A stretch of DNA of 59,634 nucleotides, taken from assembly GCF_015521605.1 (NCBI RefSeq), contig NZ_WANV01000039.1, positions 1 to 59,634 on the forward strand. Reading direction: 5' to 3'. Shown here one piece after another: positions 1-59,634 of the stretch. A model generated the notes under the pieces. That model was not told the origin of the DNA, did no database searches, and was given only the letters and a program-made list of their open reading frames with translations. A program made the translations under genes and the position numbers. Source of the DNA: Thermococcus sp. (GTDB taxonomy: Archaea > Methanobacteriota_B > Thermococci > Thermococcales > Thermococcaceae). Numbering within the stretch: the stretch's first letter is position 1; each line of letters begins with the position of its first letter.

Positions 1-2
1 AC

Positions 3-2024
3 TTCAAGAACGAGAGCCTGATGGGGCAGTACATCCATCCTGAGTTCCTCATGAACCCCGTAACGGGTGAGAAGGTAACCTACAAGCCAACCGTCATAAG
101 AATAGACGAGGGGAGCGAGTTCGGCGAAAGGTGGGAGGTGCACATCTACGGAGGGATCAGCAAAGGCAGCTTCACGCTATACAGGGTCACCGGGAGCGGG
201 CTGAATGAACTCCAGAGCGGGGAGGTGAGCTTCAGCGGTTCTTCAGCGAGCTTCACGATTGAGAACTTCTCCGGGATGTTCCCTGAGAAGGTTTTCCTCA
301 GAGCCCATGCGGTCCCGATGAGCGAGACAATGCCGGCCTTTTATTATCCGTCGGAGAAGACCTTTGTGTTGATAGCCTCAAAGGGACTGATAGAGTACCA
401 GGAGAGCGCCTTCTTTGGAATGGAAGGCGAGCCCATCAGCCTCAGGGCGACGGCGAGCGGCTATGACCTTAGCTTCGACTTCTACTTAGAGAGGCCCGAT
501 GACTGGCTTCCTTTCGCCGTCTACATAGACAGCACGGACGACGGGAAGATAAACTGGGTCCTGAAGGTCTCGGAAAACGGTTTCCAGCTCCTCGACTCAA
601 ACGGCAACACCTTCAGGGAGGGGGATGTGGAGATTGAGGACACCCAGCTTGGCAGGAAGGTAAGCTTAAAGGTTGAGAACCTCTTCGGTTTAATCCCCTG
701 GATGAGTTTCCGCTTCTGGGCTACGAACTGGATCGACCGCTTCCCGGCCAAGAGCAATCTGTGGCTAGACGCCAACGATGGGATGCTCATTGAAAAGGAC
801 GTCGATAGCTACCTGGTCGTGGTTGTTGAGGACGTGTTCATAAAGGGCAACAAGGACAAGGCCGAGGGTGAGATACAGCTGTCCTCGTGGGCCTACGGTC
901 TCAGCTGGCCTCAGGGCAAGCTTTATCCGGTAAACTACAGCGAAATTTACACCTTCGGCTACCCCGTTGCCCACTGGGTTGAAGCCAAGGACAACAGCAG
1001 GCTGCTCTACCACGACGAGATGTCCACCGGAAGCCTTGGAAGTGCGTTCGTTAACGGCTATCCCATACTGGCGATGCCGATGGAGGAAGCTGAAAAGTAC
1101 CGCATCATCGTCCTCGAAACGGCCGGCTGGGACAGGGACGAGCCGGGCGAATACGTCACCAAGACCGTTGGCTTATTGACTGACTTCGCGGTCGGAATGG
1201 CCACCGGGGAGATAGGGACGATAGCAGAGTACGCCTACAAGGGCGCCACCTGGATGAACTGGCTGGCAACTGGCCAGAGCGCCGACGACTTCTGGGGGAG
1301 CGTCTTCGAGTGGCTTGCTGGAGCAGAGCCGGACAGAGTGGGCGATGCGGTCTACATTTTAAAGCCCAACGAGGCGGACTTCACGAACGGTTACAGGGTG
1401 GTCACCGAATCCAAGGACGGCAACATGCGCGTCACCTACGTCATCTACGAGGTGGAGGTTCCCAGGATTATCCGCTACGACCACCTGAAGGCCGAACTCC
1501 TTGGAGTGAGCTTTACCAAGGATACGGAGTGGGGCGACGACGAGTATTACTACTACGCGAGGGCCTGCTCCGGGTTCGTGAGCAACGGGGAAACGAGGGG
1601 ACTGAACGGCGTTAATGTCGAAGTTGCCGTTCCGGGCGGTTACGCCTACTCCTACCCGGTGCGCTCCGAGGAAGGTTTAACCTTCCACAGGGATTCGTGT
1701 GTGGCATCAAAGCTCCCGCACAAGCACCTTCTCGGGAACAAGGTCAACCTGGATCCAGATCTCGTCATGCTTGACCTCGACGATGCGCGGGTTCCTTTCC
1801 TCTACATGGAGTACTCTGGCTGGGAGAGCGATTCCGGAAAATGGGGCAACGACGATGATCCAATGGGCAACGTGGGGATAACGATACTCCTCGACGACGA
1901 CTACCTCGACTGGGATATCCAGTCCGCAATCCCAACCAAGTACTGGTCGCTGAGCTATTCCGTCTGCGGCGTCTCTGGCGGCTGCTCGGAGGTCTGGCTC
2001 GGGCTGGACGTGAGGGAGGATTGA
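3..2024 (+). CDS. Large multidomain protein of unknown function, 5'-truncated by window edge
   Basis: The frame is open to the left edge with no stop, so the true start lies outside the window; the first internal ATG is at 21. About 670 residues are visible. I do not recognise a family. The protein is rich in aromatic and acidic residues, and two consecutive segments (about residues 25-125 and 135-270) look like beta-sandwich repeats, each with a FSGMFP/LFGLIP-like motif followed by a phenylalanine-arginine strand. Several cysteines cluster near the C-terminus (ACSGF, DSCV, VCGVSGGC), compatible with disulfides in an exported protein. No membrane segment is visible in the part seen. It is convergent with the Dph6-like gene. 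An extracellular location is inference only. Confidence 0.75.
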   Translation, partial: FKNESLMGQYIHPEFLMNPVTGEKVTYKPTVIRIDEGSEFGERWEVHIYGGISKGSFTLYRVTGSGLNELQSGEVSFSGSSASFTIENFSGMFPEKVFLRAHAVPMSETMPAFYYPSEKTFVLIASKGLIEYQESAFFGMEGEPISLRATASGYDLSFDFYLERPDDWLPFAVYIDSTDDGKINWVLKVSENGFQLLDSNGNTFREGDVEIEDTQLGRKVSLKVENLFGLIPWMSFRFWATNWIDRFPAKSNLWLDANDGMLIEKDVDSYLVVVVEDVFIKGNKDKAEGEIQLSSWAYGLSWPQGKLYPVNYSEIYTFGYPVAHWVEAKDNSRLLYHDEMSTGSLGSAFVNGYPILAMPMEEAEKYRIIVLETAGWDRDEPGEYVTKTVGLLTDFAVGMATGEIGTIAEYAYKGATWMNWLATGQSADDFWGSVFEWLAGAEPDRVGDAVYILKPNEADFTNGYRVVTESKDGNMRVTYVIYEVEVPRIIRYDHLKAELLGVSFTKDTEWGDDEYYYYARACSGFVSNGETRGLNGVNVEVAVPGGYAYSYPVRSEEGLTFHRDSCVASKLPHKHLLGNKVNLDPDLVMLDLDDARVPFLYMEYSGWESDSGKWGNDDDPMGNVGITILLDDDYLDWDIQSAIPTKYWSLSYSVCGVSGGCSEVWLGLDVRED

Positions 2025-2028
2025 CCCC

Positions 2029-2706
2029 TCACTCCTTTTTCTCCAGGTGCGCTCTCTTAACTTCGAGAACACCCGAATAGTTGCACTCGTCCCACTTCCT
2101 CTCGACCTCGTCGAAGACTATTCTGGCCTTGAAGAAGGGGGCATCACGAACGAAGGTCTCGAACTCGCCGCCCTCTCCGGCCACATGAATCCTGTACTTC
2201 TCGTGGAGCTTGATAAGTTCTTCCAGGGCTTTCTCGTCTATCCTCCTTCCGAGCCAGCGCTCGTCGAGGCCGTAGGCTGCCGTACCAACCATCACGATGT
2301 CAAAAATTTCTATCAGCTCGCGCATGTAGTCAACGGGGTCGCGGTGCCATGCCGGGGCGAAGCTCTCTATCCCGAGCTCCTCAGCAACCCTGTCCACACG
2401 CTTCTTCTGGTACTCGCTCGCTAAGGCTCCGGCAACGACGCCCTCTATTTTTAACCCCTCAAGGACGGCCTTCATGTCCTCTACCTCTTTCTCCTTCTCG
2501 CCGCTCGTGAAGCCCTTGACGAGCGGAATTCCCACCGCTTTAGCCTGAAGCTCGGTCAGATGAATGTTCGGGACGTGGTACATGTAGCTCTCATCGCTTT
2601 CACTCACCATCGAGACGAGGTATTTGACCTCAAACCCCTGCTTCAGCGCCCAGTAGAGGGCGTAGTTGGAGTCCTTCCCGCCGGAATACAGCACCGCAAC
2701 GCGCAT
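2029..2706 (-). CDS. dph6: Diphthine--ammonia ligase family protein (Dph6/MJ0570-like PP-loop ATPase)
   Basis: A 225-residue protein with an N-terminal PP-loop SGGKDS at residues 8-13, the ATP-pyrophosphatase signature of amidating enzymes. The family includes Dph6, which converts diphthine on elongation factor 2 to diphthamide using ATP and ammonia, the last step of diphthamide synthesis in the cytoplasm. The C-terminal [10 protein letters not shown] motif is typical of the archaeal family. I chose the ATG at 2706 because a GGTGAG ribosome binding site sits 4 nt upstream; a GTG at 2715 overlaps that site. It is divergent from the inositol-phosphate gene. Paralogous PP-loop proteins exist, so the exact substrate is inferred. 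Confidence 0.82.
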
Positions 2707-2791
2707 CTCTCTCACCCGAAAGCTTCAAATCATTGGTCGGATAATCCTCACTGGAGAGTGGCTCGGCGGGGGCTTTAAAAAGGTGATGCCG

Positions 2792-4075
2792 ATGGCACCA
2801 AAAACGGCGGTGATTCTAGCGGCCGGCCTCGGAACGAGGATGGGGAAGAGACCCAAGGGGCTTATCAGAGTTGCTGGAAGAGAGATTCTATACAGGACGC
2901 TCACCCTTCTAATGAAAAACGGCGTTGAGAGGTTCATAATAGTAACAAACGAGCGTTATGGGAGGCTTTACCGCAAGTTCGTTGAGCGACATGGTTTTCC
3001 TGCGGAGATAGTTATCAATCCCGAGCCCGAGAAGGGCAACGGGCATTCCCTTCACCTGGCCAGCGGGAAGGTTTCGGGGAAGTTTGTTCTGACGGTGAGC
3101 GACCACGTTTACGGCGAGGATTTCATCAGGGAGGCCCTGAAGGGGAGCGGCCTTATAGCGGACAGGAAGCCAAGATGGACGGACGTGGGCGAGGCGACTA
3201 AGGTACGGGTCAGAGATGGCAGGGTTAAGGAGATAGGCAAATCCCTCGACGATTGGGACGCAGTCGATACTGGCTTCTTCGTCCTAGACGAGGGCATCTT
3301 TGAGGTAACAGAGAAGCTGGAGATAGAAAGGGAAGGGGACTACCCCGTGAGCGAGGTCGTAAAGCGGGCCGGGCTTGAGGTTACCTTCATTGACGGCCTT
3401 CCCTGGACAGATGTTGACACTCCCAACGACCTGAAGAAAGCGAGGAGGATGCTCGTCAAGACGGCGGTGAAGGGAACGGGTGACGGGTTCATCAGCAGGC
3501 ATCTCAACAGGAGGATTTCAACAGAGATAAGCTACCTCCTCGCCGAAAGAGTCACCCCGAACGGGATGACGGCCATCACCTTCGCCCTCGGGATGCTCTC
3601 GGCCCTTCTGACGCTCCTCAGCCTCCCCTTGGCCGGAATACTCTATCAGCTGAGCTCAATCCTCGACGGCGTTGATGGCGAATTAGCGAGGGCCCAGCTC
3701 AGGACGAGCAGGCTCGGGGGCTACATCGACTCCCTCCTCGACCGCTACGTTGACGGCGCGTTTCTGGCCCTCCTAGCCTACTCAACCCTCACCGAACCCC
3801 TCTGGCACCTCATTGCCCTCCTCGCTCTCCTCGGCTCGGTGATGGTGAGCTACTCGACGGAGAGGTTCAAGGCGGCTTTTGGAAGGAACGCCTACGCCGA
3901 GATACCCTCCCTGAGGAAGCTGCCCGGCAAAAGGGACGAGAGAATCTTCCTGACGATGCTCTTCCTCCTGTATCCGGTCGAGACTTCGGTTAAAGCGCTC
4001 CTCCTCCTGCTCACCGTAATTACGAACCTGAGGGTCGGCCTGACGGCGTGGCTGGTATGGAGAAAGAAAGGCTGA
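2792..4075 (+). CDS. Bifunctional CTP:inositol-1-phosphate cytidylyltransferase / di-myo-inositol-phosphate-phosphate synthase
   Basis: A two-domain protein of 427 residues. The N-terminal nucleotidyltransferase domain carries LAAGLGTRMGKRPK (residues 9-22). The C-terminal half is a membrane CDP-alcohol phosphotransferase with DGVDGELAR followed by GGYIDSLLD (about residues 290-315), the DGxxAR...GxxxDxxxD signature, and several hydrophobic helices. Known enzymes of this fusion first make CDP-inositol and then condense it with inositol-1-phosphate to phosphorylated di-myo-inositol phosphate (DIP), a compatible solute of hyperthermophiles. The ATG at 2792 is preferred to that at 2786 because AGGTGA lies 5 nt upstream of the former. 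Its partner, inositol-phosphate synthase, is 5 kb downstream beyond an ABC transporter. Confidence 0.9.
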   Translation: MAPKTAVILAAGLGTRMGKRPKGLIRVAGREILYRTLTLLMKNGVERFIIVTNERYGRLYRKFVERHGFPAEIVINPEPEKGNGHSLHLASGKVSGKFVLTVSDHVYGEDFIREALKGSGLIADRKPRWTDVGEATKVRVRDGRVKEIGKSLDDWDAVDTGFFVLDEGIFEVTEKLEIEREGDYPVSEVVKRAGLEVTFIDGLPWTDVDTPNDLKKARRMLVKTAVKGTGDGFISRHLNRRISTEISYLLAERVTPNGMTAITFALGMLSALLTLLSLPLAGILYQLSSILDGVDGELARAQLRTSRLGGYIDSLLDRYVDGAFLALLAYSTLTEPLWHLIALLALLGSVMVSYSTERFKAAFGRNAYAEIPSLRKLPGKRDERIFLTMLFLLYPVETSVKALLLLLTVITNLRVGLTAWLVWRKKG

Positions 4076-4077
4076 GC

Positions 4078-5163
4078 TCAGTCCTCAAGGAACTCAAGGG
4101 CCTTCTCCGTCCTTCTGTCGAAGAGGACTATTCTCTCTTCCCGGAGCTTTACCGTTACCTGCTCACCGAAGCTGAAGTGCTCACCCTCCGGGGCGAAGAC
4201 CTTCACCACCGCACCGTTTATGGACACAGTGACTATCTGCTCCCTGCCGAGGGGCTCGAAGGAATAGACCGTGCCGGCCAGTCCCTCGGCGCTCCCCTTC
4301 ACGACCTCCGCATCGTGTGGCCTGAAGCCGAGGACGACCTCGGTGACCCCGAGCCTCTCAACCAGCTCCCTGTACTGCGCCGGGATCGGAATCCTGCTTC
4401 CGTAGACGTCGAGATGGGACCCCATAACCTCCGCCTCGACGAAGTTCATGGGTGGACTCCCGAGGAAGCCGCCGACGAAGCGGTACTTCGGCCGGTAATA
4501 GACGTCGTCGGGAGCTCCGACCTGGAGTATCACCCCCTCCTTTATCACCGCTATCCTGTCGGCCATCGCCAGCGCCTCGGCCTGGTCGTGGGTGACGTAA
4601 ACGGCGGTGATTCCAAGCTCCTTCTGGAGCCTCTTGAGCTCGGCCCTCACCTCAAGCCTCAGGAGAGCGTCGAGGTTGCTCAGCGGCTCGTCGAGCAGGA
4701 GGACGTCCGGCTCCTTGACCAAAGCTCTAGCTATGGCAACGCGCTGCTGCTGGCCGCCGGAGAGCTGCCACGGATAGCGGTCGAGGAGGTTCTCTATGCG
4801 GAGCATCTCGGCCACTTCCCTGACTTTCCTGGATATCTCATCCTTCGGCGCCTTCCTAAGCTCAAGCGGAAAGGCTATATTGTCGAAGACCTTCATATGC
4901 GGATAGAGCGCCCAGTTCTGGAAGACCAGCCCGACGTTCCTGTCCTTCGGCGGAACATCCGTAACGTCCCTGCCGTCGAAGTATATCCTTCCGCTCGTTG
5001 GCCGGTATATGCCCGCTATCGTGTAGAGGAGCGTGGATTTCCCGCTTCCAGATGGGCCGAGGAGGGCCATGAACTCCCTGTCCTCTATCTCAAGGCTTAC
5101 CCGCTTGAGGGCCTCAAAGTCGCCGAACCTCTTCGTGATGTTGTCCAGGGTGACCTTGACCAT
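4078..5163 (-). CDS. ABC transporter ATP-binding protein, sugar (MalK/MsmX) type
   Basis: A 361-residue cytoplasmic ATPase of a carbohydrate importer. Walker [10 protein letters not shown] is at residues 36-44, the Q-loop at VFQNWALYP, the ABC signature LSGGQQQR at 134-141, then Walker B VLLLDEP and the H-loop YVTHD. The C-terminal ~120 residues form the OB/TOBE-type domain of the CUT1 subfamily, matching the usual 360-370 residue length. ATG 5163 follows a GAGGTGG site by 5 nt; GTG 5172 overlaps that site. It is the last gene of a four-gene minus-strand operon (binding protein, two permeases, ATPase). The substrate is not deducible from this subunit. Confidence 0.93.
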
Positions 5164-5173
5164 TCCCACCACC

Positions 5174-6043
5174 TCATCCCTTTATTCCACCGGAGTAGCC
5201 CTGGAGGAGCAGCTGCTGGGCGGTGACGAAGAATATTATCGTGGGGAGAAGGTAGAAGGTTCCGGCGGCCGCTATGAGGGGCATGTGGGAGTACTCGGCC
5301 TCTATGTTGGCCTCTATGAAGGTCGCGAGCGTTGGATATACGAGGAATGTTCTCACGTAGATTATGTCCTGCCAGCCGGCGAGGAAGGCGAATAGGGCAA
5401 CCGCCAGAATCCCGGGCTTTATGAGGGGCAGCATTATCTTCCTCCAGACAGTTATCCGAGATGCACCGTCTATGATTCCCGACCACTCAAACTCCCAGGG
5501 GATCGTGTCAAAGAAGCCCTTCATGAGCCAGATCGACATGGGTATCTCCAGCGCCGCCCTCGCGAGTATGACGTAGGCGAAGGAGTATAGCCCGACGACC
5601 TCGTAGTTCTGGGGAAACGTGAGGCGGTAGAGGAGGTAAACGCCTACTATGAGGGCAACGCCCGGAAAGGCATGGAGGACTAGGAGGAGCACCATCATGG
5701 TCTTCCTTCCACGGAAGTCTATCCTTGAGAGGGAGTATCCGGCGAGGGCACTTATCCCTGTAACGACGCCGGCCACACCGAGGGCCACTATGAGCGTGTT
5801 GAAGGTTATGCGCCATATGTTGACCCTTATTCCGCCCGTGGTGGCTATTTTCCCGCGGAATAGGTTTACCCAGTTCTCAAGAGTCGGGTGGAAGGAGTTG
5901 GGGTCGAGGTTGGTGACCATCTCCGTGCTGAAGCTCGAAAGGACGAGGAGGAGAAAGCCCAGGATGAGCGGGAGGCTCGCAAGGAGGAGGGCGAGGATTA
6001 TAAGCCGCTCGTACCTCTTGGGTCTCGTCTCCACGTCCCTCAT
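5174..6043 (-). CDS. ABC transporter permease, MalG-like
   Basis: A 289-residue integral membrane protein with about six hydrophobic segments and a short cytoplasmic N-terminus. The permease EAA loop, which docks on the ATPase, is visible as IIDGASRITVWRKIMLPLIKP at roughly residues 190-215. It belongs to the MalG half of CUT1 sugar importers by length and by its position after the MalF-like gene. Its start overlaps the stop of the upstream permease gene and its stop is 10 nt before the ATPase start, so the three are translationally coupled. Confidence 0.92.
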   Translation of the reverse strand: MRDVETRPKRYERLIILALLLASLPLILGFLLLVLSSFSTEMVTNLDPNSFHPTLENWVNLFRGKIATTGGIRVNIWRITFNTLIVALGVAGVVTGISALAGYSLSRIDFRGRKTMMVLLLVLHAFPGVALIVGVYLLYRLTFPQNYEVVGLYSFAYVILARAALEIPMSIWLMKGFFDTIPWEFEWSGIIDGASRITVWRKIMLPLIKPGILAVALFAFLAGWQDIIYVRTFLVYPTLATFIEANIEAEYSHMPLIAAAGTFYLLPTIIFFVTAQQLLLQGYSGGIKG

Positions 6044-6981
6044 CAGAAGTCCCCCCTGGGCTTTTTCATCATCCTTTCAAACTTGAGAACCTTGAGCGTC
6101 ACGAAGCCGCCGAGGATTCCGATTATGGAGAGTATGACCGCCGCTGCCGCGGCCAACCCCTGATCCTGCTCTCCCCTGCCGAAGGCCGTGTTGAAGACGT
6201 ATAGCGCCAAGGTTGTTCCGTAGTCCCTGTTGACGAGATCCCACTGAACGAGCAGGAAGAGGTGCGGATACGTCGTCAGCAGGCTGAGGAACTGCCACGT
6301 CAGTACGTAGAGGAGGTGCCATTTAATCATCGGGATCAGGATTCGCCTCGATATCTGCCAGGAAGAGGCACCATCAACCCTCGCAGCTATGACGAGTTCC
6401 CGGGGTATCTGATTCAAGGCCGAGGTGAAGACTATCATCCCGAAACTTACACCCACCAGGCCGTTGACGAAGATTATCACGCTCCACGCCCCCCAGGGCG
6501 TTATCTGGCCCCAGGGGATGGGCTCCGAGATGATACCGAGGCCCATGAGGATCGAGTTCAGAGTTCCGATTTCACTCCCGTGGAAGAAGTAGTACCAGAC
6601 GAGGCTGTAAACCGCTATAGGAGACATCCTGGGAAGGAGCCACAGGAGTCTGTACGAAGATGCCGGCTTCTCTCTTATGAAGAAAGTCGCAAGGGCGAGA
6701 GCAAGGCCGCCAAAGACGTTTATCATGAGCGTTATTCCAACGAAGACGAGGGTGGTCAGGATCACCGCCTTAAACGTCGGGTCGTGCTGGAACATGTAGA
6801 AGAGCCTCTCGTAGTTGTAGAGGCCGACGAACTCGGTGAGGTACCTGTCAACGTTCCAGTTCCTCATCCGGGTCATGCTTATGTAGATGGTCATGAGTAA
6901 GGGCACCAGGTAGAACAGGAACACCATCAGCACCATGGGGGAAAGAAAGAAGGAAAGGTCCCTGAGCTTCCCGTTTGTCAT
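6043..6981 (-). CDS. ABC transporter permease, MalF-like
   Basis: A 312-residue integral membrane protein; the first membrane helix (FFLSPMVLMVFLFYLVPLL) starts near residue 11. The cytoplasmic coupling loop reads AARVDGASSWQISRRILIPMIK, the EAA motif of binding-protein-dependent permeases. It pairs with the MalG-like permease, whose start codon overlaps its stop. ATG 6981 follows a GAGGTGAT site. The gene lies 9 nt after the binding-protein gene, so the operon runs binding protein, this permease, the second permease, ATPase. Confidence 0.92.
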   Translation of the reverse strand: MTNGKLRDLSFFLSPMVLMVFLFYLVPLLMTIYISMTRMRNWNVDRYLTEFVGLYNYERLFYMFQHDPTFKAVILTTLVFVGITLMINVFGGLALALATFFIREKPASSYRLLWLLPRMSPIAVYSLVWYYFFHGSEIGTLNSILMGLGIISEPIPWGQITPWGAWSVIIFVNGLVGVSFGMIVFTSALNQIPRELVIAARVDGASSWQISRRILIPMIKWHLLYVLTWQFLSLLTTYPHLFLLVQWDLVNRDYGTTLALYVFNTAFGRGEQDQGLAAAAAVILSIIGILGGFVTLKVLKFERMMKKPRGDF

Positions 6982-6990
6982 GGCATCACC

Positions 6991-8625
6991 TCATCCCTGC
7001 GGGAACTTCCAGTCCTTGGGTATCTCTCCCTGTATCTCGACGTTCTCCTTGAGCTCCGGGTCTGCGTTGACCTTCTGGACGATGTAGTTGACAGCCTCCC
7101 CCGGTGTCATCTCGCCCCTCAGAACCTTGTCAACGGCCTCCTTGAAAATATCTGCCAGAGCGGGATACTTCGGGTGTGCCGGGGCGAGGTGGGTGTATTC
7201 GAGCATGTAGCTGACGTCCGCCAAGAACTGGGCGTTTATCGGGTTCACAGTTGCCTGAACGATGTCCCTGATGTTGCTCTTCACCTCGTCGCTCAGGTCG
7301 AGGTTGAGGGCCTTGAGGTCGCTGAGCCACTTCTCGTCCTTGATCAGCTCCGCAGCAGCTTTTCTCACGGGCAGGTGGGCGGAGATGACGCTGTGGATTG
7401 CGTTTATGTCCGGGTCACTGGCCTTTATGAGCATCAGGAAGGCGAGCTTGTGGTAGACGTCCTTCAGCTCGTCATACTTGGGGTTCAGCTGCCCTGCCCT
7501 GGAGTTTATCATCCACACGAAGGGCTGGCTGAGGGTTACCGGCTTGTCCCCCTTCTCGCCCGCAGGGAAGAGGGTATAGTAGAACCAGTCCCTCACCTCC
7601 TCGGGCTTCAGGCCCCTAGGTGTCCCGCCTTTGGCGTAGTACTGCTTGGTCTGCCACTCTGTCCAGTACCAGGTTCCGCCTATGTCGAAGAGCGTCCTGC
7701 CCTCGACTATGGCCGGGTGTATCTGCTTGGCCCAGTCCCAGCTCATGATGTCCTTCGGCAGAAGCCCGTCCTGGGCGAACTTCCATTCGACGTAGAGCCA
7801 CTTGTAAACGGCCGGAACGTCCACCACGAGCTTCCCCGTGTTCTCGTCGTAGAGCTTTCCGCCAAAGGCAAAGATGAACTGTATCAGGTCCGGGTGAGCG
7901 GAGCCCTTCCTGTGTATGAGGCCCCACTCGGCCGCCCCGCTTTCCTTGGCCTTCTTAGCCCAGTAATAGACGTCGCTCCAGGTGAACTCACCGTTCTTCA
8001 CCTTTTCATCGAGGCCGTTGAGGTCGAACCCTATCTTCTGGGCCACGTCCTTCCTTATGTAGAGCGGCCTCGCCTCGGTGTCCTGCGGCAGGCCGTAGAG
8101 CCTTCCATTGAACTTGGAGGCCTCGATGAGAGACGGATAGAAGTCGTCGATAACACTCTGATAGGCCTTGGCGTAGTCCGTTATGTCGAGTATGTAGCCC
8201 TCGTCGGCCAGCGTCGGCAGGAATGCGTAGCTGTTGACGAAGAAGTCCCCGGCCTGTCCGAGGGGCTGCTTGCTGAGGTACTCCTTGTATGCATCCTGGA
8301 AGGAGGCGACGTAGTGGGTCTCGGTTATAACAATCTTGACGTTGATTCCGTTGTCGGCCCAGATTTTGTTTATCCTCCTCGCGGCCTCCACTATTCCATA
8401 GACCCTCATGACGCTGTTCGGATCGCCCGAACCCCAGGCGGTGAACTTAACCTCATTAACCCCGTTCTGCTCCAGAACCTTTCCTATCTCCACAAGGTCC
8501 TTTGTAATGTCCCCAGTGAGCTGAACCTCAGCAGAAGAGGTCTTCGCTTCCTCGCCACCGATGCAGCCGCTGGCAATTACTCCGAAAATCACCAGTGCAA
8601 CCAGCCATAGCGCCGCGGCCCTCAT
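6991..8625 (-). CDS. ABC transporter extracellular solute-binding lipoprotein (family 1)
   Basis: A 544-residue exported binding protein. The N-terminus has a positively charged start, a hydrophobic stretch and a lipobox-like ASGC-IGG, then a low-complexity linker, as in archaeal lipid-anchored binding proteins. The body carries family-1 features such as GLPQDTEARPLYIRKD and DIGGTWYW. It is longer than typical maltose-binding proteins (about 400-450). ATG 8625 follows GGAGGG by 8 nt. It is the first gene of the importer operon and diverges from inositol-1-phosphate synthase across 248 bp. Sandwiched between two DIP-synthesis enzymes, it could bind inositol or DIP, but this is inference; a sugar ligand is equally possible. 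Confidence 0.88.
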   Translation of the reverse strand: MRAAALWLVALVIFGVIASGCIGGEEAKTSSAEVQLTGDITKDLVEIGKVLEQNGVNEVKFTAWGSGDPNSVMRVYGIVEAARRINKIWADNGINVKIVITETHYVASFQDAYKEYLSKQPLGQAGDFFVNSYAFLPTLADEGYILDITDYAKAYQSVIDDFYPSLIEASKFNGRLYGLPQDTEARPLYIRKDVAQKIGFDLNGLDEKVKNGEFTWSDVYYWAKKAKESGAAEWGLIHRKGSAHPDLIQFIFAFGGKLYDENTGKLVVDVPAVYKWLYVEWKFAQDGLLPKDIMSWDWAKQIHPAIVEGRTLFDIGGTWYWTEWQTKQYYAKGGTPRGLKPEEVRDWFYYTLFPAGEKGDKPVTLSQPFVWMINSRAGQLNPKYDELKDVYHKLAFLMLIKASDPDINAIHSVISAHLPVRKAAAELIKDEKWLSDLKALNLDLSDEVKSNIRDIVQATVNPINAQFLADVSYMLEYTHLAPAHPKYPALADIFKEAVDKVLRGEMTPGEAVNYIVQKVNADPELKENVEIQGEIPKDWKFPQG

Positions 8626-8822
8626 GGCTACCACCCTCCGAAGTTTTCAAAAGCGAGCCCAAAAAGGCCCGGAGGGAGTTATTTTAGAAAGCGGGCAAAC
8701 GCCATCTTTTATTCAAGTTTTGTTATTTATAAAATTTTTGGACGGGGCTCTGTGGCCGGCGATCGGGAAACGGCGGGAGTATGGAATGTTCAAAGATTCA
8801 TAAAATCGTTTTTTCACCAAAA

Positions 8823-8843
8823 ACTATTTAACTGCTATAAAAT
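8823..8843 (+). promoter_or_regulatory. AT-rich promoter region of inositol-1-phosphate synthase
   Basis: Two AT-rich cores (CTATTTAA and CTATAAAATA) preceded by an A-rich BRE-like stretch lie 30-50 nt before the start codon, the position expected of an archaeal TATA box with a short leader. DIP synthesis is heat-induced in Thermococcales, so control here would matter. I could not identify a convincing Phr heat-shock operator. Confidence 0.4.
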
Positions 8844-8873
8844 AATTTATCGCAAGCAAAGGAGGTGGAGGAA

Positions 8874-10022
8874 ATGGTTAGGGTTGTCATACTCGGACAG
8901 GGATACGTTGCAAGCATCTTCGCGAGCGGTCTTGAGAAGATAAAGGCCGGCAAGATGGAGCCGTACGGTGTTCCCCTCGCCGATGAGCTTCCGATTAAAA
9001 TCAAGGAGATTGAGATAGTCGGTTCCTACGATGTTGATGCCAGCAAGGTCGGAAAGGACCTCCACGAGGTCGTCAAGACCTATGACCCCGAGGCGCCGGA
9101 GAGCCTCAAAGGGGTAACCATTGGGAAGGGCATTCATTTGAGAAGCCTCAGGAACCTCCCGATCGAGGCCACCGGCCTTGAGGACGAGATGACGCTCAAG
9201 GAAGCCGTTGAACACCTCGTTAACGAGTGGAAGGAGCTCAAGGCGGAGGTCTTCATCAACGTCTGCACCACCGAGGCCTTCGTGCCCTTTGGAAACAAGG
9301 ATGAGCTCGAAAAGGCCATAGCCGAGGACAACAGGGACAGGCTTACGGCGACCCAGGTTTACGCCTACGCGATAGCACAGTACGCCAGGGAAGTCGGCGG
9401 TGCCGCCTTCGTCAACGCGATTCCCACTTTAATAGCCAACGACCCGGCCTTCGTTGAGCTTGCGAAGGAGAGCAACATGGTTATCTTCGGCGACGACGGT
9501 GCCACGGGAGCAACTCCCCTCACCGCCGACGTCCTCAGCCACCTCGCCCAGAGGAACCGCTACGTCCTCGACATCGCCCAGTTCAACATCGGCGGAAACA
9601 ACGACTTCCTGGCCTTGACCGACAAGGAGAGGAACAAGAGCAAGGAGTTCACCAAGAGCTCGGTCGTCAAGGAGCTCCTCGGCTACGACGCTCCGCACTA
9701 CATCAAGCCCACCGGATTCCTCGAACCTCTGGGCGACAAGAAGTTCATCGCGATGCACATCGAGTACGTCAGCTTCAACGGCGCCCATGACGAGCTGGTC
9801 ATCACCGGCAGGATAAACGACAGCCCGGCTCTGGCGGGTCTCCTCGTCGACCTCGTCAGGCTCGGAAAGATAGCTGTCGAGAAAAAGGCCTTTGGAACCG
9901 TCTATGAGGTCAACGCCTTCTACATGAAGAACCCGGGACCGAAGGAGAGGGGCAACATACCGCGCATCATCGCCCACGAGAAGATGAGGATGTGGGCGGG
10001 TCTGAAGCCGAGATGGCTCTGA
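8874..10022 (+). CDS. ino1: myo-inositol-1-phosphate synthase
   Basis: A 382-residue cytoplasmic NAD-dependent enzyme that isomerises glucose-6-phosphate to L-myo-inositol-1-phosphate, the committed step of DIP synthesis. The N-terminal nucleotide-binding loop is GQGYVAS (residues 8-14). Family-typical blocks follow: CTTEAFVPF, FGDDGATGATPLT, NIGGNNDF and the catalytic lysine-rich NKSKEFTKSSVV. ATG 8874 is preferred over GTG 8865 because GGAGGTG (8861-8867) is spaced 6 nt from it. It stands alone with its own promoter, divergent from the importer operon. Confidence in function is high from the near full-length family match. Confidence 0.95.
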   Translation: MVRVVILGQGYVASIFASGLEKIKAGKMEPYGVPLADELPIKIKEIEIVGSYDVDASKVGKDLHEVVKTYDPEAPESLKGVTIGKGIHLRSLRNLPIEATGLEDEMTLKEAVEHLVNEWKELKAEVFINVCTTEAFVPFGNKDELEKAIAEDNRDRLTATQVYAYAIAQYAREVGGAAFVNAIPTLIANDPAFVELAKESNMVIFGDDGATGATPLTADVLSHLAQRNRYVLDIAQFNIGGNNDFLALTDKERNKSKEFTKSSVVKELLGYDAPHYIKPTGFLEPLGDKKFIAMHIEYVSFNGAHDELVITGRINDSPALAGLLVDLVRLGKIAVEKKAFGTVYEVNAFYMKNPGPKERGNIPRIIAHEKMRMWAGLKPRWL

Positions 10023-10073
10023 TTCTCTAAAACTTTTTAATCTCCTTGCCCTATTTTTCTCGGAGGGAAGCCG

Positions 10074-10676
10074 ATGAGCTGGAAGAGGGGGGCATATCCG
10101 GAGTTCACGCTTGAAGATGCCGTTGCGGTTCTTTTCATGCTCCAGAATCCAACGGGGAGAAAGGCCATATCAGAGGTGCTAGACCTGGGGGAGGGGAGCG
10201 TTAGAACGCTCCTGAAAAAGCTTTCAACGCTGGACGTTATAAGCTCCACCCAGCGCGGACATTCGCTCAACAAGGAAGGGATGAAGCTCCTTGAGAGATT
10301 ATCGGAGCATTTCTCAGAGGTTCAGAGAGTCGGGGAGGTTGAGGGTTATCCGGCATACGGTCTGGTGGTCAGAAATCCGCCGGGATTCAAGAGCATCGAG
10401 CTCCGGGACGAGGCAATAAGGTTCTTCGCCAAGGGTGCCATGATACTCGTCGTGAAGGAAGGTGAGCCCGTTTTTCCAGAGGATGGGAGACCCCTGAGCG
10501 AAACCATGCCGGCCCTCGCCGAAAGGCTGGGTGAAATGTTCAGGCTGAACGAGGGCGACCTCGTCGTGGTGACCTGGGCAGAGAAAGAGGCCGATGCCAT
10601 GAAGAGCGCCTACCACGTTGCGCTGACCCTCAAGGGCGACGGACTGCCGGATGAGATAAAGTCCCTCGTGAGGTGA
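10074..10676 (+). CDS. Predicted transcriptional regulator, DUF4443 family with N-terminal winged helix
   Basis: A 200-residue protein. Residues ~12-80 form a helix-turn-helix domain (EDAVAVLFMLQNPTGRKAISEVLDLGEGSVRTLLKKLSTLDVI). The C-terminal half resembles the DUF4443 ligand or effector domain of archaeal proteins. ATG 10074 follows GGAGGG. It ends 4 nt before pyrF with its stop overlapping the pyrF ribosome binding site, so the two are co-transcribed. A role in controlling pyrimidine synthesis is suggested only by this linkage. Confidence 0.7.
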   Translation: MSWKRGAYPEFTLEDAVAVLFMLQNPTGRKAISEVLDLGEGSVRTLLKKLSTLDVISSTQRGHSLNKEGMKLLERLSEHFSEVQRVGEVEGYPAYGLVVRNPPGFKSIELRDEAIRFFAKGAMILVVKEGEPVFPEDGRPLSETMPALAERLGEMFRLNEGDLVVVTWAEKEADAMKSAYHVALTLKGDGLPDEIKSLVR

Positions 10677-10680
10677 AGAA

Positions 10681-11313
10681 ATGAGGAGGCTTATTCTCGC
10701 CCTTGACGTGTACGACAGGGAGAGGGCACTTGAGATAGCGGAGTGCACGGCGGATTACCTCTGGGCGGTGAAGGTGAACTGGCCGCTGATAATCGGCTCG
10801 GGCCTTAAAATAATCACCGAGCTGAAGCAGGTAACTGGACTGCCAATCATAGCCGATTTGAAGCTCGCCGATATTCCAAACACCAACAGGCTGATAGCGA
10901 AGAAGGTTTTTGAAGCCGGGGCGGACTACGTCATAGCCCACGGCTTCGTCGGGAGGGACAGCGTTAGGGCCGTGATGGAGCTCGGGGAGACGATAATCGT
11001 CGTGGAGATGAGCCATCCCGGGGCGAGGGAGTTCATCCAGCCGGCAACCGACAGACTGATTGAGCTGGCCAACGAGCTTGAGCCCTTCGGTGTCATAGCC
11101 CCTGCAACGAGGCCGGGGCGCGTTTCATACATACGCTCCAATCTGAAGCCGGGAATCAAAATCCTGACCCCGGGTGTTGGAGCCCAGGGGGGTAAGGCTA
11201 GAGAGGCTTTAAAGGCCGGTGCCGACTACATCATAGTGGGACGATCCATATACGCAAGTGAGAACCCGCGGGAAAGCGCAAGGATGCTCTATGAGGAAAC
11301 CCTGGAGGTGTGA
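10681..11313 (+). CDS. pyrF: Orotidine 5'-phosphate decarboxylase
   Basis: A 210-residue TIM-barrel enzyme that decarboxylates OMP to UMP, the last step of de novo pyrimidine synthesis. The N-terminal LALDV strand and the catalytic DLKLADIPNT block (residues 59-68, catalytic Lys61 with flanking Asp residues) are diagnostic, and the C-terminal GADYIIVGRSIY phosphate-binding strand is present. Length matches archaeal PyrF. It sits between the DUF4443 regulator and a PUA gene; its stop lies just after the GGAGGTG that serves the next gene. Confidence 0.96.
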   Translation: MRRLILALDVYDRERALEIAECTADYLWAVKVNWPLIIGSGLKIITELKQVTGLPIIADLKLADIPNTNRLIAKKVFEAGADYVIAHGFVGRDSVRAVMELGETIIVVEMSHPGAREFIQPATDRLIELANELEPFGVIAPATRPGRVSYIRSNLKPGIKILTPGVGAQGGKAREALKAGADYIIVGRSIYASENPRESARMLYEETLEV

Positions 11314-11316
11314 GCC

Positions 11317-11835
11317 GTGGATCTGAAGGTCAAGCACCCCCTCAGCAAGAAGGAGGTCAAGGAGATCATCCGCGAGATGGGGAATATATTCGGCGAGGAG
11401 ATAGCCAGGAAGATGCTCAACAAAAAGGACAGGGTCGAGGTTGCCGAATTCGACAGGACAACGGAGATACTCCTCGTCAACGGCAGGCCCTTCTTCATCA
11501 GAAGGAAAGACCTCATATTCCCTCTTGTCATAGCCCTCTACGAGCTCTCCAACGAGGAAGACCTGAGGAAGTGGCCGAGAAGGGTGGTGGTCGACGCCGG
11601 TGCGGTGCCGTTCATAATAAAGGGCGCCGATGTCATGGCTGCAGGAATAACCGACGCCGACGAGAACATCAGGGAGGGAGACTTCGTCTTCGTGGTCGAG
11701 GAGGACTACGGAAGGCCCCTTGCGATAGGCATAGCTCTGATGGACGGTAAGGCCATGAAGGAGAAACCCAAGGGAAAGGCAGTGAAGAACATCCACCACG
11801 CCAAAGACAGGATTTGGGAACTGACGGTGGGCTGA
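11317..11835 (+). CDS. PUA-domain RNA-binding protein (MCT-1/DUF1947-like)
   Basis: A 172-residue protein with an N-terminal pre-PUA domain and a C-terminal PUA RNA-binding domain ([23 protein letters not shown] through the [14 protein letters not shown] strands, about residues 87-155). Related archaeal proteins and eukaryotic MCT-1 bind tRNA or the ribosome; the exact RNA is not deducible here. It starts at GTG 11317, 6 nt after a GGAGGTG that overlaps the pyrF end, and is followed directly by ribL. The four-gene run from the DUF4443 gene to ribL looks like one operon. Confidence 0.83.
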
Positions 11836-11836
11836 G

Positions 11837-12295
11837 ATGGAGGAAAAAGGGGGAGGAAGAGGAAAAATCCGCGTCCTCGTTGGTGGGGTTTTCGACATCC
11901 TGCACGTCGGCCACATCCATTTTCTCAGCCAGGCCAAGGCCCTGGGGGACGAGCTGATAGTGATAGTCGCCCACGACGAGACGGTTAGAAGACAGAAACG
12001 CAGGGAGCCAGTAAACAGCGCCGAAGACAGGGCGGAACTCCTCCGGGCCCTTGAGGTTGTGGACGAGGTCTACATAGGTTCCCCGGGTGGGATAGATTAC
12101 GAGCTGGTGAAACAGATAAAACCGGATATAGTGGCAATAGGGCCCGACCAGGGGTTCAGCTGCGAGCGCCTCAAGGAGGAGCTGAGAAGGCATGGTATAG
12201 AGGCCGAAGTCATAAGGATACCCTACCTCTACAAGAGGGACAGGGCAAAGACCAGCAAGATAATCCAGAGGATAATAGAAACGTTCTGCGACTGA
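11837..12295 (+). CDS. ribL: Archaeal FAD synthase (RibL-type cytidylyltransferase-family protein)
   Basis: A 152-residue nucleotidyltransferase. [11 protein letters not shown] (residues 16-26) contains the HxGH nucleotide-binding motif of the cytidylyltransferase superfamily, and the C-terminal [11 protein letters not shown] stands in for the ISSTxI-type motif. Archaeal RibL adenylates FMN to FAD; close relatives are glycerol-3-phosphate cytidylyltransferases, so substrate is inferred from the archaeal context and length. ATG 11837 overlaps the end of the PUA gene region and is preceded by GGTGGG. It is last in the pyrF operon. Confidence 0.8.
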
Positions 12296-12386
12296 TTTTA
12301 GCCCCTTATTCCAAGGGATTAAGAGGGAGCTGGGGTATGATTTTAGGGGCTGATTTTAGCCCTGAATCGAGTGGTCTGGATTAACG

Positions 12387-12722
12387 TCAGAGTTTGAATC
12401 TACCCATGTACTCCCTCAGGAACTCCGGATCCTCTCTTTTCACCGCACTCATCAGCTCATCGAACTTCTTTTCCCCAAGGGCAAGCTTCAGGTAGTAGTA
12501 GAGGTTAACCGCGTCCTCAACTATGACGCTCTGCCTTCTGCCTTCCTCTCCATACAGCTCGATGAGCTTTCTGTTCATGTCGAGACTTATGTAAAGAGTC
12601 TTCTGCTTCTTCTCTCTTTTCATGTCCTTTGACTTGGCCTTTCGATCTTTTTTGGGCCTGGACGGCCGCGTGAGCTCGTTAACGGAACCGTCAAAAAGCT
12701 TGGGGATTTTATCCTTCGACAA
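12387..12722 (-). CDS. Small basic protein paired with ParA (possible RHH DNA-binding partner)
   Basis: A 111-residue protein with a lysine/arginine-rich N-terminal tail (to about residue 40) and a C-terminal domain beginning QKTLYISLDMNRKLIELYGEEGRRQSVIVEDAVNLYYYLKLA, which resembles a ribbon-helix-helix fold (beta strand, helix, turn, helix). It overlaps the 3' end of parA by 14 nt. The start is taken as TTG 12722, 6 nt after GGTGG; TTG 12728 abuts that site. The layout resembles ParA with a small centromere-binding protein, so a role in chromosome or complex positioning is inferred. No family name is claimed. Confidence 0.7.
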   Translation of the reverse strand: MSKDKIPKLFDGSVNELTRPSRPKKDRKAKSKDMKREKKQKTLYISLDMNRKLIELYGEEGRRQSVIVEDAVNLYYYLKLALGEKKFDELMSAVKREDPEFLREYMGRFKL

Positions 12723-13479
12723 TCTCAACCACCTCTCTCGCGAGTTTTAGAAGAGCCTTGGAGGCCCTACCATCTCCGTCGAATTCAAATATGCTCATCC
12801 CCTGGCTCTGGGCCTTTTCGAGGGCTATTGCCTTCGGGATGGTCGTCAGAATTGGGGCGTCCGGATAGGTTGCCTTGAGCTCCTTGAGGCGCATCTTCGG
12901 CACTTTCGTCTGGCGGGTGAACTTGTTGGGGACGAGGCCGAGTAGCTTGAGGTTCTCGTTGGTCTCCTCGCGGATCATGCGCATGAGGTTGAACATGAGC
13001 TGCATCCCTATGACGCCGAAGTAGCTGAGTTCGAGCGGGATGAGCACGTAGTCCGAAGCGGTGAGCGAGTTCACAAGAAATATCCCCATGCTGGGCGGGT
13101 TGTCTATGAGGACGTAGTCGTAGTCAGGCAGTATCGGGGTGAGAGCCTTCTCAAGGCGTCTTTCGCGGTTGTAGGCGTTGATGATCTCTATCTCCCTGGC
13201 GGAGAGATTGAGATGGCTTGGAATTAAGTGAAGGTTCTCCCTCACCTCGACGATGGTGTCCTCGATATCGCTCTCCCGGGTCATCAGAGTCCCCACGTTG
13301 CTGTCCCCGTACTGGAGGACATCCATACCTATCAGTCCAAAGGTAAGGTTGAACTGGGGGTCTATGTCAACGAGAAGAACCCTCTTGCCCATGGTGGCAA
13401 GGGCATGACCGAGGTTCATGGTCAGAGTGGTCTTCCCAACCCCGCCCTTCTGATTGGCTACGCTGATCACGACGGCCAC
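12709..13479 (-). CDS. parA: ParA/Soj-family partition ATPase
   Basis: A 256-residue cytoplasmic ATPase. The deviant Walker A KGGVGKTT occupies residues 11-18, with LLVDIDPQFN (Walker A') and VLIDNPPSMG (Walker B) following, all typical of ParA/Soj proteins that drive DNA or protein-complex positioning. GTG 13479 is chosen because AGGTGG lies 5 nt upstream; GTG 13488 overlaps it. It sits between ftsZ and the small RHH-like gene, all on the minus strand, so a role coordinated with cell division is plausible but inferred. Confidence 0.9.
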   Translation of the reverse strand: MAVVISVANQKGGVGKTTLTMNLGHALATMGKRVLLVDIDPQFNLTFGLIGMDVLQYGDSNVGTLMTRESDIEDTIVEVRENLHLIPSHLNLSAREIEIINAYNRERRLEKALTPILPDYDYVLIDNPPSMGIFLVNSLTASDYVLIPLELSYFGVIGMQLMFNLMRMIREETNENLKLLGLVPNKFTRQTKVPKMRLKELKATYPDAPILTTIPKAIALEKAQSQGMSIFEFDGDGRASKALLKLAREVVEIVEG

Positions 13480-13510
13480 TGGAACCACCTGCCGGAGGTA
13501 AAAGAAAGGG

Positions 13511-14755
13511 TCAGGTTATGTCTATGAAGTCGTCAAGAACCCTTCTCGCGTAGGGCGGAAGCTCCTTCTTCTCCTTCTTAGCGATCGTCGTGAATATCTT
13601 GTCGAAGCCGTTGTCCGCCGACTTGAAGGGCTTAACAGGTTCAGGGGTTATGATGTTCTCCTTGAAGGAGGAGCCAACGCGGAGGGCGTGCTCCCCACCG
13701 AGAATGTGCGGGCTTTTAACGCCGGTCATGATGACCATTGCCCTGACAACCTTGCCCATGTCCTCGTCTATCCTCGCTCCCCACTTGATTTCGCTCTTCT
13801 CGCCGAGCTTCTCGTAGACTATGTTCATTGCGTCGTTTATCTCTCCCAGGCTCACATCGGGCCCGACGGTGAAGTGTACCAGCGCCCTGTCGCCGCTGCC
13901 GTACTCGACCTCAAGCATCTTGTTTTCGAGGGCGTTCTTGACGGCATCAACCGCCCTGTTGCTGGAGTCGCTCTCGCCGATTCCGATGAGTGCCGCACCA
14001 CCGTTGTGCATGACGCTGTAGACGTCGGCGAAGTCGATGTTGACCATGGACGGGAGCTTTATGGTCTCGGTGATGCCCTTGACCATCCTGGCGATGATCT
14101 CGTCGGCGAAGCGGAAGGCCGCGTTGATGGGCAGCTTCGGAACGAGCTTGAGGAGCTTGTCGTTCTCGATTATGATGACGGTGTCAGAGTAGTACATGAG
14201 GGCCTTTATACCAGCTTTGGCCTTCTCAATCCTTATCTTGCCCTCGTTCTTGAACGGGTAGGTCACAACGCTGACGACGAGCGGTTCCCTAAACCTTCCG
14301 TTGTGCCTGGCACGCTCCTTTATGACCTTGGCAACAACGGGAGCAGCGCCCGTACCGGTGCCGTTACCCATACCAGCGGTTATAAACACAAGATCAGCGT
14401 CACCAATGGTCTCGGCAATCTCGTGGGCGCTCGCCTCGGCGGCGCGGTAGCCTATCTCAGGGTTTCCACCGGAGCCCTTGCCCTGCGTTATCTCCTTGCC
14501 GAGGAGAAGCTTCCTATGTGCCTTTGTCCTGGCAAGGTGCTGGGCATCGGTGTTCATGGCTATGAGCTCCGCACCCTGAACACCAAGCTCGTAGAGCCTG
14601 GTTATGGTGTTGTTTCCAGAACCGCCGACGCCGACTATGACGATCCGTATCAAGTCCACAAGGTTTTCGTCGGAGAATCCGTCGAACTTCGCGGTTCTGG
14701 GCTCGTCGTCCAAATCAAGTTTTATTCCGGCCTGTTCCAGGAGTTTAAATACCAT
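13511..14755 (-). CDS. ftsZ: Cell division protein FtsZ
   Basis: A 414-residue tubulin-like GTPase that forms the division ring. GVGGSGNNT (residues 42-50) and the tubulin signature [13 protein letters not shown] (128-140) are intact, as is the NIDFADV T7-loop region that activates GTP hydrolysis in the neighbouring subunit. A non-conserved tail follows after residue ~370. The N-terminal extension of about 35 residues before the core is typical of archaeal FtsZ. ATG 14755 follows a G-rich site. It is followed 31 nt later by parA and preceded by an RHH gene, forming a division cluster. Confidence 0.96.
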
Positions 14756-14820
14756 TGCCCCAACCCCCTCAACACGTCTGGCTTTGGATGATGATTATTT
14801 TACGGTATGATTTTAGCGGC

Positions 14821-15012
14821 TTATTTCAGGATGTAGTCAGGCGTTGAGCGTTCCTCAGTCTCCAGCTGATAAAGCTCCTTCTTCAAAAGCTCGCGAATGG
14901 CTTCCCTGATGATTTCGCTCCTGCTGGGGTAAACACCCTTCTTAACCAGCTGATCCATGGCGTTAATCAAGCCCTGGGGGAGCTGTACACTGATGATACG
15001 CATTTTGCTCAT
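14821..15012 (-). CDS. Ribbon-helix-helix (CopG-family) transcriptional regulator upstream of ftsZ
   Basis: A 63-residue protein. MRIISVQLPQGLINAMDQLVKKGVYPSRSEIIREAIRELLKKEL is a textbook RHH domain: an N-terminal strand that enters the DNA major groove, then two helices with the SRSE turn. The last ~17 residues are a short tail. It ends 65 nt before ftsZ on the same strand. In haloarchaea a small RHH protein (CdrS) next to ftsZ controls division genes, so a comparable role here is a reasonable inference. ATG 15003 is a possible alternative start. Confidence 0.85.
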   Translation of the reverse strand: MSKMRIISVQLPQGLINAMDQLVKKGVYPSRSEIIREAIRELLKKELYQLETEERSTPDYILK

Positions 15013-15086
15013 CCCTGCACCACCCAGTTCAGTAAGCCGCTGAAATAACTAGTGATTTAATTAGTTAAATACTTTGCGGATGCATG

Positions 15087-15104
15087 ATAATATTATGATA
15101 TTAT
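15087..15104. promoter_or_regulatory. 18-bp inverted repeat upstream of the RHH gene
   Basis: ATAATAT, then TATG, then ATATTAT forms a perfect inverted repeat with a 4-nt spacer inside a very AT-rich stretch. It lies about 75 bp before the RHH start and about 120 bp before cgi121, in the divergent intergenic region. RHH dimers bind short inverted repeats, so autoregulation is possible. AT-rich palindromes can also arise by chance. Confidence 0.35.
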
Positions 15105-15221
15105 TAATTTCAAAAAATTTTTAGGAAAATCCAAAAATGCAAAAAATGTTTTAGATTCATAAAAATCAGAGAGGAGAAAGGGTTTTAACATCGAATATTT
15201 CACCCAACTTCGGGGAGCTCA

Positions 15222-15629
15222 ATGAGAGAGATAACGGAAAAACTCCACATCACGAAAGTCGATGTGAAAGATGCCGAGAGCCTTGTCCCAAAGCTTGGAG
15301 GAGACATCCAGATAGTCAGTGCCGAATGCTGGGAGGCAGTGGCATTTGCAGCTCTGATGGCGCTCCGCTCATTTGAGAGGAATACAAACCACGCCAGAAC
15401 CCTTGGCGGAGAACTGCTCATCCGTCTGGCTGGAACACTTCAGATAAAAGATGCCATAACTCGAAACGGTATAAAAAACGGTGAGAACTATCTGGTGGTC
15501 TTTGGAACCCGCGAGAGGGCCCGTGAAGTGCTAAGGGAACTCAACCTCAACGAGCTTCCAATGACCGACTGTGACGAGGAAAAAGTGAAAACTTTTTTTG
15601 AAAAAGCGGCACTCGTTGAAGTTTTGTAG
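15222..15629 (+). CDS. cgi121: KEOPS complex subunit Cgi121
   Basis: A 135-residue protein of the Cgi121/TPRKB family. The complex makes the universal N6-threonylcarbamoyl modification at A37 of ANN-decoding tRNAs; Cgi121 binds the Bud32 kinase and helps recruit tRNA. Visible markers are the SAECWEAVAFAALMALRSFERNTNHARTLGGELLIRLAGTLQI block (about residues 33-75), including the conserved N-x-A-R-x-L-G-x-E-L-L run, and the GIKNGENYLVVFGT strand. It stands alone, divergent from the RHH gene, with a GGTTTTAAC TATA-like box about 35 nt upstream. Confidence 0.88.
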   Translation: MREITEKLHITKVDVKDAESLVPKLGGDIQIVSAECWEAVAFAALMALRSFERNTNHARTLGGELLIRLAGTLQIKDAITRNGIKNGENYLVVFGTRERAREVLRELNLNELPMTDCDEEKVKTFFEKAALVEVL

Positions 15630-15664
15630 ACGTTCCGTGCGCATTTCTGTACCATGTTGAGGAT

Positions 15665-15676
15665 AGGTTTATAAAA
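15665..15676 (+). promoter_or_regulatory. TATA promoter of aminotransferase gene
   Basis: GGTTTATAAAAT lies about 40 nt before the aminotransferase start and just after cgi121, a strong match to the archaeal TATA box at a suitable distance for a short leader. Confidence 0.55.
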
Positions 15677-15713
15677 TCCCTTCCTCATTTTCGAAGTGCC
15701 TGAGGTGATGCTT

Positions 15714-16892
15714 ATGAAGTATAAAAAGCGCAAGTATTTCCTTGCTGGCAGGATAAACCTCATTCAGCGCTCAAAAATCAGGGAGCTTTTTGAGAAGGCA
15801 AAGAAGATGGACGATGTCATATCCCTAGGCATCGGCGAACCAGACTTTGACACCCCCCAAGTCATCAAGGAGGCCGCGAAAAGGGCGATAGATGAGGGGT
15901 ACACCCACTACACACCCAACGCGGGCATTCCCGAGTTCCGCGAGGCCATCGCCGAATACTATAAAACCCACTACAAGGTTGACGTTTCTCCCGGGGATAT
16001 AATAGTCACGGCAGGCGCTTACGAGGCGACTTACCTGGCGTTCCAGACCCTCCTTGAGCAGGATGATGACGTCATAATCCCCGATCCCGCTTTCGTGTGC
16101 TACGTTGAGGATGCCAAGATAGCCGAGGCGGGAATCATCAGGATACCCCTCAGGGAGGAGAACGATTTTCAAATTGACCCCGATGAGCTCGTCGAGGCCA
16201 TAACCAAGCGCACCAGGATGCTGGTTCTCAACTATCCCAACAACCCCACCGGTGCGATTCTCAAAAAGAGGACTGTCAAGGCGATTGCAGACATAGCCGA
16301 GGACTACAACCTGTACATACTCAGCGATGAGCCCTACGAGCACTTCCTCTACGAGGGAGCCAAGCACTATCCGATGATAAAGTACGCCCCGGACAACACG
16401 ATCCTGGCGAACAGCTTCTCCAAGACCTTCGCCATGACCGGATGGCGCCTCGGCTTCACCATAGCCCCAACGCAGGTCATCAGGGACATGATAAAGCTCC
16501 ACGCCTACGTCATCGGTAACGTCACCTCTTTCATCCAGATAGCGGGAATCACCGCCCTCCGGGACAAGCGCAGCTGGGAAGCGGTTGAGAGGATGCGTCA
16601 GACCTACGCCGAAAGGAGAAGACTGGTTCTCAAGCACCTCCACAGGATGCCCCACATAACTCCGTTCAAGCCAAAGGGAGCGTTCTACATCTGGGCAAAG
16701 ATCGACCCCAGCCTGGATATGAGCAGTGAGGACTTCGCGGGATGGCTGCTGGAAAACGCCCGCGTCGTCGTCATCCCTGGAACGGCTTTTGGAAAGGCCG
16801 GCGAGGGCTGGATAAGAATAAGCTACGCCACCAAGAAGAGCCAGCTCATCGAGGCAATGCAGAGAATGAACGAGGCACTATCAAAGCTCTGA
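15714..16892 (+). CDS. Pyridoxal phosphate-dependent class I/II aminotransferase
   Basis: A 392-residue fold-type I aminotransferase. Markers are SLGIGEPDFDTP near the N-terminus, YPNNPTGA (substrate and cofactor binding), SDEPYEHFLYEG (PLP aspartate and tyrosine) and NSFSKTFAMTGWRLGF with the Schiff-base lysine in SFSK. The C-terminal WIRISYATKK holds the substrate-carboxylate arginine. Relatives in Pyrococcus act on aromatic amino acids, aspartate or alanine, so substrate is left open. ATG 15714 is preferred over 15708 because GAGGTGAT ends 5 nt before it. A small transporter gene follows 11 nt later. Confidence 0.92.
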   Translation: MKYKKRKYFLAGRINLIQRSKIRELFEKAKKMDDVISLGIGEPDFDTPQVIKEAAKRAIDEGYTHYTPNAGIPEFREAIAEYYKTHYKVDVSPGDIIVTAGAYEATYLAFQTLLEQDDDVIIPDPAFVCYVEDAKIAEAGIIRIPLREENDFQIDPDELVEAITKRTRMLVLNYPNNPTGAILKKRTVKAIADIAEDYNLYILSDEPYEHFLYEGAKHYPMIKYAPDNTILANSFSKTFAMTGWRLGFTIAPTQVIRDMIKLHAYVIGNVTSFIQIAGITALRDKRSWEAVERMRQTYAERRRLVLKHLHRMPHITPFKPKGAFYIWAKIDPSLDMSSEDFAGWLLENARVVVIPGTAFGKAGEGWIRISYATKKSQLIEAMQRMNEALSKL

Positions 16893-16903
16893 GGGGGAAA
16901 GAG

Positions 16904-17167
16904 ATGGACGGTGTCCTGGCCATCTTCTTTGCCATTTTTCTGGCGGAGCTGGGGGACAAGACCCAGCTTGCCACCATGGCCTTTGCGGCCAAATACGGCT
17001 GGAAAGTGGCGTTTATTGGGGCCATTCTTGGCCTCGCAGCGGTGAATCTCATCGGGGCACTACTAGGCGACAGGCTCGGCGATATGGTGCCCCTTGAGGT
17101 TGTTCACAAGTTCGCGGGAGCACTTTTCATTGTTTTCGGTGTTCTCATGATATCCGGAAAGCTCTAG
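16904..17167 (+). CDS. Half-size TMEM165/GDT1 family (UPF0016) cation transporter
   Basis: An 87-residue membrane protein with the single family motif ELGDKT (residues 15-20) in the first helix and two further hydrophobic segments. Full-length GDT1/MneA members have two such motifs and exchange Mn2+ or Ca2+; single-motif forms like this are expected to work as dimers. ATG 16904 follows a GGGGGAAAGAG site 11 nt after the aminotransferase stop. It is followed 12 nt later by an MFS transporter. The transported ion is inferred from the family. Confidence 0.85.
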   Translation: MDGVLAIFFAIFLAELGDKTQLATMAFAAKYGWKVAFIGAILGLAAVNLIGALLGDRLGDMVPLEVVHKFAGALFIVFGVLMISGKL

Positions 17168-17179
17168 GAGGGATAAACC

Positions 17180-18385
17180 ATGGACAAACGGTGGAGTTCA
17201 GTCCTGCTTGACACGCTGGTCATGACCGCTGGCTTTGGAACCCTGACCATGATGGCCGTCGCAAAGCCCGATGTTATGGCCCATTTTGGAATCGATAGCG
17301 CCGCCTACGAGTGGCAGCACATAGCCTATGTCTTCGGTCTCTTCATAGCGTTCCTTCTTGGCCACACCAAAATCTATGAGGGCAGCTTTAAGAAAAGCGT
17401 GGCCATAGCACTCAGCTGGGCGGCCATAGCTCAGGCACTCATCCCAATCGCCCCCAACTGGTACGTCGTGGTGTTCCTGAGGTTCATACAGGGTTTTGTC
17501 GTCACGCTCGTGCCGCTCTTCAGCACGCAGATAGCGCACTTCTTCGTTGCCGAGAGGCCCTTTGCCAAGGGTATAATCCTCTCGGGCATATTTTGGGGAG
17601 GCGTCTTTGGGAGCATAAGCGCCAAGTACGCGGTCGGAGCCTTCGGATGGAAGGGCGGCTTCTGGGTTACAGTCATCATAATGTACGCCGTCCTCGCCCT
17701 CTGGTGGCTCTTTACCGAGGACTTCGAGATAGTCCACAAAACCGATGGCAGTGAAAGGATAAACGTCTGGAAGATGCCCTTCACATGGGTGCTCGGTCTT
17801 ACGTTCTTCCCGGCCCTGTGGATCATATTCACCATTGTGGGCTTCTCGGCGTCCCTGGGCTATGAAATCGGCTGGACAAAGGAGCACGTGGCAACCCTCA
17901 GCACCAGCCTCAACATATCAAAGGCACTCTGGAGCATAGGCATGGGATACGTTGGATACCTCCTCTCCAGGAAGAACCCGAGCGCCAGGGGGCTCTTTAA
18001 GGCCATCGTCCAGGTCATGATATTCTCCTACGCGGTGGCATTCGTCGGTCTCCTCATCTACGGAAAGGCGATGCTCGCCGGCGACTACACCATGGCCCTT
18101 GCCTCAGTCGTCCTCATCGGAGCCCTTCAGGGAACCGGGCCAGCATTCTGGACCAGCGCCCCGGCAACCTATCCCAAGAGCATCTTCCCGAAGGCCAGCT
18201 TTGCCCTTGGGCTCATCTCCAACTCGGCCAACGTCATAGCCCCTGGACTCACCGACGCACTGGCAAGGCAGAGCATAGGCCTCGCCCTCGGGGAGCTTGC
18301 CATAATGCCGCTCCTTGGAATCCTGACGCTGATCGTCGTATCCAGGATGAAGCTCCCTGTGGAGGAGCTGGGCGATGAGGCCTAA
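17180..18385 (+). CDS. Major facilitator superfamily transporter
   Basis: A 401-residue protein with about twelve hydrophobic segments and a central cytoplasmic loop (TEDFEIVHKTDGSERINVWKMP, near residue 190) dividing two six-helix halves, the MFS layout. The substrate cannot be read from the sequence. ATG 17180 is preceded by GAGGGAT. The last codons overlap the start of the small membrane protein gene downstream, so the two are translationally coupled. Confidence 0.85.
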   Translation: MDKRWSSVLLDTLVMTAGFGTLTMMAVAKPDVMAHFGIDSAAYEWQHIAYVFGLFIAFLLGHTKIYEGSFKKSVAIALSWAAIAQALIPIAPNWYVVVFLRFIQGFVVTLVPLFSTQIAHFFVAERPFAKGIILSGIFWGGVFGSISAKYAVGAFGWKGGFWVTVIIMYAVLALWWLFTEDFEIVHKTDGSERINVWKMPFTWVLGLTFFPALWIIFTIVGFSASLGYEIGWTKEHVATLSTSLNISKALWSIGMGYVGYLLSRKNPSARGLFKAIVQVMIFSYAVAFVGLLIYGKAMLAGDYTMALASVVLIGALQGTGPAFWTSAPATYPKSIFPKASFALGLISNSANVIAPGLTDALARQSIGLALGELAIMPLLGILTLIVVSRMKLPVEELGDEA

Positions 18386-18704
18386 ACCCCTCATCGTTTC
18401 CTTTTTCGTTCTTCTGGCGCTCTTCTTCTACGGGATAGCGGCGATGAGTTTCGGGGAGAAGTACACCTTTCCGGGGTACGTTGTGATCGGGAGTATACAC
18501 CTCCTATTCGCCTACGGGGTTCGGGTCGGCCACGAGACGGTCGTGGACCTGGCGGCGTACATAGCCCTGCTCGACCTGCTCTTCGGGCTCCTGTGGGTGA
18601 TGGTGGGACTCTCCGTTCCAGCGGTAACACTAACCCTCCTCTCAGCCCTGGTTCTCTTCGTCCTGATGGACGAGGATGTGAGAAGCGAGCTCAAAATGCC
18701 GTGA
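18375..18704 (+). CDS. Small integral membrane protein of unknown function
   Basis: A 109-residue protein with four evident hydrophobic helices and almost no polar loops. It overlaps the MFS transporter gene by 11 nt (ATG inside the last codons), so it is translated together with it and may be an accessory subunit. I recognise no family. A perfect hairpin follows immediately after its stop. Confidence 0.65.
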   Translation: MRPKPLIVSFFVLLALFFYGIAAMSFGEKYTFPGYVVIGSIHLLFAYGVRVGHETVVDLAAYIALLDLLFGLLWVMVGLSVPAVTLTLLSALVLFVLMDEDVRSELKMP

Positions 18705-19156
18705 GCAAGCTTTGCGCAAGCAAAGCTTGACCAAAGAAACTTTAATGGGCAAAGTTTCATCAAAATCAGTTAGAAACATTCCGCCAGCGCTTTCGTCAGA
18801 AAGGGCTGTTCGAGGATGTGGGATGAAACCCCAAATCGGGGTTTGAGAGTACAGAAAGCTTTTGGAAAAAGCTTGACCAAAAGTTCGTAGCTCTTCATAG
18901 AATGTCCAGATGAAAGGATTTACAACCAAGTGCTTATTCTCCAGCGAGAGCACGTTGAGGATAGGCCTCAAAAGGAGTTTACTCTCTTCTTGACGCCCTT
19001 CGGGCGTCGATTTTAAAGTTAAACCCCTCACCAGAGTTGCAATTTGAAAAGTTCTCACACTTAAAACGGCTATTCTATAAGAAAATCCCCAGGATTTTTA
19101 GCCTTTGAAAAGGAGCTGCGAACTTTGATGAAACTTTTGCTTGGCAAAAGTTTCTA
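18705..19156. repeat. Hairpin-rich non-coding repeat region
   Basis: This 450-bp stretch has no convincing gene but holds several perfect stem-loops: CAAGCTTTGC with a GCAA loop (18706-18729), GAAACTTT with a 7-nt loop (18736-18758), AAACCCC (18826-18844), GACGCCC with a TTC loop (18992-19008) and GAAACTTTTGC with a TTG loop (19130-19154). A 14-bp sequence, AAAGTTTCATCAAA at 18751-18764, is repeated inverted at 19124-19137, bounding the patch. AGCTTGACCAAA occurs twice in direct orientation (18724-18735 and 18870-18881). The pattern suggests a dispersed genomic repeat or the remnant of a small element; the first and last hairpins could also terminate the flanking transcripts. Confidence 0.6.
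18706..18729 (+). terminator. Perfect 10-bp hairpin with GCAA tetraloop after the membrane-protein gene
   Basis: CAAGCTTTGC pairs with GCAAAGCTTG around a GCAA (GNRA) loop, 2 nt after the stop codon at 18704. Archaea usually terminate on T-runs rather than hairpins, so it may instead be an RNA-stabilising structure or part of the repeat patch that starts here. Confidence 0.35.
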
Positions 19157-19244
19157 TGGTGCGGGGGACGGGATTTGAACCCGCGAACCCCTACGGGACG
19201 GGACCCTAAATCCCGCGCCTTTGGCCAGGCTCGGCAACCCCCGC
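19157..19244 (-). tRNA. tRNA-Leu (UAG anticodon), CCA encoded
   Basis: Read on the minus strand, the acceptor stem GCGGGGG (19244-19238) pairs with CCCCCGC (19167-19161), followed by discriminator A and an encoded CCA (19159-19157). The anticodon arm is CGGGA, loop TTTAGGG, TCCCG, giving anticodon TAG, and a long variable arm follows, as expected of a class II leucine tRNA. The T loop is TTCAAAT. No intron is visible. A GTTTTTAAAG TATA-like box lies about 25 nt upstream. The hairpin at 19130-19154 directly follows the 3' end. Confidence 0.95.
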
Positions 19245-19290
19245 GCGGTGTTGAGTTCCTCCCGGCGCTTTAAAAACTTTGAGGGACAAG

Positions 19291-19334
19291 GCTTATAAAG
19301 ATGTAAAAGAAGCTTTACGTAAAGGAAACTTTAC
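19291..19334 (+). promoter_or_regulatory. TATA box and two tandem GTAAA-N6-TTTAC operators
   Basis: A TATA box (GCTTATAAAG, 19291-19300) is followed directly by two adjacent 16-bp palindromes, GTAAAAGAAGCTTTAC (19303-19318) and GTAAAGGAAACTTTAC (19319-19334). They differ at two positions, and the second ends immediately before the ATG at 19335. They cover the expected transcription start, so a bound dimer would block initiation. The operon encodes its own XRE-type regulator at 20406, the obvious candidate ligand, which is inference. Confidence 0.7.
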
Positions 19335-19727
19335 ATGGTGATGGGTGTGGAAAGGTGGAGGTTAATTGGATACGTGATCCCGGCCACGACCGCGTCCTTG
19401 CTGGCCGTAGCACTGTGGATGGGAAACGTTGCGCTGGCTTTTGGAGTTCTGGCGGCGGCAATCGCGGTTTCGTTCCTCTATGCCGATTGGCTCAAAAAAC
19501 GCGGCGAGATAATAAGCGACGAGAGAACGCTCCGCATCGAGGAGATGGCCTCAAGAAGAACCCTTCAAGTGCTGGTGCTGACGCTAGCATTTGTGGTCGT
19601 GGCTCTGTCGGTCATCTCGGAGAAGAACCCAGGTCTGAGGAGTGCCTACTACCTGGCCCTCAGCCTGATGGTTCTCGTCTCGATCCTCAAGCTGTATTTG
19701 AAGCACCATTACGCGAGGGTGATCTGA
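19335..19727 (+). CDS. DUF2178-family membrane protein
   Basis: A protein of up to 130 residues with two hydrophobic hairpins (four helices) separated by the polar stretch KKRGEIISDERTLRIEEMASRRTLQ. The DER...AS/A...R..Q linker is characteristic of DUF2178 membrane proteins that accompany XRE regulators. The exact start is uncertain: ATG 19335 abuts the operator, while GTG 19347 follows GGTGAT by 4 nt. It is the first of three related small membrane proteins in an operon with an XRE regulator and an ABC exporter. Confidence 0.75.
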   Translation: MVMGVERWRLIGYVIPATTASLLAVALWMGNVALAFGVLAAAIAVSFLYADWLKKRGEIISDERTLRIEEMASRRTLQVLVLTLAFVVVALSVISEKNPGLRSAYYLALSLMVLVSILKLYLKHHYARVI

Positions 19728-20096
19728 GTGAAGCTCCGCTACGAAGGCCTGCTCGCGGGTTTAATTGCCGCGATTGTTATCGGCCTGGCGTACTCAACCA
19801 AATCAGGAAAAGCCGCACTGGCTGTAGGAATCTTCCTCACTGGTGTTCTCATGGCCTATGCTCTGAACCGGTACTACAACTTCAATGTGGAGATGGTGGA
19901 GGACGAGAGAACTGAGCTGATAAGCGCCAAGAGCACGAGGAACGCCTTCGCTGTTATCAGCATAGCCCTCTTTGCCGAGTATCTGTGGGAATACTCCGTC
20001 GGAAACACTGAGACGGCCATGAAGCTCCTCATTCCGCTCGCACTTGGTGTCCTCGCACTGCTCATCTCCCAGTACTGGTACGGGAGGGTGACCTGA
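19728..20096 (+). CDS. DUF2178-like membrane protein, second copy
   Basis: A 122-residue protein starting at GTG 19728, immediately after the preceding stop. It has four hydrophobic segments and the linker VEMVEDERTELISAKSTRNAF at the same place as the first copy, so the two are diverged tandem paralogues. Its function is unknown; by context it belongs to the XRE/ABC operon. The next gene's ATG overlaps its stop codon. Confidence 0.75.
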   Translation: MKLRYEGLLAGLIAAIVIGLAYSTKSGKAALAVGIFLTGVLMAYALNRYYNFNVEMVEDERTELISAKSTRNAFAVISIALFAEYLWEYSVGNTETAMKLLIPLALGVLALLISQYWYGRVT

Positions 20097-20396
20097 ATGA
20101 ACGAGCTCGCCTTGGTATCACTGGTGGCCCTCATCGGCGGGGGGTTTTTAGGGTACTTCATGACGCGGATAGTGGTGGAAAACACAGGAGTTCCCTTGGA
20201 CGAAAGGGGGCTTGAGATTTCCAAGCTCGCCGCCATGAGAACGCTGGAGCTGGTACTACTCGTGGCGGTTCTCTCGCTGTACTACTCGTGGCTGGTTCTC
20301 AGGGACGAAAGGTGCACGAACCTTGCAAGCCTAATCTTCGCCACAATATTCTTTGGAAACCTTGCCTTCAGGGCCTACTACTCAAGGAAAATGTGA
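20097..20396 (+). CDS. DUF2178-like membrane protein, third copy
   Basis: A 99-residue protein, the shortest of the three tandem paralogues. It has four hydrophobic segments and the linker NTGVPLDERGLEISKLAAMRTLEL, again with DER then a serine/alanine helix. The polar linker is probably cytoplasmic and might contact the downstream regulator; this is speculation. It ends 9 nt before the XRE gene. Confidence 0.75.
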   Translation: MNELALVSLVALIGGGFLGYFMTRIVVENTGVPLDERGLEISKLAAMRTLELVLLVAVLSLYYSWLVLRDERCTNLASLIFATIFFGNLAFRAYYSRKM

Positions 20397-20405
20397 GGTG
20401 TCCCC

Positions 20406-20603
20406 ATGAAGAACCGCCTCCGCGAGCTGAGAGAGGAGAGGGGTCTAACCCAGGAGGAGCTGGCAAAAGCTCTGGGAGTCACGAGGCAGACGATAATAGC
20501 CATCGAGAAGGGAAAGTACGACCCGTCTTTAAAACTGGCCTTCAGGATAGCGCGCTTTTTCAACAGGAGGATTGAAGAAATCTTTATCTACGAGGAGGGT
20601 TAA
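20406..20603 (+). CDS. XRE-family transcriptional regulator (YozG-like)
   Basis: A 65-residue protein that is almost entirely a Cro/CI-type helix-turn-helix: [22 protein letters not shown], then [28 protein letters not shown]. Small XRE proteins of this type are typically encoded beside DUF2178 membrane proteins and ABC exporters. It probably binds the tandem palindromes at 19303-19334 and represses its own operon. ATG 20406 follows GAGGTG. Confidence 0.9.
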
Positions 20604-20624
20604 AAAGACGCGGGAGGGCTGAAA

Positions 20625-21383
20625 ATGCCCATGGTTGAAGTTCTGAACCTGGAAAAAGACTACGGAAAGGTAAAGGCCCTCAAAGGGATAAGCTTCTCCA
20701 TCAGCGAGGGTGAAATATTCGGGCTTATCGGTCCCAACGGCGCAGGAAAGAGCACCACCCTGAAGATTCTTGCAACGCTCCTCAAGCCTACAGGCGGGAG
20801 CGCAAAGATAGCTGGCCACGACGTCGTTAAGGAAGCCGACAGAGTCAGGGAGCTCATAAGCTACCTGCCGGAAGAGGCCGGTGCTTATAAGAACCTAACG
20901 GGCTACGAATACCTCCAGTTCATGGCGCGGCTCTACGCCAAGGACAAGGAGAAGGCGAAGAGGATGCTTGAGCTGGGTGTCGAACTGAGCGGCCTTGGGG
21001 ACAGGCTGGGCGACAAGGTATCGACGTACTCCAAGGGGATGACAAGAAAGCTCCTAATAGCGAGGGCGCTGATGGTAAAACCCAGGCTCGCGATACTGGA
21101 CGAACCCGCCAGCGGGCTGGACATAGTCAACGCCTACACAATAAGGCAGATGATAAGGCGCTTCGCGAGGAGCGAGGGTGTTACTTTCCTCATATCGAGC
21201 CACAATATGCTCGAAGTCGAGTACCTCTGCCACAGGGTGGCCCTGATAAACAAGGGCGAAATCATCGAGGTGGGAACTCCAAAGGAGCTCAAGGAGAAGT
21301 ACGACGCAGAGAACCTGGAGGAGGTCTTCATGAGGGCGGTGGGGGCCAACATCGGCGAGCCGATAGGGGGTGAGGGAGCTTGA
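20625..21383 (+). CDS. ABC transporter ATP-binding protein (exporter type)
   Basis: A 252-residue ATPase of the drug/Na+-export or Nat-type family. Walker A GPNGAGKST (about residues 38-46) is followed by the signature TYSKGMTRK, a variant of LSGGQ typical of this subfamily, and Walker B LAILDEPASGLD. The C-terminal ~30 residues follow the GTPKELKEKY block. It is coupled to the permease gene by a 4-nt overlap (TTGA). The substrate is unknown. Confidence 0.93.
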   Translation: MPMVEVLNLEKDYGKVKALKGISFSISEGEIFGLIGPNGAGKSTTLKILATLLKPTGGSAKIAGHDVVKEADRVRELISYLPEEAGAYKNLTGYEYLQFMARLYAKDKEKAKRMLELGVELSGLGDRLGDKVSTYSKGMTRKLLIARALMVKPRLAILDEPASGLDIVNAYTIRQMIRRFARSEGVTFLISSHNMLEVEYLCHRVALINKGEIIEVGTPKELKEKYDAENLEEVFMRAVGANIGEPIGGEGA

Positions 21384-22666
21384 GCGACTTCTGGGTGATG
21401 GCCAAAAAGGAGCTGTGGAACCTCTTCAGGGACAAGAAGCTCGTCTTCGGCCTCGTGGTCGTCCCTCTTATCCTGCTTCCCCTCATGGGAAAGGCCGTGA
21501 ATATAGGCATGGAGCAGGCACAGGGGGAGACGCAGGTCACGATAGTCAACTTCGACGAAGGTGCCTACGGAAACCTGCTGATAAAGGCCCTGGAGGTCGC
21601 CCCCAACGTTACGGTAACGGTGGTCAACGCAACGACGCTTGATGAGGCGATCCAGCAGGCCATTCAAAAGGAGCAGAACGTCCTTGTGGTGATTCCTCCA
21701 GACTTCACGGCCAGGCTCCAGGCCAATGAAACGGCCACCGTTGAGATATACGGAATCTTCACCACCATAAGCACCGGCATAAAGGAGAGCGTCAGCGAGG
21801 GCAGGATAAACGCCGTCCTTGGGATACTCAGTGACGAAATAGCCAGGATAAAGGTGAAGAACCTCGGGGCGAGCAACCCCGACGCCATACTGCAGCCGAT
21901 ACGGACAGAGAGCAGGTCCGTCATAAACAACCGCGTCGTGGACATCTCCCCAACCGCTGTTTCAAGCGTCATAGCGGCGCAGGCGTTCACGATACCCCTC
22001 ATAGTCTTTATGATGGTCATGATAACCTCCCAGATGGCGGCCGGGGCGATAGCGAGCGAGAAGGAAAACAAGACCCTCGAAACCCTCCTCACCCTCCCCG
22101 TGGCGAGGACGAAGATAGTTGCCGCGAAGATCTTCGGAACGGCCATGATGGGCCTCGTTGCGGCTATAGCATACATGATAGGCATGCGCTACTACATGAG
22201 TTCCTTCGGTCTGGGTTCCAGCGGGGTGAGCCTTGAAGACCTGGGCCTGGTAGTTACCCCAACGGGGGCACTTATCTTCGCCCTAGTGGTGTTCCTGACG
22301 ATAATAATTGCCCTCAGCCTGGCAATGATAGTGGCAACCTTCGCCGAGGACGTCCAGAGCGCCACAACGCTTGTCAGCGCGGTGATTCTCCCTCTGGCTT
22401 TCCCGGCTTTCCTGCTGATGTACACCGACATCAACGACCTTCCAGCCCTCCTCAGGTACGTCCTGCTTGCCATACCCTTCACGCACCCGGTGATAGACTA
22501 CCGCTACGTGCTCCTGAGCAACTACACCCCGCTGATCATGAGCACCGTTTACCTGGCGGTGCTGGCGGGTGTCATACTATACGCAACAGCATGGCTTTTC
22601 TCCACGGAGAGAATACTCACGGCACAGGTCAGCTGGGGTAGGAAGAAAAAGAAAGCTGCCGAATGA
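21380..22666 (+). CDS. ABC-2 type transporter permease (NatB-like)
   Basis: A 428-residue membrane protein starting with TTG inside the last codon of the ATPase gene. One N-terminal helix (LVFGLVVVPLILLPLMG) is followed by an extracellular domain of about 130 residues (residues ~40-190), then a block of five or six helices starting near IPLIVFMMVMITSQMAAGAIASEKENKTLETLLTLP. The SEKENKTLETLL motif is typical of NatB/ABC-2 permeases. With its ATPase it forms an exporter for an unknown substrate. A short K/R-rich tail ends the protein. Confidence 0.9.
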   Translation: MSDFWVMAKKELWNLFRDKKLVFGLVVVPLILLPLMGKAVNIGMEQAQGETQVTIVNFDEGAYGNLLIKALEVAPNVTVTVVNATTLDEAIQQAIQKEQNVLVVIPPDFTARLQANETATVEIYGIFTTISTGIKESVSEGRINAVLGILSDEIARIKVKNLGASNPDAILQPIRTESRSVINNRVVDISPTAVSSVIAAQAFTIPLIVFMMVMITSQMAAGAIASEKENKTLETLLTLPVARTKIVAAKIFGTAMMGLVAAIAYMIGMRYYMSSFGLGSSGVSLEDLGLVVTPTGALIFALVVFLTIIIALSLAMIVATFAEDVQSATTLVSAVILPLAFPAFLLMYTDINDLPALLRYVLLAIPFTHPVIDYRYVLLSNYTPLIMSTVYLAVLAGVILYATAWLFSTERILTAQVSWGRKKKKAAE

Positions 22667-22677
22667 GTTTTCATTTT

Positions 22678-23091
22678 TCACTCTATCGGCACGCCGTCCC
22701 TTGTCCTCGGCGCGAGCCACTTCATGAGTTTTCCCGGATCTTTGGTTCTGATGATTATCGTTATCGGGCCAAGCGGGCTCTCCTCGTTGAAGTTGACGAC
22801 GCCCGCGTAGGCAGCCTGCTTGTTCACCTTCACGATTATCTCCTCACCGAAGTAGCCCTCCTCCAGGAATGAGCGCGCGGTGTCGAGTATCGCCTGCCCC
22901 CTAAAGAGCTCATATAACCTGCTCAGAGCCTTTCTGCTCCTTGTCTTGCCGGTCAGGATGATGTAATCGCCCCTGTCAAAGGCCTCAAACTCAAGCCCCG
23001 GAATCAGATTCAGCATCGCCCTCTTGACCTTCTCGATGTCCTCCGTTGGATAAACATAAGCCTCGACCTCAACTTCCTCAAAGAGCTCCAT
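22678..23091 (-). CDS. UPF0201-family (COG1931) RNA-binding-like protein
   Basis: A 137-residue conserved archaeal protein. It begins with a ferredoxin-like strand-helix unit ([31 protein letters not shown]) followed by [30 protein letters not shown] and [12 protein letters not shown], the pattern of the COG1931/UPF0201 group. Members have been proposed to bind RNA; no reaction is known. ATG 23091 (GGTGGGAAA upstream) is preferred to the upstream start at 23142, whose leader sequence lies in the promoter region. It is divergent from the ZIP gene. Confidence 0.72.
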
Positions 23092-23146
23092 TTTCCCACC
23101 CAGAAGAAGCTCGCGGGAAGGCTTATAAACCCAACCGCCCAAATAG

Positions 23147-23160
23147 TTAGGGTGGCCTAA
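23147..23160. promoter_or_regulatory. DtxR-like metal-regulator box overlapping the ZIP gene ribosome binding site
   Basis: TTAGG, GTGG, CCTAA is a perfect inverted repeat with a 4-nt spacer. It lies about 25 bp after a TATA box (GCTTATAAA, 23121-23129), 2 nt before the GTG start of the ZIP transporter, and covers its GGTGG site. TTAGG...CCTAA matches the half-sites of DtxR/MntR/IdeR-type operators, so repression by metal-loaded regulator is inferred. Confidence 0.5.
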
Positions 23161-23162
23161 TA

Positions 23163-23972
23163 GTGTTAGAGAACTTCGTTACCGACCTGGCCGGATGGAT
23201 AATGGTAATCTCAAACGGCGAAATCATGTGGGTTGCCTTCTATGCCGGACTTTTCGTCGCCCTCATGACCTCACTCGGTGCCATGGTGGCAATATTCTCC
23301 AAGAGCCTCCCAGAGGGGGGCGTTGACTTCGCCCTCAGCTTTGCCGCTGGAGTCATGATCGTGGCGAGCTTCACCTCCCTCATCCTGCCAGCGATAGAGA
23401 GCACCGGCTCATTTGCACCCGCGGGGATCGGAATAGCCCTCGGTGTGCTGCTCATCTATGCCATAGACCGCTTTCTCCCGCACGAACATCTAGTCCGGGG
23501 TTACGAGGGCCCGAAATCTATGAAGGACAAGCTGAGAAAGGTCTGGCTCCTCGTCATAGCGGTGATAATCCACAACCTGCCGGAGGGTCTGGCGGTTGGA
23601 ACATCCCTGGTTTACAACCTTGAGGTCGGTCTCGTAACCACCCTGGCCATCGGGATTCAGGACTTCCCGGAGGGCACAGTCGTTTCTCTGCCCCTGGCGA
23701 CGATACAGAAGAAGCGCCTCCAGCCGATAGCGATGGGCGTGCTGAGCGGCTTCGCCGAAATGGCCATGGTGCTCCTCGGGGCGTATTTCTTCAGCCTCTT
23801 CGCCTGGCTTTTACCGTATGGCCTCGGCCTGGCGGGCGGAGCGATGCTCTACGTGACCGTGAAGGAGATGATACCCGAGATATACAGGGGAGAGAAGAGC
23901 GAGACCCTAATAACCCTTGGATTCTTCCTGGGCTTCTACGTGATGCTCTTCCTGGACTCAATGCTTGGTTAG
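23163..23972 (+). CDS. ZIP-family divalent metal transporter
   Basis: A 269-residue membrane protein with eight predicted helices. The metal-binding helices are [13 protein letters not shown] and [14 protein letters not shown], the paired HNxPEG/xxxPEG signatures of ZIP transporters that import zinc, iron or manganese. A histidine-containing loop (LPHEHLV) lies in the middle. The start is GTG 23163, 7 nt after GGTGG. It has its own promoter with a DtxR-like box and is convergent with the nucleotide-kinase-like gene. Confidence 0.9.
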
Positions 23973-24515
23973 AATCCTGTCAACCAGCTCTTTTACCCTT
24001 TTATCGTACTCGTCCTTCGTCCCATCGTTCACTATCATGTGGTCGGCCATCGCTATGACGTTGCCTATGCCGAACTTCAGCTCCTTCCAGTCGCGCTCCT
24101 CGAAGTCCTCCCAGGTCTTCGGGTCGTCGTGCCTTCCGCGGGCCTTAAGCCTCTCGAAGCGGGTGTGGGGCGGCGTGTGAACCGCGACTATCACTATCTC
24201 CTCACCGGGAAAGGCGCTCCGGAAAGTGCCCACCTCATCAAGGGAGCGGACGCCGTCTATAACGACGACCCTGCTGCGTCCGAGGAGGTGCTTCACCCTC
24301 TCGACCGCCAGCTTTGCAACCGCGTTCTGACCAAGTTCCTGTCTCAGACGGATGCTAACCTTGGCGACGTTTTCCTTGGTCAGCTCAAGACCGCGCTTTG
24401 CCGTCTCTTCCCTCACGACGTCCCCCATAGAAACGCTCGGAAAACCCCTCCTCTCGAACTCCTTAACGATTTTGCTCTTTCCTGAACCGGGCATTCCAGT
24501 CACGATGATTATCAT
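23958..24515 (-). CDS. UPF0200-family P-loop kinase (dephospho-CoA kinase-like)
   Basis: A 185-residue protein starting MIIIVTGMPGSGKSKIVKEFERRG: Walker A GMPGSGKS at residues 7-14. VVVIDGVRSLDEV is the Walker B-like strand, and RHDDPKTWEDFEERDWKEL the lid. It matches the UPF0200 archaeal group, which resembles adenylate and dephospho-CoA kinases, but the archaeal dephospho-CoA kinase characterised in Thermococcus is a different family, so substrate is unknown. ATG 24515 is preferred over GTG 24524. It is convergent with the ZIP gene, overlapping by 15 nt. Confidence 0.82.
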   Translation of the reverse strand: MIIIVTGMPGSGKSKIVKEFERRGFPSVSMGDVVREETAKRGLELTKENVAKVSIRLRQELGQNAVAKLAVERVKHLLGRSRVVVIDGVRSLDEVGTFRSAFPGEEIVIVAVHTPPHTRFERLKARGRHDDPKTWEDFEERDWKELKFGIGNVIAMADHMIVNDGTKDEYDKRVKELVDRILTKH

Positions 24516-24561
24516 AGTGCCCACGCCAGAGTAAAAGGGCAGGATTTAAAAGCTTTGACCT

Positions 24562-26742
24562 TTACCTGAGGAAGTCGTCGAGGGTCCCCTTCCGGGCCCG
24601 TTCCACCTTTTTAGAGGCCCTTTTAGCATCCTTGGGGAGTTCCACGCCAAAGTGTCTTAACAGACCCTCGATGACCTTCATTCCAATCCCCTCTACCTCC
24701 AGGAGATCCCTCACCTTGGCGCGCATTATATCCTCCTGGCTCTTGAAGCCGGCGTTGTAGAGCGCTCTGGCCCTCTTTCTTCCGATGTTGGGCAGTCTGA
24801 CCAGTTCGAGGAGCTCCTCCCTAACCCCATGCCTCAGCCTGAGGTGCAGGTCTCTCAGATAACCCATCACATCCTTCTCCGGGTCGAAGAGCTTGTAGAG
24901 TTCTATGAGGGAGTACATGAGCCAGTCCGCCAGCTCCAGAATTCTGTACAGGTCGCCGGGGTCTATGCCGTATGTCTCGTATATCCTTGCCTCGGGAACC
25001 TCGTTTATCCAGTCGAGGAGAATCTTTGCGGTCTTTATCTCGCCGAGGAAGGTCTGGAACCTGTAGTCCTCATAGTAGGGGATGTTCGTGTACAGCTTCT
25101 CCTCGAACTCGTAGGCCAGGTCGAGGTAGTCCTCCATCTCCCGCCTCCGGGCGTTCAGCGTTGCCATGTCCGGCGTCGAGGCTATCAGCTGGAAGATTCC
25201 GAAGGGGTTGGGGTTCCTCTCAAGCTTCGGGAAGGCATCCCTGAACTTCTTCGCCGTCAGCGGGTCGATGTAGAGCTGGGACGTGCGCTTTCCAAAGGGA
25301 AGGGCTATGAAGCGGTCGTTCATGTCCATGTCCACGAACTCGTTTTCGATGAGGAAGTAGACTATGTCCTTTGCCTTGTACTCTATCGAGCTGGTGTCCT
25401 TTCTCTGGTGGAAATAGAAGGTCTTTTCAAGGAAGCCTATCAGCTCTCTGAAGTTTGAAACGCCAAAGTTAGTTATCAGGGCAAGAACCTGGCTCCTGAA
25501 GGCCTGTTCGTTGGCGAGCATCGAGAACAGCTTCTCCGGTTTTCCATGGATGTACTTCTCCATCAGCTTCTTCGGGTCTTCGGTTCTGGCGACCACTATG
25601 GCCTCGCCAACCCTATCGTACTTCGGCCTCCCGGCGCGCCCCATCATCTGCTGGATTTCGAGGACCGGAATATCTGTCCAGCCGAAGCCGGCGTAGCGCT
25701 TGGTATCCCTTATAATGACGCGGAACGCGGGGAGGTTCAATCCCGCGGAAAGGGTCGGCGTCGCCGTTATCGCCTTGATAAGGCCATCTCTGAAGGCGTC
25801 CTCTATCATCGTCCTCTCGGTTCTGCTCAGGCCGGCATGATGGAAGGCCACGCCGCCCCTGATGGCCTTTTTGAGCTTCTCGTTGGTCGGGTTTTCCTCA
25901 AGGGAGTCCGCGAGCTCCTTAAGCCCCCTTGCTTCAGGTTTCGTGAGAAGACGGGCTATCTTGGAGGACAGCGAGACGGCCTCCTTTTCCGCCGAGCGGC
26001 GGGTGTTGACGAACACAAGCGCCTGCTTGCCCCTTTTAACAGCATCAACTGCCAGAGCCTCCCAGTTCTCCGGATAGTGCTCTCTCCTTCCGTCCTCCCA
26101 GATGAGCTCTCCAAGGTGAAAGACACCCTTTCTCAGCTCGACCGGCCGCCAGTCACTCACGACCAAAGCGGCATCGAGCCACTCCGCCAGCTCCCCGGCG
26201 TTTCCCACTGTGGCACTCAGGGCCAGTATCTGGGCCCTGTCAAGCATGTGGCTGAGTATCATCTCCAGCGTCGCTCCCCTGTCGTAGGAGCCTATGAGGT
26301 GGACCTCGTCGGCAACGACGAGCCTGACGTCCTTTATCCAGTTCGAGCCGTGCCTCAAAAGGGAGTCGAACTTCTCGGAGGTGGCAATGATTATATCGTA
26401 CCTTCCAAGCCACTCATCGGTTGAGTCGTAGTCACCGGTGGTGGCCGCGACACGAAGGCCCAAAACCTCCCACGCCTTGAACTCCCGGTACTTCTCCTCG
26501 GCAAGGGCCTTGAGCGGAACCAGGTATACCGCCTTTCCTCCCTCGCGGAGGAGCCTGTTGACCATAACTATCTCGCTGACGAGGGTTTTTCCGCTCGCGG
26601 TCGGGATGGCAAGAACTAGGTTCCTCCCATCCAGCACGCCGCTCTTCAGAGCCTCTGCCTGTGGCGGATAGAGCTCCTCTATGCCCCTCTCAATGATGAC
26701 TCTTTTCACGCGTTCGTCAACCGGGAGTTCCTCGACCCTCAT
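24562..26742 (-). CDS. hel308: Hel308/Hjm superfamily 2 DNA helicase
   Basis: A 726-residue ATP-dependent 3'-5' helicase acting on stalled replication forks and Holliday-like junctions. Q-motif and Walker A PTASGKT are at residues 47-53, DEVH at 145-148, SATVGN (motif III), and QMMGRAGRPKYD (motif VI). The C-terminal region has the ratchet domain and a helix-hairpin-helix (LVRLPNIGRKRARALYNAGF and LLEVEGIGMKVIEGLLRHFG). Its length fits Thermococcales Hjm (about 720). ATG 26742 is preferred; GTG 26751 is an alternative. The basic tail ends DDFLR, reminiscent of the PCNA-interacting tail of some family members. Confidence 0.96.
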   Translation of the reverse strand: MRVEELPVDERVKRVIIERGIEELYPPQAEALKSGVLDGRNLVLAIPTASGKTLVSEIVMVNRLLREGGKAVYLVPLKALAEEKYREFKAWEVLGLRVAATTGDYDSTDEWLGRYDIIIATSEKFDSLLRHGSNWIKDVRLVVADEVHLIGSYDRGATLEMILSHMLDRAQILALSATVGNAGELAEWLDAALVVSDWRPVELRKGVFHLGELIWEDGRREHYPENWEALAVDAVKRGKQALVFVNTRRSAEKEAVSLSSKIARLLTKPEARGLKELADSLEENPTNEKLKKAIRGGVAFHHAGLSRTERTMIEDAFRDGLIKAITATPTLSAGLNLPAFRVIIRDTKRYAGFGWTDIPVLEIQQMMGRAGRPKYDRVGEAIVVARTEDPKKLMEKYIHGKPEKLFSMLANEQAFRSQVLALITNFGVSNFRELIGFLEKTFYFHQRKDTSSIEYKAKDIVYFLIENEFVDMDMNDRFIALPFGKRTSQLYIDPLTAKKFRDAFPKLERNPNPFGIFQLIASTPDMATLNARRREMEDYLDLAYEFEEKLYTNIPYYEDYRFQTFLGEIKTAKILLDWINEVPEARIYETYGIDPGDLYRILELADWLMYSLIELYKLFDPEKDVMGYLRDLHLRLRHGVREELLELVRLPNIGRKRARALYNAGFKSQEDIMRAKVRDLLEVEGIGMKVIEGLLRHFGVELPKDAKRASKKVERARKGTLDDFLR

Positions 26743-26773
26743 ACCAATCACGAAAACTCCGAAGGGCACTTTA

Positions 26774-26802
26774 TAGGTTTTTGGTTTCAGCTTGAAAACC
26801 TA
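26774..26802. promoter_or_regulatory. Inverted repeat in the Hel308/Lrp-like intergenic region
   Basis: TAGGTTTT (26774-26781) is the exact inverse of AAAACCTA (26795-26802), separated by 13 nt, just upstream of the helicase start and about 80 bp before the divergent Lrp-like gene. It may be an operator for either gene or a chance AT-rich repeat. Confidence 0.3.
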
Positions 26803-26879
26803 CCAGAAGGCCCCTACGAAAAGCTTAAATGAGATGGCCGGCTAGATAAAGACGTAAAGCCTTTCAGCGGTGGTGGAAA

Positions 26880-27125
26880 ATGGTTAGGTCGTACGTTTTA
26901 TTGACTGTGGAGATTGGAAAGGTCGAAAGCGTTATAGACGCCCTCAAGCAGATCCCGGGCGTTACGAGGGCGGACGCCGTCACCGGCCCCTACGACGCGA
27001 TAGTCCACATCGAGGCCAAGGACCTCGGAGAACTTACCAGAAAGATACTCCACGACATACACAACATCGACGGTGTTATAGACACTACTACCGCCATAGT
27101 CGTGGAGATGGAAGAGGAGGAGTGA
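26880..27125 (+). CDS. Stand-alone Lrp/AsnC ligand-binding (RAM) domain protein
   Basis: An 81-residue protein comprising only the regulation-of-amino-acid-metabolism domain of Lrp/AsnC regulators: VRSYVLLTVEIGKVESVIDALKQIPGVTRADAVTGPYDAIVHIEAKDL and the second strand pair IDGVIDTTTAIVVEM. There is no DNA-binding domain. Such SARD-like proteins oligomerise, bind amino acids and can act with full-length Lrp proteins. GGTGGTGG lies just upstream of ATG 26880. It is convergent with the srp19 gene, their stops touching. Confidence 0.88.
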   Translation: MVRSYVLLTVEIGKVESVIDALKQIPGVTRADAVTGPYDAIVHIEAKDLGELTRKILHDIHNIDGVIDTTTAIVVEMEEEE

Positions 27126-27473
27126 TCACCTCTTTTTCTTCCTGGATTTGTGCTTCTTCTTGCCTTTGGCTTTAGCCTGGATTTTCCTGATTTCCCTGAT
27201 CTTCTGCCCCAGCATTCTGAGGCTCTTCCCCTTCGGGTGCTTGCTTTCGATGCGGAGCATTCCCCTTAGGCGGTACTCCTCATCGAGGCCGGCCAGACGT
27301 GGGTTGAGCTTTGACTCGTCGATTTCGACTATTTTCATGCCCAGTGCCCTGGCGGCGTCTGCTATCTCGTGAATCTTCGGGCCTTCAACCGCGAATTCCT
27401 TTCCTATCATTCGCCCGTATCGTCTGCTGAGCCTGGAATCCAGCTCGCTGGGCCACACTACGAATCGCTTCAT
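27126..27473 (-). CDS. srp19: Signal recognition particle 19 kDa protein
   Basis: A 115-residue basic protein that binds the SRP RNA and helps SRP54 assemble for co-translational targeting to the membrane. MKRFVVWPSELDSRLSRRYGRMI is the family N-terminus, then GPKIHEIADAARALGMKIVEIDESKLNPRL and the RGMLRIESKHPKGKSLRML block; the tail is a lysine/arginine stretch (KGKKKHKSRKKKR) suited to RNA contact. ATG 27473 follows GGTGG by 6 nt. Confidence 0.95.
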   Translation of the reverse strand: MKRFVVWPSELDSRLSRRYGRMIGKEFAVEGPKIHEIADAARALGMKIVEIDESKLNPRLAGLDEEYRLRGMLRIESKHPKGKSLRMLGQKIREIRKIQAKAKGKKKHKSRKKKR

Positions 27474-27531
27474 CCCTTCCACCTAACAAGGTTTAAAAGA
27501 TGAGCGGTTAAAAACCCTTTTGGTGAGTCCT

Positions 27532-28170
27532 ATGGAGACCTCTGTCCTTGAAAAGTACCTCTTCGGAAGGACTGAGAGGGGAGACACAGTTCTCATCGAG
27601 TACCCGCCAACTTATCCGCTCGAGGAGTTCTCATGGGGATTCCTGATACCCAGCCTCATCGAGAGGGGCGAGGTTGTAATAGGGGATTTCTTCGGTGTAG
27701 GCGACCTCCTGTTCAGGAACTACATACGCAGGGTTTCCGGCAGGAAGTACTCAGATATAATCGAGCTGATAAAGAAGATAAAGGTCGTCAAGATAGGCCC
27801 GGGCTCCGCCAGCTACGGGGAGGTCATAGAGGAGGTTGTCCCGGTCTATGACTCCCACAGCTTCCTCAAAAACTATCACACAGTAATCAACAGGATGACA
27901 CACTCCCCGACGAAGCCGGAATACTTCGTAACCTTCGGGCTCTCACACTACGTCCACTTCGGCGGTGACGAGGCAATGAAGGCTATAATGACGGGGATAA
28001 GCACAATCCCCATGGAGGACTGGGTCGGCATACACTTCCTCAACGTGGACGTGCTCAGCAGGGCTCACCTGGCCATGCTGGAGGAGATGGCATCGATAGT
28101 GTTCCAGCTGTCGAAGGAAGAAGTGATTGTAAAAAAGGGCGGTGAGGCGTTTGATTCGGGAGGGAGATAG
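27532..28170 (+). CDS. DUF257-family protein
   Basis: A 212-residue protein matching the Thermococcales-restricted DUF257 group, which resembles a RecA/RadA-like fold without obvious catalytic P-loop: RGDTVLIEYPPTYPLEEFSWGFLIPSLIERGEVVIGDFFGVGDLLFRNYIRRV near the N-terminus is the recognisable block. No function is known. ATG 27532 follows GGTGAG. Its end overlaps the trmI start by 20 nt. Confidence 0.75.
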   Translation: METSVLEKYLFGRTERGDTVLIEYPPTYPLEEFSWGFLIPSLIERGEVVIGDFFGVGDLLFRNYIRRVSGRKYSDIIELIKKIKVVKIGPGSASYGEVIEEVVPVYDSHSFLKNYHTVINRMTHSPTKPEYFVTFGLSHYVHFGGDEAMKAIMTGISTIPMEDWVGIHFLNVDVLSRAHLAMLEEMASIVFQLSKEEVIVKKGGEAFDSGGR

Positions 28171-28912
28171 GGTTCTCCTCATCGATAGAAGGGGGAAGAA
28201 ATACCTCGTAACAGTCTCCGACAGGGAGTTTCATACCGACCTGGGTATAATCAACCTCGGAGAGCTCACGGAGAAGAACTACGGGGAGAGCATCCCCAGC
28301 CACAGGGGAGAGGAGTTCAGGATACTGAAGCCCGACGTTAACGACATCATAGCGAAGATGCGGCGTGGCCCTCAAATCGTCCACCCCAAGGACGCTGGAA
28401 TAATAATCGCATACGCAGGTATATCGCCCGGAAACACCGTGATAGAGGCCGGCGTTGGAAGCGGGGCGCTCACGATATTCCTCGCGAACATAGTCGGGCC
28501 CCAAGGAAGGGTCATAAGCTACGAGGTCAGGGAAGACTTTGCAAGGATAGCCCAGAGGAACATCGAGATGGCAGGCTTCTCCGACAGGGTGACGATAAAG
28601 CTGAAGAACATCTACGACGGCATAGACGAGGAAAGCGCCGACCACATAGTTCTCGACCTGCCCCAGCCCGAGAACGTCCTTCCCCATGCAGTCAAGGTGC
28701 TCCGTCCCGGCGGCTACTTCGTGGCATACACCCCGTGTATGAACCAGGTTCACCGCTTCTTCCAGGCGCTTCAGGAGTACAGGGAGCACTTCTACAGGCC
28801 GAGGGTCGTCGAAGTCCTTGTCAGGGAGCACGAGGTCAAGAGGGAGTGCATGAGGCCAAAGACAACGATGCTCGCCCACACCGGCTATATAACCTTCCTC
28901 AGGAAGCTCTGA
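28151..28912 (+). CDS. trmI: tRNA (adenine-N1) methyltransferase TrmI
   Basis: A 253-residue SAM-dependent methyltransferase. The N-terminal IREGDRVLLIDRRGKKYLVTV domain precedes a Rossmann core with VIEAGVGSGALT (SAM-binding motif I, about residues 97-108), ISYEVREDFA (motif II) and HIVLDLPQPENVL (catalytic-site aspartate). The archaeal enzyme makes m1A at tRNA positions 57 and 58, important for thermostability. TTG 28151 is chosen because GGTGAG lies 5 nt upstream and family members begin (M)IREGD; GTG 28142 overlaps that site. Confidence 0.93.
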   Translation: MIREGDRVLLIDRRGKKYLVTVSDREFHTDLGIINLGELTEKNYGESIPSHRGEEFRILKPDVNDIIAKMRRGPQIVHPKDAGIIIAYAGISPGNTVIEAGVGSGALTIFLANIVGPQGRVISYEVREDFARIAQRNIEMAGFSDRVTIKLKNIYDGIDEESADHIVLDLPQPENVLPHAVKVLRPGGYFVAYTPCMNQVHRFFQALQEYREHFYRPRVVEVLVREHEVKRECMRPKTTMLAHTGYITFLRKL

Positions 28913-28986
28913 TTCTGATGCTCTTCTGAACATTTTTCACAAAAAGCCCTGTTGTATCAAAATACCTCCACAATATTAAACCAAAG

Positions 28987-29023
28987 GTTAACAACAGATT
29001 TATAAGCACCCAAGGTTGTGAAC
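28987..29023 (+). promoter_or_regulatory. TATA box flanked by two GTT-N3-AAC (SurR-like) sites
   Basis: GTTAACAAC (28987-28995) and GTTGTGAAC (29015-29023) bracket the TATA box TTTATAA (28999-29005) of the sulfide dehydrogenase/Nfn operon. GTTn3AAC is the core recognised by the redox regulator SurR of Thermococcales. The downstream copy is part of a longer palindrome, AAGGTT-GTG-AACCTT. One site would sit in an activating, the other in a repressing position; regulation by SurR is inferred. Confidence 0.5.
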
Positions 29024-29066
29024 CTTTAGATGACCAACTTTGAACCCGTGTACGGAGGTGTTCATC

Positions 29067-31384
<2,318 letters not shown>

Positions 31385-31390
31385 GCTCAC

Positions 31391-31397
31391 CTTTTTT
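31391..31397 (+). terminator. T-run terminator after sudA
   Basis: Seven consecutive T residues on the plus strand follow the sudA stop codon within 10 nt, the usual archaeal intrinsic termination signal, between two convergent genes. Confidence 0.45.
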
Positions 31398-31401
31398 TCT
31401 T

Positions 31402-32490
31402 CTACTTAAAACACGCCTCCAGTATCGGGTCGGGAATCACGTAGTAAACGTTCCTCCCCTCGATTCTTCTCTCAAGGAAAGAGGAATCAACCAGCCCCTT
31501 AAGGAGCCTCGCCAGAACGCTGTCTGCTATGCTCTTGCCTTCCTTTTTCTCCAGATGCCCCTTTATCTCCTCCCAGGTTCTCTTTCCTCCTGCCACCGCC
31601 CGCATTATCTCCATGTATCTTCCCCTTGCAACTTGTCTTTTTTCCAGAAAATTCTCGAACTCGCTCATCGCGAGCGCCTTTGCTTCCTCAAAGACCTCAC
31701 CTATGAGTCCCTCGGAGGGGCCCTTCTCCATCGCCTTCTTCCCAAAGAGGACGAGCCAGCCGACTATGCCGTCAAGCCTTTCAACTGCCTCCTCGATGAG
31801 CTTTTCCTGTGGGTTTATACCCACCTGTTCGAACCCCTTCAACAGGAAATCCCAGCTCTGCTCAGGGGTAAAACGGGATAGGCTTACCTCATGAAAGTAT
31901 CGCCCGTAAAGGGGGGCGCTGGGGTCATCAACGCCTAAGTAGTCATGGAGCAGGCCCACTTCGGAACCCGTCATAACCATTCTCAGCTCGGAGTAGTCGT
32001 AGAGGTGGGCTATCAAACCCGCGAACTCGCTCCCGACAGGCCCTCTTAGATACTGAACCTCATCGAAGGCCAGGACGACGTTGTGCTTCTCCAGCTCCCG
32101 GAAGAGGGCTATTAGGTCGGTCTTCCCCTCCTTCCATGAAAAGCTCACGCCGAAGCCGAGCAGCCGAAGACCGGAGATGTTTTTAAGGTCCCCCTTGACA
32201 TCTTCCCAGATTCCGCGGTTCTCGCGGAAGAAGGCGTTGACGGCGCCCTCTATCCTCTTGTAGACGTCCATACGGGAGTTCGGGTTGACTCCCCTGAAGT
32301 CGACGATGACGTGGGGAAGCTCAAGCTCGTTGAGGCCGACGAGAAGGAGTGAGGTCTTTCCGAGCCTCCTTATACCGGTGATGACCGTTAGTGGGTTTCC
32401 GGACTTTAGGGAGTTCTCAAACTCGCCCAGTTCACCTTCTCTGTCATACAAATCCTCCCGCTTTCTCTTCGGACGGGTGTCGAAGTACAC
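31402..32490 (-). CDS. Archaeal ATPase (Arch_ATPase/STAND-like) with C-terminal winged helix, copy 1
   Basis: A 362-residue P-loop ATPase. The N-terminal RPKRKREDLYDREGELGEF leads to Walker A GIRRLGKTS (39-47); Walker B is VVLAFDEVQYLRG (Asp143-Glu144), and a sensor-like MVMTGSEVGLLHDYLG follows with the PLYGR block. The C-terminal ~80 residues look like a winged helix. Such proteins form lineage-specific expansions in Thermococcales with unknown role. GTG 32490 is chosen because GGTGGT lies 4 nt upstream and the N-terminus then aligns with copy 2 at 53753 (MYFDTRPK versus MLFDLQPK). A perfect 22-bp palindrome abuts the start, and the promoter stretch is identical to copy 2. Confidence 0.88.
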   Translation of the reverse strand: MYFDTRPKRKREDLYDREGELGEFENSLKSGNPLTVITGIRRLGKTSLLLVGLNELELPHVIVDFRGVNPNSRMDVYKRIEGAVNAFFRENRGIWEDVKGDLKNISGLRLLGFGVSFSWKEGKTDLIALFRELEKHNVVLAFDEVQYLRGPVGSEFAGLIAHLYDYSELRMVMTGSEVGLLHDYLGVDDPSAPLYGRYFHEVSLSRFTPEQSWDFLLKGFEQVGINPQEKLIEEAVERLDGIVGWLVLFGKKAMEKGPSEGLIGEVFEEAKALAMSEFENFLEKRQVARGRYMEIMRAVAGGKRTWEEIKGHLEKKEGKSIADSVLARLLKGLVDSSFLERRIEGRNVYYVIPDPILEACFK

Positions 32491-32520
32491 AACTACCACC
32501 CCAGTAGTTAACTACTGGGG
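32491..32520 (-). promoter_or_regulatory. Perfect 22-bp palindrome plus third half-site at the ATPase copy 1 start
   Basis: On the gene's strand, CCCCAGTAGTT (32520-32510) is followed by its exact inverse AACTACTGGGG (32509-32499), then TGGTAGTT (32498-32491), which supplies the ribosome binding site and a third half-site inverse to AACTAC, then GTG. The array lies between the TATA box and the start codon, covering the expected transcription start, the place of an autoregulatory operator. Confidence 0.7.
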
Positions 32521-32523
32521 CAG

Positions 32524-32539
32524 AAGTTATAAGGGTTTC
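32524..32539. promoter_or_regulatory. Promoter stretch shared with ATPase copy 2; possible divergent promoter
   Basis: On the minus strand this reads GAAACCCTTATAACTT, identical over 16 nt to 53705-53720 upstream of the second ATPase. TTATAA serves as TATA box for the ATPase. Read on the plus strand, AAGTTATAAGG lies about 25 nt before the first C/D box RNA, so it could drive both. Confidence 0.55.
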
Positions 32540-32554
32540 CTCGTTAATAATTCA

Positions 32555-32612
32555 CGGCGATGACGAGCCCTGGAGTGGCTGACCCGTGATGACGGGCATA
32601 CTGGCCGAGCCG
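32555..32612 (+). ncRNA. Probable C/D box small guide RNA 1
   Basis: A C box (CGATGA, 32558-32563), a 15-nt guide, D' CTGA (32579-32582), a 4-nt spacer, C' TGATGA (32587-32592), a 12-nt guide and a variant D box CCGA (32605-32608) occur in order and at the standard spacing of archaeal C/D RNAs. The ends CGGC and GCCG can form the terminal stem. Such RNAs guide 2'-O-methylation of rRNA or tRNA by fibrillarin, Nop5 and L7Ae. Targets were not determined. The D box deviates from CTGA, which lowers certainty. Confidence 0.65.
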
Positions 32613-32646
32613 CTAGGCTTTTAACATCTTTAGGGGAGTAGGGAAG

Positions 32647-32721
32647 GAGCGATGACGACCTCTAGGGTATCTGAGACCGCGCCCTGCGCGGCAAAAATGA
32701 TGAGGGTCAGAGACTGAGCTC
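32647..32721 (+). ncRNA. Probable C/D box small guide RNA 2
   Basis: C box GATGA (32651-32655, preceded by GC), a 15-nt guide, D' CTGA (32671-32674), C' TGATGA (32698-32703), a 10-nt guide and D CTGA (32714-32717), closed by GAGC and GCTC ends. The 23-nt spacer between D' and C' is longer than usual and contains its own hairpin (CCGCG with CGCGG). A CTTTTAAC TATA-like box lies about 25 nt upstream. Its last bases overlap the end of the gene on the other strand. Confidence 0.65.
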
Positions 32722-33058
32722 ACTCCTCCATCTCTTCGATCTCTTCGAGTATCTCCTCGAACTTCTTGAAGTCCTCGGTCTTCGCCAGAAGCGCGACGAA
32801 CTCGTCTATCTCGGACTTCTCAAGGAACGCCCCCGCGAGGAGCTTCCCCGTATAGCGGTTGTTCCTGATCTCCCAGAACATGTAGAACTCGGGGAAATTC
32901 TCCTTTATTCTCCTGTAGGCCACACCGTACTTTGAATCCTTCAGGGGGTTCTGTTCGAGGTAGAAGTGGCCCGGCTCAAGCTCGATCATGTGGAGAACCG
33001 CCCCGCGCTTAGTTTTCACGAGCTTCACCTTAACGTCCCACTCTTTAAGAACCTTCAC
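32720..33058 (-). CDS. Conserved hypothetical protein
   Basis: A 112-residue protein beginning VKVLKEWDVKVKLVKTKRGAVLHMIELEPGHFYLEQNPLKDSKYG, with an acidic helical C-terminus (KKFEEILEEIEEMEE). I do not recognise the family. The open frame extends upstream to 33430, but that part is arginine/serine-rich antisense of gcvH and is not real; GTG 33058, 4 nt after GGTGGT, is the credible start. A CTTAAGTATT-like promoter element lies between it and gcvH. Confidence 0.72.
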   Translation of the reverse strand: MKVLKEWDVKVKLVKTKRGAVLHMIELEPGHFYLEQNPLKDSKYGVAYRRIKENFPEFYMFWEIRNNRYTGKLLAGAFLEKSEIDEFVALLAKTEDFKKFEEILEEIEEMEE

Positions 33059-33134
33059 GGGAACCACCGAAAACCAATTGACGTCCGAATACTTAAGGGT
33101 TCCGAGAGGAGAAGAGAAAAGTTGGAGGAGCACA

Positions 33135-33539
33135 TCAAAGGCTCTCAAGGTACTCGGCGTAGGCCTCGGCGTCCATGAGCTCACCGAGCTCCTCGTCGAG
33201 GTTGCTCGGCTTGAGTTTGGCGATCCAGTTCTCGTAGGGGTCCTCGTTAATGAGCTCCGGGCTGTCCTCAAGCTCCCCGTTGACCTCGATAACCTCGCCG
33301 CTGAGGGGAGCGTAAACCTCGGAGACGGCCTTGACGCTCTCAAGCTCACAGAGGACCTCGCCCTTGCTGACCTCCTTCCCGACCTCAGGGAGCTCGACAT
33401 AGGCGAGGTCGCCAAGCTCCTTCTGGGCATAGTCGCTTATTCCGACGAGGACAGTTCCGTCCTCAAGAACCTGAACCCACTCATGGTCCTTCGTGTAATA
33501 AAGGCCTTCCTTGACCCGGTATTCCCCAACCTCAATCAT
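33135..33539 (-). CDS. gcvH: Glycine cleavage system H-like lipoyl protein
   Basis: A 134-residue protein whose core matches GcvH: YYTKDHEWVQV, VGISDYAQKELGDLAYVELPEVGKEV and the lipoylation site ELESVKAVSEVYAPLSGEV with Lys70. In the glycine cleavage complex it shuttles the aminomethyl group; in archaea it can also serve other lipoyl-dependent or lipoate-assembly roles. No other glycine cleavage genes lie in this window. ATG 33539 follows GGTGAT by 4 nt; ATGs at 33545 and 33557 overlap the site. Confidence 0.92.
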   Translation of the reverse strand: MIEVGEYRVKEGLYYTKDHEWVQVLEDGTVLVGISDYAQKELGDLAYVELPEVGKEVSKGEVLCELESVKAVSEVYAPLSGEVIEVNGELEDSPELINEDPYENWIAKLKPSNLDEELGELMDAEAYAEYLESL

Positions 33540-33730
33540 GAGCATCACCGTTTTCATCTAAAGCCCCCGAGATTTAAACCTTTCCCCGGAAAGAGCTTGA
33601 CCGCGGAGCGGGGAAACACCGCCGAGGATGCATGGGTTTGGAGGCCGTTCTTTCGAACTTATTTCACATTTTTGGGCAGTAGTTTTGCATCTGCAAAATC
33701 GTTATAACCTCTCCATCCCTAAAATACCAC

Positions 33731-34336
33731 ATGAGCCGCGTCCCCTTTTACCTTAAGGAGAGGCTCGAAGGCCTGAGGGAGAGGGTTCTCCACGAACAGT
33801 TCGAAGCCTCAAAGCTCCCACCCTGGGAGAGGGTTATCATAACGTGGGTCGTCCTTATGGCCTTCTGGGTGGTCATATCGGGAAGCTTCAGGGCCCGGGA
33901 TTTGGCCATGGGCGCGGCCGTTACGCTGATGATAGCGGCTTTCATGCGCGACCTGCTCACTGAGGACATACGCAGAACGGGGCATATCGTCGAAAAGCTC
34001 CTGTACTTTGCCTTCATATACCTCCCACAGTACCTCGTGATAATGGCCTTCCGGCTCATCGAGAGCAACCTGAAGGTTGCAAAGAACGTGATTTTCATGG
34101 ACATAAACCCCGGGATAGTCAAGATAAAGACCGACCTCCATTCGGACACCGGCGTTACCATACTCGCCAACTCGATAACCCTGACTCCAGGCACACTGAC
34201 GCTCGATGTGAACAAAAAGCTCGGCGAGACTTACCTCTACGTTCACTGGATAGATCTGGAAACCCTCAACCGCGAGAAGGCCGGAGAAAAGATAAAGGGG
34301 GACATAGAGGAATGGCTCAAGAAGGTCTTCTGGTGA
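33731..34336 (+). CDS. mrpE: Mrp-type Na+/H+ antiporter subunit E
   Basis: A 201-residue membrane protein. After a 30-residue cytoplasmic N-terminus there are hydrophobic segments at ITWVVLMAFWVVISG and LAMGAAVTLMIAAFM, then VIFMDINPGIVKIKTDLHSDTGVTILANSITLTPGTLTLDV, the diagnostic MrpE block. It opens an eight-gene operon (E, F, G, DUF4040, MbhE-like, B, C, D) with overlapping genes. A CGTTATAACC TATA-like box is about 25-30 nt upstream of ATG 33731. No hydrogenase genes follow, so this is a stand-alone antiporter. Confidence 0.9.
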   Translation: MSRVPFYLKERLEGLRERVLHEQFEASKLPPWERVIITWVVLMAFWVVISGSFRARDLAMGAAVTLMIAAFMRDLLTEDIRRTGHIVEKLLYFAFIYLPQYLVIMAFRLIESNLKVAKNVIFMDINPGIVKIKTDLHSDTGVTILANSITLTPGTLTLDVNKKLGETYLYVHWIDLETLNREKAGEKIKGDIEEWLKKVFW

Positions 34337-34584
34337 GCGTCTTTTACGTCCTCGTCTTCACGGCCATGCTGATAACATACCGCGTGGTTAGAGGACCGAC
34401 CCTGCCCGACAGAATAGTGGGCCTGAACACGATAACGACGAAGGTGGTCGTCATAATTGCCGTCGTCTCCGTGATCCGGAAGGAGTACTACCTGATAGAC
34501 CTGGCGATAGTCCTGCTCATGGTTAACTCCGTCGGCGGGCTTATACTCGCCAAATACATGGAGAGGAGGGCTTCCAATGATTGA
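34312..34584 (+). CDS. mrpF: Mrp-type Na+/H+ antiporter subunit F
   Basis: A 90-residue protein with three helices; the motif YRVVRGPTLPDRIVGLNTITTKVV is the MrpF/MnhF signature. It overlaps mrpE by 25 nt, so translation is coupled; a GTG at 34333 is a possible later start. It ends overlapping mrpG by 8 nt. Confidence 0.9.
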   Translation: MAQEGLLVSVFYVLVFTAMLITYRVVRGPTLPDRIVGLNTITTKVVVIIAVVSVIRKEYYLIDLAIVLLMVNSVGGLILAKYMERRASND

Positions 34585-34891
34585 GATAGTCCTCACCCTG
34601 TTTGGAGAGGCAGTTATGGTCTTCGGGGCCCTTGGAATACTGCGCTTTCCCGACGTTTACACCCGCCTTCACGCTGCAACGAAGTGCGACACCGGTGGGG
34701 CCATGAGCATAATCCTCGCCCTGATCATAATAATGGACGCCCCAACGGTTGTGAGGGCCAAGTTCCTCGTCCTGGCATTCCTGATAGCGATGATAAACCC
34801 CATGGTGAGCCATGCCATTGCCAGGGGGGCGTACAAGTACGGCGTGAAGCCGAAGGTAGTGGTGGATATGTATGCTTGGGACAGTCCTTGA
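34577..34891 (+). CDS. mrpG: Mrp-type Na+/H+ antiporter subunit G
   Basis: A 104-residue membrane protein with three helices and the MrpG block LGILRFPDVYTRLHAATKCDTGGAMSIILAL. It overlaps mrpF at the start and the DUF4040 gene at the end (20 nt), consistent with one polycistronic unit. Confidence 0.92.
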   Translation: MIEIVLTLFGEAVMVFGALGILRFPDVYTRLHAATKCDTGGAMSIILALIIIMDAPTVVRAKFLVLAFLIAMINPMVSHAIARGAYKYGVKPKVVVDMYAWDSP

Positions 34892-35102
34892 CGTGGTCTT
34901 CATAGCGATGATACTGCTGGCCATAGCGGTTGTTGAAGAGAAGAATTTGGTTAGTGCCCTCGTTAAATACTCCCTCCTCAGTCTGCTCTTCGTGTTGGCC
35001 CTGTTCGAGCTGAAGGCCCCCGACGTCGCCCTCTCGGCGATAGTCGTCGGCGCGATAGTGATAGGTGTCTTCCTGTTCACGATAGAGGAGGTGACGAGGT
35101 GA
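34872..35102 (+). CDS. DUF4040 subunit (MbhD-like, MrpA C-terminal-like)
   Basis: A 76-residue membrane protein with three helices. AVVEEKNLVSALVKYSLLSLLFVLALFELKAPDVALSAIVVGAIVIGVFLFTIEE matches the DUF4040 domain, which in bacterial Mrp is fused to the end of MrpA and in membrane-bound hydrogenase is the separate subunit MbhD. ATG 34872 follows GGTGG. It overlaps the next gene by 4 nt. Confidence 0.85.
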   Translation: MLGTVLDVVFIAMILLAIAVVEEKNLVSALVKYSLLSLLFVLALFELKAPDVALSAIVVGAIVIGVFLFTIEEVTR

Positions 35103-35341
35103 GAAAGGCCGCCCTGCTCCTCACCGTGGCCCTCGGGGCGTTCCTGCTCGGCCTGAACTACTCCCCGTCTTACGGCGGGAGCTACACGTACTACGTCACC
35201 CACTGGACTGAGATAGACGTTCCCAACCTGGTCTCGGCCATACTCGCCGGCTGGAGGGCCTACGACAGCCTTGGAGAGGCGAGCCTGCTCTTCACCGCGG
35301 TCATAGGCTTCTACCTGCTCCTCGGGGGGAAGAAGAAGTGA
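35099..35341 (+). CDS. MbhE-like antiporter subunit
   Basis: An 80-residue protein starting at GTG 35099. An N-terminal helix (ALLLTVALGAFLLGLNY) is followed by a polar loop with the VPNLVSAILAGWRAYDSLGEASLLFTAVIGFYLLL block typical of MbhE/MrpA-tail subunits, where WRAYDTLGEA is strongly conserved. It sits between the DUF4040 and mrpB genes, overlapping both. Confidence 0.85.
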   Translation: MRKAALLLTVALGAFLLGLNYSPSYGGSYTYYVTHWTEIDVPNLVSAILAGWRAYDSLGEASLLFTAVIGFYLLLGGKKK

Positions 35342-35739
35342 AGATGAGCACCGTCGTGAGGAGCACAACCAAGATGATAAGCCCCTTCCTGGTCACTTAC
35401 GCGGCCTACATTATGCTCTACGGCCATCGAAGCCCGGGGGGCGGCTTTCAGGGTGGGGTTATCCTCGCGGTCGCGGTCATACTCCTCATAACCTCCCACG
35501 GCTACAGAAAGGTCAGGAAGAAGTTCAAGTTCAACTGGGCGAGCCTGATAGAGAGCTCCGCCGGGGCCCTTCTCGTCCTGATGGGAATCGCCGGGATAGC
35601 CTTTGGGGCGTTCTACTCCAATTTCCTGCCAACGGAGGGCGGTATAATACTGCCATTCAACGTCATTGTCGGCCTTGAGGTCGGTGCGGCCTTCACGTTC
35701 GTCTTCTACATACTGCTGAGGTGGGTTGAAAGTGATTAG
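35338..35739 (+). CDS. mrpB: Mrp-type Na+/H+ antiporter subunit B
   Basis: A 133-residue membrane protein with four helices. TTKMISPFLVTYAAYIMLYGHRSPGGGFQGGVILA is the MrpB signature (GHxxPGGGFQGG), and LPFNVIVGLEVGAAFTFVFYILLRW is the conserved end. It starts at GTG 35338, overlapping the previous gene, and overlaps mrpC by 14 nt. Confidence 0.93.
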   Translation: MKMSTVVRSTTKMISPFLVTYAAYIMLYGHRSPGGGFQGGVILAVAVILLITSHGYRKVRKKFKFNWASLIESSAGALLVLMGIAGIAFGAFYSNFLPTEGGIILPFNVIVGLEVGAAFTFVFYILLRWVESD

Positions 35740-36022
35740 CCCGGAACAGGCGGGAGTTGTCATAATGCTCATAGGGATATACGGCCTGATGGCGAAGAGG
35801 GAGCCGATAAAGTTAGTGCTCTCCATAAACGTTGTTTCCCTCGGTCTGGTGCTCTTCTTCGTCGGCCTGGCGTACTCCCCTGGAAAGGACGTCCCGATAA
35901 TGCCGACGAACCCGGTCGACCCGCTCCCGGCAACGCTGATGCTCACGACCCTCGTTGTTGACGTTGCCATAACGTCGCTCGCCCTGGCGATAATAATCCG
36001 CATGCGGAGGGACGGCTCATGA
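35726..36022 (+). CDS. mrpC: Mrp-type Na+/H+ antiporter subunit C (NuoK-like)
   Basis: A 98-residue three-helix protein similar to complex I subunit NuoK: IYGLMAKREPIKLVLSINVVSLGLVLFFVGLAY in the middle, then NPVDPLPATLMLTTLVVDVAITSLALAIIIRM, the MrpC/NuoK tail. It overlaps mrpB and mrpD. Confidence 0.93.
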   Translation: MKVISPEQAGVVIMLIGIYGLMAKREPIKLVLSINVVSLGLVLFFVGLAYSPGKDVPIMPTNPVDPLPATLMLTTLVVDVAITSLALAIIIRMRRDGS

Positions 36023-37515
36023 TTCCGCTTATGGTGGCCTTCCCGCTCCTGTTTGGGTTTATAATCGTCACCCTTGACATCCTCAGGGCAAGAAAGGTGT
36101 TAATAAAGGCCGCCTTCGCCCTCGGGGCGGTTCTCCCGGCCGGGGTTTTCCTCGTAGAGAATGGGAGGGAAATCGTGGGTGGCTGGAGCAGGGTGGCGGG
36201 GATAGAGGTCTGGATCGGTGAAACCAATACCCCCTTCATCGCGGGTGAGCTGATACTCTTCACGGTCGTTGCCCTCTATTCTCTCTCTTACTTCGATTTC
36301 AGGGATAAAAAGACCGCCAAAGCCCTCGTCCTATTCCTCCTAATGCACGCGGGCCTGCTGGGCTCGTTTTTGGCGAGGGATTTCTTCAACTTCTACATCT
36401 ACATGGAAATCGCTTCCGTCTCGGCCTTTGCCCTGGTGGCCTTCTCCGAAGATCCCGGCTCCAGGAAGGCCGCTTTCAAGTATCTAATACTATCGCTCCT
36501 CGCATCATACCTCCTCATCTTTGCGATAGGCCTCATATACATGGAGACCGGCTACCTCAACGTCGACCTCGTCGCCGAGAGTGCCACCCCGAGCAGGGAG
36601 CTCAGCGCCGCCCTCGGGATGGCCTTTGCGTCACTCCTCCTGAAGGCCGGCATCTTCCCCCTCCACGGGTGGCTGCCCGACGCCCACTCCACCGCCCCGA
36701 CACCCGCCAGTGCCATGTTGAGCGGTCTCGTGGTAAAGGCACCTGCCTACGGCATGATCCTTCTCTTCTCTGCCCTGCCCGTCGGGGAGAGCCTGAAAAC
36801 CGCGGCGCTGGTGGTGGCGGTTGCGTCGATCTTCTTCGGCATAGTCATGATGATCCTCCAGAGGGATGCGAAGCGCCTACTCGCCTACTCCACGGTCTCT
36901 CAAATGGGCTACGTGCTCCTCGGGATAGCCACCTTCAACTTCACAGGGGCAGCCTACTACGCCCTGGCACATTCTCTGGCCAAAGGGGGCCTCTTCCTGA
37001 GCGTTGGGAGCCTTGGAACGAAGTCGAGAAGACTCGGAGAGTTTGGGTATAGGAACGCCCCGTTCATGGCATTCTCCGTGCTGATGCTCAGCCTCGCCAT
37101 AGGCGGGGTCTCGCCCTTTATAGGCTCCTACGCGAAGGGGCTGCTCTCATATGGCCTTCCGGGGAGGTGGTACTGGGTCGTCCCCATTGGAACCCTCGGG
37201 ACTATTACGGCGTTCACAGGGCTGAACTACCACATGCTGAGGGCAGAAAGCCCGGAGATTAAGCACTCCTGGAGGCTCTCGGCCTTAGCGCTCGCGCTCC
37301 TTACCCTGGGGGCGGGCATATACCTCGGTGCGGGGTTCAGGCCGGCTGATTTCATCTACATTGCCGCCGCGCTGCTCGGGTTCTTTGTACTGAGGGCGCT
37401 GGGCATATTCGGGAAAGAAACGGGAATAAAAATGAAGGCCGATGAGGAGATAAACGTCCTGGCGGCGGTCTTTGTGACCTTCATGCTGGCGGTGCTGTTA
37501 CTCCAGTGGTCTTAG
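36019..37515 (+). CDS. mrpD: Mrp-type Na+/H+ antiporter subunit D (NuoN/NuoM-like ion channel)
   Basis: A 498-residue membrane protein with about fourteen helices, the proton-channel subunit. The channel glutamate helix FYIYMEIASVSAFALVAF, the lysine-bearing LLLKAGIFPLHGWLPDAHSTAPTPASAMLSGLVVKAPAY and LLAYSTVSQMGYVLLG are conserved in NuoL/M/N and MrpA/D. It is last in the operon. The NuoL-like large MrpA is absent here, as in archaeal antiporter modules, so this subunit probably provides the only NuoL/N-type channel. Its end overlaps the convergent ACT-domain gene by 18 nt. Confidence 0.93.
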   Translation: MIPLMVAFPLLFGFIIVTLDILRARKVLIKAAFALGAVLPAGVFLVENGREIVGGWSRVAGIEVWIGETNTPFIAGELILFTVVALYSLSYFDFRDKKTAKALVLFLLMHAGLLGSFLARDFFNFYIYMEIASVSAFALVAFSEDPGSRKAAFKYLILSLLASYLLIFAIGLIYMETGYLNVDLVAESATPSRELSAALGMAFASLLLKAGIFPLHGWLPDAHSTAPTPASAMLSGLVVKAPAYGMILLFSALPVGESLKTAALVVAVASIFFGIVMMILQRDAKRLLAYSTVSQMGYVLLGIATFNFTGAAYYALAHSLAKGGLFLSVGSLGTKSRRLGEFGYRNAPFMAFSVLMLSLAIGGVSPFIGSYAKGLLSYGLPGRWYWVVPIGTLGTITAFTGLNYHMLRAESPEIKHSWRLSALALALLTLGAGIYLGAGFRPADFIYIAAALLGFFVLRALGIFGKETGIKMKADEEINVLAAVFVTFMLAVLLLQWS

Positions 37516-37905
37516 GATAACCTCCCTCACAACGTCCAGCTCTTCGAGCTCCCTCCTCAGCTCCTCCAGGGTGCCGCTCATCCCGCTTACGTCTATGACC
37601 GCAACTATTCCTGCCAGTTCTATCCCCTCAAGCTCTTCGGCCTCGCTGAAGAGTATGTTCGCCCCGTGCTTCCCGAAAAGCCCGCTTATCTTGGCGAGGA
37701 CGCCGGGCTTGTCCTCCACTATGAGCTCCACCTCCACGAGCCTCTTTCCGGGGAGGGCTATGCGCTCCATGTGAACCTCGTTGAGGTCGGTGTCTATCTC
37801 CAGAAGGAAGTACGCTCCCTCCACGATTCCCAGCTCGTACGCATAACCGGGTGGCAGCTCGACCTTGCCGTTCTCCTTTATCCTGACTATCTCATAGTGC
37901 CTCAT
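37498..37905 (-). CDS. ACT-domain protein
   Basis: A 135-residue protein: an N-terminal small beta domain (MRHYEIVRIKENGKVELPPGYAYELGI, AbrB-like in appearance) and a C-terminal ACT domain (LVEVELIVEDKPGVLAKISGLFGKHGANILFSEAEELEGIELAGIVAVIDV), which typically binds amino acids for allosteric control. The partner enzyme is not evident nearby. ATG 37905 is preferred to the upstream start at 37929. Confidence 0.8.
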   Translation of the reverse strand: MRHYEIVRIKENGKVELPPGYAYELGIVEGAYFLLEIDTDLNEVHMERIALPGKRLVEVELIVEDKPGVLAKISGLFGKHGANILFSEAEELEGIELAGIVAVIDVSGMSGTLEELRRELEELDVVREVILRPLE

Positions 37906-37982
37906 ACTTAGAGCTATCTCCCCACACAATAAAAGCCTTGCCGGGCGGAAGAATTATTAACCCACCGCCGTAATGAACCAGC

Positions 37983-39131
37983 ATGGAAATCATAGGGTAC
38001 GTCTTCGTGATCATAGCCTTCGCAAGGCTCTTGGCTGAAGGCTTTGAGAGGCTGGGCTATCCCGGGTTTCTTGGCGAGATAACGGCAGGAATGATACTCA
38101 GCGCCATCCTACTGGAGATGCCGAGGGATCAGATGCTCCTCATGGCCGAGCTCGGCCTGTTCTTCCTCATGATCTCGGCAGGCCTTGAGGTGACCCCCGA
38201 GGAGCTCCACTACGCCGGGAAGAAGACCCTGCCTCTCTACGTGGTCACGTATCTGGTCATGCTGCTTGTGACCCTGCCCTTCACCGGATGGAAGCTCAAC
38301 TCCGACGCCCTCATCGTTGCCGCAATAATTTCAACTGCGTCAGCCCCCATAGTCCTGAGACTCAAGAGGTTCTTTGGGGAGGACTTCATCCACGTCGCCC
38401 TCTCCTACGCGGTTATAAGCGAGATAATGAGCCTATTCATAGTATACGTGATGGTAAGGATACACGAAACTCCCGGAGACTACATGCCCGTCGTCGAGAG
38501 CATACTGAAGGATGCGGTCTTCATAGGCGTCCTCATGTACATCAACTACATAATAGGAATAAAGCACAAGGTCATGATAATACGCTTCCTCCGCAGGCTC
38601 AAGAGCGATGAGGCGGTTTTCGGCCTCTTCATGGTGCTTTCAACGTCTCTGGCATTCATCAGCGATGAGATAGGTCTCCACTTCAGTATAGGCGGGTTCA
38701 TGGCTGGCCTCATGATGCACAGTGACCTGGTCGGAACGAAGCAGTACGACAGGCTCACAACCATCGTCAGCGGCGTTACCTACGGCATCTTCGCCCCGAT
38801 ATTCTTTGCATGGCGCGGCCTTAACTTCGAGACCGAGCTGTCTTTCGTGGTCATAGAGTTCTTCGTCCTCGTGTACGCGGTGAGGCTGCTCCTTTCCTCG
38901 GCCCTCGTGAGGCACAGGGATGTTTCAACGTCAATAGTAAGGGGGGCAGGAATAGCCAGCTTCGGCGTTCTTGGCCTGCTCGTCGGTGAAATAGGCTTCG
39001 TTTCGGGTGTTCTGAGCCAGCATATGTACGCAATGGCATCCCTCGCCAGCGTCCTTGGAATCTTCACCTCGGCCACTCTGGGAAGGGCGGTCAGCAATTA
39101 CCAATCGAAATCCTCCGAAAGCGCAGCTTGA
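37983..39131 (+). CDS. CPA2-family cation:proton antiporter (KefB/NapA-like)
   Basis: A 382-residue membrane protein of 11-12 helices. LGYPGFLGEITAGMIL near residue 26, LFFLMISAGLEV (helix 3 signature) and the FISDEIGLHFSIGGFMAGLMM ion-translocation region mark the monovalent cation:proton antiporter-2 family. The C-terminal TrkA domains found in KefB are absent, as in NapA-type exchangers. It follows the Mrp operon, giving two different sodium/proton exchange systems side by side. Confidence 0.9.
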   Translation: MEIIGYVFVIIAFARLLAEGFERLGYPGFLGEITAGMILSAILLEMPRDQMLLMAELGLFFLMISAGLEVTPEELHYAGKKTLPLYVVTYLVMLLVTLPFTGWKLNSDALIVAAIISTASAPIVLRLKRFFGEDFIHVALSYAVISEIMSLFIVYVMVRIHETPGDYMPVVESILKDAVFIGVLMYINYIIGIKHKVMIIRFLRRLKSDEAVFGLFMVLSTSLAFISDEIGLHFSIGGFMAGLMMHSDLVGTKQYDRLTTIVSGVTYGIFAPIFFAWRGLNFETELSFVVIEFFVLVYAVRLLLSSALVRHRDVSTSIVRGAGIASFGVLGLLVGEIGFVSGVLSQHMYAMASLASVLGIFTSATLGRAVSNYQSKSSESAA

Positions 39132-39297
39132 GGCGAATTTGGGGATGTGGGCGGCTATTCAACCCCAAGAACACCCGTGCTTCCCCCTTTCCAATATAGC
39201 GAAACGTTTTTAAGCCCGGCTCTAATTAGCGAGTAGGCACACCTTTACTTTAGCCTGTAATCGTCTAACGTGTGAGAAAAGAAAGGAGGAAGCTGAG

Positions 39298-39771
39298 ATG
39301 AGCTGGACAACCCCCAAGAGAGCTTTTATCGGTGCCGCCGCCGCGGAGGGAGGGACCAAGCTCAACGCCTTTGACAACGCACTCCTCAAGCTTGGGATAG
39401 GAAACGTAAATCTCGTCAAGCTGAGCAGCGTGATCCCAGCCCACATAGAGTGGATCGATGAGGTTCACGACGTCCCGATAGGGATGCTCCTTCCGACGGT
39501 GTATGCCCACATCGAGAGCGACGAGCCGGGCATGACCATCAGCGCCGCCCTGGGGATAGGCATCAGCGAGGGCAACGAGGGAGGCCTCATCTACGAGTAC
39601 TCCGGCTACTGCACCAAGGAAGAGGCTGAGGAGATGGTCAGGAAGATGGTCGAAGAGGGGTTCAGGCAGAGGGGCTGGAAGCTGGCCGAGTTCAAGGTCG
39701 CAAGCGCGAGCATAACCGTTAAGGACAAGCCGGCTGCTGCAATAGCCGCGGTCGTGATGTTCCCCTACTGA
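39298..39771 (+). CDS. pdaD: Pyruvoyl-dependent arginine decarboxylase
   Basis: A 157-residue proenzyme. Self-cleavage in KLSSVIPAH (between Ser43 and Ser44) generates the pyruvoyl cofactor; the downstream IGMLLPTVYAHIESDEPG and ISAALGIGISEGNEGGLIYEYSG blocks are family-specific. It converts arginine to agmatine, the entry to archaeal polyamines and to agmatidine of tRNA-Ile2. ATG 39298 follows GGAGGA. The 5' region from a CGTTTTTAAG TATA-like box gives a leader of about 60 nt, longer than usual here. An aminopropyltransferase gene lies 600 bp downstream. Confidence 0.95.
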   Translation: MSWTTPKRAFIGAAAAEGGTKLNAFDNALLKLGIGNVNLVKLSSVIPAHIEWIDEVHDVPIGMLLPTVYAHIESDEPGMTISAALGIGISEGNEGGLIYEYSGYCTKEEAEEMVRKMVEEGFRQRGWKLAEFKVASASITVKDKPAAAIAAVVMFPY

Positions 39772-40262
39772 GGTCCACCAATCCTTTTTATATCCCTCAG
39801 AACGAACCCTTTCCCCCTCTTCTCAAAGAGAACGTTGTATCTGGCCGTCCCAGAAACCGCCCAGACCTGGACGAACTCAGCCCCATCGATCAGGTACTCG
39901 TTCGTCCACAGAACCTCAAGCCCGATGCCCCCAAGGAACTCCACTGGGGATGCTCTAAGGACGAGCCTGAAGCGTGAATCGCCGAACGTTCTCTCGAAGA
40001 AGTTCATAATCTCCAGGAAGGCCACATACGGGTTGGTATCCTCAACGGGATACATGAATTTGACAGAATCCCCATCGCTAAACGCCAGCGGATGCCTGCT
40101 CCCGTTGAAGGTTATAAGGGAAAGCTCAACGTGTGGTTCATCCCCGGAAAACCTTATTTCTCCCACAACATGTGGGACGCCGTACCGCATTTCTTTGTGT
40201 ATCTCCGACACAGAGTCCTCAAGGAACTCCAGGAGCTCCTTATGGACTTTCTTCCACCACAT
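39765..40262 (-). CDS. Hypothetical protein between polyamine genes
   Basis: A 165-residue soluble-looking protein, MWWKKVHKELLEFLEDSVSEIHKEMRYGVPHVVGEIRFSGDEPHVELSLITFNGSRHPLAFSDGDSVKFMYPVED; I recognise no family. Alternating strands suggest an alpha/beta fold. The ATG at 40262 is close to a CTTATAAA TATA-like box, pointing to a leaderless transcript. It is convergent with pdaD (7-nt overlap) and divergent from the aminopropyltransferase gene. Confidence 0.75.
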   Translation of the reverse strand: MWWKKVHKELLEFLEDSVSEIHKEMRYGVPHVVGEIRFSGDEPHVELSLITFNGSRHPLAFSDGDSVKFMYPVEDTNPYVAFLEIMNFFERTFGDSRFRLVLRASPVEFLGGIGLEVLWTNEYLIDGAEFVQVWAVSGTARYNVLFEKRGKGFVLRDIKRIGGPQ

Positions 40263-40364
40263 CGTCACAAATTCTTAGTACATAACTTACTTATAAAAGT
40301 ATTCCCGGTGCCCTTAAACCCCAAGGTTTAAAACCCCTCATCCTACCTAAGGACGGTGAGACTC

Positions 40365-41234
40365 ATGGGATTCAACGAAAAGGAGAGAGCCTTCATAGAG
40401 TGGTACCCTCGCGGTTACGGTGTCGGCTTTAAGGTCAAGGAGAGGCTGTTTGAGACCCAGACAAAGTATCAGAGGCTTGAGCTGTACGAAACCGAGGGGT
40501 TCGGTAAGCTCCTCGTTCTCGACGGTACGGTTCAGCTCGTGGAGGTCGGCGAGGAGAGCTATCATGAACCGCTGGTTCATCCGGTCATGCTCGCACATCC
40601 GAACCCGCGGAGGGTTCTCATCATCGGTGGCGGTGACGGCGGGACACTCAGGGAGGTTCTGAGGCACGAGACCGTTGAGAAAGCCACGATGGTCGAGATA
40701 GACGACGGCGTGGTTGAAGCCTCATACCTCTACCTCGATGTCGCCAAAGACCTGCTCGATAGGCTCATAAAGAACGAGGAGCAGAGGGCCGAGCTCATAA
40801 TTGGGGACGGTGTGAGATACCTCCGGGAGACGGAGGAACGCTTTGACGTAATCATAGTCGACTCCACAGATCCCGTTGGCCCGGCGAAGCTCCTCTTCAG
40901 CGAGGAGTTTTACCGGGAGGCCTACGAGAGGCTGAACGATCCGGGAATCTACATCACCCAGGCCGGGAGCGTCTACCTCTTCACGAACGAGCTCCTCGAT
41001 GCCTATAAGGCCATGAAGAGGGTCTTTGACCGGGTTTACTACTTCAGCTTCCCGGTGATCGGCTACGCATCCCCCTGGAGCTTCCTCGTCGGAGTTAAGG
41101 GGGACGTTGACTTCACAAGGATAGACCTGGAGCGGGCGAAAAAACTGGAGCTGTACTACTACGACCCGGAGAGGCATGAGACGCTCTTCCAGATGCCGAA
41201 ATACGTCAGGGACCTCCTTGAAGGAACCCAGTAA
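40365..41234 (+). CDS. speE: Polyamine aminopropyltransferase (agmatine/spermidine synthase-like)
   Basis: A 289-residue Rossmann-fold enzyme. Markers are [15 protein letters not shown] (residues 88-102, decarboxylated-SAM site), [10 protein letters not shown], and the catalytic [18 protein letters not shown], where the aspartate activates the amine. In Thermococcus the orthologous enzyme adds aminopropyl groups to agmatine, which fits the pdaD gene nearby. ATG 40365 follows GGTGAG; GTG 40356 overlaps it. The aromatic substrate-pocket residues cannot be judged by eye. Confidence 0.92.
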
Positions 41235-41316
41235 CGTCCTCCCCCTTTTCCCTCTCCTTTCCCCGGGCATAGAAAAGGCTTATGAGGATTCACTCCCAAG
41301 GGCGATAGGGATACTC

Positions 41317-42033
41317 ATGAGGATAGAGGAGCTAACATGGCCCGAATTCGAGGGCATCAAGGAGCGTGTTGACACAGTTATGATTCCAGTGGGGAGTGTT
41401 GAAGCCCACGGAAGGCATTTGCCCCTTGGAACCGATGTCTTTGCCCCTGTCGAGATAGCAAAGCGGGTTGAGGAGAGACTCCACCGGCTGGGGGTTGAAG
41501 TTCTCATAGCGCCACCGATATGGTACGGGCATACCTTCGTTCTCGATGTATATCCTGGAACCATAAACGTGGCCGCCGAGGCACTCAAGGCTTACGTTCG
41601 CGAGATAATGAAAGAGTTCGCCGCCGAAGGGTTCAGGAGGATCGTTCTTCTCAACGGGCACGGTGGGAACTACTCGCCGCTGGTTCTCGCGGCAGAGGAA
41701 GTTGCCGGAGAGTTCCCTGAGACCGAGGTCTGGCTCATAAACTGGTGGCTGGACTTCCGCGAGGACATACTGAGCATATGCTCCAGCCAGGGACATGCCG
41801 GCCAGGACGAGACGTCTGTGATGCTGGCAATAAGGCCGGAGCTCGTGAAGATGGAGAACGCCCAGGGAGAAAAGAGAAGTTCAAAGGTGAGGGTAATCAA
41901 AAAGGACATAGGACGGGAACTGTTCCCCGACGGTGTGAACGACGACCCCTCCCTGGCGACGGCGGAGAAGGGGGAGGCGATCCTGAGCGTCGTTAGTGAA
42001 AAGATAGCCCGTCTTATAGCGGGGGATACGTGA
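41317..42033 (+). CDS. arfB: Creatininase-family amidohydrolase (ArfB-like)
   Basis: A 238-residue metal hydrolase. IPVGSVEAHGRHLPLGTDVF (residues 23-42) and NGHGGNYSPL carry the metal-binding glutamate, histidines and aspartate of the creatininase fold; GHAGQDETSVMLAI holds a third site. The archaeal member ArfB removes the formyl group from FAPy-type pyrimidine in riboflavin and F420 biosynthesis; the assignment here is by family resemblance. ATG 41317 is the first credible start after the speE end. Its stop overlaps the next ATG (TGATG). Confidence 0.78.
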   Translation: MRIEELTWPEFEGIKERVDTVMIPVGSVEAHGRHLPLGTDVFAPVEIAKRVEERLHRLGVEVLIAPPIWYGHTFVLDVYPGTINVAAEALKAYVREIMKEFAAEGFRRIVLLNGHGGNYSPLVLAAEEVAGEFPETEVWLINWWLDFREDILSICSSQGHAGQDETSVMLAIRPELVKMENAQGEKRSSKVRVIKKDIGRELFPDGVNDDPSLATAEKGEAILSVVSEKIARLIAGDT

Positions 42034-42674
42034 TGGGACGGGAAGAGGTTCTTGAGGAGATCGATAGGCGTATAAAGCGTCTGCGGGCCGAGATGGAGCT
42101 GGCGGAGGAAAGGCTCCGATACCTTGACCAGATAGGTGCCCCCTCCAAATACAGGGCACTCCAGAGAAAGGACTACTCGGTTTACTACCTTCTCCTGATG
42201 GCAGTCTGGGTTCTCCTCGGATTCCTCGCGCTCATGGCCATCAGCCACCGCCTCCCCTACGGGTTCAACTTCCCCCTTCTCCCGTATCTCCTCATAGTGC
42301 TCGTTGTGATCGTCCTTCCACTGGCCTACTACTACCTCAGCAGGAGGGAGGAACCAAAGACACCCATGGACGAGCTCGAGGAGCGGGAAAGACTCGCAAG
42401 ACTTGTGCTTTCCCTCTTCTACCAGCCCCTGCGCGAGGCCGTTGAAAAAGACGACAGAAAGGCCATGGAGAATCTCGCCGAGGAGCTCCTCAACAACCCC
42501 CTACTTGCGGAGGCCGTGGAAAAAACAAAGGAGGGAGACCCGAAGGTCATGGCCTACGCCCTGTACCTGTACGCCACATACCGCCCGGAAATGGAGGAAG
42601 ACGTGAGGGAAACGCTGTCGATTCTCGGCAACAGGCCCCTGAGGGCCCTCCTGTCCACCCTTGTGGAGGGCTAA
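42033..42674 (+). CDS. Membrane protein with N-terminal coiled coil
   Basis: A 213-residue protein: a charged helical N-terminus (EEVLEEIDRRIKRLRAEMELAEERLRYLDQI), two adjacent membrane helices (YLLLMAVWVLLGFLALMAI and LLPYLLIVLVVIVLPLAYYYL, near residues 50-108) and an acidic helical C-terminal domain. No family recognised. Translation is coupled to the arfB-like gene through TGATG. Confidence 0.68.
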   Translation: MGREEVLEEIDRRIKRLRAEMELAEERLRYLDQIGAPSKYRALQRKDYSVYYLLLMAVWVLLGFLALMAISHRLPYGFNFPLLPYLLIVLVVIVLPLAYYYLSRREEPKTPMDELEERERLARLVLSLFYQPLREAVEKDDRKAMENLAEELLNNPLLAEAVEKTKEGDPKVMAYALYLYATYRPEMEEDVRETLSILGNRPLRALLSTLVEG

Positions 42675-42714
42675 GGTTATAACCCCTCCCGTCCTTCTCT
42701 ATCCGGTGAGACGG

Positions 42715-43527
42715 TTGAGGTTGGAAGTTCTGAGTAAAGATGACATGAACGCCCTTTCGAGGGAACTTAGCAGGGCGGGGATAATGAACAGAACCCGTGA
42801 GGAGGTAACTCCCCAGATCTCCCACTACGTCGTTGTGGAGGGCACCTACGCAGAGCTCGTCGAAAATGCCCAGGGGATAGGGCCCCTGCAGGAGAGCCTC
42901 GATGAGCTGAAGTTCGCGTTTGAGGAGATAATTGGGAACTGGGAGCCCGGTCAAGAGAAAGCCCTCGACGGACTGTTTGACGAGTCGGATTTGGGGAGGC
43001 TTCTCGTACTCACGGCACTGATAGAGAGCGGCGCGGTGGTTGAAGAGGACGGAAAGCTGGTGCTCGTGAAAAAACCAGCCCTGGGGTCCCTGCGGGTGGA
43101 GCTCCGCTTCCCTATAGACGAGGTCGAGGAGTACCTTGAGGAGTTTGAGAAGCGCTTTGAAACGGGAATGATAACCGAGTACACGATGGAGAAGAGGTAC
43201 TTCGTCGAGGTGATGGAGGTCGACAGGGAGCTGGTCGAGGCGGCCCTTGAGATAGCCGGGGAGTACGCCACTGAGGAGAGCATAGTCGAGGCGATGTTCG
43301 ACGGCATAGCCCGCTCCGTTTTGGCGGACGTAATCCTGGAGCTGGCGAAGAAACACAGGAAGAAGAACGACCTCATAGACGCCCTGCTTGAGAGGGAGCC
43401 CATAGTCGTCGAGGGCGAGCACGAAAGGCTCAACATATACTTCGATGAGGAAGCCATAGAGGACTTCCTCAAGGAGCTCCAAACACTGGGCTACCTGAAG
43501 GTTAAGGGCAACAGGATATGGGTTTGA
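42715..43527 (+). CDS. Conserved hypothetical helical protein
   Basis: A 270-residue soluble, strongly acidic, mostly helical protein with no motif I recognise. The start is taken as TTG 42715, 6 nt after GGTGAG, with an AGGTTATAAC TATA-like element about 40 nt upstream overlapping the end of the preceding gene, so it probably has its own promoter. A C-terminal stretch (EAIEDFLKELQTLGYLKVKGNRIWV) resembles a small winged-helix tail, but this is uncertain. Confidence 0.7.
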   Translation: MRLEVLSKDDMNALSRELSRAGIMNRTREEVTPQISHYVVVEGTYAELVENAQGIGPLQESLDELKFAFEEIIGNWEPGQEKALDGLFDESDLGRLLVLTALIESGAVVEEDGKLVLVKKPALGSLRVELRFPIDEVEEYLEEFEKRFETGMITEYTMEKRYFVEVMEVDRELVEAALEIAGEYATEESIVEAMFDGIARSVLADVILELAKKHRKKNDLIDALLEREPIVVEGEHERLNIYFDEEAIEDFLKELQTLGYLKVKGNRIWV

Positions 43528-43600
43528 TTCTTCTTTCCAGCATTTCCCCTCCGTAAAATTTTAAAAGGGCTTTTCTCACCTAACGCCGGAGGTGGTGGCA

Positions 43601-43744
43601 GTGGCGGAGCTGAGGGCGGTTATATTCTATGACCGCGACGGCACCCGCTACTACCGCTGCCCGCGCTGTGGTATGCTCTTCAGGAACTCCAAGGACTACA
43701 CGAGGCACGTGAACAAGTCCCACGGCCATCTCTTCAAGAAGTGA
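43601..43744 (+). CDS. Small C2H2 zinc-finger protein (47 residues)
   Basis: Starts at GTG 43601, a few nt after GGAGGTGGTGG, and ends at TGA 43744. The 47-residue product contains one C2H2 finger, C-P-R-C followed 12 residues later by H-x4-H ([22 protein letters not shown]), with a basic C-terminus ending HGHLFKK. Single-finger archaeal proteins of this size may bind nucleic acid. A CGTAAAATTTTAAAAGG promoter-like stretch is about 45 nt upstream. Confidence 0.8.
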
Positions 43745-43819
43745 CTCTTCCTTTTTCTTCGGGATGAGGAGAACGGCCAGGTCTGAAAAAGTGATGAGCG
43801 GTTTCGGGCTTGCCGACCG

Positions 43820-44827
43820 TTACTCCCTGAGGATTATCTCCTTCGTGAGCTTGACGATGAAGGTCTTCCCGACTTTCTCCCTCTCGACGAGCTGCTTCTT
43901 TTCGAGCTCCTGAATGATCCTGCTTATAGTCGGTCTGGAGTAGCCCGTGAGTTCCGGCAACTCCTCCTGCTTGATAACGCCCCCCTTCTCAAGGATTGCC
44001 TTGACCACTATGCGCTCCTTCTCGGTCAGCACCTCGATGGGGACCCTGTTGGCCGCCCAGCGCTTCTTTGCATAGTACAGGGAGACCGGAATCGCAACGG
44101 CGAGCGAAAGTATCACCGCAGCTATTATCAGCACCCAGTTGGTCTCCTTGGGCTGCTCCGGAAGCCTTATCTCCAGGTTCTCCTTGACCCAGTAGGTCTG
44201 ATAGCCCATCTCCTCTATCTTCTTCTGGACGTCCTTGGACATGCCTGCACCCATCAGCTCCACGAGCTCCGGGTTGAGCTTCTTTATCGCGTTGGCCGTC
44301 GAATCCGAGAGGGCATCCTCCTGGGTTAGGAGGAGCGGGTAGCCGTATATCATCGCCCACCTCGCCGCCGCCAGTGCCGAACCGTAGTCGCTGGAGCTGG
44401 CGACGACGACTATGTCGGCCCCGTTAGGATAAAAGTGAAGCGCCAGCTTTGCGGCGGTCTCCGTCCTAACCGCGCCCCCTATCCTCTCGACGATGAAGCC
44501 CATGTTCAGCAGCTCGTCCTGGACGTTGTCGCTGACGGCCTGGGAGTCGCCTATTATGAGCACGTGGTTCCATCCGAACTGAGCGTAGCTCTGGAGCTGG
44601 ACTATGGTGCCCGGATCAAGCTCTTTTGGGTTAACTGGGAGAATAGGAACGTCGAGCATCTTCGCGTAGGGGAGTGCGACGATGTAGTCAATCATGTCGT
44701 CGTTTCGGACTATTATTAAATCGTATTCGGGCTTCTCACCTCCGCCCTGCTGGGCGGAGGAGAAGGGAAGGATGAAAGATGAGAATACCAGCAGGATGAG
44801 CGCCAACGCCAAGGCCCTTTTAATCAT
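43820..44827 (-). CDS. Membrane-anchored transcriptional regulator with extracellular CWB2-like domain
   Basis: A 335-residue protein with four parts in order: a signal peptide (residues 1-26), an extracellular domain resembling putative cell-wall-binding repeat 2 (DLIIVRNDDMIDYIVALPYAKMLDVPILPV, VLIIGDSQAVSDNVQDELLNMGFIVERIGG, about 35-200), a membrane helix (WVLIIAAVILSLAVAIPVSLYY) and a cytoplasmic winged helix (VKAILEKGGVIKQEELPELTGYSRPTISRIIQELEKKQLVEREKVGKTFIV). It would sense something outside the cell and act on DNA directly. ATG 44827 follows AGGTGAT. The ligand and targets are unknown. Confidence 0.85.
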   Translation of the reverse strand: MIKRALALALILLVFSSFILPFSSAQQGGGEKPEYDLIIVRNDDMIDYIVALPYAKMLDVPILPVNPKELDPGTIVQLQSYAQFGWNHVLIIGDSQAVSDNVQDELLNMGFIVERIGGAVRTETAAKLALHFYPNGADIVVVASSSDYGSALAAARWAMIYGYPLLLTQEDALSDSTANAIKKLNPELVELMGAGMSKDVQKKIEEMGYQTYWVKENLEIRLPEQPKETNWVLIIAAVILSLAVAIPVSLYYAKKRWAANRVPIEVLTEKERIVVKAILEKGGVIKQEELPELTGYSRPTISRIIQELEKKQLVEREKVGKTFIVKLTKEIILRE

Positions 44828-44872
44828 TCCATCACCTGAAAAAAGGGTAGGGGAAGCTCCTTAAAAGGTTTT

Positions 44873-45547
44873 TCAAAGCTCCAGGGTTTCCCCGGGTTTG
44901 AGGATTACCACCTCTGCCTTATCCCCAACCAGCTTTCTGAACTCCTCGGGGTCGGCTGCTATCGGGGGCCAGGTGTTGTAGTGCATCGGCACGACCTTCC
45001 TTGGCTTGAGGAACTCAACGGCCTTTGCCGCCTCCCTGACACCCATCGTGAAGTGGCCGCCTATCGGGAGCAGGGCAACGTCTATCGGCCCGTAAAGCTC
45101 GGCGAAGAGCTCCATGTCCCTGAAGACGTAGGTATCGCCGGCGTGGTAGATCCTGACGCCGTCGAGCTCGACGATGTAGCCGCAGGCGCTTCCTATGCTG
45201 TACTTACCGTCGCTGCTGGAGTGCCAGGCCGGAACTTGGACGATCTTAACCCCGTCAACCTCCGTCGGACCGTAGTTCATGCCGATGGTGGTTATGCCGC
45301 CCTCGCTCTCAACGAGGTAGTTGGCTATGTCGTACATGGCGACTATCTTTGCCCCGGTTCTCCTGGCTATCGCGGCCGCATCGCCGACGTGGTCTCCGTG
45401 GGCGTGGGTTATGAGGATCAGGTCTGCCTCAAGCTCCTCGGGCTTGGCAGCGGCCGCCGGGTTTCCTGTCAGGAACGGGTCTATCAGGATCTTCCTGCTA
45501 CCCTCGATCAGAAAGGCAGCGTGGCCCAGAAACTTCACCTTCACCAT
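44873..45547 (-). CDS. UPF0173 metal-dependent hydrolase (metallo-beta-lactamase fold)
   Basis: A 224-residue protein with LITHAHGDHVGDA (the HxHxDH zinc motif, about residues 48-60) and further histidines at YHAGDTYVF and PMHYNTWPP. The FLGHAAFLIEGSRKILIDPFLTGNP start is typical of the UPF0173 group. Substrate unknown. It lies between the membrane regulator and acdA, transcribed on the minus strand with its own TACTTAAGT-like promoter element. Confidence 0.9.
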   Translation of the reverse strand: MVKVKFLGHAAFLIEGSRKILIDPFLTGNPAAAAKPEELEADLILITHAHGDHVGDAAAIARRTGAKIVAMYDIANYLVESEGGITTIGMNYGPTEVDGVKIVQVPAWHSSSDGKYSIGSACGYIVELDGVRIYHAGDTYVFRDMELFAELYGPIDVALLPIGGHFTMGVREAAKAVEFLKPRKVVPMHYNTWPPIAADPEEFRKLVGDKAEVVILKPGETLEL

Positions 45548-45689
45548 GATACCACCCCGACGGATATAATAACCAGAACTTACTTAAGTCTTTCGACGGC
45601 ACAAAATATGCACAGTGGTGTCCTTTTTAGCCCATCAGAGCTTTACTTTTCCCCGTCCGTGCTCATATTTGCCTCGCTGTCCTTTTTAG

Positions 45690-45702
45690 GAAAGCTTATA
45701 TA
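45690..45702 (+). promoter_or_regulatory. TATA promoter of the acyl-CoA synthetase/iorAB operon
   Basis: AAAGCTTATATAG, about 30-40 nt before the ATG at 45733, is a strong BRE/TATA-type element. It probably drives acdA, iorA and iorB together. Confidence 0.5.
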
Positions 45703-45732
45703 GAATCCCACAGACTTTAGGCCGGTGATGTG

Positions 45733-47112
45733 ATGACGTTTGATTACTTCTTCAAGCCAAAGGGTATAGCTGTTATTGGAGCATCCAACGACCCGCTCAA
45801 ACTTGGCTACGAGGTCTTCAAGAACCTTAAGGATTACAAAGACGGTAAGGTTTACCCCGTGAACGTCAAGGACGAGGTCGTTCAGGGAGTCAGGGCGTAT
45901 AAGAACGTAAAGGACATCCCGGACGAGGTTGACCTGGCAGTTGTCGTCGTTCCCAAGCGCTTTGTCAAGCAGACGGTAATCGACTGCGGCGAGAAGGGCA
46001 TCAAGGGAATAATCCTCATAACGGCCGGCTTCGGTGAGGTCGGAGAGGAGGGCAAGAGAGAAGAGCGCGAGCTCGTTGAGATAGCCCACAGATACGGCAT
46101 GCGCATAGTCGGCCCCAACTGCGTCGGTATAATGAACACCCACAACTCCATGAACGCGACCTTCGTGACCAACGCGAAGAAGGGGGACATAGCCTTCATA
46201 AGCCAGAGTGGCGCCCTTGGAGCGGGCATAGTATACAAGACGGTCAAGGAGGGAATAGGCTTCTCCAAGTTCGTCAGCATAGGCAACATGGCCGATGTGG
46301 ACTTCGCCGAGTTCATGGAGTACCTCGCCGATACGGAGGAGGACAAGGCAATCGCGCTCTACATCGAGGGCCTGCAGAACGGAAGGGCCTTCATGGAGAT
46401 AGCCAAGCGCGTCACCAAGAAGAAGCCGGTCATAGTTCTCAAGGCAGGCAAGAGCGAGAGCGGGGCCAGAGCCGCTTCGAGCCACACGGGTTCTCTCGCC
46501 GGTTCTTACAGGATATACGAGGCGGCCTTCAAGCAGAGCGGCGTCATAGTCGCCGATACGATAGACGATATGCTCAGCATGGCCCGCGCCTTCACCCAGC
46601 CACTGCCGAAGGGCAAGCGCGTCGCCATAATGACCAACGCAGGCGGGCCGGGAGTCCTCACCGCGGACGAGATAGACAAGCGCGGACTAAAGCTCGCCGA
46701 CCTTGAGAAAGAGACAATTGAGGCTCTCAGGTCGTTCCTTCCACCGATGGCCGCCGTGAAGAACCCGGTCGACATGATCGCAAGCGCCCGCGGGGAGGAC
46801 TACTACAAAACGGCAAAGCTCCTCCTTGAGGACCCCAACGTTGACATGCTCATAAGCATATGCGTCGTTCCGACCTTCGCGGGCATGACGCCAACTGAGC
46901 ACGCGGAGGGCGTTGTGAGGGCTGTTAAAGAGGTCAACAACAGCAAGCCGGTTCTCGGCCTGTTCATGGCAGGCTACGTGAGCGAGCCCGCGAAGGAGGT
47001 CCTTGAGAAGGCAGGCATTCCAAGCTACGAGAGGCCGGAGGACGTCGCCGCTGCAGCCTACGCCCTCGTCGAGTTTTCAAAGGCTAGGGGAGTATTGGAG
47101 GAAGAGGAATGA
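45733..47112 (+). CDS. acdA: ADP-forming acetyl/aryl-CoA synthetase, alpha subunit (ACS II-type)
   Basis: A 459-residue subunit with a CoA-binding Rossmann domain (IAVIGASNDPLKLGYEVFKNL), a succinyl-CoA-ligase-like domain and SHTGSLAGS holding the phosphorylated histidine near residue 251. The enzyme converts acyl-CoA plus ADP and phosphate to acid plus ATP, the main substrate-level phosphorylation of peptide-fermenting Thermococcales. Linkage to iorAB matches the ACS II isoenzyme, which uses aryl-CoAs from aromatic amino acids. The beta subunit is not in this window. ATG 45733 follows GGTGAT. Confidence 0.93.
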   Translation: MTFDYFFKPKGIAVIGASNDPLKLGYEVFKNLKDYKDGKVYPVNVKDEVVQGVRAYKNVKDIPDEVDLAVVVVPKRFVKQTVIDCGEKGIKGIILITAGFGEVGEEGKREERELVEIAHRYGMRIVGPNCVGIMNTHNSMNATFVTNAKKGDIAFISQSGALGAGIVYKTVKEGIGFSKFVSIGNMADVDFAEFMEYLADTEEDKAIALYIEGLQNGRAFMEIAKRVTKKKPVIVLKAGKSESGARAASSHTGSLAGSYRIYEAAFKQSGVIVADTIDDMLSMARAFTQPLPKGKRVAIMTNAGGPGVLTADEIDKRGLKLADLEKETIEALRSFLPPMAAVKNPVDMIASARGEDYYKTAKLLLEDPNVDMLISICVVPTFAGMTPTEHAEGVVRAVKEVNNSKPVLGLFMAGYVSEPAKEVLEKAGIPSYERPEDVAAAAYALVEFSKARGVLEEEE

Positions 47113-47123
47113 GGTGATTTTGG

Positions 47124-49064
47124 ATGGCGAAGGTTACCGACATGGTTTTATGGGACAAGCCGGGGGAGAAGGTTCTCCTGCTCGGCAACCAGGCGATAGC
47201 GAGGGGTGCGCTTGAGGCAAACATAGCTGTCTACGCCGCCTATCCGGGAACCCCGAGCTCGGAGCTGACCGACACAATGGCCATCGTCGCCAAGAAGGCC
47301 GGTGTCTACATGGAGTACTCCACCAACGAGAAGGTCGCCTTCGAGACGGCCCTGGCCGCTGCCTGGAGCGGCCTTAGGGCAATGACGGCGATGAAGCACG
47401 TCGGTCTCAACGTCGCGGCAGACACCTTCCTCAGCTCCGTCGGGATGGGGGTGGAAGGCGGATTCGTCATAATGGTCGCAGACGACCCGAGCATGTGGAG
47501 CAGCCAGAACGAGCAGGACACGAGGGTCTACGCGAAGTTCGCCAACGTCCCGGTTCTTGAGCCGAGCTCTCCCCACGAGGCAAAGGAGATAACGAAGTAC
47601 GCCTTTGAGCTCAGCGAGAAGTTCAAGCACTTCGTTATTCTCAGAACTACCACCAGAACCTCCCACGCGAGGGGTGACGTTGTCCTCGGCGAGCTGCCGG
47701 AGGAGATAAAGGCCGGAAAGAGAAAGTTCGGGAAGTTCAAAAAAGACCCGAACAGGTTCGTCGACGTTCCATCAAACGCGAGGCGCTTCCACCCCATAAT
47801 CCTGGAGAAGATCGAGAAGATCCGGGAAGAGTTCAACGACATGCCCTTTAACTGGATAGAGGGAGACGAGAACGCCAAGGTCGGCATTATAGCCCCGGGA
47901 CTGAGCTATGCGTACGTGAAGGAAGCCCTCCACTGGCTCGGCGTCGAAAACGTGAAGATCCTCAAGCTCGGAACTCCGTTCCCGGTCCCCTACGGTCTTC
48001 TTGAAAAGTTCATGGACGGCCTTGAGAAGGTTCTCATAGTTGAAGAGCTCGAACCCGTCGTCGAGGAGCAGGTCAAGACCTGGGCCTACGACAAAGGCCT
48101 GAGGATACCGATACACGGCAAAGACCTTGTGCCCAGGGTCTACGAGATGACGACCAGGAGGGCCGTTACAGCTATAGCCAAGTTCCTCGGCATTGAGATG
48201 CCACTCAACTACGAGGAGCTCGACGCCAAGTACAGCAAGGCCCTGGAGATAGTCCCGCCGAGGCCGCCGAGCCTATGTCCGGCCTGTCCCCACAGGAACA
48301 GTTTCTACGCCATAAAGAAGGCCACCCGCGCCAGGGGCATCTACCCGAGCGACATTGGCTGTTACACCCTCGGTCTCCTCCCGCCGCTCAACGCGGTTGA
48401 CACCACCGTCGCGATGGGAGGCTCAATAGGCATCGCCCACGGCCTTGAGATAGCCCAGCACGGTTCCCTGAGCGAGGAGCAGAGGAAGAAGGAGAAGAAG
48501 GTCATAGTGGCCACCATAGGCGACTCGACCTTCTACCACACCGGCCTTCCGGCACTGGCCAACGCAATCTACAACCGCTCCAACGTACTCATAGTCGTCC
48601 TCGACAACCTCGTCACGGCAATGACGGGCGACCAGCCGAACCCGAGCACCGGCCAGACGCCCCACGGCATGGGCAAGAGGATACCGATAGAGGACGTCGC
48701 TAAAGCGATGGGCGCCGACTTCGTCGAGGTCGTTGACCCTTACGACATAAAGAAGACCTACGAAGTCATGAAGAAGGCCCTTGAGGTCGAGGGAGTCAGC
48801 GTCGTCGTGTCGAGGCAGGTGTGTGCCCTCTACAAGATAGGCCAGATGAGGCGCAGGGGCGAGAAGTGGCCGATATACTACGTCGACGAGGATGCCTGTA
48901 CCGGCTGTAAGGTCTGTATCAACGCCTACGGCTGTCCGGCCATCTACTGGGACGAGGAAAAGAAGCAGGCGAGGATAGAGCCCAGTATGTGCTGGGGCTG
49001 CGGTGGATGTGCTCAGGTCTGTCCGTTCGATGCCTTCAAGCCCGTGGAGGAGGGAGAGGAATGA
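47124..49064 (+). CDS. iorA: Indolepyruvate:ferredoxin oxidoreductase, alpha subunit
   Basis: A 646-residue thiamine diphosphate enzyme that oxidatively decarboxylates aryl-pyruvates to aryl-CoA with reduction of ferredoxin. Visible are the N-terminal pyrimidine-binding domain ([14 protein letters not shown]), the [11 protein letters not shown] motif, the TPP site GDSTFYHTG...[14 protein letters not shown], and a C-terminal pair of 4Fe-4S motifs ([14 protein letters not shown] and [12 protein letters not shown]). ATG 47124 follows GAGGTGATT. It overlaps iorB by 4 nt (ATGA). Confidence 0.96.
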
Positions 49065-49675
49065 AGGTTAAGGAGTACAACATAGTCATCGCCGGTGTCG
49101 GCGGCCAGGGTGTCCTTACGGCCGCCAACATCCTTGGCTGGGCCGCCCTTCACGCCGGCTACAAGGTGAGGATGGGTGAGGTTCACGGCATGAGCCAGCG
49201 CTTTGGAAGCGTCGTCTCGTACGTCCGCTTCGGCGAAGAGGTTTACGGTTCGATGGTTCCCGAGGGCAAGGGGGACGTTATACTCGGCTTCGAGCCGGTG
49301 GAAGCTCTGAGGTACATCAACCACCTCAGGGAGGGCGGGATGGTCGTCGTCAACACCAAGCCCATCGTTCCCGTCCAGGTCTCGATGGGCAAGGCCCGCT
49401 ACCCAGAGCTGGAGGAGATAAAGAAGATCGTGGAAGAGGACTTCAAGGCCAAGTGGATTGGATTCAACGCAGAAGATCTCGCCATAAAGGCCGGCCACGT
49501 CGTCACGACCAACACTGTCCTTATCGGCGCTCTGACGCAGATCCCCGAGTTTCCGCTCGATGCGGAGCACGTCAGAGAAGTGATAAGGCTCAGTGTCCCG
49601 CCGAAGGCCGTGGAGATGAACATGAAGGCCTTCGACCTCGGAATTAAAGCCGCGAAGGAGATTCTGGGGCTTTGA
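49061..49675 (+). CDS. iorB: Indolepyruvate:ferredoxin oxidoreductase, beta subunit
   Basis: A 204-residue gamma-domain subunit: [45 protein letters not shown] is the conserved block. ATG 49061 overlaps the iorA stop, so synthesis is coupled. The subunit works with IorA to make aryl-CoA, which the neighbouring AcdA-type enzyme then uses to make ATP. The McrC-like gene starts 56 nt after its stop with its own promoter. Confidence 0.95.
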
Positions 49676-49731
49676 ATGCCCTACTTCGCAACATTTTTAA
49701 CTTTTTATGACGAATTACATAAGGTGCTAGA

Positions 49732-51357
49732 ATGCCCTGGGAGCCTGTTCAAAAGGTTCTGGATGGCTTTGAGATACACTCTAAAGAGGAGTGCCCCTGG
49801 GCGTTCTACGACGGGATGAGGCTAGTTCTTTTTGAGTGGGTGGACTACTACGTGAAATCATCCCGCAGCTTCGAGATACCAGGTTTGGACGTTCAAAAAC
49901 TCGGGGATGGTTACCTCGTTAAATTCTCAAACTATGTGGGCATTTCTGAGGTCAGATTCGACGATGGAGGTAGATTACCCATCCTCGTTTTGTCGAAGAA
50001 GATAGGCCAGATGTTCGGGGTTTTGGGCCCCGAGAAATGCGTGCATTCCGATAAGGTTGAAAGGCTTGTGGGGGCTTTTGAGTCTCTGGCAAACACTCTG
50101 ACGGAGAACCTTCTGGAAATCTCGTCCAGCATTCCCTTCTCTCTGGAGGCCCCAACCGGTTTCTCGACCGTAGAGAGCGACGAGCCGATCAACGAACTCT
50201 TCGCCTATCACTTCCTCCGCTCGAACCGTGAAAGAATCATCGAGGCCTTTGAGACTGTACTCCGCAGAATGAAGCGGAAGCTTGTGGTTGAAGAGGAATG
50301 GATGAGGACGGACGAGGTGGACGAGATAACTCCAGAAGCTATCCTCTCAATCGTCCAGCACCCAGAATACTTGGCCCCCGCGGGGGAGGGTGTTCTGATA
50401 GCGGATTACCTGAACGGCCATGCTCCAACCAGGGTCTTGGGATACAGAAAGTATGAAAGCTTCGACACTCCAGAGAATCGGTTCGTAAAGCATTTCCTCA
50501 ACCTACTCATTGAGTGGAGCGAGAGAGTTATAGAGACCTTCGATAAAAAGAATGAAAAGACGGCAAATTTGAAGCCGATTAAAGAACTTCTCGGAGAGCT
50601 TGAGTTCATAGGAAGCGATGGACTCTGGGAAGACGTTGGCGAGATGAAGCTCTTTCCCTACACTTCCCAGACTCTTTTGAAGGGTGACGGCTACCGCGAT
50701 CTGCTTGAGCTTTACAGGGAGTTTACTTCCTACCTTCCTTTCTTCGAGGAGCTGCAGAGGGCGATAGACAATAAGGACATCGCCAAACTCTACGAGTACT
50801 GGGCCTTCTTCAGGCTCGTTGACGAACTCGGAGAGATTCTTGGAAAGAAAGAGCTCAAAATCCATGTGCTTCCTGCGGGTGAGCTCTCCGAGAGGGGAGA
50901 TGTCTACGCTGAATTCGACAACGGTTGGAGGCTCTACTACAACAAGCGGTTGACTCCAGGGAGGTGGAGCTACTCGGTGACGTTAAGGCCGGACTTCTCG
51001 CTCTTTAGCGGCGATCCAGAAAGGGGTGCAGAGCTCATTGGAGTCTTCGATGCGAAGTTCAAGCTTGATGTGGTGGATGAGCCAAAGGAAATAGAAGAAT
51101 TCGACCAAGAGGCCGAAATCGCCGGGGAAAAGAGGAATTACGAGACTTGGGCAAAGCTGGAGGATGTTTACAAGATGCACACTTACAGAGACGCTCTTGG
51201 ATGTAGGTTTGCGGTCGTGGTTTATCCCGGGAAGAAAAGTTTGTTTTTTGATGTAAAGGGAGGTAAGGTTGAGAAATTCACCCTGGAGGAAGTTTTGATT
51301 GGAGAACTGAGTGGCGTTGGTTATTTGAGGTTTGTTCCGGAGGTGGAAATATGGTAG
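49732..51357 (+). CDS. mcrC: McrC-like restriction nuclease subunit (DUF2357 plus PD-(D/E)XK)
   Basis: A 541-residue protein. The N-terminal ~250 residues match DUF2357-type (RYEYDTPENRFVKHFL-like: YRKYESFDTPENRFVKHFLNLLIE near residue 242); the C-terminal third is a PD-(D/E)XK nuclease with SVTLRPDFSLFS (Asp near 424), IGVFDAKFKL (Asp-x-Lys near 441) and YKMHTYRDALG. This architecture is that of McrC proteins partnered with McrB GTPases in modification-dependent restriction. ATG 49732 follows GGTG and a TTTTTAACTTTTTATG promoter. It overlaps the McrB-like gene by 7 nt. Confidence 0.85.
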   Translation: MPWEPVQKVLDGFEIHSKEECPWAFYDGMRLVLFEWVDYYVKSSRSFEIPGLDVQKLGDGYLVKFSNYVGISEVRFDDGGRLPILVLSKKIGQMFGVLGPEKCVHSDKVERLVGAFESLANTLTENLLEISSSIPFSLEAPTGFSTVESDEPINELFAYHFLRSNRERIIEAFETVLRRMKRKLVVEEEWMRTDEVDEITPEAILSIVQHPEYLAPAGEGVLIADYLNGHAPTRVLGYRKYESFDTPENRFVKHFLNLLIEWSERVIETFDKKNEKTANLKPIKELLGELEFIGSDGLWEDVGEMKLFPYTSQTLLKGDGYRDLLELYREFTSYLPFFEELQRAIDNKDIAKLYEYWAFFRLVDELGEILGKKELKIHVLPAGELSERGDVYAEFDNGWRLYYNKRLTPGRWSYSVTLRPDFSLFSGDPERGAELIGVFDAKFKLDVVDEPKEIEEFDQEAEIAGEKRNYETWAKLEDVYKMHTYRDALGCRFAVVVYPGKKSLFFDVKGGKVEKFTLEEVLIGELSGVGYLRFVPEVEIW

Positions 51358-53690
51358 TCACCAGAGAAGATGCGGAGAATCTCCTAAATGAAATATCCGG
51401 GGAATTTTTAAGAAAGGTGCAAGGAGAAACGCTCAAGCCCTCAAAAATAAGGTACTTCGATGAGCACCAGGTTGTTGAGGTTAAATTCGATCTGTGGCAC
51501 AGGTATGTAAACAAAAGAAGGTATGAGATCTCCTATATGTGGACAATTTATTTAAGAACTCAAAAGATTAGGTACGGACTTGCCGTTTCCTGTTTCTCTG
51601 TCAACGCCAGTGAGCGGACGTTAATTAAACTACTCGGGGAGGACACAATTAAGTCCCTAAAGGAGAGGGGCCTTTCTATCATACGGCTTGACCGCAGGGT
51701 GATGCTGGGAAAAGAGATGTCTCTGGATGCTTTTGGGGAAGCCCAGAAAGAGGAGAGCCTAAATATGATGCTAGGTGTGCACTCGCTCCTTGGCAGTAGT
51801 ATTGCCACGTTCGAAGAAAGTCTATGTTTTGATAGAGAGAATGACCCTCTAATCGAAGCTTTAAGGGGTATGAAAACTCTTTACTGGAGGGAATGGGAAA
51901 ATAAAGGAAAGCCCCTAATCGAGAAGGCCCGGGAAGAAGTGATTAAGTTCGCTAAAGGCGAGTCTGGCGAATTAAGCCTACCTTCAGACACAGATGGGGA
52001 TGCCGGGCGCCTGCTCTGGTTTGTTGCGGGGGGAGTCAGTGACAGAGGAGACCCGGATGGGCTTAGAGAGTTCTTGAGGGCGCTAATGGAGACGTCTCCT
52101 GAGAATGCGATACAGCTCGTGCGAGAGTACTCCCACAAAATAAAAGGAACCAGCATGCTGGGCATCATAAACCTAGCGGCGCTGGTTTATCCGGAGACAC
52201 TTATGCCCCTGTGGGGCAGTGATAAGGAGATGAGGGGCATTTTAAATCCTGCGAGCTCCAAGTTGTTGGGACTCAAGAAGAAAGCGTCAAAGCTCAAGCT
52301 TGATGAATACGAAAACCTGCTGGGCAGAATAAAGTATGCATCCCACGAAGTAGGGGTGTCAAATCTGTTCGAGGTGGCGTTTTATCTCCTGAAGATGGGC
52401 AGGGATAAACTTCAGGGGATGCCGTATGAGGAAGAGCACACGCTGCCGAATTATTTGCTAAATGACTACCTTGCCTCAAAGGGCTACCTCTATCACGAAC
52501 ACCTCGTTTCTCAGTTCTACACAGCCCTCAAAACCAAAGGCTTCGTCATCCTCTCCGGCCTTACTGGGACCGGAAAGACAAAGATAGTTCAGGAGCTCGC
52601 AGAGCTTCTTGATTCGAGTGGAGAAAACTTCCTCTTCCTTTCCGTGCGCCCGGACTGGAGGGATTCAAATGCTCTTCTCGGCTATTACAACCCCCTAACA
52701 AAGGCATACCATAAGACCAGTCTGCTTGAATTCATACTACAGGCCGTTAAGGATTACGAGGACAACTGGGACGAAGCTCTCCCGTACTTCATCCTCCTCG
52801 ACGAGATGAATTTAGCTCACGTTGAGTACTACTTCGCCGACTTCCTCAGCGTCCTTGAGAGTGGAAGGGATGAGGACGGATTCACAAGGGAACCCCTGCG
52901 GCTTCACGATATTGACGAGATTGAAGAGAAAGAGGGCATCCCTAAGAAACTTTTCCTCCCGCCCAACCTCTACATCATTGGGACGGTGAACATGGACGAG
53001 ACTACTTACTCTTTTAGTCCCAAGGTTCTCGACAGGGCTTTCACAGTAGAGTTCCACGATGTCGAGCTTGAGGCATATCCTCCAGATGGGAAGGGCAAAC
53101 TGAGTTCCGAAGCTCTCGGAGCCTTAAGGGAAACAATACTGGAAGACATTCGTGGCAGGGATGGCCAGTTCCTCGCCCGCTCGAAAGAAGAAATAAACGA
53201 GGCCATCAAAAAGCTGAAAGATACCGGGTACTGGCAAATCCTCATCCGGCTTAACGCCCTTCTCAAACCCTACGACATGCACTTCGGCTACCGGGTTGTT
53301 GACGAGATTGCCCTCTTCTTCAAGAGCGCAAAGGAAAGCGAGGAGGCGGGCATCGTTAAATTCAAGAACGATAACGAAATCTTTGACCTTGCCCTCCTGA
53401 TGAAGATCCTACCCAAATTCCACGGCAACAGGAAGAGGCTTGAGAAGCCTTTGACGAAAGTGCTGGAGGCCTGTATAAGGGGAGAGTTTGGGGTAAAATT
53501 CAAAGAGAACAACCAGGAGAAGAGCCTAAAGATGCCACGAGATATCGAAAAGATCAGTAGTGGAGCGATAATTGAGATGCTTGCGAACTGGGAGAGCTAC
53601 AGGGAAAACTTCCGCTTCAGACACACCGCCAAGAAAGTCCTCCGCATGCTCCGGCAGCTCCACGAGATAGGCTTCGCGAGCTTCAGCTGA
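51351..53690 (+). CDS. mcrB: McrB-like AAA+ GTPase with large N-terminal specificity domain
   Basis: A 779-residue protein. The AAA+ motor spans about residues 390-700: Walker A GLTGTGKTK (near 402), Walker B YFILLDEMNLAHVEYYF, and GTVNMDETTYSFSPKVLDRA, whose NxxD-type motif is the GTP-specificity mark of McrB. The N-terminal ~380 residues are unique; in the studied T. gammatolerans McrB the corresponding part reads modified adenine, so this half probably decides the target. Codon use is more AT-rich in the first 800 bp than around it, suggesting domain acquisition. It starts 6 nt before the McrC stop. Confidence 0.86.
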   Translation: MVVTREDAENLLNEISGEFLRKVQGETLKPSKIRYFDEHQVVEVKFDLWHRYVNKRRYEISYMWTIYLRTQKIRYGLAVSCFSVNASERTLIKLLGEDTIKSLKERGLSIIRLDRRVMLGKEMSLDAFGEAQKEESLNMMLGVHSLLGSSIATFEESLCFDRENDPLIEALRGMKTLYWREWENKGKPLIEKAREEVIKFAKGESGELSLPSDTDGDAGRLLWFVAGGVSDRGDPDGLREFLRALMETSPENAIQLVREYSHKIKGTSMLGIINLAALVYPETLMPLWGSDKEMRGILNPASSKLLGLKKKASKLKLDEYENLLGRIKYASHEVGVSNLFEVAFYLLKMGRDKLQGMPYEEEHTLPNYLLNDYLASKGYLYHEHLVSQFYTALKTKGFVILSGLTGTGKTKIVQELAELLDSSGENFLFLSVRPDWRDSNALLGYYNPLTKAYHKTSLLEFILQAVKDYEDNWDEALPYFILLDEMNLAHVEYYFADFLSVLESGRDEDGFTREPLRLHDIDEIEEKEGIPKKLFLPPNLYIIGTVNMDETTYSFSPKVLDRAFTVEFHDVELEAYPPDGKGKLSSEALGALRETILEDIRGRDGQFLARSKEEINEAIKKLKDTGYWQILIRLNALLKPYDMHFGYRVVDEIALFFKSAKESEEAGIVKFKNDNEIFDLALLMKILPKFHGNRKRLEKPLTKVLEACIRGEFGVKFKENNQEKSLKMPRDIEKISSGAIIEMLANWESYRENFRFRHTAKKVLRMLRQLHEIGFASFS

Positions 53691-53704
53691 ACCTTTCATT
53701 CTTC

Positions 53705-53720
53705 GAAACCCTTATAACTT
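53705..53720 (+). promoter_or_regulatory. Promoter of ATPase copy 2, identical to that of copy 1
   Basis: GAAACCCTTATAACTT is identical over 16 nt to the minus-strand sequence at 32539-32524 in front of the other ATPase. CTTATAA is the TATA box; the palindromic array begins at its downstream edge. Confidence 0.6.
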
Positions 53721-53754
53721 ACCCCGGGGTAAGTAACTTACGGTGGGGTAAGTT
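53717..53754 (+). repeat. 38-bp palindromic repeat, 5' copy, at the ATPase copy 2 start
   Basis: The element contains four half-sites: ACTTACCCC and its exact inverse GGGGTAAGT (a perfect 18-bp palindrome, 53717-53734), then AACTTAC and GTAAGTT as an inverted pair with a GGTGGG spacer (53735-53754). The spacer supplies the ribosome binding site and the final TT is the first two bases of the TTG start codon. A second copy, 31 of 38 positions identical in the same orientation, lies at the gene's other end. Confidence 0.8.
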
Positions 53755-54862
53755 GCTGTTTGATCTACAACCTAAGACAAGGCGTGAGGATTTGTACGAC
53801 AGGGAGGCAGAGCTCCAAGAGTTCAGAGATGCCCTAAACCTGGGTGAGAGGCTCATTCTCTTGCTCGGATTGAGACGTCTGGGGAAGAGTTCACTGCTCA
53901 ACGTTTCCCTGAATGAATCCGGGATGCCTTACGCAAAGATTGACGTCCGCTCTCTGTACTTCACCCATGGCTCCATACCTCAGGAGATCCTGGCCAAAAA
54001 ACTTCTGGACTCACTTCTCTCGACGGTCTCGTCCCGCAGGGCCATTAGACTGAGACTGGAAAAAGCGCTTGAATCTGTGAGGGGAATAAGACTTTCGGGC
54101 CTTCACGTTGAGTTTGAGAGAAAACCGGATTTGGCAGAAATTCTTGAGAGGATAAACTCCTGGGCCGAAAAGGAAGGCCTAAGGGTTATAATCGCCTTCG
54201 ACGAAGCCCAGTACCTCAGGCTCTCGGGAATCCAGTACGATGGCCTCATAGCGTATGCGGTTGACAACCTTCCGGCCCTGACCTTTGCACTGACCGGCTC
54301 GGAGGTTGGAATGCTCTACGACTTTCTGGGGCTGGAAAATCCGAAAAAACCCCTCTTTGGGAGGTATGCACGGGAGATTACACTCAACAGGTTCAGTCGG
54401 GAGCAGAGTGTGGACTTTTTAAGCAAAGGCTTTGAGGAGATTAGAGTTGAAGTCCACAAGGGTGAACTCGAAAGGGTCGTCGACAGACTTGATGGAATAA
54501 CCGGCTGGCTGACAACCTACGGCTACCTGAGAGGAGTGAGGGGACTCTCCGAGAGGGACGCCCTTGAAGAGCTGTTTCAGCGGGCCCAAGCACTGGTCAT
54601 GGAGGAGCTATCATCCCTTCTCTCCTACAGCAGGAGGTACGGGCTGATACTCAAGGCGGTCGCCCTTGGAAATGAGAGCTGGAGCGACATAAAGGAGTAC
54701 TTGGAATTCAAAGGAGGGCGAATAAACGATGCAAAGTTCTCCCTCCTATTGAAGAACCTCACAAAGTACGGCTATTTGACAAAGACCGGAAGGAGTTACG
54801 CAATACCCGATCCCGTTGTCCAAGAGGTGGTCAGGAAGCTCAGCTTACCCCAGGGTAAGTAA
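53753..54862 (+). CDS. Archaeal ATPase (Arch_ATPase/STAND-like) with C-terminal winged helix, copy 2
   Basis: A 369-residue homologue of the ATPase at 31402-32490. Walker A GLRRLGKSS is at 39-47, Walker B VIIAFDEAQYLR (Asp150-Glu151), and FALTGSEVGMLYDFLG with PLFGRYAREITLNRF matches copy 1. The C-terminal region (GLILKAVALGNESWSDIKEYLEFKGGRINDAKFSLLLKNLTKYGYLTKTGRSYAIPDP) is a winged helix suited to DNA binding. The start is TTG 53753 after GGTGGGG. Both its start and its stop (TAA 54860-54862) lie inside 38-bp palindromic repeats. It follows the McrBC-like pair by 62 bp. Its role is unknown. Confidence 0.88.
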   Translation: MLFDLQPKTRREDLYDREAELQEFRDALNLGERLILLLGLRRLGKSSLLNVSLNESGMPYAKIDVRSLYFTHGSIPQEILAKKLLDSLLSTVSSRRAIRLRLEKALESVRGIRLSGLHVEFERKPDLAEILERINSWAEKEGLRVIIAFDEAQYLRLSGIQYDGLIAYAVDNLPALTFALTGSEVGMLYDFLGLENPKKPLFGRYAREITLNRFSREQSVDFLSKGFEEIRVEVHKGELERVVDRLDGITGWLTTYGYLRGVRGLSERDALEELFQRAQALVMEELSSLLSYSRRYGLILKAVALGNESWSDIKEYLEFKGGRINDAKFSLLLKNLTKYGYLTKTGRSYAIPDPVVQEVVRKLSLPQGK

Positions 54863-54880
54863 CTTACCCCCGGGTAAGCT
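54843..54880 (+). repeat. 38-bp palindromic repeat, 3' copy, at the ATPase copy 2 end
   Basis: GCTTACCCC, AGGGTAAGT, AACTTACCC and GGGTAAGCT again form four alternating half-sites, the outer pair being exact inverses. Aligned without gaps to 53717-53754, 31 of 38 bases match; differences lie at the ends, one central base and the four spacer bases that serve translation at the 5' copy. The ATPase stop codon is in the middle, and the element ends on the stop codon of the convergent HDAC-like gene. Confidence 0.8.
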
Positions 54881-55889
54881 ATATTCCCCAGAACTCCCTC
54901 TGGATTTCGAGGACAGTTTTCACCGTTCTTATGGCCTCGTAACTGGGCTCGATGCCCCGTTCCTCCACGCTCCCCTCAAGATACCCCTTAACAAAGGCGG
55001 GGAGGGCCCTCATCAGCCCGACGGAGTAGCCACCTTCAAAGATGACGGCCAGGGGATAGCGGGAGAGCGTCGCACCGGCGTAGCGGAAGAACCGTTCCGT
55101 CAGCCTAAGCGTCGTGAGGCTCTCTCCAAGAAAGCCGTCAAAACCGGCAGAGACAACCACAGCATCGGGCTTCGTTTCCTCCAGGACTGGAAGGACGATT
55201 TCCATCCACGCGAGGATGTAGTCATCGTCGGTGGAGTAGTGGGGCATCGGGAGGTTGACCTTGCTCCCCTCCGCACCCCTTCCCCCGATGTCGTGTTCGT
55301 AGCCGCTCCAAGGATAGATGTCGCGCTCGTGGAGGTCGATGTGGACAACGTCCCCATCGTTCCAGAATATCTCCTGCGTACCGTTGCCGTGGTGGGCGTC
55401 GAAGTCAATGACCACAGCCCTTCCCCTGCGCTCCTTGAGGGTGTAAGCCGCAAATGCGCTGTTGTTGAAGATGCAGAAGCCGAGGGTTGAGGCGTTGAAG
55501 GCCCTTCCCGACCTGCCAGCATGGTGTCCGGGCGGTCTGACGAGCGCCAGGTAGAGACCCCTATCCTCCACTGCCGCCTCAACCGCAGCCCTCGCCGCAC
55601 CGACTGCCGAGAGAGCGGCTTCCCACGTGCCGGGGGACACGTAGGTGTCGGGGTCGAGGTACGAGAAGCTCCCTTCGAGCCCCCGAATCCTCTCCACGTA
55701 CTCCCCATCGTGTATCAGAAGGAGATCCGAAGGCGAGGCCGGGCTGGGCTCCAGAATTTTTTCCTCATCCCACAGCCCGTTTTCGGAAAGACCCCTTATC
55801 GCGTAGTCCAGCCTGGTCGGGTTCTCGGGATGATAGCCCTCGGGTCTGTGCTCCCTGAAAATGGGGGAGTAAAAGATTCTGAGGGACAA
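54879..55889 (-). CDS. Histone deacetylase-family protein
   Basis: A 336-residue zinc amidohydrolase of the HDAC/acetoin-utilisation superfamily. Markers are RPPGHHAGRS (catalytic His pair), GFCIFNNSAFAA, VIDFDAHHGNGTQEIFW (zinc ligands), HIDLHERDIYPWSG and VVSAGFDGF plus the GGYS end. Substrates in archaea are uncertain: acetylated Alba, other proteins or acetylpolyamines. Start is TTG 55889, 6 nt after GGTGAA, a site that overlaps the stop of tbp; the upstream frame to 55943 lies inside tbp. Co-transcription with tbp is therefore very likely. Confidence 0.9.
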   Translation of the reverse strand: MSLRIFYSPIFREHRPEGYHPENPTRLDYAIRGLSENGLWDEEKILEPSPASPSDLLLIHDGEYVERIRGLEGSFSYLDPDTYVSPGTWEAALSAVGAARAAVEAAVEDRGLYLALVRPPGHHAGRSGRAFNASTLGFCIFNNSAFAAYTLKERRGRAVVIDFDAHHGNGTQEIFWNDGDVVHIDLHERDIYPWSGYEHDIGGRGAEGSKVNLPMPHYSTDDDYILAWMEIVLPVLEETKPDAVVVSAGFDGFLGESLTTLRLTERFFRYAGATLSRYPLAVIFEGGYSVGLMRALPAFVKGYLEGSVEERGIEPSYEAIRTVKTVLEIQREFWGI

Positions 55890-55896
55890 GAGGGTT

Positions 55897-56469
55897 TCAC
55901 CACTCTTCCTCTTCCTCGATGAGGCCGTACTTCTCCAGCTCACGGAGGAGCTTTCTGACAGCCTCCCAGGCGTCGTGCTCGCTCTTGGCGCCGGAGCAGA
56001 CTATCTTTCCGGAGGAGAAGAGCAGTATGACCGCCCTCGGCTCCTTGACGCGGTAGATGACGCCGGGGAACTGCTCGGGCTCGTACTCACAGTTTGGCAA
56101 ACTGAGCGCAACGGCATCGAGGTTGAACTCCATACCGATGTCGCCGCTGAATACCATGTTCTGGATGTCTATCTGAGGTGCCCTTCCGAACTTGGCGCCT
56201 ATCTTCTTGAGCATCTGGATGAGCTTGTTGACTGCCCTCTCGATGTCCTCGACGCTCTTAGCGCCGGTGACGACCAGCTTTCCGGAGCTGAATATGAGGA
56301 GCGCCACCTTGGGCTCCTCAAAGCGGCATATTATCCCAGGGAACTCCTCGGGGTTGTACTTGGAGTTGGGACATATCTCTATAACCTTTTCAAGGTTCAG
56401 CTGCGTAAAGAGATCCACAGAAGCGACGATATTCTCGATTCTGAGCTTTACATTGCTCATGTCGACCAA
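55897..56469 (-). CDS. tbp: TATA-binding protein
   Basis: A 190-residue general transcription factor that binds the archaeal TATA box and recruits TFB. It consists of two direct repeats of about 90 residues: [62 protein letters not shown] and [62 protein letters not shown]. The acidic tail EEEEEW is typical. Start TTG 56469 is 6 nt after GGAGGTG and gives the N-terminus (M)VDMSNVKL, matching Pyrococcus TBP (MVDMSKVKL); ATG 56460 is too far from that site. A CATTTATAAAGG TATA box lies upstream. Confidence 0.97.
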
Positions 56470-56612
56470 GGCTTACACCTCCAGATGGTGGGTTTAAAAA
56501 CCCTTTATAAATGAGACGGGTTGAGTTTTTAAAGCTTTAGGTAGCTGACCGGATGAAACCACCGGTGAGAAGGCTTAAAAGGTGCCGGCACAAGGAGAGC
56601 ACGGTGATGCCT

Positions 56613-57026
56613 ATGAGAAACACGATGGTTTTAGTAAGGACCGACAACTTTCAGAAGGCCAGCATCGCTCTCGCCGATCTGGTTCGGTACGGCGGCATGC
56701 AGATACGCGGTGATCCAAGGATTATCCCCCCCGCACTCTCGGACTGGGCCTTTGAGAAGATAAGCGGTGAAAAGCCGAGGAGACGCTTCAGGGCGCACGT
56801 GATCGCCCAGATAGACCTGCCGCCGGCAAAGGCGATCGGCAGGCTCATGGACATCCACCCACCGGCGCACGTTCTCGTGATCCCACCGGATACCGAAGTC
56901 TGGGAGGAGCTAATACGCCTCTGGAGCACCTTTGAGAAGCTCAAGGGCTTCCACCCTCCAAAGAGAACCAAGGCGGAAGAACTCAGGAAGAAGAGGGAGG
57001 AAGAGGAGGGGTTAGAGGAGCTTTAG
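56613..57026 (+). CDS. DUF356-family protein
   Basis: A 137-residue conserved archaeal protein: NTMVLVRTDNFQKASIALADLVRYGGMQIRGDPRIIPPALSDWAFEKI is the DUF356 N-terminal block, followed by HVIAQIDLPPAKAIGRLMDIHPPAHVLVI and a charged helical tail (RTKAEELRKKREEEEGLEEL). Function unknown. ATG 56613 follows GGTGAT by 4-5 nt; the upstream frame to 56553 has no site. An AGGCTTAAAAGG promoter element lies about 35 nt upstream, divergent from tbp. Confidence 0.8.
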   Translation: MRNTMVLVRTDNFQKASIALADLVRYGGMQIRGDPRIIPPALSDWAFEKISGEKPRRRFRAHVIAQIDLPPAKAIGRLMDIHPPAHVLVIPPDTEVWEELIRLWSTFEKLKGFHPPKRTKAEELRKKREEEEGLEEL

Positions 57027-57155
57027 TGTTCTATTGTTCACCTCTCTGAGTTTATTCTCTGTGCACTACGTTCTCGCTCTCACCTGAAAAGAAGTCATGC
57101 TTTTATTGAGAAAAATCAAAGAAGAAAAAGTACTTTCATTCGTATCCATGCTTTA

Positions 57156-58784
57156 TTAAGTTAAAATTTTTTCAATAGTCTCGGTTACTTTTTTGATTTT
57201 GGGTATCTTCGTGAAAAAGCCAATTTTAATTAGCTCTTCGCTGAATTTGTCTGACTTAAGATCTTTAGGTATGTCTATTCCCATGTATTGGCTGGCTCCT
57301 TTTAATTCTTCGTAGATGTCTTCGATAGTTCTGTCTATGAGTTCTTAATGTTTTCCCAACAATAACCCCATGTCTTCCTTCACTCCAATAGTCTCAAATA
57401 TTTCACTATACACCCAGACGATGTGGTACGATAGAGATCTCCATTTTTTCTCGTCACCCTCTTGAATTCTTCTTGTTATGTACTCCCTAATATGTACAAG
57501 AAGAAGGTATGGGAACAAACGTCTCATTAGGAATTCTCTTATACTAGCATCATCGCCATGGTTTTTAAGAGCCTCAATATCTTCTGCAGGGAAAATTTCG
57601 TCATAATACTCTGAGTCAGCAAAAATTTTTCCAGGACGAGAAAATGCGACATGGGGTTGTCGCATCCAATATGCAACAAAGGCTTGAGCCATCTCTTTCA
57701 TCTTTATGTGGCTTTGACTATGTGCTTTCTCTCCGCGGCGGTATATGTATTCAATATCAAAGTACTGCTTGAACCACTTCTGGAGTCTCCTATGGGATAT
57801 GTCAACTGCCCGTAGATCCTTAGTATTTGTTGGTGTTTGGGTATTAGAGGTCTTAGTCAGCCGGAATGCCCGTTCAATGTCATCTTCTCTAACTTTAATA
57901 ACCTTGGCCAGAACCCAGATAGGTTCATCTATCACGGGATTCCTCTCTAAGAATTTTGCAATTGTAGTTATAGTCTGGGCACCATTAACTACTGTGAAGT
58001 TTTGGAAGTTGTATGTTCCATCAGAGTTTCCTTGACTGAAATCAGTACATAAGCAGACAATACCATTGTTTAGCATCCAAAAGTCCTTTCTTTTTTCCTC
58101 ATCTTCTAGACTCTGATTAATCTGCCAGTTTACAGAGCCTTTTCTTAGTCCCAAAAATTTTCGAATATTAAACGCAAAGAGTTCCTCCCTCTCAATGAAA
58201 TCCTTAAATCTAGAGGCATCTACCAACCCAATTATTGCTTCATCCAAAACTATTGAAGATTTAAATTTCAAATTAATATTTACCCCGTATATTTTTTCAA
58301 ACATTTGAGCAAATTTTTTAGATCAAATATTTCAATATCAGCATCAAGATTATATCCATGTTTAGTAAGCCATGTCCTAATGCGTTTTCTAGTTTTTTTG
58401 TATTCTTCTCGAACTTTTTCATTTGCATCGGCTAATGTGACAACATATAAACGGAGCATTTTTGCTCTATGAATGGGACTGGTGTCTAGATTATGCTCCG
58501 CTTGGATAGCCCGTTGAATATCCTTGAATGCAGATAGTACATAGGAGGGTTCCGTGCTATATTTAAACTGATAAATCTTGAGTATTTCATTTTCTTCGTC
58601 AAAATAAACTGCATCTCTTCCCTGATCCCAAGGACCGTCGAGGATCGTTAACTCAGCGTCTTCTTCACTTAGGTCTTCTACTTCCTCTAGGAACCAATAT
58701 CCAAAGGCCATGTACTCGTCTAGATTTTTTTTCTCTGGCAATTTTAGATACTTGTTCCTTTATCTCCTCTAATACTGAAGCCAT
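57156..58784 (-). pseudogene. Decayed AIPR-family phage-resistance nuclease gene (two frameshifts and a premature stop)
   Basis: One ancestral reading frame of about 543 codons is broken in three places. ATG 58784, 5 nt after GGTGGT and behind a CTTTTATAAG TATA box, opens MASVLEEIKEQVSKIAREK; an A8 run near 58726-58735 shifts into the frame DEYMAFGYWFLEEVEDL...DGPWDQGRDAVYF...IYQFKYS (a PD-(D/E)XK-like nuclease domain, to 58280). An A6 run near 58295-58303 shifts into the AIPR domain (58304-57345: NNGIVCLCTDFS, NFTVVNGAQTITTIAKFL). A TAA at 57345-57347 then interrupts the frame, which continues for 62 codons (ELIDRTIEDIYEELKG...) to 57156. AIPR proteins act in phage defence. The strong AT bias indicates recent transfer. 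Sequencing errors in the A runs could mimic the frameshifts but not the stop. Confidence 0.8.
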
Positions 58785-58995
58785 AATAACCACCGTACTA
58801 TATTATCTATAACAACCTTATAAAAGATTTTTGATAAATATGGGGAGTTAGTATAATGCATCAAACTGCATGTCGAGGTTTTATAAATTTTGTTATGGAT
58901 TGCAAAGATTCTGCGCCCAATTGATATAACGGAAAATAAAAGCTCACTAATTTCTTAATCTTTGTATAGAAGTTGGTCAAAGAAGATTTAAACGT

Positions 58996-59535
58996 TCACT
59001 TCTTCTTCCGCTTCTTGATCCTGATGTTGGCTATGTCGCCGAGGGTCGGCTCGTAGTCCCTGGGAATCGAGGGCTTCTTCTCGATCTCTGTCTCGGCGCG
59101 CTCGATGAGGGTTATCTTGAAGTACTTCTCCAGTTTTCGCGCCTCCTTTATCGTCGGCTCACGGTAGCCGTGGGCTATTGCCCTCAAATCGTTCATTGAA
59201 AGACCAATCTCGTGGGACAGCTCTTCATAGCTCTTCCCAGAGCGCTGTATCGCCCTGTAAACCCTCTCTGCGTAGTCCTCAACTATCTCCTCCGTGTAGA
59301 GCGGCCTCTCGATCCTCGGTCTGGACGGCCTCGGCCTGGACGGCCGCGAGTAGGTTCTCCTGACCGGCTGCCTCCCGGTCGGCATGATGCTGAACGTTCC
59401 GGGCTTCTTTCCGCCGTATTTCTCATAACATCGATTGCAGACGAGAACCTCCGCCCCCTCAAGCCTTATCTTGTGGCCCTGTCCCCTTATTGGGGCCCCA
59501 CATATCTCGCAGTATCTAGGCTTGGCTTTCCCCAT
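58996..59535 (-). CDS. mbf1: Multiprotein bridging factor 1-like regulator (archaeal MBF1, TIGR00270)
   Basis: A 179-residue protein. An N-terminal zinc ribbon (YCEICGAPIRGQGHKIRLEGAEVLVCNRCYEKYG, CxxC...CxxC) is joined by an arginine/proline-rich linker (TYSRPSRPRPSRPRIERP) to a C-terminal XRE-type helix-turn-helix (AIQRSGKSYEELSHEIGLSMNDLRAIAHGYREPTIKEARKLEKYF) and ends in a basic tail. Eukaryotic MBF1 links TBP to activators; archaeal MBF1 associates with the ribosome or transcription machinery. ATG 59535 follows GGTGGT. The linker uses repeated SRPRP units. Confidence 0.9.
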   Translation of the reverse strand: MGKAKPRYCEICGAPIRGQGHKIRLEGAEVLVCNRCYEKYGGKKPGTFSIMPTGRQPVRRTYSRPSRPRPSRPRIERPLYTEEIVEDYAERVYRAIQRSGKSYEELSHEIGLSMNDLRAIAHGYREPTIKEARKLEKYFKITLIERAETEIEKKPSIPRDYEPTLGDIANIRIKKRKKK

Positions 59536-59605
59536 CTCAACCACCTTCTTGCTCCACTTAAGGCTCGAAGTCAGGCTTTTTAAACCCCTCGATGAGCTTA
59601 TATTG

Positions 59606-59634
59606 ATGAGCGGGGTAAGGATAGAGAGGCTCCA
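59606..59634 (+). CDS. Possible start of a gene running off the right edge
   Basis: ATG 59606 opens MSGVRIERL without a stop to the window end. A GCTTTTTAAACC TATA-like box lies about 25-30 nt upstream, which would give a leaderless mRNA, common in this order. Only nine complete codons are visible, so this is tentative and no product can be named. Confidence 0.35.

Follow-up and report, generated by a model that had tools for sequence, protein, structure and literature searches.

Archaeal ATPase_2/STAND-like proteins are represented among solved structures by SSO1545 (PDB 2FNA) and P. abyssi PABY2304 (PDB 2QEN), and for neither did the open-access literature that I searched, which did not cover the SSO1545 structure paper, give a DNA target, an operator or a specificity code. 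Here I discuss a member of the same family encoded in a 59,634-nt stretch of Thermococcus sp. DNA (the window, meaning the whole stretch analysed), whose structural model gives a TM score of 0.86 against 2FNA and 0.81 against 2QEN and so has the fold of the solved ATPase_2 members; 2QEN also matches another protein of the home genome, that of clade B on contig C33, at 560 bits. The next best solved folds are those of Cdc6/Orc1 (1FNN and 2QBY), among them Cdc6/Orc1 bound to origin DNA, and STAND proteins are matched as well, but with a whole-protein TM to Cdc6/Orc1 of only 0.47-0.48, against 0.81-0.86 within its own family, the protein cannot be counted among the Cdc6/Orc1 initiators.

Like Cdc6/Orc1 and DnaA, the ATPase family combines an AAA+-type ATPase with a C-terminal DNA-binding domain. 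Cdc6/Orc1 and DnaA also have repeated sites near their own genes. Unlike in these, the short half-site sequences of the ATPase family (the words) vary by paralogue and sit at the start codon, and there is no sign of an origin function, as far as this can be judged without origin mapping. The LacI and TetR families, antitoxins and the C proteins of restriction-modification systems have private autoregulatory operators and show co-evolution of helix and operator; the ATPase family resembles them in its working only, the regulator type (a P-loop ATPase) being unrelated. It differs from them in its usually fixed frame of four half-sites with an embedded Shine-Dalgarno sequence, and in being a single gene with no recognised effector partner and apparently no regulon. 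A toxin-antitoxin partner did not emerge either, the flanks differing between clades and flank clustering giving no common neighbour, although neighbours were not systematically annotated. IniR, the mycobacterial STAND-like regulator of iniBAC, has an ATPase domain predicted to be SSO1545-like and a C-terminal DNA-binding domain (PMC5760070); compared with the ATPase family it is larger, has a MalT-like sensor domain and controls another operon.

The window genes, their sites and their paralogues

The features of the window on which the argument rests are the following.

31402..32490, minus strand: short-class ATPase gene of clade C, 362 aa, with an ATPase_2 P-loop domain and a C-terminal winged helix (Pfam and AF2)
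31486..31524, minus strand: recognition helix H3, residues 323-335, starting with the specificity residue Asp323 (AF2 secondary structure; covariation peak)
32491..32497, minus strand: half-site H4, GGTAGTT, abutting the start codon (sequence)
32499..32520, unstranded: perfect 22-bp palindrome with arms CCCCAGTAGTT and AACTACTGGGG, comprising half-sites H2 and H3' flanked on the outside by C/G runs (sequence)
32522..32528, minus strand: half-site H1', AACTTCT (sequence; four-half-site architecture)
32524..32539, minus strand: BRE/TATA region GAAACCCTTATAACTT (three exact genomic copies, all at paralogues), its final 5 bases part of the first half-site
53716..53753, unstranded: clade A operator with the word GTAAGT, arranged AACTTAC..GTAAGT A ACTTAC..GTAAGT
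53753..54862, plus strand: second window paralogue, clade A, 369 aa
54844..54879, unstranded: clade A operator in its 3' copy, which overlaps the stop codon and has a convergent gene facing it

Membership of the clade C protein in ATPase_2 is shown by PF01637 (E=2e-17, 64.1 bits against a curated cut-off of 33.2); PF21100 (MCM_C wHTH) is matched at E=4e-12, the AF2 model has a pLDDT of 93.7, and R41, G44, K45, D143 and E144 are invariant across 54 proteins. On the minus strand the gene is preceded, in order, by GAAACCCTTATAACTT (32539-32524), CTG, CCCCAGTAGTTAACTACTGGGG (32520-32499) and TGGTAGTT (32498-32491), and family alignment favours the GTG at 32490 as start codon over the in-frame GTG at 32499. 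By chance, a perfect 22-bp palindrome would fall within about 60 bp of any particular start with a probability near 1e-5 (60/4^11). Across the 2.03-Mb genome the 16-mer GAAACCCTTATAACTT occurs exactly three times, each time upstream of a paralogue in the ATPase family, and the exact clade C core AGTAGTTAACTACT occurs once, as it does in each of the 20 of 94 family genomes that have it.

The preliminary description had claimed that the 16-nt stretch is identical to one in front of the second paralogue and that a perfect 22-bp palindrome follows it, and both claims held (the second copy lies at 53705-53720 on the plus strand, the palindrome at 32520-32499). It also placed a third half-site by the start codon, doubling as ribosome binding site: the half-site is there, and GGGGTGG (32502-32496), which overlaps H4, can by its sequence serve as a Shine-Dalgarno, but the count failed, since the last five bases of the 16-mer, AACTT, begin the overlooked half-site AACTTCT and the site thus has four half-sites, not three. 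For the same reason its contrast of a conserved promoter with a diverged palindrome is only partly right, part of the supposed promoter being operator. Divergent from the ATPase promoter lies a C/D box sRNA at 32556-32610 on the plus strand (Rfam sR51, 39.3 bits, above the gathering score), apparently followed by a second C/D-like sequence near 32650-32720.

The home genome holds six short-class ATPase_2/winged-helix genes (349-369 aa), all with PF01637 and all six with a palindrome, perfect or nearly so, that lies between the TATA box and the start codon; the MCM_C-like winged helix was found in both of the short-class proteins tested for it. Their inner words, AGTAGT at the 31402..32490 gene, GTAAGT at 53753 and on C33, and CCATGT, CCATAC and CGAAAC, all stand in a C-run/G-run context. 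The core word GTAAGTWACTTAC is common to clade A (window 53753) and clade B (contig C33) despite their different helices, and these two clades are found together in at least 13 genomes. In the eight longer ATPase_2 paralogues of the home genome the short-class layout is absent, though some have weaker palindromes: among the long-class loci noted (L005 and L017), L005 has a start-proximal dyad ATGATAAT..ATTAT G ATAAT..ATTATCAT, and other long-class ATPase_2 genes have a common GTATTATAC-like motif before the start.

For the words tested, occurrences in the home genome are essentially confined to their own family genes; GTAAGTNACTTAC, allowing up to one mismatch, is found nowhere in it but at the two ends, 5' and 3', of two paralogues. 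No regulon elsewhere in the home genome was found for these words, bar one-mismatch sites of clades C and J1. The clade C site is a one-mismatch core, ATTAGTTAACTACT, at G000:C30:28862-28875 (L169, near 2000), between a TATA-like sequence and a Shine-Dalgarno of a putative secreted-protein gene; about 0.3 matches of one-mismatch quality are expected by chance for this word, and the site could be either chance or a second target. The E-type word has a single home-genome copy, next to the J2 gene, as the mark of an E locus that has been lost, and cross-addressing as the meaning of E-type words 3' of J2 genes is ruled out, such words being neighbouring solo E loci.

Conserved layout, second ends and solo sites

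The family is present in 83 of 94 Thermococcaceae genomes, from which 135 genes in some 12 clades were fetched (the best-scoring matches only, not all matches in the 94 genomes), and among these no clade occurs twice in one genome save for a divergent clade E copy. The usual layout is one of four half-sites (inverted word, G-run, word, twice over) at a spacing of about 19-20 bp and ending at the start codon, and across the 135 Thermococcaceae genes and relatives in many archaeal phyla the word differs from clade to clade while this layout is kept. In the 23 members of clade C the 46 bp upstream of the start have a mean identity of 95%, whereas the figure is 34% in the 50 bp beyond them and 51% at third codon positions; taking clades A and C together, operators are 95% identical where third codon positions reach 48-51% and adjacent DNA 31-34%. 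A scan of GTDB gave 80 loci, including Sulfolobales, Desulfurococcales, Thermoproteales, Hadesarchaea, Bathyarchaeota, Brockarchaeota and Thermoplasmata, nearly all with the same layout and other words, such as ACTTCTGGGGCAGAAGTATACTTCTGGGGCAGAAGTTG in Metallosphaera; with a Sulfolobus protein as the query no loci were matched. Scored for four half-sites, 208 upstream regions averaged 22.0 out of 24 against 17.1 in shuffles, and 161 of the 208 reached at least 21, as against 0 of 624 shuffles. A clear four-half-site array is lacking in clades E, I, J1, J2 and K, where there is one palindrome.

The GTDB scan also matched contigs labelled Thermotogae, which are possibly misbinned. Contigs labelled Thermotogae or Caldiserica carry the family members L198, which at 84% identity to the window protein is probably misbinned, and L220, L221, L225, L226 and L231, most of which have in common the word TTGAGT and the helix (T/S)DQTL. 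The clade F operator of L140 has three tandem 20-bp units (cgatacttagtatcggggg) and is iteron-like.

New here are second copies at the 3' end in several clades and precise gene losses that leave one palindrome. In clades A, B, D and E a further copy of the word often lies at the stop codon, and the two 3' copies of the home genome both face a convergent gene. At about 27 solo sites, with A/B and E words, relatives have the ATPase gene where only the palindrome stands, and the best cases have flanks that can be aligned with occupied loci on both sides as far as the palindrome itself (L163 against L079, with 92.7% over 496 bp and 91.1% over 495 bp; likewise L156 against L096 and L179 against L001), so that one palindrome joins the upstream flank, usually including the TATA box, to the downstream flank. 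Solo operators between orthologous flanks are L150-L159, L161 and L163 for the E word and L173-L181 and L183-L188 for the A/B word; decayed scars will have been missed, because solo sites were found by exact core pattern. Many relatives have lost the gene precisely and kept one palindrome, which recombination between the two copies explains, with protein-assisted excision not excluded.

Several further loci bear on the fate of these genes. L160, L162, L167, L168, L171, L172, L182 and L189 are frameshifted or decayed-looking short-class genes beside intact operators. L166 (G027:C1:49779-53792) is a solo clade C operator, inverted with respect to the upstream flank, in a genome without a short-class ATPase at E<=1e-25. 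In G025 (L178 with L114) a clade B locus has been tandemly duplicated along with the divergent membrane-protein gene next to it; one of the two ATPase copies has been lost to a solo palindrome and the other is intact. This cannot be read as a clean jump, the neighbour having been duplicated together with the ATPase.

Covariation of the word with recognition helix H3

That palindromes should covary with the C-terminal winged helix, or else the idea of a paralogue-specific address code fails, had been set beforehand as a refutation test; it was run and passed. At clade level, with hand-set clade definitions and words, a partial Mantel test gave r=0.55 (p=1e-4) for word and helix given the NBD, and r=0.03 (p=0.40) for word and NBD given the helix. 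With words and helix windows parsed automatically, at the price of a few errors, an unguided scan of 118 protein windows placed the best at residues 322-331, at the recognition helix (H3 = 323-335 by AF2). Of all pairings of a protein column with a word position in 50 clusters (70% identity), the strongest linked residue 323 to the second base from the dyad (z=13.5): Asp or Glu goes with G in 24 of 25 clusters, Asn with C in 13/13 and Lys with A or C in 5/5. Put as a two-way table, acidic residues have G in 24 clusters and another base in 1, and non-acidic residues have G in 1 and another base in 24 (Fisher p=1e-11), a p-value that overstates independence because the clusters are related; the apparent exception for an acidic residue 323, L223, is a misparsed automatic word. 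Phylogenetically disjoint G/C pairs, of which there are only 7, agree with the residue 323 rule in all cases, and residues 322, 324 and 325 associate with word positions 4-6.

Natural experiments point the same way. Clades J1 and I have 84% of the NBD but only 29% of helix positions in common, and their words differ, while clade I resembles J2 in helix as well as word; within clade C, L074 departs from its relatives in both, with Ser322 and the word AGAAGT in place of their Ala322 (Val in one) and AGTAGT. A self-regulating regulator should have specificity residues that track its own operator word, and by the H3 covariation, in the absence of binding data, the winged helix does. The address code is therefore supported to the same extent, though not strictly as one word per paralogue, because clades A and B have a single core word between them and yet different helices, and some crosstalk is to be expected on that account. 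I consider it likely, on covariation and without binding data, that H3 recognises the word by a partly readable code.

Probable private autoregulation and its rivals

What is shown is the architecture, its conservation, how rare the words are in the home genome and their covariation with H3; from these, I find it likely that each short-class ATPase is a private, self-targeting autoregulator, probably an autorepressor, whose operator has co-evolved with H3, while binding, repression and nucleotide control remain inferences. The C-terminal winged helix would bind the array of usually four half-sites, from the TATA box over the transcription start region to the start codon, and the AAA+/STAND-like ATPase domain, to judge from its fold, would probably give cooperative, nucleotide-dependent assembly on it. 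Helix H3 would read the word, residue 323 the second base from the dyad (Asp323 would contact the opposite C, and Lys323 a G, which is chemically sensible) and residues 322, 324 and 325 more distal bases. After duplication, helix and word would change jointly, and the circuits of paralogues would therefore stay apart. The TATA box starts about 43 nt before the start codon (about -43) and Thermococcus transcription starts 20-30 nt downstream of TATA (PMC5316973), so the array spans TATA to start codon with the expected start site inside the palindrome, and protein bound there should obstruct TBP/TFB or RNA polymerase; the G-run spacer can also serve as a Shine-Dalgarno. Against this reading stand the one core word with different helices in clades A and B, the single palindrome rather than a clear array in clades E, I, J1, J2 and K, and the 3' copies of clades A, B, D and E, which autorepression alone fails to explain because they are not at promoters.

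The palindrome might instead be an RNA hairpin sequestering the G-rich Shine-Dalgarno, which in clades C, E, J and K does lie in the right arm opposite a C-run. I regard this as very unlikely and reject it on the expected position of the start site, which falls inside the palindrome and should leave the left arm untranscribed, and on word covariation with helix H3, which a hairpin does not predict; moreover, dyad spacers are only 0-2 bp, and in most clades the G-run is unpaired, a spacer between direct and inverted word repeats. Positive or bistable autoregulation, in which nucleotide-dependent assembly on the array as a platform would activate or license the gene, or else a divergent neighbour, draws support from the iterated 19-20-bp arrays, the Cdc6/STAND-like fold and the clade B genes that adjoin a divergent membrane-protein gene, the pair having been duplicated together. 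It seems improbable, since in almost all clades the array overlaps both the TATA box and the start region. Such a position is typical of repression.

A further rival is a palindrome-bracketed mobile or selfish cassette, in which the protein acts on the words at both ends and so promotes the exact excision or insertion of its own gene; the empty site would then be what is seen as a solo palindrome. Frequent 5' and 3' copies in clades A, B, D and E, the roughly 27 solo A/B and E sites that match occupied loci of relatives, and the inverted clade C solo in G027 all speak for it. I nevertheless doubt it: Pfam finds only ATPase and wHTH domains and no nuclease, transposase or recombinase domain, most loci are syntenic within clades, solo sites mostly retain the TATA box, as expected of loss, and recombination between direct repeats of 15-27 bp would leave the same scars. 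Relatives are also absent from the viral contigs, plasmids and phages searched, on which ground a plasmid or virus origin of the family is rejected. A bolder reading, to which I give little weight, makes these genes ancient self-addressed cassettes whose private word is both autoregulatory operator and site of precise removal, perhaps of insertion, with word and helix co-evolving through a readable code.

Under the preferred reading of private autoregulation, a family that is common in hyperthermophilic archaea (as its presence across the Thermococcaceae attests) and has two solved structures, yet no described target that I could find, gains a predicted binding site for nearly every member and a residue-level code that can be tested. 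Its many naturally occurring protein-word pairs form a large panel in which to study the insulation of paralogous regulators and the evolution of winged-helix specificity, and it is a possible source of orthogonal, heat-stable regulators, while its solo sites point to an unexplained mode of precise gene loss.
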